From positions 1 through 26,279 of IMG/VR virus record IMGVR_UViG_3300042923_001034: a DNA stretch of 26,279 bases, one strand, 5' to 3'. Origin of the DNA: a virus. Position numbers and translations under genes: made by a program. Below are positions 1 to 26,279 of this stretch, piece by piece. The notes beneath the pieces were generated by a model, which searched no databases, was not told the origin of the DNA, and saw only the letters and a program-made list of their open reading frames with translations. Numbering within the stretch: the first letter of the stretch is position 1; each line of letters opens with the position of its first letter.

Positions 1-1099
1 CAACTATTAAGTAATCAGTCTTACTTGATACGCCACTTTTAATTACGCCTCCTAAATCAGCAACTAGCTGCATTGCTTCTCTGCGTTCATATTTTGAAAG
101 CTCTCCGGTAAAAACAACATTCTTCCCATAGAAAGGATTATTACAATCAGCAGTAATGCAGTCTGTTTCAATTTCTGAGATTTTAACAGTTTCAAATCCT
201 GTATAATTTTTACTGCCTCCAAAATATTGTTGATGTTTAAGTTCTGAATATTGCTTTATAGACAAACTTGAATAAACTTTAATGAATGATTGGAAAGACT
301 TTTTATTGCATTGCTTAACTGTCTCAATTACAATACTTGCACAAGCTTTTGCATCATCCAAAGCGTTATGATGTTTCTTTAATTCAACTCCTAAAGCTTC
401 AGCCATGGCATCCAATGTTCTTTTAGTATCGCCGCTACATGCCTTAGTAGAAATCGTAATACTATCCATATATCTAAAATCAGGTATATCAAGGTTATAT
501 TCCAATTGCAAACATTTAATTACACTCATATCAAATTGAGCATTATGAGCAATGATTATGTTATCGTAAAAATAATTTTTTATTTCATCCCAAACTTCAG
601 GGAATTTAGGGCTGTCCTTTACATCCTTAGCCATAACTCCATTTATTTCAATATTTTTAGCATTAAATCTCATAACCGGAGGACTAATTAAAAAATATTT
701 ACTACTTATTATTTGTAAATCTTTAACAACGACCAATCCAAGTGAACAAGCGCTGTTATTGTTATTATTTGCGGTTTCAAAATCTATTGCTATAAAATCA
801 GCTTCAATTGGTTTTATATTTTCATTTTGTGAATTGTTAACGGATTGTTTCACTACTGGATTAAGGATTATTTCTTTTGTAGGTTGTTGTTTTTTCAAAT
901 TAATCTTATTACGAGAAGTATCGTCAATAGGCTGCTGCTTTACTGTTGATTTTATTTTAGGTTTATTAAACATCCTTAAACCAAAAAATATAAATACTGC
1001 TGCTAAAACTAAGTATGTAAAATTACCCTCTTTTACTAATAAACTTATTGAAGAAATTCCACATAGAATCAAAAATAATGCAAGTGCTTTCTTAATCAA
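1..1099 (-). CDS. Membrane-anchored DEDD 3'-5' exonuclease with C-terminal BRCT domain (3' end cut by window)
   Basis: About 366 codons are visible and the frame runs off the left edge. I place the start at a TTG (1097-1099) because an AAGGGGGAA ribosome binding site lies just upstream. The first 42 residues form two hydrophobic segments (about 5-22 and 28-42), then a polar linker to about residue 100. The nuclease shows ExoI DFETA (D106, E108), ExoII AHNAQFD (near 185-190) and ExoIII HHNALDDAKA (near 243-250), the DEDDh signature of the DnaQ/RNase T superfamily. The tail, from about 323, reads KNVVFTGELS then GGVIKSGVSSKTDYLIV, a BRCT fold as in NAD-dependent DNA ligase. Such exonuclease-BRCT proteins occur beside repressor genes in clostridial prophages. 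The paired membrane anchor is unusual. The substrate is unknown; a role in DNA repair or processing at the membrane is inference. Confidence 0.85.
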   Translation of the reverse strand, partial: MIKKALALFLILCGISSISLLVKEGNFTYLVLAAVFIFFGLRMFNKPKIKSTVKQQPIDDTSRNKINLKKQQPTKEIILNPVVKQSVNNSQNENIKPIEADFIAIDFETANNNNNSACSLGLVVVKDLQIISSKYFLISPPVMRFNAKNIEINGVMAKDVKDSPKFPEVWDEIKNYFYDNIIIAHNAQFDMSVIKCLQLEYNLDIPDFRYMDSITISTKACSGDTKRTLDAMAEALGVELKKHHNALDDAKACASIVIETVKQCNKKSFQSFIKVYSSLSIKQYSELKHQQYFGGSKNYTGFETVKISEIETDCITADCNNPFYGKNVVFTGELSKYERREAMQLVADLGGVIKSGVSSKTDYLIV

Positions 1100-1144
1100 T
1101 TATATTTTCCCCCTTAATTTGCATATTTCACATAATGCTTATAT

Positions 1145-1174
1145 AAAAAAACCCACATCAAAAAAAGATATGGG
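1145..1174 (-). terminator. Intrinsic terminator of the repressor gene
   Basis: Read on the minus strand, CCCATATC, a 7-nt T loop and GATGTGGG form an 8-bp stem with one G-U pair, followed by seven Ts. It lies about 65 bp past the repressor stop codon and just before the exonuclease gene, so it separates the two minus-strand genes. Confidence 0.85.
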
Positions 1175-1238
1175 ATTGTAATCCATAGTTTATAAATATT
1201 TAATTGCCAGTGTTTCCCCCCGATGTGTATAATCCCAT

Positions 1239-1598
1239 TTATTTGTTCTGTTGTTTTTTGAACTTAATAAAGTTTATTATCTCCTGCTTGTCCGTTTCGG
1301 ACAGGTTTTTAAAATCCTTGAATGCTACCATGGTGTCAGGATCATTGAGGAGCTGCTGGAGCTCTTCATCCAGAGTTAAGGATTCAGGCTCTCTTATGTT
1401 AGTTCTACCCATTAAATAATCAAGAGATACTTTAAAGTAATCAGCAAATGTTTTTTTTGTTTCATCATCTGCTTGACGTTTGTTTGTTTCATATTGAGAA
1501 ATTCTTGATTTTGGCATGTTAAAAATTTTTCCAAACTCTTCTTGATTTAGTTCCTTTTCAATACGTAAAATTCTTAATCTATCTCCAAACGTAGCCAT
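1239..1598 (-). CDS. CI-like XRE-family lysogeny repressor
   Basis: A protein of 119 aa with an N-terminal Cro/CI helix-turn-helix: residues 1-60 include the pattern LNQEEFGKIFNMPKSRISQYE, then YFKVSLDYLMGRTN, which is the usual end of an XRE domain. The C-terminal half is short and charged (FKNLSETDKQEIINFIKF), a common dimerisation tail in Firmicute phage repressors. There is no LexA-like peptidase domain. I start at the ATG at 1598 because AAAGGAGTT sits 8 nt upstream; a longer frame to 1631 would run into the promoter. It is transcribed divergently from the Cro-like gene from a promoter at 1620-1648 and ends at the terminator at 1145-1174. It should bind the TCACAAA sites between the two genes and hold the lytic promoter off; this is inferred from layout. 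Confidence 0.9.
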   Translation of the reverse strand: MATFGDRLRILRIEKELNQEEFGKIFNMPKSRISQYETNKRQADDETKKTFADYFKVSLDYLMGRTNIREPESLTLDEELQQLLNDPDTMVAFKDFKNLSETDKQEIINFIKFKKQQNK

Positions 1599-1619
1599 TT
1601 GAACAACTCCTTTGATTTT

Positions 1620-1648
1620 ATTATAGTACACAAAATGTAAACTGTAAA
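1620..1648 (-). promoter_or_regulatory. Repressor promoter (minus strand)
   Basis: On the minus strand, -35 TTTACA (1643-1648) and -10 TATAAT (1620-1625) are separated by 17 nt. It lies 22 nt upstream of the repressor start codon. Confidence 0.8.
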
Positions 1649-1664
1649 TTAGATAAGAAAAAGT

Positions 1665-1732
1665 TCACAAATTCGTAATTTTCATATTGACAAATCACAA
1701 ATTGAGCACTATACTTATATCAAGTTCACAAA
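1665..1732. promoter_or_regulatory. Three phased TCACAAA operator half-sites in the lysis-lysogeny switch
   Basis: TCACAAA occurs at 1665-1671, 1695-1701 and 1726-1732, spaced 30 and 31 bp, about three helical turns. The outer two share the longer form GTTCACAAA. The middle copy lies between the -35 and -10 boxes of the lytic promoter and the right copy covers its start region. They are candidate binding sites for the CI-like and Cro-like proteins. Confidence 0.6.
1687..1715 (+). promoter_or_regulatory. Lytic/early promoter (plus strand)
   Basis: TTGACA (1687-1692) and TATACT (1710-1715) are spaced by exactly 17 nt. It points towards the Cro-like gene and the early operon, and diverges from the repressor promoter. 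Confidence 0.85.
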
Positions 1733-1750
1733 GTGATGATTTGAAAAGAG

Positions 1751-1993
1751 GTGAATATTCTGTATAAAAAACTAAAGAAAATCAGAGAAGAAAATAAATA
1801 TACGCAGGATGACATGGCAAATAAGCTTGGTTATAACTCAAAAAGCACTTATAACATGAAAGAAAAGGGAATAAGAAAAATTACAGTAGAAGAAGCATAT
1901 CAAATTTCTAAAATTTTTAATAAAACAATCGAAGAAATTTTTTTTGATAGCGAAGTGGTCAAAATGACTACTGAATTAAAAGAAACAGGCTAA
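1751..1993 (+). CDS. Cro-like XRE-family regulator
   Basis: A small helix-turn-helix protein of 77-80 aa. The motif KLKKIREENKYTQDDMANKLGY begins the XRE domain, followed by a recognition-helix region (SKSTYNMKEKGIRKIT) and EEAYQISKIFNKTIEEIFF, the usual end of the domain. It is the first gene rightwards from the lytic promoter, the position of cro. The start is odd: the frame can open at GTG 1751, but the only good ribosome binding site (GAGGTGA, 1749-1754 region) overlaps that GTG and lies 6 nt before an in-frame CTG at 1760. Starting at the CTG gives MYKKLKKIREE, a typical start for this family. It is expected to repress the CI-like promoter during lytic growth. Confidence 0.85.
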   Translation: MNILYKKLKKIREENKYTQDDMANKLGYNSKSTYNMKEKGIRKITVEEAYQISKIFNKTIEEIFFDSEVVKMTTELKETG

Positions 1994-2043
1994 CAACAAA
2001 ATCTTTACCAGCAACAGAAAATCATATGAAAGAGGTGAAAGAG

Positions 2044-2223
2044 TTGAAAGAGTTGGTAAGACCAAGAGGAACGGACTCAGCACAATTAGTTAATGTAATC
2101 AAAACAGAATCATTGAGAGGAAAAGGTACAGATGATGATCCATGCAGGACGGTAATTCAGTATTGGAGTACAGAAGGTGAACTATTGGCTGAAGAAGATA
2201 CATGGGAAAGGGAAAAAGAGTAG
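2044..2223 (+). CDS. Small conserved clostridial phage protein, function unknown
   Basis: A protein of 59 aa starting MKELVRPRGTDSAQL and containing a GKGTDDDPCRTVIQYW core and an acidic end (LLAEEDTWEREKE). Proteins of this type recur in clostridial prophages directly after the Cro-like gene, with no known function. I chose TTG 2044 because GAGGTG lies 6 nt upstream; an ATG at 2026 would put that ribosome binding site inside the gene. Its TAG stop lies in a 22-bp palindrome shared with the stop of the convergent DUF4145 gene. Confidence 0.7.
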   Translation: MKELVRPRGTDSAQLVNVIKTESLRGKGTDDDPCRTVIQYWSTEGELLAEEDTWEREKE

Positions 2224-2236
2224 TTAACTACTCTTT
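2215..2236. repeat. 22-bp perfect palindrome spanning two convergent stop codons
   Basis: AAAGAGTAGTT is followed directly by its reverse complement AACTACTCTTT. Both strands read AAA GAG TAG, so both convergent genes end Lys-Glu-stop inside the same palindrome. There is no T-run on either side, so it is a weak terminator candidate at best. Confidence 0.7.
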
Positions 2237-2887
2237 GGGCTTACGTGCAATCTGAGTAGCTTGATCAATGCCTATTATATCAGCATATAATAGTTCATCT
2301 TCATAGCGTTTTACATACCAGCTTTCAATAAGATTCTCTATTAGCCTGATAAGTTTATTAGCTTCATCTGGATCAATATCTACTATAAGATTAATATCTG
2401 ATTCCATATGAGCACCAATATTGCCTATGCGACGTACACCATCAATTACTTTCCATTGTATTGGATGTATTTTATCTTTTAAAGTTTCAATTTCATCAAC
2501 TAATCGTGACTTCTTAATACCCCAAAAATCACGTATCATTCCTTGAAGACATCGTCTTGATAATGTTGCTGATGCTTTCGGACTTAAATTAACTATTGCA
2601 CAAGCTTCTTCATAATCTCCACGAATAGCTTGTGGTATGTACTCCGGAAATTGTTTGGCAAGAGAATTGGGATAAATCGGGATAAAAATATTTTTTATAT
2701 CATCACCAATACCTTGAGCATAAATACTAATTTTTAAACAATTAGGGCACTTATAAAATTTTAAATTTAGACTTTCTTTACGAACATTTTGTGAATCAGA
2801 ATTACTAAAATTGGGGTTGTATTCACTCAATGTATATTGATTAATAGCCATAGCATGGTCGCAAAAAGGGCAAGTGTATCCTGCCAT
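2228..2887 (-). CDS. Zinc-ribbon plus DUF4145 protein, accessory (moron) gene
   Basis: A protein of 219 aa on the strand opposite to the early genes. Two CxxC knuckles (C6/C9 in TCPFC, C47/C50 in KCPNC) form an N-terminal zinc ribbon. Residues about 90-205 match my recollection of DUF4145: SPKASATLSRRCLQGMIRDFW, then RRIGNIGAHMESD and DEANKLIRLIENLIESWYVKR. DUF4145 domains are often found near restriction-modification or other defence genes and in prophages, but their biochemical activity is not established. The gene has a perfect promoter at 2911-2939 and a good ribosome binding site (AAAGGATG), so it can be expressed in the lysogen independently of phage transcription. This, with its antisense placement, suggests cargo such as superinfection exclusion or host modulation. 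That is inference. Confidence 0.8.
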   Translation of the reverse strand: MAGYTCPFCDHAMAINQYTLSEYNPNFSNSDSQNVRKESLNLKFYKCPNCLKISIYAQGIGDDIKNIFIPIYPNSLAKQFPEYIPQAIRGDYEEACAIVNLSPKASATLSRRCLQGMIRDFWGIKKSRLVDEIETLKDKIHPIQWKVIDGVRRIGNIGAHMESDINLIVDIDPDEANKLIRLIENLIESWYVKRYEDELLYADIIGIDQATQIARKPKE

Positions 2888-2910
2888 TTAATCACATCCT
2901 TTCTGTAAAA

Positions 2911-2939
2911 ATTATACAATTTTTGTTGAAAGGTGTCAA
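2911..2939 (-). promoter_or_regulatory. Consensus promoter of the DUF4145 gene
   Basis: On the minus strand, TTGACA (2934-2939), a 17-nt spacer and TATAAT (2911-2916) are a perfect sigma-A consensus. It lies 24 nt upstream of the DUF4145 start codon. I find no equally good plus-strand promoter for the genes that begin at 3006. Confidence 0.85.
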
Positions 2940-3005
2940 AGAATATTCAAATAAACAAGTACAAGTTATAAAACATATTATATTAAAAGATTTGGAGGTG
3001 GTTTA

Positions 3006-3209
3006 ATGATTAAAGCCCAAATACCTATTGGAAATATAGTTGAAGACTTCAAGGTTGGAAATACTCACATAATGATCTGCGATGATGATTGCAGGGATAA
3101 GGGCCCGGAAGACAAAGCCAGGGCGATTAAAAGGATGGAGGTTATTGCAGCAAATGCTATAGCTGCCGGTAAGTATAAACCAAAGAAGCAGGAGGTTACT
3201 GAAGTATGA
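3006..3209 (+). CDS. Small early phage protein, unknown
   Basis: A protein of 67 aa with a hydrophobic N-terminal third (IPIGNIVEDFKVGNTHIMICDDDC) and a basic helical C-terminal half (EDKARAIKRMEVIAANAIAAGKYK). GGAGGTGG precedes the ATG at good spacing. Its end overlaps the next gene by 4 bp (ATGA), so the two are translationally coupled. I do not recognise a function. It is the first gene of the plus-strand early block after the DUF4145 gene. Confidence 0.65.
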   Translation: MIKAQIPIGNIVEDFKVGNTHIMICDDDCRDKGPEDKARAIKRMEVIAANAIAAGKYKPKKQEVTEV

Positions 3210-3460
3210 ACGCCAGAATAAGAAAAAGGATACATAAGATAACTGATTTGTGTATTGATGCAAAGGATTTTGGTCATGATTGTTTTTATAGCTTTCAGCC
3301 TCATGTAAATAACATTCATTTCAATTTTTATAAAGATGGTTGGGAAAAAGACAAGGAAGCTATTTTATACGAGGATATCAAACTTAACAGTCCTGAAACC
3401 ATTGAAAAATTAGACAGTGTAATTGAAGCACTTGAACAACTGATTGATGAAAGTATGTGA
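3206..3460 (+). CDS. Small early phage protein, unknown
   Basis: A protein of 84 aa with a basic start (MNARIRKRIHKI), an aromatic middle (FYSFQPHVNNIHFNFYKDGW) and an acidic helical end (EKLDSVIEALEQLIDESM). GGAGG lies 11 nt upstream, inside the end of the preceding gene, and the genes overlap by 4 bp. No recognised family. The order of short coupled genes fits a phage early operon. Confidence 0.65.
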   Translation: MNARIRKRIHKITDLCIDAKDFGHDCFYSFQPHVNNIHFNFYKDGWEKDKEAILYEDIKLNSPETIEKLDSVIEALEQLIDESM

Positions 3461-3804
3461 GGCAAGGCATGGAACATATGATAAAGAATTCAATAATTTT
3501 AAATATTATCATCCAGGCATTTTTCATAACAGTTGCAAGCTGCATATTTGTAGGATGTAAGGATGAAATGATAGAAGACATTAAGTATTGCATAGGAATA
3601 CGAAAGAAGAAGGGAGGTAGTAGCTTGAGAGAATATGTTTGTCCTGAATGCGGATATAGTGCATGGGCTCTGGATCACATTATTGAAACGACGTGCCACC
3701 ACTGCGGAGCCAGCGTGAAGACAGAGCCTGTGCCTATATTTGAGAAGAGTTTTGTTTGTGATGAGAAGAAGCAGAAGAGAGGGCAGAGATTTGCTGAGAA
3801 GTGA
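3457..3804 (+). CDS. Membrane segment plus zinc-ribbon small protein, possible nested second start
   Basis: The frame codes 115 aa from GTG 3457. Residues about 8-33 are strongly hydrophobic (IILNIIIQAFFITVASCIFVG), a likely membrane segment. The C-terminal half is a zinc ribbon with CPECGYSAW and CHHCGASVK. There is no convincing ribosome binding site at 3457; a weak AAGG precedes ATG 3478. By contrast a perfect GGGAGGT lies 6 nt before an in-frame TTG at 3625, giving a 59-aa free zinc ribbon starting MREYVCPEC. The main product may therefore be the short cytosolic form, with the membrane part either a separate small gene fused in frame or an optional anchor. Function unknown. Confidence 0.6.
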   Translation: MRQGMEHMIKNSIILNIIIQAFFITVASCIFVGCKDEMIEDIKYCIGIRKKKGGSSLREYVCPECGYSAWALDHIIETTCHHCGASVKTEPVPIFEKSFVCDEKKQKRGQRFAEK

Positions 3805-3843
3805 TGTTTTAATTTATTTTAGCACGAAGGGAGCTGAAGATGA

Positions 3844-4326
3844 ATGAGTAAAGAATGCGCATGCTATTACAAAACATGCAGAGAAAGTTCAGGTATTAAG
3901 CAGGATGCTGCTGCAGAATTTTTAAATGTGAGCTGCAGGACGCTCAGTGATTATGAAAATGGAAAGGCTAAAGTTCCGGATGACATAGTTGACAGCATGG
4001 CGGAGCTATACAGGTCCCCAATGCTTGCCTGGTGGCACTTGAAAAAAAACAGTGTACTGGGTAAGTATCTGCCGGATGTGGTTGTTCCAAAAACAGAAGT
4101 TGATATGGTGTTTCAGGGCATACTTGCAAAGGACAAGCTTTCACCAATAGTGGAAGGTATTAAGGAAATAATGTCTGACGGGACGATTGATGTTCTGGAA
4201 GAGGATGTGCTTGATGATCATATTGATGATATGAGAATCGTTAATAACAAATTGACTTCAATAATCCTGTGGCACGATGCCAGGATGAAGATAAAAAAAG
4301 AAAGCCGCACAAAGGCGACTAACTAA
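3844..4326 (+). CDS. XRE-family helix-turn-helix regulator
   Basis: A protein of 160 aa with an N-terminal Cro/CI helix-turn-helix at about residues 8-62: SGIKQDAAAEFLNVSCRTLSDYENGKAKVPDDIVDSMAELY. Next comes LAWWHLKKNSVLGKYLPD and a helical, acidic C-terminal part (EDVLDDHIDDMRIVNNKL). This is the third XRE protein in the window, here within the early operon and on the lytic strand, so it more likely controls early or middle genes than lysogeny. GGGAGCTGAAG upstream is a usable ribosome binding site. Confidence 0.75.
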   Translation: MSKECACYYKTCRESSGIKQDAAAEFLNVSCRTLSDYENGKAKVPDDIVDSMAELYRSPMLAWWHLKKNSVLGKYLPDVVVPKTEVDMVFQGILAKDKLSPIVEGIKEIMSDGTIDVLEEDVLDDHIDDMRIVNNKLTSIILWHDARMKIKKESRTKATN

Positions 4327-4382
4327 CCAAATTAATTATACCATACATTTAAGTTTAAATCAAATATTTTGAGGAGGACATT

Positions 4383-4580
4383 ATGAATAAAGTTGTGAGC
4401 GCAGCATCTCATCAGGATGTGGCAGCTGTAAGATCCAGGGAAGAAATTGAAATGGAAATGGGCAAGGTATTGAAGGCAAAGGATACTGCCGAAAAGAAAA
4501 TTTCAAGATGTGGAAAAAGAATGATTGAATTGTCAAATGAGCTGCAGTTAGCAAGCAGAAGCGAAAAGGAGGTGAAATAA
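4383..4580 (+). CDS. Small helical early protein, unknown
   Basis: A protein of 65 aa that is almost entirely predicted helix with heptad-like spacing: REEIEMEMGKVLKAKDTAEKKISRC and MIELSNELQLASRSEKEVK. A strong GAGGAGG lies upstream. It ends with GGAGGTG inside its last codons, which serves as the ribosome binding site of the next gene, 1 bp away. Likely a coiled-coil accessory protein; no family recognised. Confidence 0.65.
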   Translation: MNKVVSAASHQDVAAVRSREEIEMEMGKVLKAKDTAEKKISRCGKRMIELSNELQLASRSEKEVK

Positions 4581-4581
4581 G

Positions 4582-4905
4582 ATGATTAATGTTATTAACC
4601 TGGCTGATGGTTCTATAGTTGAAAAACTAAACAGGGAACTTGAAAAAATTACCCATAATATTATGGACAAGAACACTGATCCAAAGAAGGAACGTAAAAT
4701 CACATTGACTTTAAGTTTTAAGCCGAATGAAAACAGGGACTTTGTCAGGACAACAATTACAACTAAGACAACACTGGCTACGGAGCAGGGAGTTGAGACT
4801 CAGATCCTGGTAGGCAAGGATAGTGAAGGGCAGCTTCATCTGAATGAAGTAAGGCAACAAAGCATGTTTGACAACAAGTCAGCAAAAATTACTAATATAA
4901 AATAA
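4582..4905 (+). CDS. Phage 'replication terminator protein' family
   Basis: A protein of 107 aa. The start MINVINLADGSIVEKLNREL and the core NTDPKKERKITLTLSFKPNENRDFV match a family common in Clostridia phages that is annotated as 'replication terminator protein'. The function behind that name is not demonstrated in phages. The middle is a beta-rich segment (RTTITTKTTLATEQGVETQILV). It is always found next to a gene like the following one, so the two probably work together in early DNA metabolism. GGAGGTG ribosome binding site, start 6 nt downstream. Confidence 0.75.
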   Translation: MINVINLADGSIVEKLNRELEKITHNIMDKNTDPKKERKITLTLSFKPNENRDFVRTTITTKTTLATEQGVETQILVGKDSEGQLHLNEVRQQSMFDNKSAKITNIK

Positions 4906-4918
4906 TGGAGGATGAGAA

Positions 4919-5623
4919 ATGTTAAAGGAATTAGCGCAATACATAGTTGGCTTATCTAAGCCGGAGTTGGTTGATATTAATGGAATGTTGTTCAGCGACA
5001 GGAAACTGGAAAGGTATGATTACAAAGAACCGGATGCACTTCACTTCAAAAGCATAACTGGTTTTCTTGAATATATCAAGACTGATTGCGACAGCACTTA
5101 CGAAGGAAGCTTCATTCACATCAAAAACTTCGACAGAATAGAGTTCTTGTCGCCGCTCAATGACGACAATGAAAGAGAGATTTACGCCATTTGTGAGCCG
5201 GACAAGATAAATATCATGTTCAACAAGTTCATTGAAAGAGAGCAGTTTAACATCATGCTGCAGACTGGATTTGTAGAAAATAATGACCTGAGTGATATAT
5301 TGAGATACATCGGAAACATGTCTGATAAGGCTGTCAGAACAGTAGGCGACAACGGCATATCCCAGGAAATTACAATCAAGAGCTCAACCCAAGGCCTGAT
5401 TGATGTTTTCATACCAAATCCTGTGATACTTAAGCCGTACAGGACATTCACTGAAATAGAACCGGTTGAAAGTAAGTTTGTTTTCAGGATGCAGGAGGGT
5501 GGTTATTGTGGACTGTTTGAAGCGGATGGAGGAGCATGGAAGATAAATACCATGCACGCATTGGAAGAATATATTTCTGATGTGCTGGAATCTCTTGAGA
5601 TAGACATAAAAGTTTTTGCATAA
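4919..5623 (+). CDS. Conserved early phage protein, distantly DUF2303-like
   Basis: A protein of 234 aa. Features seen: an N-terminal helix followed by MLFSDRKLERYDYKEPDALHFKS, TGFLEYIK, a central segment IEREQFNIMLQTGFVENNDLSDILRYIGNMSD, then DNGISQEITIKS and VFIPNPVILKPYRTFTEIEPVESKFVFRMQEG. The last part reads like the beta-sandwich half of the DUF2303/YfdQ group, but the match is from memory and weak. The gene pairs with the preceding 'replication terminator' type gene in clostridial and lachnospiraceal prophages. No catalytic motif is visible. A role in replication or recombination is possible, but I see no direct evidence for it. A long hairpin follows its stop codon. Confidence 0.65.
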   Translation: MLKELAQYIVGLSKPELVDINGMLFSDRKLERYDYKEPDALHFKSITGFLEYIKTDCDSTYEGSFIHIKNFDRIEFLSPLNDDNEREIYAICEPDKINIMFNKFIEREQFNIMLQTGFVENNDLSDILRYIGNMSDKAVRTVGDNGISQEITIKSSTQGLIDVFIPNPVILKPYRTFTEIEPVESKFVFRMQEGGYCGLFEADGGAWKINTMHALEEYISDVLESLEIDIKVFA

Positions 5624-5635
5624 CTAAAAATTAAA

Positions 5636-5701
5636 CAATTAAGGTAGTGATTTTATACAGGAATTTTTCTAAAAATGTATGAAATCACCTACCTTTGATT
5701 G
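5636..5701 (+). ncRNA. Long imperfect RNA hairpin between early genes
   Basis: The outer arms CAATTAAGGTAGTGATTT and AAATCACCTACCTTTGATTG pair with two single-base bulges, and inner arms ATAC/GTAT and ATTTTT/AAAAAT extend the stem. With G-U pairs the stem is about 23 bp plus an inner helix. There is no T-run after it, so it is not a standard terminator. It may be an RNase III-type processing site, a stabiliser or a small structured RNA. Confidence 0.55.
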
Positions 5702-5748
5702 TTGTACTCAAAACGGAGTTGAATTTTGAATAAATATAGGAGGTTGAG

Positions 5749-6198
5749 ATGTCTATCTATTACACAAAATGCGGCAAGAAATTTAATAAATCAACCAATG
5801 CTGAGACGACAGGATATACATGTGAAACAGCACCAAACGGGCAGTTGAACGAAAAGTGCAGGATGTGTGGATTCTCTCAAATCAGGAAGAATAATCACAA
5901 TGAATTAATTTCAGAATGCAGAGCAGGAAGCAAGCCACCAAATTTCATGAACACAATGGAAGGCAGCCTGGACGACATGAATGCACTAAGGATCTATTCC
6001 TTGAATCTAGATTTTTGCGAAAGCATTTATGATTATGCTGATGCTGATCCGGAGCTGGTTCCATATTTTTGCAAAGACGGTGCAGATTGCAGGAAGGTTA
6101 TTTCTATTTCCTGCAGCAAGAACAAAATGGGCATGGCTGCCAAGAAAAAGCTTGCTGAAAAATTCTTTCATGTGAATGTAGGTGAATTAAATGGGTGA
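5749..6198 (+). CDS. Cys-rich conserved phage protein, unknown
   Basis: A protein of 149 aa starting MSIYYTKCGKKFNKSTNAETTGY, with further Cys pairs (CRMCGF, ISECRAGS, FCKDGADCRKVISISC). It contains EGSLDDMNALRIYSLNLDFCESIYDYA and ends KNKMGMAAKKKLAEKFF. I recognise it as a type repeatedly found just upstream of the replication initiator in clostridial prophages, usually annotated hypothetical; the Cys pattern suggests metal binding. AGGAGGTTGAG ribosome binding site. Its end overlaps the initiator gene by 8 bp. Confidence 0.7.
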   Translation: MSIYYTKCGKKFNKSTNAETTGYTCETAPNGQLNEKCRMCGFSQIRKNNHNELISECRAGSKPPNFMNTMEGSLDDMNALRIYSLNLDFCESIYDYADADPELVPYFCKDGADCRKVISISCSKNKMGMAAKKKLAEKFFHVNVGELNG

Positions 6199-7114
6199 AA
6201 TAAACAAGGGGTTTTATGCTATCATTCCTGCAAATATCAGGTACGACAAAGAGGTTCCGCCTAATGCTAAGCTTTTTTATTCTGAGATAACAGCTTTGTG
6301 CAATGAAAGAGGTTACTGCTGGGCTAACAATGAATATTTTACTGAACTTTATGACACATCTGACAGAACAATACGCAGATGGCTTAGCGTTCTCAGCGAA
6401 AGAGGATATATAACCGTTGAATATCAATATAAAGCTGGCACCAAGGAAATTTTAAAACGATACATAAAACTAGCAGGAAGCGTTTTTTCTCTAAGTGAGG
6501 AAAAATCTGATTTAGGTGAGGACAAAAATGTCCGCACGTACGGACAAAAATGTCCAATAGGTGAGGACAAAAATGTCCGAGAGAATAATATAATATATAA
6601 TAATAATATATATAATAATTCTTATAGTCATTCCGGTCCGGATGAACCGGAAAACCCACCTGAAAAAAAGAAATCCGACTGTGAAAAGGTAGTTGACCTA
6701 TACAGTCTAATCTGCACTAAGCTTCCCAAGGTTGTAAAGATAACTGAAAACAGAAAGAAGACCATTAAAAAGCTTCTTGAAACATATACGCTGGAGCAAA
6801 TTGAACAAGCATTTAAGAATGTCAACAATTCAGACTTCTGTACCGGCAACAATGATAGAGGATGGAGAGCGGACTTTGATTTCTGCATTAACAGTCAGAA
6901 GCTCACGAATGCTCTTGAAGGAAAGTATAAAAACAGCCCTGCTAATAAACCTGGTCAAAGCAGTCAGCAAGAAAAGGCAAGGCCGACCAACAGGTTCCAC
7001 AATTTTGATGGGAAGATTGGAAAGATGGCCGAGGTGGACCTGGAAGAGTTGGCAAGAAAAAAGAGAGAAAAGTTTAGATTGTCTGGCAGGGAGGTAACTG
7101 CCGATGAGAGATAA
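6191..7114 (+). CDS. Phage replication initiator with N-terminal helix-turn-helix, carrying its own origin
   Basis: A protein of 307 aa. The N-terminal ~95 residues form a winged helix of the HTH_36 type: IPANIRYDKEVPPNAKLFYSEITALCNERGYCWANNEYF, then TSDRTIRRWLSVLSERGYI. Residues about 110-155 are a low-complexity linker encoded by DNA repeats and an AT-rich stretch (GEDKNVR twice, then an Asn/Tyr-rich run). The C-terminal part (about 160-250) resembles a DnaD-like helical domain: IENRKKTIKKLLETYTLEQIEQAFKNVNNSDFCTGNN, a pattern used for helicase-loader contact in Firmicute phages. The repeats inside the gene are four 21-23 bp spaced copies of GGACAAAAATGTCC (one degenerate) followed by A+T-only DNA, as in the lambda O gene. 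It probably binds these and opens the origin; no dedicated helicase loader gene follows. Confidence 0.85.
   Translation: MGEINKGFYAIIPANIRYDKEVPPNAKLFYSEITALCNERGYCWANNEYFTELYDTSDRTIRRWLSVLSERGYITVEYQYKAGTKEILKRYIKLAGSVFSLSEEKSDLGEDKNVRTYGQKCPIGEDKNVRENNIIYNNNIYNNSYSHSGPDEPENPPEKKKSDCEKVVDLYSLICTKLPKVVKITENRKKTIKKLLETYTLEQIEQAFKNVNNSDFCTGNNDRGWRADFDFCINSQKLTNALEGKYKNSPANKPGQSSQQEKARPTNRFHNFDGKIGKMAEVDLEELARKKREKFRLSGREVTADER
6499..6620. other. Predicted phage replication origin (iterons plus AT-rich unwinding element)
   Basis: Three exact copies of the palindromic 14-mer GGACAAAAATGTCC lie at 6520-6533, 6542-6555 and 6565-6578. A degenerate copy starts at 6499. Start-to-start spacing is 21, 22 and 23 bp, about two helical turns. 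Copies 1 and 3 share the longer context TAGGTGAGGACAAAAATG. Directly downstream (about 6583-6620) is a run made almost only of A and T, a likely duplex-unwinding element. The whole block is in the linker of the initiator gene. Confidence 0.75.
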
Positions 7115-7304
7115 CTGTTTGAATTGCAGCGAAAGAAAATTAGGCTGTCATGACGGCTGCAGCATATATGCCGGGATGAAGCAGCAAAAGGAAGAAATAA
7201 ACAAGAAGCGCCGTCAATTCATGGATGGTCTTGGCCATGACGGCTGCCTGGCAGCTAAATGCGGGAGGGTGAAAAGATATGATCAAGCAAGATTTAGATA
7301 TTAG
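7104..7304 (+). CDS. Small Cys-rich phage protein, unknown
   Basis: A protein of 66 aa with CLNCSERKLGCHDGC near the N-terminus and GHDGCLAAKC near the C-terminus, joined by a charged helix (KQQKEEINKKRRQF). Four N-terminal Cys fit a small zinc knuckle. Similar tiny proteins follow the initiator in clostridial prophages; none has a known function to my knowledge. GGGAGGTAACTGCCG precedes the ATG. It overlaps the initiator gene by 11 bp and the next gene by 26 bp. Confidence 0.65.
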   Translation: MRDNCLNCSERKLGCHDGCSIYAGMKQQKEEINKKRRQFMDGLGHDGCLAAKCGRVKRYDQARFRY

Positions 7305-7575
7305 CATTAAGCAAATTGACGATATGAAGCACTGCATAGGACTCAATCAACAAAACAAGGGTAAGGGCAATAAGTATTATGCATGGAGAAATTACTTCAC
7401 AACATCAGATCATGATGAAAGCTGGGACAACCTTGTTATAAATGGCTTAGCAGTAAAAAGGGATTTCAAGCTAGGTAGCGGACCTAATCCGCAATGCTAC
7501 AGTGTCTCAAAAGAAGGCTTCAAGTTCTTGGAAAATAAGTTAAACATAAAAATTATCGTGGATAGGAGATATTGA
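7279..7575 (+). CDS. Small early phage protein, unknown
   Basis: A protein of 98 aa with the pattern HCIGLNQQNKGKGNKYYAWRNYFTTSDHDESWDNLVINGLAVKR, then GPNPQCYSVSKEGFKFLENKL. The last part resembles a small winged-helix or helical domain. It is a common hypothetical in clostridial and bacilli phages; I cannot assign a function. A clear GGGAGGGTG ribosome binding site lies inside the end of the preceding gene. Confidence 0.65.
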   Translation: MIKQDLDISIKQIDDMKHCIGLNQQNKGKGNKYYAWRNYFTTSDHDESWDNLVINGLAVKRDFKLGSGPNPQCYSVSKEGFKFLENKLNIKIIVDRRY

Positions 7576-7576
7576 T

Positions 7577-7708
7577 ATGGCAAGCAGACCAAAGAGAAAA
7601 AAGGCATGGAGAGAACAACAATATAAGCCAGGATTTGTTAAGAAACCAAAGCAGAAGCTTGGCTTAATTCATGATAAAACCTTAAGGAAAGAGGTGAAAT
7701 ATGAATAG
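7577..7708 (+). CDS. 43-aa basic peptide, unknown
   Basis: A short frame of 43 codons plus stop starting MASRPKRKKAWREQQYKPGF and ending KTLRKEVKYE. It is strongly basic (Lys/Arg-rich, Pro-containing), so nucleic acid binding is possible. AGGAGATATTGAT precedes the ATG, which comes 1 bp after the upstream stop codon. Its end overlaps ssb by 8 bp and carries that gene's GAGGTG ribosome binding site, so coupling is likely. Presence of the ribosome binding site and tight fit support a real gene. Confidence 0.6.
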   Translation: MASRPKRKKAWREQQYKPGFVKKPKQKLGLIHDKTLRKEVKYE

Positions 7709-8111
7709 TGTTGTGTTAATTGGAAGGCTCACCAGAGATCCAGAGCTTAGGTTCATACCGAAAACCGGGACGGCTGTGACCAGCTTCACCCTGGCAGTGG
7801 ACAAAAATCTATTTGGTGATAAGAAACAGGAGGCTATTAGTCAGGGGAAACCTACTGCAGATTTTATTTATATCACGGTGTATGGCAAGGCAGCAGAAAA
7901 TTGCGCCAATTTTATGCACAAGGGAAGCAAGTGCTGTGTACAAGGCAGGATAAATACCAACAGCTATGTTGATAAAAATGGAGAAAAGCAATACAAGACA
8001 GGAGTGACAGCTGAAAGGGTAGAGTTTTTAGATCCAAAGAAAAGCGAAGCTGAGTATAACATGGAGAATGATATTTTCACTCCGGTTGACGATGAAGAAG
8101 TACCATTTTAA
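7701..8111 (+). CDS. ssb: Single-stranded DNA-binding protein
   Basis: A protein of 136 aa with the full OB-fold signature: MNSVVLIGRLTRDPELRF at the start, TAVTSFTLAVDK, then FIYITVYGKAAENCANFMHKGSKCCVQGRINTNSY, and an acidic C-terminal tip DDEEVPF, the partner-docking tail of bacterial SSBs. It is shorter than most host SSBs (about 160-175 aa) because the linker is short, as is usual for phage copies. Part of the replication block with the initiator. Confidence 0.97.
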   Translation: MNSVVLIGRLTRDPELRFIPKTGTAVTSFTLAVDKNLFGDKKQEAISQGKPTADFIYITVYGKAAENCANFMHKGSKCCVQGRINTNSYVDKNGEKQYKTGVTAERVEFLDPKKSEAEYNMENDIFTPVDDEEVPF

Positions 8112-8125
8112 CAGGAGGCTAACAT

Positions 8126-8257
8126 ATGCAAGAAGTGAGTAAATTGGAAGCTGATAGTTTGAGATTGTGCGGTTTTAAAATAGTGAGGACTAAACATAAG
8201 TATTATTTACTGAAGATTGAAGGCAAGTCAATGACTGGATATGCAGACTTTTTATAG
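8126..8257 (+). CDS. 43-aa small protein, unknown
   Basis: A frame of 43 codons starting MQEVSKLEADSLRLCGFKIV and ending MTGYADFL. A perfect AGGAGG lies upstream of the ATG. It fills the gap between ssb and the late regulator and overlaps neither. Mixed composition with an alternating hydrophobic pattern (YYLLKIEG). No family recognised; translation is likely because of the strong ribosome binding site. Confidence 0.5.
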   Translation: MQEVSKLEADSLRLCGFKIVRTKHKYYLLKIEGKSMTGYADFL

Positions 8258-8273
8258 AAAGAGTGGTGAAGCG

Positions 8274-8741
8274 ATGTTTAAAGACGATGAGAAGACAACG
8301 AAGTTGAAAAATTTGTTATACAGTTATACATATATTGAGGATGAAATAGAAGGCATAAACGAAAAGATTATTAATCTTGGGGAGGCAATAAGTTCACAAA
8401 GGGATTTAAGTATTCCTTGCTTAACCGGAATGCCAGGCGGCAGTAATATTTCTGATTCTGTTTATGCAAGTGTTGAAAAGATTATGGTCACATACGGACA
8501 GGAGGTGGCTAAGCTTGAAAACCGGCTTGAAAAGATATTCAAGAAAAGGAACTATATAAATGCATTGATTGGTGTATTGGATTCAACAGAGCATAGGATT
8601 ATAGAACTGAGGTATTTCAAGAAATATAAAATCTGGATGATAAGCAGCAGCATTCATTATGACAGGAGCCATATTTACAGGCTGCATGATGAAGCTATCA
8701 GGAAGATGTTAGAGGTGTATAATTTTGAGAATAATATCTGA
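8274..8741 (+). CDS. ArpU/RinA-like sigma-fold late transcription regulator
   Basis: A protein of 155 aa. The N-terminal part is coiled coil (LKNLLYSYTYIEDEIEGINEKIINLGEAI), with a second helix (EVAKLENRLEKIFKKRNYINALIGVLD). The C-terminal 50 residues look like sigma-70 region 4: TEHRIIELRYFKKYKIWMISSSIHYDRSHIYRLHDEAIRKML. This architecture is typical of DUF1492/ArpU/RinA proteins, which end the early region of Firmicute phages and activate the late operon. Start at 8274 because GTGGTGAAG precedes it; a longer frame from 8241 lacks one. A probable target is the TGAGAC-repeat promoter at 9030-9071. Confidence 0.8.
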   Translation: MFKDDEKTTKLKNLLYSYTYIEDEIEGINEKIINLGEAISSQRDLSIPCLTGMPGGSNISDSVYASVEKIMVTYGQEVAKLENRLEKIFKKRNYINALIGVLDSTEHRIIELRYFKKYKIWMISSSIHYDRSHIYRLHDEAIRKMLEVYNFENNI

Positions 8742-9021
8742 AAACAATCCTAGAAAGGTTGTAATAACACCGGATTCCATAAAAAATTTAAAGCTAGATG
8801 ACAATAAGAAATATAAAATTTTAATGATTAATAAAAATTATGGCAGTGGAGGTATTGATACAGTTGAACCAGCAAGGGAAATTCTTAAAGGCAGATTGAT
8901 CAGCCAGCACGGATACATTTTTATATTTGAATGCACAAACAAAAGAAATGTTACAAAACGTGTATGTATCAATAAAGTTGACTATATCATGAACAATAAT
9001 TTAATAAAAGAATATGAATAA
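8725..9021 (+). CDS. Small phage protein, unknown
   Basis: A protein of 98 aa starting at TTG 8725 with GAGGTG 7 nt upstream, overlapping the regulator gene by 17 bp. Sequence: MRIISENNPRKVVITPDSIKN then KYKILMINKNYGSGGIDTVEPAREILKGRLISQHGYIFIFECTNKRNVTKRVCINKVDY. It appears beta-rich, possibly a small barrel. Its position directly after the late regulator suggests an accessory of that step. No family recognised. Confidence 0.65.
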   Translation: MRIISENNPRKVVITPDSIKNLKLDDNKKYKILMINKNYGSGGIDTVEPAREILKGRLISQHGYIFIFECTNKRNVTKRVCINKVDYIMNNNLIKEYE

Positions 9022-9029
9022 TTTCAAAA

Positions 9030-9071
9030 ATGAGACACTATGAGACATTTTTCATGTTATAGTGGTATCAT
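9030..9071 (+). promoter_or_regulatory. Candidate activator-dependent late promoter
   Basis: ATGAGAC is repeated at 9030-9036 and 9040-9046, an exact 10-bp (one-turn) spacing. Downstream are two possible -10 boxes, TATAGT (9058-9063) and TATCAT (9066-9071), with no good -35. The second repeat contains GAGACA 18 nt before TATCAT. This fits a promoter that needs the preceding sigma-fold regulator. Confidence 0.5.
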
Positions 9072-9092
9072 AGAAATATATAGATATACATG

Positions 9093-9116
9093 AAGGCATC
9101 CAAAAGGGTGCCTTTT
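9093..9116 (+). terminator. Hairpin with short T-tract upstream of the recombinase gene
   Basis: AAGGCATCC, loop AAAA, GGGTGCCTT form a 9-bp stem with one G-U pair, ending in TTTT. Outer ACATG/CATGT arms can extend it. It sits between the candidate late promoter and the first gene, so it may act as an attenuator or antitermination target rather than an operon end. Confidence 0.5.
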
Positions 9117-9158
9117 AGCATGTAAGGAACACTTTTGTGTTATCAAGTAGGTGAGGAT

Positions 9159-9761
9159 ATGGTCAAGAGACCAGCAAATCCAATAAAACAGCCAAGCAAG
9201 GTGCTGGATATTCAGGATTATTTGAAAGAACAGAATGAAAGAGATTATGTGCTTTTCGTGCTGGGAGTAGCAACCGGTTACCGTGCTGGTGATCTTGTCG
9301 CACTTCAGGTCAGAGATATTAAGGCTGCTCTGCGGACCGGATATTTCAGGATTATGGAAGGAAAGAAGGCTAACAGCAAGAATATAAGAAAGTGCAATAT
9401 GAAGCCACGTGAAGTTGTGATAGTGGTAAAGCTTGAGAAAATCTTGAAAAATTACATCAAGGACAAGAAGGACTACGAGTACATGTTTCCATCCAGGAAA
9501 GGGAGCTATGATCACATAGGTGTTCCACGGGTATCCAATATACTTAAGGAAGCCGGAGAGGCATTTGGACTTGATAACATCACAGCTCACAGCATGCGCA
9601 AGACATATGCATACTGCATCTTTGTTGAAAGTAACTATAATATTGTTGTTGTGAAGGAGATGCTTGGACACAGCAGCATAGAAGAAACAAAAAGATATCT
9701 GGGATTAGACAGAAGAGACTATGACAATTACAGCAAAAGTCTCAATGCTCTAATCCTATAA
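9159..9761 (+). CDS. Minimal tyrosine recombinase (phage integrase family, no core-binding domain)
   Basis: A protein of 200 aa. The complete catalytic set is visible: R42 in ATGYRAGDL, K69/K70 in MEGKKANSK, H144-x-x-R147 in AHSMRKTY, H171 in MLGHSS, and nucleophile Y180 in KRYLGL. The usual N-terminal SAM-like core-binding domain of XerC/D and phage integrases is missing; the protein starts about 28 residues before the catalytic domain. ATG 9159 is preceded by AGGTGAGG; a TTG at 9135 is in frame but has no ribosome binding site. Such small recombinases occur between the late regulator and packaging genes in several clostridial phages. Two 35-37 bp inverted repeats immediately downstream are good candidate sites. 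It may resolve multimers or act in an exchange other than prophage integration. Confidence 0.85.
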   Translation: MVKRPANPIKQPSKVLDIQDYLKEQNERDYVLFVLGVATGYRAGDLVALQVRDIKAALRTGYFRIMEGKKANSKNIRKCNMKPREVVIVVKLEKILKNYIKDKKDYEYMFPSRKGSYDHIGVPRVSNILKEAGEAFGLDNITAHSMRKTYAYCIFVESNYNIVVVKEMLGHSSIEETKRYLGLDRRDYDNYSKSLNALIL

Positions 9762-9776
9762 TTTTTTATTTATCTT

Positions 9777-9811
9777 TTGAATGTTTTATATTTTGGTATA
9801 TGAACATTCGA
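9777..9811. repeat. Candidate recombinase core site 1 (imperfect inverted repeat)
   Basis: TTGAATGTTTTATA and ATATGAACATTCGA face each other across 7 bp. GAATGTT/AACATTC are exact. It starts 15 bp after the recombinase stop codon and shares its arm sequence with the second inverted repeat. Confidence 0.5.
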
Positions 9812-9857
9812 GGATAAAAAATATCAAGTATATACTGTATGAAGAAACAGGATTAAA

Positions 9858-9894
9858 TTGAATGTTTGATTTACTAAGAAAATGAAACATTCAA
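9858..9894. repeat. Candidate recombinase core site 2 (37-bp inverted repeat)
   Basis: TTGAATGTTTGATTT (9858-9872) and AAATGAAACATTCAA (9880-9894) are inverted copies matching at 14 of 15 positions, separated by 7 bp (ACTAAGA). This is the geometry of a tyrosine recombinase crossover site. There is no T-run, so a terminator is unlikely. Confidence 0.6.
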
Positions 9895-10112
9895 AACAAA
9901 CAATACGATTTAGAATTAAAACATTATCAAATAACATTCGTGTTTTTAAGAGCAATTTATTACAATAAAATAACTGTAATGATGACATCTTTTCAGTATG
10001 TGTGTTAGTATAAATTTATGTTCATTGTTAAGTTAAGAAGTTGACAAAATGGTTATAAATCCTCCTAAAAATTACATTGTATCCTCAGAGTGTCTTTTTA
10101 TGTAGAATATTG

Positions 10113-10141
10113 TAGACAGAAAATGTTTTCAGTTATATAAT
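10113..10141 (+). promoter_or_regulatory. Promoter of the NACHT gene with operator-like palindrome in the spacer
   Basis: TAGACA (10113-10118), a 17-nt spacer and TATAAT (10136-10141). The spacer is filled by a palindrome (10116-10133, arms ACAGAAAA and TTTTCAGT, one mismatch, 2-bp centre). The start codon is 34 nt beyond the -10 box. Confidence 0.8.
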
Positions 10142-10175
10142 TATTTTAAATTATACAATGGGGGGATAATGTGAA

Positions 10176-11996
10176 ATGAATGAGGAGTTTAATATAAATA
10201 CCGTAACTGGAGAAGTTATAATAAGCTTAGCAAAGACTTCAGCTTCAAATGTTTATAATGCTATAAAAAAGCATTATAAAGATATTAAAACTAAAGAAGA
10301 AATCGATTTTGGTGTTGCCTTTGAAAAATACTTAGAATTATCTTATAACAGCTATAGGAAAATAAAAACATTGATATATAGACAAGAACCAAAAGATTTA
10401 TATTCTTTTTATGAATGTATAGGCGTAAGTTGTGGAAAAAGAAAATTTATTGATACAAAAAGTATACATAATATTATAAACGTTGGGCATAAAATAATTA
10501 TAATAGGTACTGGCGGTATTGGTAAAACTACAATGCTAAAACATTTTTTTATAAACACTATAAAAGAAACTGATTATATACCTGTATTGGTTGAGTTACG
10601 CAAATTTAATGACAAAGATGTTAAAGATATATCTATATCTGATGCAATATATGAAAGCTTAACAAATTTTAGTTTTGACATAGACAAAAAGAATTTTGAA
10701 TATAGTATGGAAACGGGGTGTTATGTAATTTTATTAGATGGTTATGACGAAGTAAAACAGGAAATTACTCAAAAAGTAACGAAAGAAATATCTAATACAA
10801 GTGTTAAATATCCTAATAACTTTTATATTTTATCTTCAAGACCTAATGAAGAGTTTATTAGTTGGAATGATTTTACAGAAATGAGGGCTTTGCCATTAAA
10901 TAAAGAACAAGCTTTGTCATTAATAGATAAATTAGAATTTAATGAGGAAATAAAGAAAGTTTTTTACGAAGAGTTAAAAAACTCATTGTATGATAAGTAT
11001 GAATCTTTTGCTTCAAATCCATTGCTATTAACTATTATGTTATTAACTTTTGAAAATAGAGCATCTATACCTGATAAACTAAATGATTTTTATGAGCAAG
11101 CATTTGCTACGTTATTTAATATTCATGACGCTACTAAAGGTGGGGCATTTAAAAGAGATATAAGATGCAAATTGGGTTGTGAAGATTTTAAGTTGGTATT
11201 TGCTTATATATGTTTTAAATCATACTTTGTAAATCAATATGAATTTTCAGAAGCATCAATACTTGAATATATTGATAATGCCAAAACAAAATTTAAAGAT
11301 CATATATCATTTGAAACAGAAGATTTTAAAGAAGACTTAGTAAAATCAGTATGCATGTTGGTTAGAGAAGGTTTAAATTACAGATTTTCCCACAGATCGT
11401 TTCAAGAATATTTTTCTGCTTGGTATACTTGTAAGTTGACTGATGATATTCAGGAAAAACTAGTATCTGGATGGATAAAAGAAAGTGGTTTTTACGGGAA
11501 GGATAGCTATCTTTCAATGCTATATAACCTTCAAAATGAAAAATTTAATAAAATTATTTTAAAGCCTGGAATTAAAAAAATTAAAAATTACTATGAGCAA
11601 AATTCTTTTCTAGATTTTTTAGATATTTTATTTTCAGGCATATCAGTAAGTGAAGATCCTAAAAATAATTATAGAATAGGATTAAGAGTTAAAGATAGAT
11701 ATTTATGTACTATTCTTTCAATGTCATGCAGATTTAATGCATATAATTTTCCTGATAGAACTCATTCTAATTCGTCAATAGGAGAATATTTGTTTAAAAA
11801 ATATTTTAAAAAGCAAGGTGATAGGAGTATTATAGATTTTGAAGAATTAAAAAGTATGGATAATGTTGAAGAAGTATTAAATGATATTGAGTGGGTAAAA
11901 AGTGAAATAGAATTTTCTATTAACTTGCTGGAAAAAATGGGCGAAGATTCAATTGGAAATAAAAGAAAAGTAATATCAATATTAGAACAATTATAG
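10176..11996 (+). CDS. NACHT-domain STAND NTPase, candidate anti-phage NLR-like protein
   Basis: A protein of 606 aa. The NACHT core is complete: P-loop GTGGIGKTT (111-119), Walker B VILLDGYDEV (184-193, with the paired acidic residues), sensor-type SSRP (220-223), SNPLLLTIMLL (280-290), and the winged-helix motif FSHRSFQEYFSAWY (404-417). FYEQAFATLFNIHDATKGGAFKRD (305-328) is a motif I know from bacterial NACHT proteins. The N-terminal ~100 residues show no catalytic motif; FEKYLELSYNSYRKIKTLIYRQEPKDLYSFY leads into the NACHT. The C-terminal ~190 residues are helical, with no recognisable repeats. Bacterial NACHT proteins (bNACHT) protect against phages by an ATP-dependent, NLR-like response; here the role is inferred from domain and context. 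The gene is visibly richer in A+T than its neighbours, has its own promoter, a GGGGGG ribosome binding site and a strong terminator, and is the only gene between recombinase and HNH: a cargo cassette. Confidence 0.88.
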   Translation: MNEEFNINTVTGEVIISLAKTSASNVYNAIKKHYKDIKTKEEIDFGVAFEKYLELSYNSYRKIKTLIYRQEPKDLYSFYECIGVSCGKRKFIDTKSIHNIINVGHKIIIIGTGGIGKTTMLKHFFINTIKETDYIPVLVELRKFNDKDVKDISISDAIYESLTNFSFDIDKKNFEYSMETGCYVILLDGYDEVKQEITQKVTKEISNTSVKYPNNFYILSSRPNEEFISWNDFTEMRALPLNKEQALSLIDKLEFNEEIKKVFYEELKNSLYDKYESFASNPLLLTIMLLTFENRASIPDKLNDFYEQAFATLFNIHDATKGGAFKRDIRCKLGCEDFKLVFAYICFKSYFVNQYEFSEASILEYIDNAKTKFKDHISFETEDFKEDLVKSVCMLVREGLNYRFSHRSFQEYFSAWYTCKLTDDIQEKLVSGWIKESGFYGKDSYLSMLYNLQNEKFNKIILKPGIKKIKNYYEQNSFLDFLDILFSGISVSEDPKNNYRIGLRVKDRYLCTILSMSCRFNAYNFPDRTHSNSSIGEYLFKKYFKKQGDRSIIDFEELKSMDNVEEVLNDIEWVKSEIEFSINLLEKMGEDSIGNKRKVISILEQL

Positions 11997-12127
11997 TTAT
12001 ATTTTTATGACAAGGAAAGTATAGAAAATAAAATATGCGATGAATGGGTAGGTAGACATTTTAATTGTCCTCAATTAGGGATAATATATTCTGTTATACG
12101 AGTATGTTATTTATATTAAAACAGATT

Positions 12128-12156
12128 AAGGAACTCTTAAATAGGGTTCCTTTTTT
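12128..12156 (+). terminator. Strong intrinsic terminator after the NACHT gene
   Basis: AAGGAACTCT, loop TAAAT, AGGGTTCCTT give a 10-bp stem with one G-U pair and six Ts (12151-12156), the first two of which close the stem. It ends the NACHT transcription unit 130 bp after the stop codon. Confidence 0.88.
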
Positions 12157-12167
12157 ATTGTTTTGTG

Positions 12168-12197
12168 TTGATACGACTGATGTAAACTGTGTATGGT
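12168..12197 (+). promoter_or_regulatory. Weak candidate promoter for the HNH/packaging genes
   Basis: TTGATA (12168-12173), 18-nt spacer, TATGGT (12192-12197). Only a fair match, but it is placed just after the NACHT terminator, where a promoter would be needed to restart transcription of the late genes. Confidence 0.3.
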
Positions 12198-12249
12198 AAT
12201 ATATATCATTAGTCTATTAATGGGAGCTGATAGTTAAGATTATGATGTA

Positions 12250-12603
12250 TTGAATATATTTAATTTAGATGAAGTTGGCAGATGGGTTAGCAAACTTATA
12301 GTTGAGGATATGTTAGAAGAGTTCTATAACTCAAGGTACTGGCGCAAGATTAGGCGAGAAGTGTTAGAGGAATTTAAATATGAATGCCAGGATTGTAAAG
12401 CTGAAGGTTATTACACTAAGGCTGATACAGTTCATCATGAACAATTTGTGAGAAATTATCCAAGGCTTGCGCTGAGCAAAACTTATTTTCACCAAGGTAT
12501 TGAGTATAATAATCTGATACCTTTATGCCACGATCATCATGAACGACGACACGGTTATAGACAAAAGCAAAAGAAAAAAACGTTGACTGTTGAAAGATGG
12601 TAA
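12250..12603 (+). CDS. Phage HNH endonuclease
   Basis: A protein of 117 aa. N-terminal helix MNIFNLDEVGRWVSKLIVEDMLEEFYNSRYWRKIRREVL, then zinc knuckle CQDCKAEGYY, the catalytic TVHHEQFVRNYPRLALSKTY and the NLIPLCHDHHERRHG metal and catalytic motif, as in HNH proteins coded beside terminases of cos phages, where they assist DNA cleavage during packaging. The frame starts at TTG 12250 with no good ribosome binding site; GGGAGCTGA is about 20 nt upstream, too far. The upstream part may have been changed when the NACHT cassette came in, or translation may start at another non-ATG codon in this frame (stop at 12235). Confidence 0.9.
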   Translation: MNIFNLDEVGRWVSKLIVEDMLEEFYNSRYWRKIRREVLEEFKYECQDCKAEGYYTKADTVHHEQFVRNYPRLALSKTYFHQGIEYNNLIPLCHDHHERRHGYRQKQKKKTLTVERW

Positions 12604-12609
12604 AAGCAT

Positions 12610-12672
12610 TATACCCCCGGCCGAAATTAAACAGGTTTTAATTCAAAACAATGTAACTCGGCTGGGGTAATA
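12610..12672. other. Inverted repeat before terS, candidate packaging (cos) region
   Basis: TATACCCCCGGCCGA (12610-12624) and TCGGCTGGGGTAATA (12658-12672) pair as GCCGA/TCGGC and CCCC/GGGG with small bulges. Nested inside is AATTAAA/TTTAATT (12625-12643). A GC-rich stretch (CCGCGCATGAGGGGGTGG) follows up to the terS start. This position, between HNH and terS genes, is where cos sites lie in many Gram-positive cos phages. Confidence 0.4.
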
Positions 12673-12713
12673 CAGAAGAGATAATGCTCCGCGCATGAGG
12701 GGGTGGTTTGAAA

Positions 12714-13067
12714 ATGAGTGAAGAAAAAATTACGAACGATGAGTTCAAGAAATATTACAGGGCAAAATTGTATAAGGAAATTAAAAAGGATCTTCTTGAT
12801 CAGAATGAACGTAATGGAACCATAGGAAAATATTATGTTGATCTCATAGAAGACTATATGGATATGTGGGTAACTAAATGCCTCCTGATAAAAGATATTA
12901 AAGAGCGAGGAGTTAGTGTTGAATATAACAATGGTGGGGGACAGATTGGAATTAAAAAAAATGAATGTGTAGACCAGCTTATGAAAATAAATGCTCAAAT
13001 GCTAAAACTATTAGCCGAAGTGGGAATAAAACCTGCCCAGGCTGGTGGTGATGAAGATGAACTCTAA
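12714..13067 (+). CDS. terS: Terminase small subunit (P27-like)
   Basis: A protein of 117 aa from ATG 12714 (GAGGGGGTGG upstream; an earlier in-frame TTG is too close to it). Helical, with KKYYRAKLYKEIKKDLLDQNERNGTIGKYYVDLIEDYMDMWVTKCLLIKDIKERGVSVEY, then QIGIKKNECVDQLMKINAQMLKLLAEVGIKP. This is the pattern of P27-family small terminases (KNP at the end of the core replaced here by KKNEC). It binds phage DNA at the packaging site and delivers it to TerL. It overlaps terL by 11 bp; its stop codon lies in a 12-bp tandem repeat. Confidence 0.88.
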   Translation: MSEEKITNDEFKKYYRAKLYKEIKKDLLDQNERNGTIGKYYVDLIEDYMDMWVTKCLLIKDIKERGVSVEYNNGGGQIGIKKNECVDQLMKINAQMLKLLAEVGIKPAQAGGDEDEL

Positions 13068-14751
13068 AATTAACTCTAAAATTAACTCTAAAATTAACCC
13101 ACATATTTTACGCTACATAGAAGCTGTGGAAAAAGGAAAGATAGAAGCATGTGAAGACCAGCATTTATTAGTTGCCCTAATCAGAAAGTGTTTTAAAACT
13201 GAAGATATATATACTGATGATGAGCAATTAGAAAAATATTTTGGCCTTACAAAGTACTTTCCTTATGAACAGCTCTTTGACTGGGAAGAATTTGTTTTTG
13301 CTTTACATTGCTGCACATATAGAGCAGATGGCTTGCCACGTTGGCCAGATTTATTTTTGCTGATAGGTAGAGGTGCTGGGAAAGATGGTTATATAGCATT
13401 CGAAAGTTTTGCTTTGACATCTCCGTATAATGGTATTAAGCATTATGATGTTGACATTTGTGCGAATAGTGAGCAGCAGGCAAAAGCTCCTTTTGATGAT
13501 ATATATGGAGTGTTAGAAACACCTAATCAAATAAAGAAACTTAAAAAGCATTATTATTGGAATAAAGAAGAGATATTAAATTTAAAAACTAAATCTAAAA
13601 TAAAATATAGGACAAATAACCCAAAAGGTAAAGATGGTTTACGCTCCGGAATTGTAGTTTTTAATGAAATACATCAGTACGAAGATTATGCGAACATAAA
13701 TGTATTTACAACAGGATTAGGGAAGAAACCACATCCTCGAAGAACATATGCAACAACCAATGGAGATGTAAGAGATGGTCCTTTGGATCATATGATTGAA
13801 AGAGCGCAACAAATATTAAAAGGCAATATTTCAGATAATGGAATGTTGCCTTTTATTTGCAGGCTAAATAAAAAAGAAGATGTTGACAATCTTAAAAATT
13901 GGGAAATGGCTAATCCTTCTTTGAAATACCTGCCTAGCTTAAGAGAAGAAATTCAAAAAGAATATCATGACTGGAAACTTAATCCTTCACAATTTAGTGC
14001 ATTTATGACAAAACGTATGAATATACCAGATGGCAACAAAGAGATTGAAGTAACTTCATGGGAGAATATCCTTGCAGCATGTGGAGATGTCCCAAATCTA
14101 TCTGGCAAAAAGGGAGTAGTGGGAATAGATTATGCAAGCGTAACAGACTTTGCGAGTGCTGGAATACTAGTTAGAGTTGGAGATAAAAGATATTGGATAA
14201 CTCACTCATGGGTGTGTGTTCATTCTTTGGATCTACCAAGGATTAAGGCTCCTGTACATGAGTGGGCAAAACAAGGATTGCTTACATTTGTTGATGAAGC
14301 TGAAATTAATCCAGATTTAATAGCTGAATGGATTGCGGAGCAGGCAATAAAATACAACCTGCCAAAATTAGCGTTAGATGGATTTAGATACGCTTTGGTT
14401 GCTGCATCACTAAAAAAAATAGGTTTTGATTACAAGGATTACAAAAATATTAAGTTAGTTAGACCTACAGATGTAATGATGATTGAACCAGTTATAAAAA
14501 GCTGTTTTATAAATCAAAATTTTGCTTGGGGAGATAATCCTCTGATGCGTTGGGCAGTTAATAATACTAAAAAGGTTAGGTCAGGAAAAAAAGAAGGAAC
14601 AGACACAGGTAATTATTATTATGCCAAAATTGAAGGCAAGAGCAGAAAGACGGATCCATTCATGGCATTAGTTGCAGCAATGACAATTGAAAGTGAATTG
14701 GGCGACGGAGGAAGTTCTGAGACACCTGATATTGATGTTTATACATATTAG
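13057..14751 (+). CDS. terL: Terminase large subunit (Terminase_1 type)
   Basis: A protein of about 564 aa. Walker A variant GRGAGKDG (about 104-111), Walker B IVVFNEIHQ (about 199-207), then the nuclease domain starting GVVGIDYASVTDFASAG (active-site Asp near 358) with later acidic sites VDEAE and TDPFMALVAAM. Catalyses ATP-driven packaging and headful or cos cleavage. Start uncertain: GTG 13045, GTG 13048, ATG 13051 and ATG 13057 are all in frame; GGTGG at 13044-13048 is best spaced for 13057. The first codons contain three tandem 12-bp units coding Asn-Ser-Lys-Ile. Confidence 0.95.
   Translation: MNSKINSKINSKINPHILRYIEAVEKGKIEACEDQHLLVALIRKCFKTEDIYTDDEQLEKYFGLTKYFPYEQLFDWEEFVFALHCCTYRADGLPRWPDLFLLIGRGAGKDGYIAFESFALTSPYNGIKHYDVDICANSEQQAKAPFDDIYGVLETPNQIKKLKKHYYWNKEEILNLKTKSKIKYRTNNPKGKDGLRSGIVVFNEIHQYEDYANINVFTTGLGKKPHPRRTYATTNGDVRDGPLDHMIERAQQILKGNISDNGMLPFICRLNKKEDVDNLKNWEMANPSLKYLPSLREEIQKEYHDWKLNPSQFSAFMTKRMNIPDGNKEIEVTSWENILAACGDVPNLSGKKGVVGIDYASVTDFASAGILVRVGDKRYWITHSWVCVHSLDLPRIKAPVHEWAKQGLLTFVDEAEINPDLIAEWIAEQAIKYNLPKLALDGFRYALVAASLKKIGFDYKDYKNIKLVRPTDVMMIEPVIKSCFINQNFAWGDNPLMRWAVNNTKKVRSGKKEGTDTGNYYYAKIEGKSRKTDPFMALVAAMTIESELGDGGSSETPDIDVYTY
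13060..13095. repeat. Three tandem copies of a 12-bp unit at the terS/terL overlap
   Basis: AACTCTAAAATT is repeated exactly three times, followed by AAC. The terS stop codon TAA is in the first copy. In the terL frame each unit codes Asn-Ser-Lys-Ile, so changes in copy number keep the frame. Confidence 0.9.
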
Positions 14752-14767
14752 AAAGGGGTAGGAAAAT

Positions 14768-15955
14768 GTGAGTATAATAACTTGGTTGATAAACAGATTT
14801 GCCGGAGATACTACACCGACTGAAGTTGAAATTGAAGAGTTTTTTAATTTGCAGGCTGAGCTTGTAATCAGAAATTTAGCTTTTCAAACTGCTATAAATT
14901 TGATTGCGAACTCAGTTAGTAAATGTGAGTTTAAAACTTTTTTCAAAAATAAGGAGGTAAAATATCAGGAATATTATTTATTTAATATTGAACCAAACAG
15001 GAATCAAAACTCAAGCGAATTTATACATAAGTGGATTTCTAAACTTTATGAAGAAAATGAATGCTTGATTGTAGAATCTAATGGACAGCTCTTGGTGGCG
15101 GATAGTTTTAATAAAAAAGACTATGCGCTTTTTGATTGTCAATTTTCTGGAGTGATGGTTGGAGATTTCACTTTCAATAAGACGTTTTTGATGTCGGAAG
15201 TAATGTACTTCAAGCTTAATAACAAAGATGTTAGAAAAGTCATAAATTCAATGTATGAAGGTTATGGAAAGCTCATTACTTACGGCCAGAATAGTTATAA
15301 AAAGTCAAGAGGTAGCAAGGGTACTTTAGAAGTAAATACAATTGCCGAAGGAAAAACAAACTTCAAAGAGACCTTTGAAAAGCTAATGAATGAGAGGTTT
15401 AAAAAATTCTTTGAGGCTGACAATGCTGTACTGCCATTATTTGATGGTTACAAATACACAGATATAGGCTCTAAAACTTACAGTAATGAGGGTACAAGAG
15501 ACATCAAGGCAATGATTGATGATGTATATGATTTTACAGCAAGAGCTCTTAGAATTCCACCCGTAATGTTAAAAGGCGATTTAGCAAATGTCAGTGAAAC
15601 AGTAGTTAATAACTACTTGACTTTTTGTGTGGATCCATTAATTGATATGTTGCAGGAAGAAACAAATCGTAAGCGTTCCGGTTATAGTGGTTTTATGCAA
15701 GGTACTTATTTAGAGATTGATACTAAGGCAATTAAGCATATAGATCTTTTAAGTGTTTCGACTGCGATTGATAAGTTAATCGGTTCAGGTGGGTTCTGTA
15801 TAAATGATATTAGAAAGCTTGTTGGAGAGCCAATTATTGATGAGCCTTGGGCATGGCAACATTATATTACTAAGAATTATGGCACAGTTGAGGAGTTATT
15901 AAATTCCTTAGGAGGTAATCCTAATTTATCAAAAAAATCAGAAGGAGGTGAGTAG
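14768..15955 (+). CDS. Portal protein (HK97 family)
   Basis: A protein of 395 aa. Typical portal features: ELVIRNLAFQTAINLIANSVSKCEF near the N-terminus, EGYGKLITYGQNSYKKSRGSKGTLEV in the middle, and DDVYDFTARALRIPPVMLKGDLANVSETVVNNYLTFCVDPLIDML then the C-terminal VSTAIDKLIGSGGFCINDIRKLVGEPIIDEP, the usual phage portal signature. Forms the dodecameric DNA channel at one capsid vertex. GTG start at 14768 with AAAGGGGTAGG upstream; an ATG two bases earlier is followed at once by TGA. Confidence 0.95.
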   Translation: MSIITWLINRFAGDTTPTEVEIEEFFNLQAELVIRNLAFQTAINLIANSVSKCEFKTFFKNKEVKYQEYYLFNIEPNRNQNSSEFIHKWISKLYEENECLIVESNGQLLVADSFNKKDYALFDCQFSGVMVGDFTFNKTFLMSEVMYFKLNNKDVRKVINSMYEGYGKLITYGQNSYKKSRGSKGTLEVNTIAEGKTNFKETFEKLMNERFKKFFEADNAVLPLFDGYKYTDIGSKTYSNEGTRDIKAMIDDVYDFTARALRIPPVMLKGDLANVSETVVNNYLTFCVDPLIDMLQEETNRKRSGYSGFMQGTYLEIDTKAIKHIDLLSVSTAIDKLIGSGGFCINDIRKLVGEPIIDEPWAWQHYITKNYGTVEELLNSLGGNPNLSKKSEGGE

Positions 15956-16747
15956 TTGGTAAAAAAAGTATGGGAATTAAAACAATCCATAGATAATCCA
16001 AGTGTATTGGAAATGTTTATTTATGGGGATGTAAAAGGTGACTACTATGATTGGTGGAAAGGTGAAGCTGTAGAAAGTGAAACATCTGCTAATCATTTTA
16101 GGAGTGAACTTGCAAAATATCCAAATGTAACTCAAATTAAAATTTATATAAACTCTTATGGTGGAAGTGTGTTTGAGGGAACTGCTATATACAGTCAACT
16201 TAAAAGACATTCAGCTGAAAAAATTGTTTATGTTGATGGTTTTGCTTGTAGCGTTGCAGCGACGATTGCCATGTCAGCGGATAGAATTATAATGCCTCGC
16301 AATACAATGATGTTTATTCATAACGCGTTAAATTGCGTATGTGGAAATTCAAAACAATTAAGGAAAGCTGCAGATGACTTAGACGTAATAATGCAAGGCA
16401 ATGTACAAGCTTACTTAGAAAAATCTAATGGTAAGATTTCTGAAGAAAAATTGATTGAACTAATGGAAGCTGAAACTTGGCTTACAGCTCAACAATGTTA
16501 TGAATATGGATTCTGTGATGAGATTCAAGGAAATGATGTTGATTTAACTGAAGCCAAACAAATGCTGCAGCAAATGAATAAAACATTAGAGCAGCAGTTG
16601 AGCTACAGCAAAGCTTTAACAGCGCAATTTAAAGAATTGGTTGAGGCTCCTGTTCAGAATATGCCGAAACCGAAAACAAAGGATCCTGCCCCTGAACTCA
16701 TGGAACAAAGTAAATTCAACAGATTTATAAATCAAATAATAAAATAG
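15956..16747 (+). CDS. ClpP-like prohead protease
   Basis: A protein of 263 aa with a ClpP fold: YINSYGGSVFEGTAIYSQL (65-82), nucleophile S99 in GFACSVAATIAMSADR, His122 in MFIHNAL, and acidic residues in AADDLD (139-143). Cleaves the capsid protein scaffold segment during prohead maturation. The last ~80 residues are helical (MLQQMNKTLEQQLSYSKALTAQFK), possibly the scaffold part. TTG start with GGAGGTG 7 nt upstream; it follows the portal stop by 0 bp. Confidence 0.93.
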   Translation: MVKKVWELKQSIDNPSVLEMFIYGDVKGDYYDWWKGEAVESETSANHFRSELAKYPNVTQIKIYINSYGGSVFEGTAIYSQLKRHSAEKIVYVDGFACSVAATIAMSADRIIMPRNTMMFIHNALNCVCGNSKQLRKAADDLDVIMQGNVQAYLEKSNGKISEEKLIELMEAETWLTAQQCYEYGFCDEIQGNDVDLTEAKQMLQQMNKTLEQQLSYSKALTAQFKELVEAPVQNMPKPKTKDPAPELMEQSKFNRFINQIIK

Positions 16748-16760
16748 AGGAGATAGGAAT

Positions 16761-17957
16761 ATGAAAAATAAAGACTTATTGCAACAAAGGAAAACAGATG
16801 CATTAAACAAAATAGCACAAGCACAAAAGGACGACAACATGGAAGCACTTGCACAGGCGTGGAATGAACTTTCGGAAATTAATCAGGAAGCGGTAATAGA
16901 AGAAGCAAGAGGCTTAATTCAAGCTACAGATACCAATGTATTAGTTGGAAGAGGTGTTAGACAGCTAACATCTGAAGAAAATAATTATTATCAAAAAGTT
17001 ATAGCTGCAATGAGAACATCAAATCCACAGCAGGCTTTAACTGACCTTGATGTTGTGTTGCCAATAACTACTATTGATGCAGTTTTTGAAGATTTAACTA
17101 CAGCTCATCCTTTGCTCGATATGATTAATTTCCAAAATACTTCAGGTTTGATAGAGTTCCTGGTAAATACTAATGGAGCTGAATTAGCAACTTGGGGAAC
17201 CTTAACATCGACAATTGTAAAAGAACTTACAAGCGGATTCAAGAAAATTAGTATGGGATTGCATAAACTATCTGCATTTTTACCGGTTGCAAAATCAATG
17301 CTTGACCTTGGTCCGGTTTGGATGGATAGATATGTTAGAAGCATTTTAAGTGAAGCTTTATTTAACGGGCTTGAAGAAGGTATTATAAATGGTACTGGAA
17401 AAGATATGCCTATAGGAATGAATCGTCAAGTTGGAACGGGTGTAGTTGTTACTGATGGAGTATATCCATTAAAAGCAAAAACAGCGGTAATAAACTTGGA
17501 CCCTATTTCTTATGGTGCGTTGATAGGTGGTATGGCGGTTGATGCAAATGGAAAAGCAAGAGTAGTTAATGAAGTAATCATGGTTGTAAATCCAGCTGAT
17601 TATTTAACTAAAGTTATGCCGGCTACAACCGTAAGAAGTGCAGATGGTACTTATGTAAATAATGTATTTCCATTCCCGACAAAAGTTATCCAGTCGACAA
17701 GATTAGCTGCTGGTGATGCTATATTTGGACTTGGAAAAAGATATTTCATGGGAATAGGGACACCTAAGAGTGGGAAAATTGAATATTCTGATGAATATAA
17801 ATTCCTTGAAGATGAAAGGACATATCTGGTTAAGCTTTATGGCCATGGTGAACCACTTGACAATAAGGCATTTGTATATGCTGATATTAGTGGATTAGTA
17901 CCTACAATTCAAACTGTAACAGTTAGTGGAACAGTAAATACTCACGAAGTGGTGTAA
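16761..17957 (+). CDS. Major capsid protein (HK97 fold)
   Basis: A protein of 398 aa. The first ~65 residues are charged and helical (the delta or scaffold domain: NKIAQAQKDDNMEALAQAWNELSEINQEAVIEEA). Then LPITTIDAVFEDLTTAHPLLDMINFQNTSG, SAFLPVAKSMLDLGPVWMDRYVRSILSEALFNGLEEGIINGTG and the C-terminal FGLGKRYFMGIGTPKSGKIEYSDEYKFLEDERTYLVKLYGHG, all typical of HK97-type shells. The N-terminal part is probably removed by the protease just upstream. The last residues (TVTVSGTVNTHEVV) look like an extra short tail. Abundant late protein; a hairpin terminator lies 100 bp downstream. Confidence 0.95.
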   Translation: MKNKDLLQQRKTDALNKIAQAQKDDNMEALAQAWNELSEINQEAVIEEARGLIQATDTNVLVGRGVRQLTSEENNYYQKVIAAMRTSNPQQALTDLDVVLPITTIDAVFEDLTTAHPLLDMINFQNTSGLIEFLVNTNGAELATWGTLTSTIVKELTSGFKKISMGLHKLSAFLPVAKSMLDLGPVWMDRYVRSILSEALFNGLEEGIINGTGKDMPIGMNRQVGTGVVVTDGVYPLKAKTAVINLDPISYGALIGGMAVDANGKARVVNEVIMVVNPADYLTKVMPATTVRSADGTYVNNVFPFPTKVIQSTRLAAGDAIFGLGKRYFMGIGTPKSGKIEYSDEYKFLEDERTYLVKLYGHGEPLDNKAFVYADISGLVPTIQTVTVSGTVNTHEVV

Positions 17958-17960
17958 TAA

Positions 17961-18117
17961 ATGAAAGTGAGAGTAGTTAGGTCCTTTTCAGACAAATACT
18001 CTTTAAAATAGTTCCTATAGGGACAGAAATTAAGTAACAAAAGCGAGGTTCAGTGAATTAAACACTGGGCCTCGTGGTGTTTTTGTAGAGGAAATAAATA
18101 AGAAAACTAAAAAGTAG
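17961..18117 (+). pseudogene. Small phage head gene broken by two frameshifts
   Basis: Three short stretches in successive frames join to one likely protein: MKVRVVRSFSDKYSLK, then IVPIGTEIK, then VTKARFSELNTGPRGVFVEEI and NKKTKK. The pattern (MKVRV.RSF.DKY...I...G.E.EVTKARF.EL...VEEI) is that of a short protein often coded right after the capsid gene. One missing A in AAAA (about 18005) and one missing base before AAGTAAC (about 18031) would restore it. The first junction has the slippery form T TTA AAA, but the second has no slippery site, so decay or assembly error is likelier than programmed shifting. Confidence 0.7.
18044..18084 (+). terminator. Hairpin with T-run downstream of the capsid gene (attenuator)
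   Basis: CGAGGTTCAGTG, loop AATTAAA, CACTGGGCCTCG form a 12-bp stem with two G-U pairs; GGTG then TTTTT follow. It would reduce read-through after the highly expressed capsid gene. It overlaps the third frame of the pseudogene at 17961-18117. Confidence 0.65.
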
Positions 18118-18125
18118 GTGATTGA

Positions 18126-18437
18126 ATGTCATTACCTGAAGGATTATTAAAAGATGTTAGAGGATATTTAGACATTACCTGGGTAGACACTGCTACTGAT
18201 GAAAAGCTAACAGGTATTATAGAACGTGGAATTAAATATATAGACAGGATTGCTGGCTCTGAAATGGTTTATACGACAAATGATAAGCCTAAGGAGCTGT
18301 TATTAGATTACTGCAGATATGCCCGTTCTAATGCGTTAGAAATGTTTCAAAAGAATTATTTAAATGAGCTGCTTTCTCTTCAAATTGATAAGGAGGTTGA
18401 AGCTTATGAAATTGCCAACCCAGACACAACCGTTTAA
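18126..18437 (+). CDS. Head-tail connector (gp6-like DNA packaging protein)
   Basis: A protein of 103 aa, all helical: MSLPEGLLKDVRGYLDITWVDTATDEKLTGIIERGIKYIDRIAG, then PKELLLDYCRYARSNALEMFQKNY. This is the form of gp6-like adaptor proteins that bind under the portal. Position directly after the capsid gene agrees. Start ATG 18126 with AAGTAGGTG upstream. The end overlaps the next gene by 32 bp. Confidence 0.85.
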   Translation: MSLPEGLLKDVRGYLDITWVDTATDEKLTGIIERGIKYIDRIAGSEMVYTTNDKPKELLLDYCRYARSNALEMFQKNYLNELLSLQIDKEVEAYEIANPDTTV

Positions 18438-18765
18438 TGATGGCATCGTGAATATATACAGTGTAAAAAATACTGCAGATGCCGGAAACATGCCTAAAGA
18501 AGATGGTCTAACACTAAAGGTGGGCTCTTTGCGCTTTGAAGAAAGAGTTGTTGGCATGGGTAGGTATTGGACAGCACTCCAGGAACAGGCACGAATTGAA
18601 CAACTTTTAAGAGTGCCAAGAATCAATTCTGTTAATGTTCATGACGTTGCTATTCTAAACGGACAGCAATACAACATTATGCAAGTTCAATATCCGCCAG
18701 ACGTAGAACCACCTTGTATGGACCTTTCATTAGAACGTTTGGAGGTTGCTTATGAAGTTAACTGA
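18406..18765 (+). CDS. Head closure/head-tail joining protein
   Basis: A protein of 119 aa. Beta-rich, with FNDGIVNIYSVKNTADAGNMPKEDGLTLKVGSLRFEERVVGMGRYW near the start and VHDVAILNGQQYNIMQVQYPPDVEPPCMDLSLERLEV at the end, the pattern of the SPP1 gp16/Phage_H_T_join barrel. I start at ATG 18406, preceded by AAGGAGG; the longer frame from 18364 lacks one. The start lies inside the connector gene. Closes the capsid before tail attachment. Confidence 0.75.
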   Translation: MKLPTQTQPFNDGIVNIYSVKNTADAGNMPKEDGLTLKVGSLRFEERVVGMGRYWTALQEQARIEQLLRVPRINSVNVHDVAILNGQQYNIMQVQYPPDVEPPCMDLSLERLEVAYEVN

Positions 18766-19069
18766 TCTAAGAGATTTATTACTGACAGTTACCCCTAATA
18801 CGTTTCATTTTAAGGCTTATGCTAAGCCGGATAAATACATAGTATGGGCTGAGGATGGAGAAGCTGGATCAAGTAATGCTGATGATCAGAAAGTAGATCA
18901 AGTGTTGCAGGGTACAATTGATTACTTTACAAAGACGGAATTTGATCTTAATTTTGAATTGATCCAGGATAAATTAAATTCCGCAGACTTAGTATGGAGA
19001 CTTAATTCAATTCAACATGAAGAGGATACAGGTTACATTCACTATGAATGGTTGTGGGAGATGATTTAA
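18752..19069 (+). CDS. Tail completion/terminator-type neck protein
   Basis: A protein of 105 aa from ATG 18752 (GGAGG 7 nt upstream, inside the previous gene). Sequence: MKLTDLRDLLLTVTPNTFHFKAYAKPDKYIVWAEDGEAG then VLQGTIDYFTKTEFDLNFELIQDKLNSADLVWRLNSIQHEEDTGYIHYEWLWEM, an alpha/beta layout resembling tail terminator proteins (minor tail U/gp17 type). Order is unusual: it precedes the HK97 gp10-like gene. Start and stop interlock with the next gene as TAATG. Confidence 0.6.
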   Translation: MKLTDLRDLLLTVTPNTFHFKAYAKPDKYIVWAEDGEAGSSNADDQKVDQVLQGTIDYFTKTEFDLNFELIQDKLNSADLVWRLNSIQHEEDTGYIHYEWLWEMI

Positions 19070-19557
19070 TGGCTAAGATGACTATAAAAGGAACTGATGA
19101 ACTTGCACTGCAATTATCGAGGCTTGCAAATAAGTCTACTGAAATATCTAAGGATATAGTTATGGCCGGAGCTCAACCGGTTGCGGATGAAATCAGAAGA
19201 GGAATAGAAAGCCTGCCGGTTGATGGACTTAAGCAATTAAAGAATGGTGAGAAATTTGATGTAACTACTTATGGAGAACTTAAGGATTTAGCTGACAGTC
19301 TTGGCATTGCTCCTCCGGGTGTTGACGATACTGGCTATGTTAACACAAAGGTTGGTTTTGACGGTTACGGCAGCTATCCTTCCATGAAATATCCAAAGGG
19401 GCTACCAAATAAATTACTTGCCAGGTCAATTGAAAGCGGTTCATCAGTAAGACAGAAACAACCTTTTGTGAGACAGGCTGTTAATAGATCTAAGAAAAAA
19501 GCGTTAGAAGAAATGCAAAAGAAATGTGATGAAGAAATAAAAATAATATTCGAGTAG
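19069..19557 (+). CDS. HK97 gp10-like tail completion protein
   Basis: A protein of 162 aa: MAKMTIKGTDELALQLSRLANKSTEISKDIVMAGAQPVADEIRRGI, later TGYVNTKVGFDGYGSY and KLLARSIESGSSVRQKQPFVRQAVNRSKKKALEEMQKKCDEE. This is the HK97 gp10 family signature, which connects head and tail. I start at 19069 because GGGAGATGATTTA precedes that ATG and its stop-start TAATG couples it to the preceding gene. Confidence 0.88.
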   Translation: MAKMTIKGTDELALQLSRLANKSTEISKDIVMAGAQPVADEIRRGIESLPVDGLKQLKNGEKFDVTTYGELKDLADSLGIAPPGVDDTGYVNTKVGFDGYGSYPSMKYPKGLPNKLLARSIESGSSVRQKQPFVRQAVNRSKKKALEEMQKKCDEEIKIIFE

Positions 19558-19570
19558 GAGGAAACAAAAA

Positions 19571-20368
19571 ATGAAAAGGGTAGGATTAAAGCATCCTGTT
19601 TATGCTCGTTATTCAGATGCAACAGGTTCGCCGGTTTATACCAATGGAGCTGTTATTGCAAAGGCAATGAGTGCAAGTATCGCTATAAACAAAAACAATA
19701 CAATCCTTTATGCAGATGATGATATTGATGAAATAGACCAGAGCTTTATAAGCGGTACTGAAACCCTAGGGATCAATGAACTTCCATTAGAAGTACAATC
19801 CGTACTTCTTGGGCATGCCATTGTCAATGGCGAAATGACTGCAAACAGCAATGATATTTCTCCATATGTTGGTCATGGCTTTTATGGAAAAATAAAAAGA
19901 AACAATGTTAATAAATGGAGAGCAATCTGGCTTAAAAAGATGCAATTTGGTGAGCCAAATGATGAAACTGAGACACAAGGTGAAAGTGTTGTATTCCAAA
20001 CTCCATCAATCGAGGGAACAATTATGAAAGACATTAATGGAGATTGGAAAGATGAAAAGGTGTTTAATACAGAGACGGAAGCTATAGCATGGCTAGATGG
20101 CAAAGCAGGCATAACACCAATTTGCAAGACCCCAGTAGCAAGCGTAGCAGCTGGATCATATGCAGTGGCGCAGTCAGTTGAATTGACAGCTGGCGAAGGT
20201 GAAGCTATCTACTACACCACAAATGGTACAACACCATCTGCGACAAATGGAACTCTTTACAGCGTGGCCATTAATATTGCAGCAACAACTATGTTAAGAG
20301 CTATTGCAACAAAAGCAGGTTCTAGTAATTCAGAGATTGCAAACTATGAATATATAATAACAGCTTAA
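19571..20368 (+). CDS. Major tail tube protein with C-terminal Ig-like (CHB_HEX_C_1) domain
   Basis: A protein of 265 aa. The N-terminal ~175 residues are a phi13-type tail tube protein: GLKHPVYARYSDATGSPVYTNGAVIAKAMSASIAINKNNTILYADDDIDEIDQSF, LGHGFYGKIKRNNVNKWRAIWLKKMQFGEPNDETETQGESVVFQTPSIEG. After about residue 190 a separate domain, ASVAAGSYAVAQSVELTAGEGEAIYYTTNGTTPSATNGTLYS then LRAIATKAGSSNSEIANYEYII, matches the bacterial CHB_HEX_C_1 fold, which decorates tail tubes. Six tube subunits per ring surround the DNA. A terminator overlaps its stop codon. Confidence 0.93.
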   Translation: MKRVGLKHPVYARYSDATGSPVYTNGAVIAKAMSASIAINKNNTILYADDDIDEIDQSFISGTETLGINELPLEVQSVLLGHAIVNGEMTANSNDISPYVGHGFYGKIKRNNVNKWRAIWLKKMQFGEPNDETETQGESVVFQTPSIEGTIMKDINGDWKDEKVFNTETEAIAWLDGKAGITPICKTPVASVAAGSYAVAQSVELTAGEGEAIYYTTNGTTPSATNGTLYSVAINIAATTMLRAIATKAGSSNSEIANYEYIITA

Positions 20369-20394
20369 GAGTGGATTAGTTCCACTCTTTTTTT
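20367..20394 (+). terminator. Intrinsic terminator after the major tail gene
   Basis: AAGAGTGGA, loop TTAGT, TCCACTCTT form a 9-bp stem followed by Ts to 20394. Its left arm starts within the stop codon (TAA, 20366-20368). It lowers expression of downstream tail genes relative to the tube protein. Confidence 0.85.
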
Positions 20395-20409
20395 AAGATA
20401 GGAGGACTA

Positions 20410-20802
20410 ATGTTAGACATAATTAAACATATAAAAGTTGATGGGAAAGAATACCCTGTAGCCTTCACATTTAATGTTATGGAGTCTGTACAAGAAAAAT
20501 ATGGTTCAATGAAAGAATGGGGAGAAGTATTGCAACCATCATCAGGAGAACCACGAATAAAAGATTTAAAATGGACCATGAAGGAATTTATCAATGAAGG
20601 CATTGACATCGAAAATGAAGAAAAAGGTGAAAAAAGAGAATTTGTTACAGAAAAGCAAGTAGGTAGGCTGATTTCATGCATTGGATTGTCAGAAATTACA
20701 TCTGCAATTCAAAATGTAACAGTTGAAAGTATGGTAACAAATGAAAAAAACGAGAAGACCACGCAGATGACGGAAGCGGATCCGGAGACGGAAATAGCTT
20801 AA
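20410..20802 (+). CDS. Tail assembly chaperone (gpG-like, unshifted product)
   Basis: A protein of 130 aa: IKHIKVDGKEYPVAFTFNVMESVQEKYGSMKEWGEVLQPSSG, then LKWTMKEFINEGIDIENEEK and EFVTEKQVGRLISCIGLSEITSAI, typical of phage tail assembly chaperones placed between tail tube and tape measure genes. Its last 16 residues follow a slippery A AAA AAC, so ribosomes can shift to make a longer product. TAGGAGGAC ribosome binding site. Confidence 0.85.
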   Translation: MLDIIKHIKVDGKEYPVAFTFNVMESVQEKYGSMKEWGEVLQPSSGEPRIKDLKWTMKEFINEGIDIENEEKGEKREFVTEKQVGRLISCIGLSEITSAIQNVTVESMVTNEKNEKTTQMTEADPETEIA

Positions 20803-21005
20803 TAGATTTTGCGTGGCTTTTACTTATGGGCAAGAAAATGGGCTTTACTGAAAAGCAAGTAGGGCATATGACATTTTATAAATTTGATAAGTTGTATCAG
20901 GCCTATAAAAATATTTTTGATCTAGAAAATAAATTGAAATATAACAGAACAACATACGCAGAACTGGAAAAAGAAGAGACACTAGATGATGCAATACCAT
21001 TCTAA
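20410..21005 (+). CDS. Tail assembly chaperone, -1 frameshift product (gpGT-like)
   Basis: If ribosomes slip back one base at A AAA AAC (20745-20751) the frame stays open to a TAA at 21003-21005: 114 residues of the upstream part plus 84 new ones, 198 aa in all. The new part begins REDHADDGSGSGDGNSLIDFAWLLLMGKK, continues GFTEKQVGHMTFYKFDKLYQAYKNIFDLENK and ends EETLDDAIPF. This is the usual T-extension of siphophage chaperones, made in a minority of translation events and needed for tail length control. The frame has no ribosome binding site of its own, so frameshifting is the simplest explanation. Confidence 0.85.
20745..20751 (+). promoter_or_regulatory. -1 programmed ribosomal frameshift site A AAA AAC
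   Basis: In the chaperone frame the codons are GAA AAA AAC, so the heptamer fits X XXY YYZ exactly. Slippage gives AAA AAA then CGA and 83 further sense codons. No strong stimulatory hairpin was obvious; a CGGATCCG palindrome lies about 30 nt downstream. Confidence 0.85.
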
Positions 21006-21025
21006 AAAGGAAGGAGGTAAAAATT

Positions 21026-23683
21026 ATGGCTTATGATATTGGACCCAAGATTGGCATTGAAGGTGAATCGGATTTTAGAAATGCAATAAAAAATATCAAC
21101 ACAAATTTAAAGACTCTTGGCACTGAAATGATGGCCGTTACATCTAAATTTGATAAAAATGAGCAAAGCACCGAATCATTAACTGCAAAAAATAAAGTAT
21201 TGAACAAACAGATTGACGAACAAAAAAATAAACTTTCAGAGCTTGAAAAAGGATTAGCAGCAAGTGCCGAAAAGTATGGACAAAACGATAACGTCACTCA
21301 AGGATGGAGACAAGCATTAAACAAAGCTACAGCTGATTTGAACAAAATGGAGCGTGAGCTGAAAAATAATACTGAAACCTTGGAAAAGTGTGACAAAGCT
21401 ACTGATGACATGGCTGAAGAAGTTAAAAGGTTTGGCAAAAATGCAGATGAAGCAGGGGAAAAAACTCTATCGTTTGGCGATATAATAAAAGCTAACCTTA
21501 TAAGTGAAGCGATAATAGGCGGAGTAAAAGCTTTGGGTTCTGCGATATTGGGAGTTGCCAAAAATATAGGCGAGTCAGTTCAAAATACATTAGATTATAG
21601 TGGATCTATATCTGACATGGCTAATAAAACAGGCGTAGGGGCAGAAGAACTACAAAAGTATGCATATGCTGCTCAAATGAGCGGAATGGAAATATCAACA
21701 CTAGAAGCTGCAATGATTAAGCAACAGAAGGCATTTGCAGATGCAACTACAGGCTCAAAGGCAGCAAGCGAAGCTTATAAAGAATTAGGAGTTAATATTG
21801 ATGGTATTTCTTCCGCTGAAGCTTTTGCACAGGTAATTACTAATTTAGCGGATATGACTGATACCACTAAGCAAAATGCTTTAGCAAATGATATATTTGG
21901 TAAATCTTATTCAGAATTAGCACCGCTTTTAAATGAGGGTTCAAGTGGAATTGAAGCTTTGAAGAAAAAGGCAGAAGAACTTGGAATTGTAATGTCTGAG
22001 GATGCAATAAATTCAGGTGAAGCTCTTGGAGATACTCTTGATACTCTCAAACTGACAACTGAAGGCTTAACTAATTCAGTTGTTACTATGCTTTTACCAG
22101 GACTTGCTAGTCTTGCAGAGGGTGCGACTACATACATGGCGGACTTTTCTACAGCTATTCAAGGAGCTAATGGTAATGCAGGGCAGATTGGAGAAATAAT
22201 AGGCGCTACATTAAGTGACTTGGCCAATAAATTTATTGAGAAATTACCTGAAATAGTTGAAGGTGCAAAATCAATAATTACATCTTTTGCAGGTGGAATA
22301 GTTGAAAATATTCCTATGATTTTAGTAACCGGCATGACAATTATAACAAATTTAGTTACTGGAATAATGCAAGAAATACCTGAAATTATACAAACAGGTT
22401 TAGGTGTTGTTCAATCATTAGTTAATGGAATTATAGGTGCAATACCTATGCTTATTCCTATAGCAATTTCAATTGTTACAGGCTTAGCGGATAATATAAC
22501 AGGTAATATAGGAACTATAGTTGATATGGGTATTGGGCTAATATTGGCCTTAGTTCAAGGTTTGGTAAGTTCCTTACCTACTTTGATACAGGAAGTACCT
22601 AGAATAATAAATGAATTTTCAAGTGCTATTTATGCTCAAGTACCTAAAATTCTTAAAACTGGCTTTGATATAATACTTATGCTAATAAAAGGAATTATTG
22701 ACAGTATTCCAACACTTGTGGCAAATATACCACAGATAATATTAGCTATAGTAAATGTTATAACCTTATATAACTGGGCAAGTCTTGGAAAATCTCTTAT
22801 AACCAAAATCGGTGAAGGAATAAGCGGTATGAAAGGCAATATAGGTACTATCGCTAAAGAATTAGCTGAATCTGTTATAAATGGTATTAAGAATATTTTT
22901 TCAGGTGGAGTTAATATAGGTAATTATCTCATTGAAGGCCTTTGGAATGGTATATTAGGTGCTAAAGATCTGCTGTTAAGTAAAGTAAAAGAATTTGCAG
23001 GCAGTATACTTGGCGCATTTGCAGAAAAATGGGGCATAGCATCTCCTTCAAAAGTAATGGCTGAATACGGCAAATATTTAGATGAAGGACTTGCAGAAGG
23101 GATAGAAGACAATTCAGATAAACCTCTAAGCGCAATGAATAGTGTAGCAAGCGGTATAAATGCAACTATTCAAACTATAACAGATACTGCCAATATAGCT
23201 GTAGAAGCTGTAAAAAACTTAGTATCTTCTGAAACGATGTCTAAAATTAACAAATATAATAGCTTAAGCAGTAGTAAAAAAGATTCAAGCAGAAAACAGT
23301 ACAATGAACAGGAGAAAAATTTTGAAAATTCGTATGATAAAGAAATAAGAGCATATTCCAAATTATATGATGTTGATTTAGAAGTTGCTAAAGAGATTCT
23401 TAAGAAAGATCTTAACTATGTCCCTAAATATGCTTCAGGTACTGCTTATCATCCAGGAGGTTTAGCCTGGGTTGGAGATAATGACAAAGAACTTGTAAGT
23501 TTGCCACGTGGGACACAGGTGTTTAATGAAGAACAGTTAAGTAATATGTTCAATAGAAAATCAATAACATTAAATTTGAATATAGGCACCTTAGTTGCTG
23601 ATGACTATGGATTAAAACAGCTTGAGAGAAAACTTAGCAGTGTTAGAATCGATGAAAATTATAGGTTAGGGGTGACAGGATGA
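21026..23683 (+). CDS. Tape measure protein
   Basis: A protein of 885 aa. N-terminal coiled coil (about 20-140, e.g. LNKQIDEQKNKLSELEKGLAA and LNKMERELKNNTETLEKC), a region with SYSELAPLLNEGSSGIEALKKKAEELG, a long hydrophobic central part with repeated GI-x-x-IP units (about 430-600: NGIIGAIPMLIPIAISIVTG, KGIIDSIPTLVANIPQIIL), the usual ASPSKVMAEYGKYLDEGLAEGI, and the C-terminal YASGTAYHPGGLAWVGDNDKELVSLPRG motif. By the common rule of about 0.15 nm per residue the tail would be near 130 nm. Runs from inner membrane penetration to tail length. It overlaps the next gene (ATGA). Confidence 0.95.
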   Translation: MAYDIGPKIGIEGESDFRNAIKNINTNLKTLGTEMMAVTSKFDKNEQSTESLTAKNKVLNKQIDEQKNKLSELEKGLAASAEKYGQNDNVTQGWRQALNKATADLNKMERELKNNTETLEKCDKATDDMAEEVKRFGKNADEAGEKTLSFGDIIKANLISEAIIGGVKALGSAILGVAKNIGESVQNTLDYSGSISDMANKTGVGAEELQKYAYAAQMSGMEISTLEAAMIKQQKAFADATTGSKAASEAYKELGVNIDGISSAEAFAQVITNLADMTDTTKQNALANDIFGKSYSELAPLLNEGSSGIEALKKKAEELGIVMSEDAINSGEALGDTLDTLKLTTEGLTNSVVTMLLPGLASLAEGATTYMADFSTAIQGANGNAGQIGEIIGATLSDLANKFIEKLPEIVEGAKSIITSFAGGIVENIPMILVTGMTIITNLVTGIMQEIPEIIQTGLGVVQSLVNGIIGAIPMLIPIAISIVTGLADNITGNIGTIVDMGIGLILALVQGLVSSLPTLIQEVPRIINEFSSAIYAQVPKILKTGFDIILMLIKGIIDSIPTLVANIPQIILAIVNVITLYNWASLGKSLITKIGEGISGMKGNIGTIAKELAESVINGIKNIFSGGVNIGNYLIEGLWNGILGAKDLLLSKVKEFAGSILGAFAEKWGIASPSKVMAEYGKYLDEGLAEGIEDNSDKPLSAMNSVASGINATIQTITDTANIAVEAVKNLVSSETMSKINKYNSLSSSKKDSSRKQYNEQEKNFENSYDKEIRAYSKLYDVDLEVAKEILKKDLNYVPKYASGTAYHPGGLAWVGDNDKELVSLPRGTQVFNEEQLSNMFNRKSITLNLNIGTLVADDYGLKQLERKLSSVRIDENYRLGVTG

Positions 23684-24012
23684 AACTAAATGGGATTGAG
23701 ATATTAGAACCTGAAGAATTAAAAGTTAATCCTGTAGAATATGGAGTCAGTGCCAGAACAGCTAGCGGAAGATATGTTAAAGACATAATAGCAATAAAAA
23801 ATAGTTACACATTAACATATAAAGGGTTAAAGCCAACGACTGCAGCAGTCTTTAAGAATGCTTACTTACCAGGGAATCCAGTGCCATTTGAATATAAAGA
23901 TTCTGATGGCATTAAAACTGTTCAGGTAAGTATAACATCATTGCCTTACAGTATTTTGAAGCATAATACTACACTTAATCAAAATGTTACTATTACGTTA
24001 GAAGAGGTGTAG
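23680..24012 (+). CDS. Small tail protein after tape measure (DUF6711-like?)
   Basis: A protein of 110 aa: MKLNGIEILEPEELKVNPVEYGVSARTASGRYVKDIIAIKNSYTLTYKGLKPTTAAVFKNAYLPGN then QVSITSLPYSILKHNTTLNQNVTITLEEV. It is beta-rich; its place between tape measure and hub fits a small distal-tail or connecting protein. The likeness to DUF6711 is from memory and uncertain. Overlaps tape measure by 4 bp. Confidence 0.65.
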   Translation: MKLNGIEILEPEELKVNPVEYGVSARTASGRYVKDIIAIKNSYTLTYKGLKPTTAAVFKNAYLPGNPVPFEYKDSDGIKTVQVSITSLPYSILKHNTTLNQNVTITLEEV

Positions 24013-24014
24013 AC

Positions 24015-25868
24015 ATGTATGAAGTAAGCGCAGGATCTAAGGAAAAAATTAAAGCTCAAACAAGGCGAATATATGGCAAGGTACAAATTGACTACACAGA
24101 TCCCTTCCTGGATCAGTCAATAAGTGTTACTGCAAACGAAGAAGCAAACATATGCTTCCCTGATCAGACCGCTGACAATATTCAGGAGCCGGCCGGTAAG
24201 ATAGCAAGTCTTGACGGCTCATGGGTGCTTGATGGTACCTATGTACTGGCTCCAACTTCTGATGAGGCAGCAACTCATCAAATGGGATGGTGGGGAAGCC
24301 AGCTGGCCGGATCCGGAGGAGCATTCAATGCACCCTATCCAACTTTGACAGTGACATTTTTATCAAGACCGATTACGAAGCTGAAGGTTGTCGGTGACGC
24401 TGCCAGGGGTGAGTATCCGGTGGACTTCACTATTAAGCTTTATGGCGCAGCTGATGTCTTGCTGCACACAGAATCTGTGGCGGTAAATTCACTCATATCG
24501 TGGAATAAAGTTTTGAGTAGTGCAATCACTCAGGTGATAAAAATGGTGCTTGAAATAACAAAATGGAGCCATGAGGTAAGACAATGCAAGATAGTTGAAT
24601 TCTTTACATCCATCCAGGAAGTATATGAAGGTGATGACATCCTTATGATCAACATGCTTGAGGAAAGGGAATTAGGGCAAGGGTCGCTGCCGGTTGGGAA
24701 TATCTCAGCCAATGAAATTGACATAAGGTTATATAATGCAAACAGAAAATTTGATGCCGGAAATACTCAAAGCCCATTGTATCAGACGTTAAAACAAAAC
24801 AGACGAATCAAAGCATGGTTAGGTGTGGATACAACAACTGGCAAAGAATATGTTCCTTTGGGTGTATTCTGGTCCGGTGACTGGAATGTGCCTGAACAGG
24901 ATGTGTATGCCCAGACTATCGGCAGAGACAGACTTGAAATGCTTAGAAAGTCAACATACAGCACTTCACAGGTGCAAATAAATCAGACATTATACAGTCA
25001 GGCCATTGCGGTATTGGAGGATGCCGGATTGACTGAAGAGGAATATTTTGTTGACACGGAGCTGCAGGATTATCTTGTTCCATACAGTTACTTTGAAGAC
25101 CAGTCGCATCGTGAGGCTCTAAGAAAGATAGCTGAAGCCTGCCTGGGACAGGTTTATTGTGACAGAAACGGAGTAATCAGAATCGAAGGTCCGTCATATT
25201 TACAGTCTCAGACTGTACCGGTTGATACTTTGACCGGGGACGATTACTTCAGCAAGGACAACCCTGTCAAGTGGAGTGAGGTTGCAAACTATATAGAAGT
25301 GGAAACACAGCCTTTACGCCCCGATGTGCTACAGGAAGTATACAGGTCAAACGAAGTCGTAAGCATTGCAGCAGGAGAAACAAAGACAGTCACAGCATAT
25401 TACAATAATGCTCCATGCATTAATGCTGCAGCAAGCATATCCGGAACAGGAGCCATTACAAGCGCAACATATTACGCCTGGGGAGCAACGGTTAAAGTCT
25501 ACAGTGCTGCTGAAGGTACATTTGAACTGACAATCAATGCGCAGCCATTGAAGATATTGAACAAGGACAAGGTGGTGCGCCAAGATACAGACTCAATAAT
25601 TGACATGGGTACCTTAAAATATACTTATCCAGGTAATCCTCTGGTCCAGACGGTGGCAGTTGCAGAAATCATTGCAGACAGGCTGCTTGCATATTACAAG
25701 AATCCACGAAGAGATGTTGAGGTGGACTGGAGAGGCAACCCTGCAATGCTCCTGGGAGACAGAATAACAGTGACAGATAAGCTGGAGCAGAATGATTACT
25801 TTGTAATTAAGCAGGAGCTGGAATTTAGCGGTGCATTGAATGCAAAATTAAGCGGAAGGAAGGTGTAA
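24015..25868 (+). CDS. Tail-tip/baseplate hub-like protein (prophage endopeptidase tail type)
   Basis: A protein of 617 aa. The N-terminal ~190 residues contain a carbohydrate-binding-like sandwich (DGTYVLAPTSDEAATHQMGWWGSQLAG, KLKVVGDAARGEYPVDFTIKLYGA). The middle has EVYEGDDILMINMLEERELGQGSLPVGNISANEIDIRLYN, then YVPLGVFWSGDWNVPEQDVYAQTIGRDRLEMLRKSTY and HREALRKIAEACLGQVYCDRNGVIRIE, which is the gp27/tail hub pattern. The C-terminal part ends MLLGDRITVTDKLEQNDYFVIKQELEFSGALNAKLSGRKV. GC is visibly higher here than in the genes on both sides, consistent with modular exchange. Likely the tail-tip hub that holds receptor-binding parts. Confidence 0.8.
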   Translation: MYEVSAGSKEKIKAQTRRIYGKVQIDYTDPFLDQSISVTANEEANICFPDQTADNIQEPAGKIASLDGSWVLDGTYVLAPTSDEAATHQMGWWGSQLAGSGGAFNAPYPTLTVTFLSRPITKLKVVGDAARGEYPVDFTIKLYGAADVLLHTESVAVNSLISWNKVLSSAITQVIKMVLEITKWSHEVRQCKIVEFFTSIQEVYEGDDILMINMLEERELGQGSLPVGNISANEIDIRLYNANRKFDAGNTQSPLYQTLKQNRRIKAWLGVDTTTGKEYVPLGVFWSGDWNVPEQDVYAQTIGRDRLEMLRKSTYSTSQVQINQTLYSQAIAVLEDAGLTEEEYFVDTELQDYLVPYSYFEDQSHREALRKIAEACLGQVYCDRNGVIRIEGPSYLQSQTVPVDTLTGDDYFSKDNPVKWSEVANYIEVETQPLRPDVLQEVYRSNEVVSIAAGETKTVTAYYNNAPCINAAASISGTGAITSATYYAWGATVKVYSAAEGTFELTINAQPLKILNKDKVVRQDTDSIIDMGTLKYTYPGNPLVQTVAVAEIIADRLLAYYKNPRRDVEVDWRGNPAMLLGDRITVTDKLEQNDYFVIKQELEFSGALNAKLSGRKV

Positions 25869-25870
25869 CT

Positions 25871-25978
25871 ATGTTTGAAACACCTAAGACAGATTGGACA
25901 TATAATAATGTACCTACCAAAGATGATTTTAACAGAATTGAGAAAAACATTAAATATTTGCAAGAATTATTAGGATAA
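25871..25978 (+). CDS. 35-aa protein, short paralogue of the next gene's N-terminus
   Basis: A frame of 35 codons: METPKTDW-like start (MFETPKTDWTYNNVPTKDDF) and end NRIEKNIKYLQELLG. It matches the first ~30 residues of the following gene (TPKTDW...DFNRIE.NI). The start follows the previous stop by 2 bp; AGGTGTAACT is a modest ribosome binding site. It may be a real small baseplate peptide or the remnant of a duplicated fibre gene. Confidence 0.65.
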   Translation: MFETPKTDWTYNNVPTKDDFNRIEKNIKYLQELLG

Positions 25979-25990
25979 AGGGGTGATTAA

Positions 25991-26279
25991 ATGCCATGGA
26001 CAACACCTAAAACGGACTGGGACACCAATCCTACTAATCCGCTTCCAAGTGATTTTAATAGAATAGAAGGCAACATTGATTTTTTAAACACTGATATTGA
26101 AACAAAAAAAGGGCTTATAGTTGATGCACTGAACAGTGTCGGAATAGCTGCACTAATAGCTGATACACATGTGCAACTGGCAAGCAAAATAACCGGTGCA
26201 GAAAAAACCGGCATAAGCATAATGCCTGGCACAGCAAACCAAGCAATCCCAAAAGGTATTTATGACACCGGAGGCGGCA
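25991..26279 (+). CDS. Tail fibre or baseplate protein, 3' end cut by window
   Basis: The frame is open to the right edge, 96 codons visible. Start: MPWTTPKTDWDTNPTNPLPSDFNRIEGNIDFLNTDIETKK; then LNSVGIAALIADTHVQLASKITGAEKTGISIMPGTANQAIPKGIYDTGGG. The TPKTDW-DFNRIE head and the later IPKGIYDTG-type motif are common at the N-terminus of clostridial phage fibre or baseplate proteins that bear receptor-binding parts. AAAGGGGTGATTAA upstream of ATG 25991. Confidence 0.75.
   Translation, partial: MPWTTPKTDWDTNPTNPLPSDFNRIEGNIDFLNTDIETKKGLIVDALNSVGIAALIADTHVQLASKITGAEKTGISIMPGTANQAIPKGIYDTGGG

What the first reader, a model, noticed from the sequence alone, without database searches (positions are those of the whole stretch)
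10176..11996. NACHT/NLR-like defence gene carried as cargo in a phage late region
The complete NACHT core (P-loop 111-119, Walker B 184-193, FSHRSFQEYF winged-helix motif 404-413) is present. It lies in a separate transcription unit with its own promoter and terminator between the recombinase and the HNH gene, and its A+T content is clearly higher than that of its neighbours. Bacterial NACHT proteins are established anti-phage factors; carriage by a prophage suggests protection of the lysogen against rival phages. The first ~100 residues have no recognised effector motif and the C-terminal ~190 residues have no sensor repeats I can name, so this could be an undescribed subtype.
Basis: partly seen in the sequence, partly recalled or inferred. 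Interest (0 to 1): 0.75.

Follow-up and report, generated by a model that had tools for sequence, protein, structure and literature searches.

The report
Phage-borne bacterial NLR-like defence gene
A bacterial virus carries, as an optional extra gene, a short relative of animal inflammasome proteins of a kind already shown to protect bacteria against viruses; it is a new example of a known kind, with an unsolved sensor domain.

Summary
Window 10176-11996 is an intact 606-aa ORF with a complete NACHT module (Pfam NACHT, E 4e-6; confident AlphaFold2 model whose best PDB matches are NLRC4, NOD2 and NLRP3). It is A+T-rich (GC 25.5% against 33-41% in the neighbours compared), with a promoter-like site before it and a good intrinsic terminator behind it. 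It is cargo: relatives with 94-98% identical recombinase and terminase lack it (none of 42 comparable loci has it), and in one the 2.3-kb segment is replaced by about 20 bp.

The 'undescribed subtype' idea is not supported. The C-terminus is a full-length match to Pfam SNaCT7, and SNaCT domains without a recognisable effector define 'clade 14' bNACHT proteins, members of which defend E. coli against phages. Phage carriage of the kind is also on record (PHROG 18297; Vibrio phages with a bNACHT01-labelled gene).

Best explanation: an accessory STAND switch. SNaCT7 senses infection, the NACHT module assembles, and infected cells stop, shielding the lysogen. Sensing, effect and protection are inferred. 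Still open: the ~45-residue N-terminus is the only room for an effector, and the sensor has no structural match in the PDB.

The parts
10176..11996 (+). Short bNACHT gene, 606 aa: N-terminal helices (~1-60), NACHT module, SNaCT7 C-terminal domain
   Evidence: ORF; Pfam NACHT 107-226 and SNaCT7 450-606; PHROG 18297 E 1e-101; AlphaFold2 pLDDT 86.5; Foldseek NLRC4/NOD2/NLRP3
10176..10355 (+). Residues 1-60: helices 7-45 and 47-60; residues 1-45 are the position where long relatives carry an extra N-terminal part
   Evidence: DSSP on the model; length offsets of 65 long relatives; no Pfam effector in the window protein; no membrane span by hydropathy
10506..10532 (+). Walker A / P-loop GTGGIGKTT, residues 111-119
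   Evidence: conserved in 144 homologues
10725..10754 (+). Walker B region VILLDGYDEV, residues 184-193
11385..11414 (+). Winged-helix motif FSHRSFQEYF, residues 404-413
11523..11996 (+). SNaCT7 domain, residues 450-606, presumed sensor
   Evidence: PF22712 1-160/160, E 4.5e-19; model pLDDT 85.4 with no PDB match at E <= 0.001; 28% mean identity to the 20 closest homologues vs 58% for the core
10113..10141 (+). Promoter-like site TAGACA-17-TATAAT
   Evidence: 11 of 12 consensus, 2 of 300 shuffles as good; prediction only
12128..12152 (+). Intrinsic-terminator-like hairpin followed by T-run
   Evidence: prediction only
9959..12242 (+). Accessory segment, absent from close phages; in L243 homology jumps from 9958 to 12243 with about 20 bp between
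   Evidence: blastn against L168/L242, L241, L243, L244, L246; aligned left edges
9135..9761 (+). Small tyrosine recombinase (context, left neighbour)
   Evidence: Pfam PF00589 E 1.6e-19; PHROG 216 integrase
12250..12603 (+). HNH endonuclease (context, right neighbour)
   Evidence: PHROG 119/144
12708..14751 (+). Terminase small and large subunits (context)
   Evidence: PHROG 5110 and 9

Best explanation
The gene encodes a short bNACHT (bacterial NLR-related) protein of the SNaCT-bearing kind, carried as an optional cargo gene by a probably temperate Clostridia-type tailed phage at the junction between its late regulator/recombinase and its terminase. It most likely works as a single-protein STAND switch: the fast-changing C-terminal SNaCT7 domain senses a product or effect of infection; the NACHT module then exchanges ADP for ATP, opens and oligomerises; the clustered N-terminal helices trigger growth arrest or death of the infected cell, so a rival phage gets no burst and the resident phage's siblings are spared. 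Shown here: intact gene, NACHT module and fold, SNaCT7 domain, accessory status, presence of the same family in unrelated phages and beside recombinases elsewhere. Inferred: expression from its own promoter in the lysogen, sensing, oligomerisation, the nature of the effect, and protection.
For: Pfam NACHT and full-length SNaCT7 above cut-offs. AlphaFold2 model (pLDDT 86.5, pTM 0.79) whose best PDB matches are NLRC4, NOD2 and NLRP3, the best superposition being activated NLRC4 (8fvu_B, TM 0.51 by query length). Clade 14 bNACHTs all carry SNaCT domains and lack discernible effectors; bNACHT02 and bNACHT12 of that clade protect against DNA and RNA phages (PMC12169576). Cargo: absent from near-identical phages and from all 42 backbone loci with enough upstream sequence. 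The closest relative (L088, 56% overall, 73% in the core) lies directly upstream of TerS/TerL/portal of a different phage backbone; L008 (= L096) and L137 also lie among phage genes; a Vibrio phage carries a SNaCT11 bNACHT labelled NLR_like_bNACHT01. SNaCT7 is patchy: 4 of 291 genomes sampled from the class. Small (1-5 kb) phage loci with high turnover are known reservoirs of defence systems (PMC9122126).
Against: No activity data. PADLOC gives no credible hit for this protein (best E 4e-4, to an RT-defence model), so it is far from the models held there. The published clade-14 sequences were not at hand, so the clade was not tested by tree. No effector is recognisable. Other genes at or near the same junction in relatives (DUF898, Transgly_assoc, peroxiredoxin) are not known defence genes, so the place itself does not prove a defence role.
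Confidence: 0.72

Rival explanations
1. Lysogeny or self-control switch: the NACHT protein monitors the carrying phage's own late products and limits or times its own lytic cycle rather than excluding rivals.
For: A bacterial CARD-NLR-like system controls release of gene transfer agents, which are domesticated prophages (PMC13236601). The gene lies at the early/late junction.
Against: It is absent from near-identical phages that must regulate themselves without it, it has its own predicted promoter and terminator, and it occurs in unrelated backbones and outside phages.
Confidence: 0.08
2. Effector-less decoy: a NACHT-SNaCT protein that co-oligomerises with host bNACHT proteins and disarms them, i.e. 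counter-defence.
For: The N-terminus has only about 45 residues before the conserved core, while 65 relatives carry an extra N-terminal part at the same place.
Against: Clade-14 bNACHTs with the same effector-poor architecture protect on their own in E. coli (PMC12169576). Catalytic residues are intact.
Confidence: 0.07
3. Neutral passenger: a recently acquired A+T-rich gene with no benefit to phage or host.
For: Very low GC (25.5%) and scattered distribution.
Against: The ORF is intact with nucleotide-binding and winged-helix motifs conserved, and the family recurs in several phages.
Confidence: 0.12

Closest known systems
Clade 14 bNACHT proteins (bNACHT02, bNACHT12 and others; Kibby et al. 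2023 as described in PMC12169576)
   Same: Single protein; central NACHT module; SNaCT C-terminal domain; no discernible effector domain
   Different: SNaCT family 7, in Clostridia and their phages; the clade-14 members discussed in PMC12169576 were assayed in E. coli. No sequence comparison with the published members could be made here, because the sequences were not held
NLR_like_bNACHT01 gene of Vibrio phage 10N.286.49.B11_PE003 (PQ189336, 12520-14310)
   Same: Phage-carried short NACHT-SNaCT protein of about 600 aa
   Different: About 26-27% identity over the shared core; SNaCT11 instead of SNaCT7; a 15-kb Tectiliviricetes phage instead of a tailed phage with HK97-type packaging genes
Clostridium sp. 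Cult3 prophage bNACHT (L088, NZ_PPXY01000057)
   Same: 56% identity (73% in the core), closest relative found, directly upstream of TerS/TerL
   Different: C-terminal domain only 24% identical; different phage backbone, no recombinase/HNH neighbours of the window type
AVAST (Avs) STAND defence proteins
   Same: STAND-type NTPase switch, phage defence role
   Different: Avs proteins are larger, with recognised N-terminal effectors and long repeat-type C-terminal sensors (own knowledge); no Avs model matched

Membership tests
bNACHT / NACHT-clade STAND NTPases | NACHT module with Walker A, Walker B (DGxDE) and winged-helix HRSFQEYF-type motif | tested here: met
   Pfam NACHT over its cut-off; motifs conserved in 144 homologues; fold match to NLRC4, NOD2, NLRP3
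Clade 14 bNACHT (SNaCT-bearing) | C-terminal SNaCT domain | tested here: met
   PF22712 SNaCT7, 69.4 bits vs cut-off 27, 160 of 160 positions; 22 of 51 aligned short relatives match it
Clade 14 bNACHT (SNaCT-bearing) | No discernible N-terminal effector domain | tested here: met
   No Pfam match before residue 97; two helices only up to residue 60
Clade 14 bNACHT (SNaCT-bearing) | Position within clade 14 of the published NACHT tree | not tested
   The 2023 paper is not held, so the published sequences were not at hand; only a tree of the homologues found here was made
Clade 14 bNACHT (SNaCT-bearing) | Protection against phage that depends on the NACHT module | not testable with these tools
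   needs plaque assays
Bacterial NLR sensu stricto (NACHT + leucine-rich repeats) | C-terminal leucine-rich repeats | tested here: not met
   C-terminus is SNaCT7, helical with a short beta element; no LRR match
AVAST (Avs1-5) | Match to Avs family models | tested here: not met
   PADLOC: no Avs hit at E <= 1
CARD-NLR systems | CARD-like domain or protease partner gene next to the NLR gene | tested here: not met
   Single gene flanked by recombinase and HNH/terminase; no CARD-type Pfam match in the protein

The most novel reading that the evidence does not exclude
The NACHT gene is one insert of a dedicated exchange site: the small recombinase and its conserved inverted-repeat array (9762-9958) mark a programmed left edge at which Clostridia phages swap cargo and late modules, defence genes included.
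Probability: 0.1. Interest if true: 0.7.

Novelty: new member of a known kind. Interest (0 to 1): 0.32.

Why it matters
It adds a clear case of a short NLR-related protein moved by a phage, with an empty-site comparison between near-identical phages. The SNaCT7 group (confident models, no solved structural relative, only about 45 N-terminal residues to act with) makes a specific question testable: how an NLR without a recognisable effector stops infection. The breakpoint at the recombinase's repeat array gives a concrete place to look for further cargo in Clostridia phages.

Tried and rejected
(1) Undescribed subtype: rejected, SNaCT7 covers the C-terminus. (2) Sensor exchange between NACHT cores: a first tree test suggested conflict (AU p 0.002 against grouping the window's C-terminus with L088's), but the core data do not reject the alternative grouping (p 0.335) and the conflict vanished when long-branch rows L101 and L102 were left out; not claimed. 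(3) Membrane-inserting N-terminus: no hydrophobic span (best 19-residue hydropathy 0.72 in the N-terminal part, 1.08 in the whole protein). (4) Effector lost relative to long relatives: 60 N-terminal parts of long relatives give no meaningful Pfam match, so no effector type could be assigned. (5) Flanking direct repeats as insertion traces: none convincing. (6) Structured RNA in the window: no Rfam match. (7) The small recombinase as the prophage integrase: unlikely, since several relatives also encode a larger integrase, and C. difficile phages with it are circular records, one with an annotated ParA. (8) First single-protein scan of viral contigs gave nothing; an alignment query found 125.

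Full report
What was checked. Pfam places NACHT at 107-226 and SNaCT7 (Short NACHT-associated C-Terminal domain, family 7) at 450-606 over the whole profile. PHROG 18297, a phage family of unknown function, matches residues 15-475 at E 1e-101, so phage copies were already in public data without a name. PADLOC gives nothing useful for this protein.

Structure. An AlphaFold2 model from 51 window and locus sequences has mean pLDDT 86.5 and pTM 0.79. Its best PDB matches are NLRC4, NOD2 and NLRP3 (E down to 9e-13); the best superposition by query length is with activated NLRC4 (8fvu_B, TM 0.51). The model begins with a 39-residue helix (7-45) and a second helix (47-60), then the NACHT module, then a mostly helical C-terminal domain with a short beta element. 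The C-terminal domain alone is also predicted well (pLDDT 85.4, pTM 0.81) but has no PDB match at E <= 0.001: its fold is unsolved as far as this copy of the PDB goes.

Relatives. An alignment query found 125 encoding stretches in viral contigs and 114 in genome contigs, 80 kept of each. About 20 are near full-length relatives at 46-56% identity in Clostridia and their prophages. The core (46-425) averages 58% identity to the 20 closest, the C-terminus 28%, as expected of a sensor under diversifying pressure, although simple relaxation would look alike. In 65 relatives an extra N-terminal part precedes the conserved core that starts near residue 48; none of 60 such parts scanned gives a meaningful Pfam match. 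Short relatives have about 45 residues there. This supports a modular N-terminal effector position, occupied here by a short helical segment.

Cargo status. The phage L168/L242 matches the window at 97.6% over the 10.1 kb held from TerS onward and 91.9% around the recombinase, yet lacks the gene and has a 91-aa ORF instead (recombinase-to-HNH distance 809 vs 2489 bp). In L243 the homology jumps from window 9958 to 12243 with about 20 bp between, an almost empty site. Other relatives have DUF898 or Transgly_assoc genes at the same place and, between HNH and TerS, a peroxiredoxin. No NACHT match was found in any backbone locus; 42 of them have at least 3 kb upstream of the terminase. In the class sampled, SNaCT7 is in 4 of 291 genomes.

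Other carriers. The closest relative, L088, sits directly upstream of TerS, TerL and portal of a different phage; L008/L096 sits between a DNA methyltransferase and, some 4 kb on, TerS/TerL; L137 lies beyond endolysin and holin genes; L009 lies near an integrase. Non-phage copies lie next to recombinase or integrase genes, a type I restriction system or a GMP synthase gene (L089, L094, L097, L098, L100), and in streptococci between housekeeping genes. Gene names are read from the sequence by eye, except those checked.

Expression. The gene is on the late-gene strand but has a near-consensus sigma-70-like site 35 nt upstream (2 of 300 shuffles as good) and a terminator-like hairpin before the HNH gene. 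This fits expression from the quiescent prophage without reading into the late operon; it is a prediction.

How it most likely works. By analogy with the SNaCT-bearing bNACHT proteins of clade 14, members of which give phage defence in E. coli without a discernible effector (PMC12169576), SNaCT7 is the likely sensor, the NACHT module the switch and assembly platform, and the N-terminal helices the output. The trigger is unknown; clade 14 members tested did not need DnaJ, unlike clade 6 (PMC12169576). Everything after the anatomy is inference.

Comparison with the known. Short phage hotspots with fast turnover between two conserved genes are known reservoirs of defence genes (PMC9122126); the P2 hotspot lies beside cos, and this junction lies beside the terminase. 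A bNACHT01-labelled gene is annotated in a Vibrio phage. This is therefore a new member of a known kind.

A side finding. The 208-aa tyrosine recombinase upstream (9135-9761) is followed by two inverted repeats, GAATGT(N)ACATTC, at 9779-9809 and 9860-9892 (0.01 expected in the window), and by a third, looser pair ending TTCGTGTTTT. The array is kept downstream of the same recombinase in relatives, including some without an ArpU match, so it tracks the recombinase. In all but one of 79 phage pairs, DNA homology ends 32-123 bases after the start of the second repeat, even among pairs 94-98% identical up to there. Some of these phages also encode a larger integrase, and C. difficile phages with the recombinase are circular records, one with an annotated ParA. 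The recombinase is thus probably not the integrase; resolution of multimers or exchange at this site are both open.

Noticed in passing
window 9135-9958: Small tyrosine recombinase followed by a conserved non-coding array of two inverted repeats (GAATGT..ACATTC) and a third looser pair (ACGAA..TTCGTGTTTT) around a variable stretch of about 28 nt. In 78 of 79 phage pairs DNA homology stops 32-123 bases after the start of the second repeat, even at 94-98% identity.
   Followed up: partly
L275, L276, L277 (C. difficile phages AR1075-1, phiCD08011, Hain-Saunders-2022a): Phages with the same small recombinase are circular records; phiCD08011 has an annotated ParA. Other carriers have a second, larger integrase, so the small recombinase is not tied to one lifestyle.
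   Followed up: partly
window 2-1099 (-): ORF cut by the window edge that looks by eye like a 3'-5' exonuclease with a C-terminal BRCT-type part, next to the repressor; phiCD08011 has a gene annotated DNA polymerase III near ParA and the repressor. The window phage might be plasmid-like, but ParA would lie outside the window.
   Followed up: no
N-terminal parts of long NACHT relatives, e.g. L022:8326-9018, L025:8455-9120, L028:3117-3962: 60 long relatives of the NACHT protein carry extra N-terminal parts with no meaningful Pfam match; the alignment consensus shows a shared LCFGTF motif. Possible unnamed effector domains.
   Followed up: partly
L243:9369-10142 (also in L171): A peroxiredoxin (AhpC-TSA with 1-Cys Prx C-terminal domain) gene is carried between HNH and TerS in a close phage.
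   Followed up: no
L097 and L098: In two Lachnospiraceae-type genomes the NACHT gene follows what looks by eye like a GMP synthase gene, a possible shared insertion place for mobile elements.
   Followed up: no
window 2228-2887 (-): DUF4145 protein (PHROG 1305 DNA binding protein) encoded against the early genes, beside the repressor region; possibly another accessory gene.
   Followed up: no
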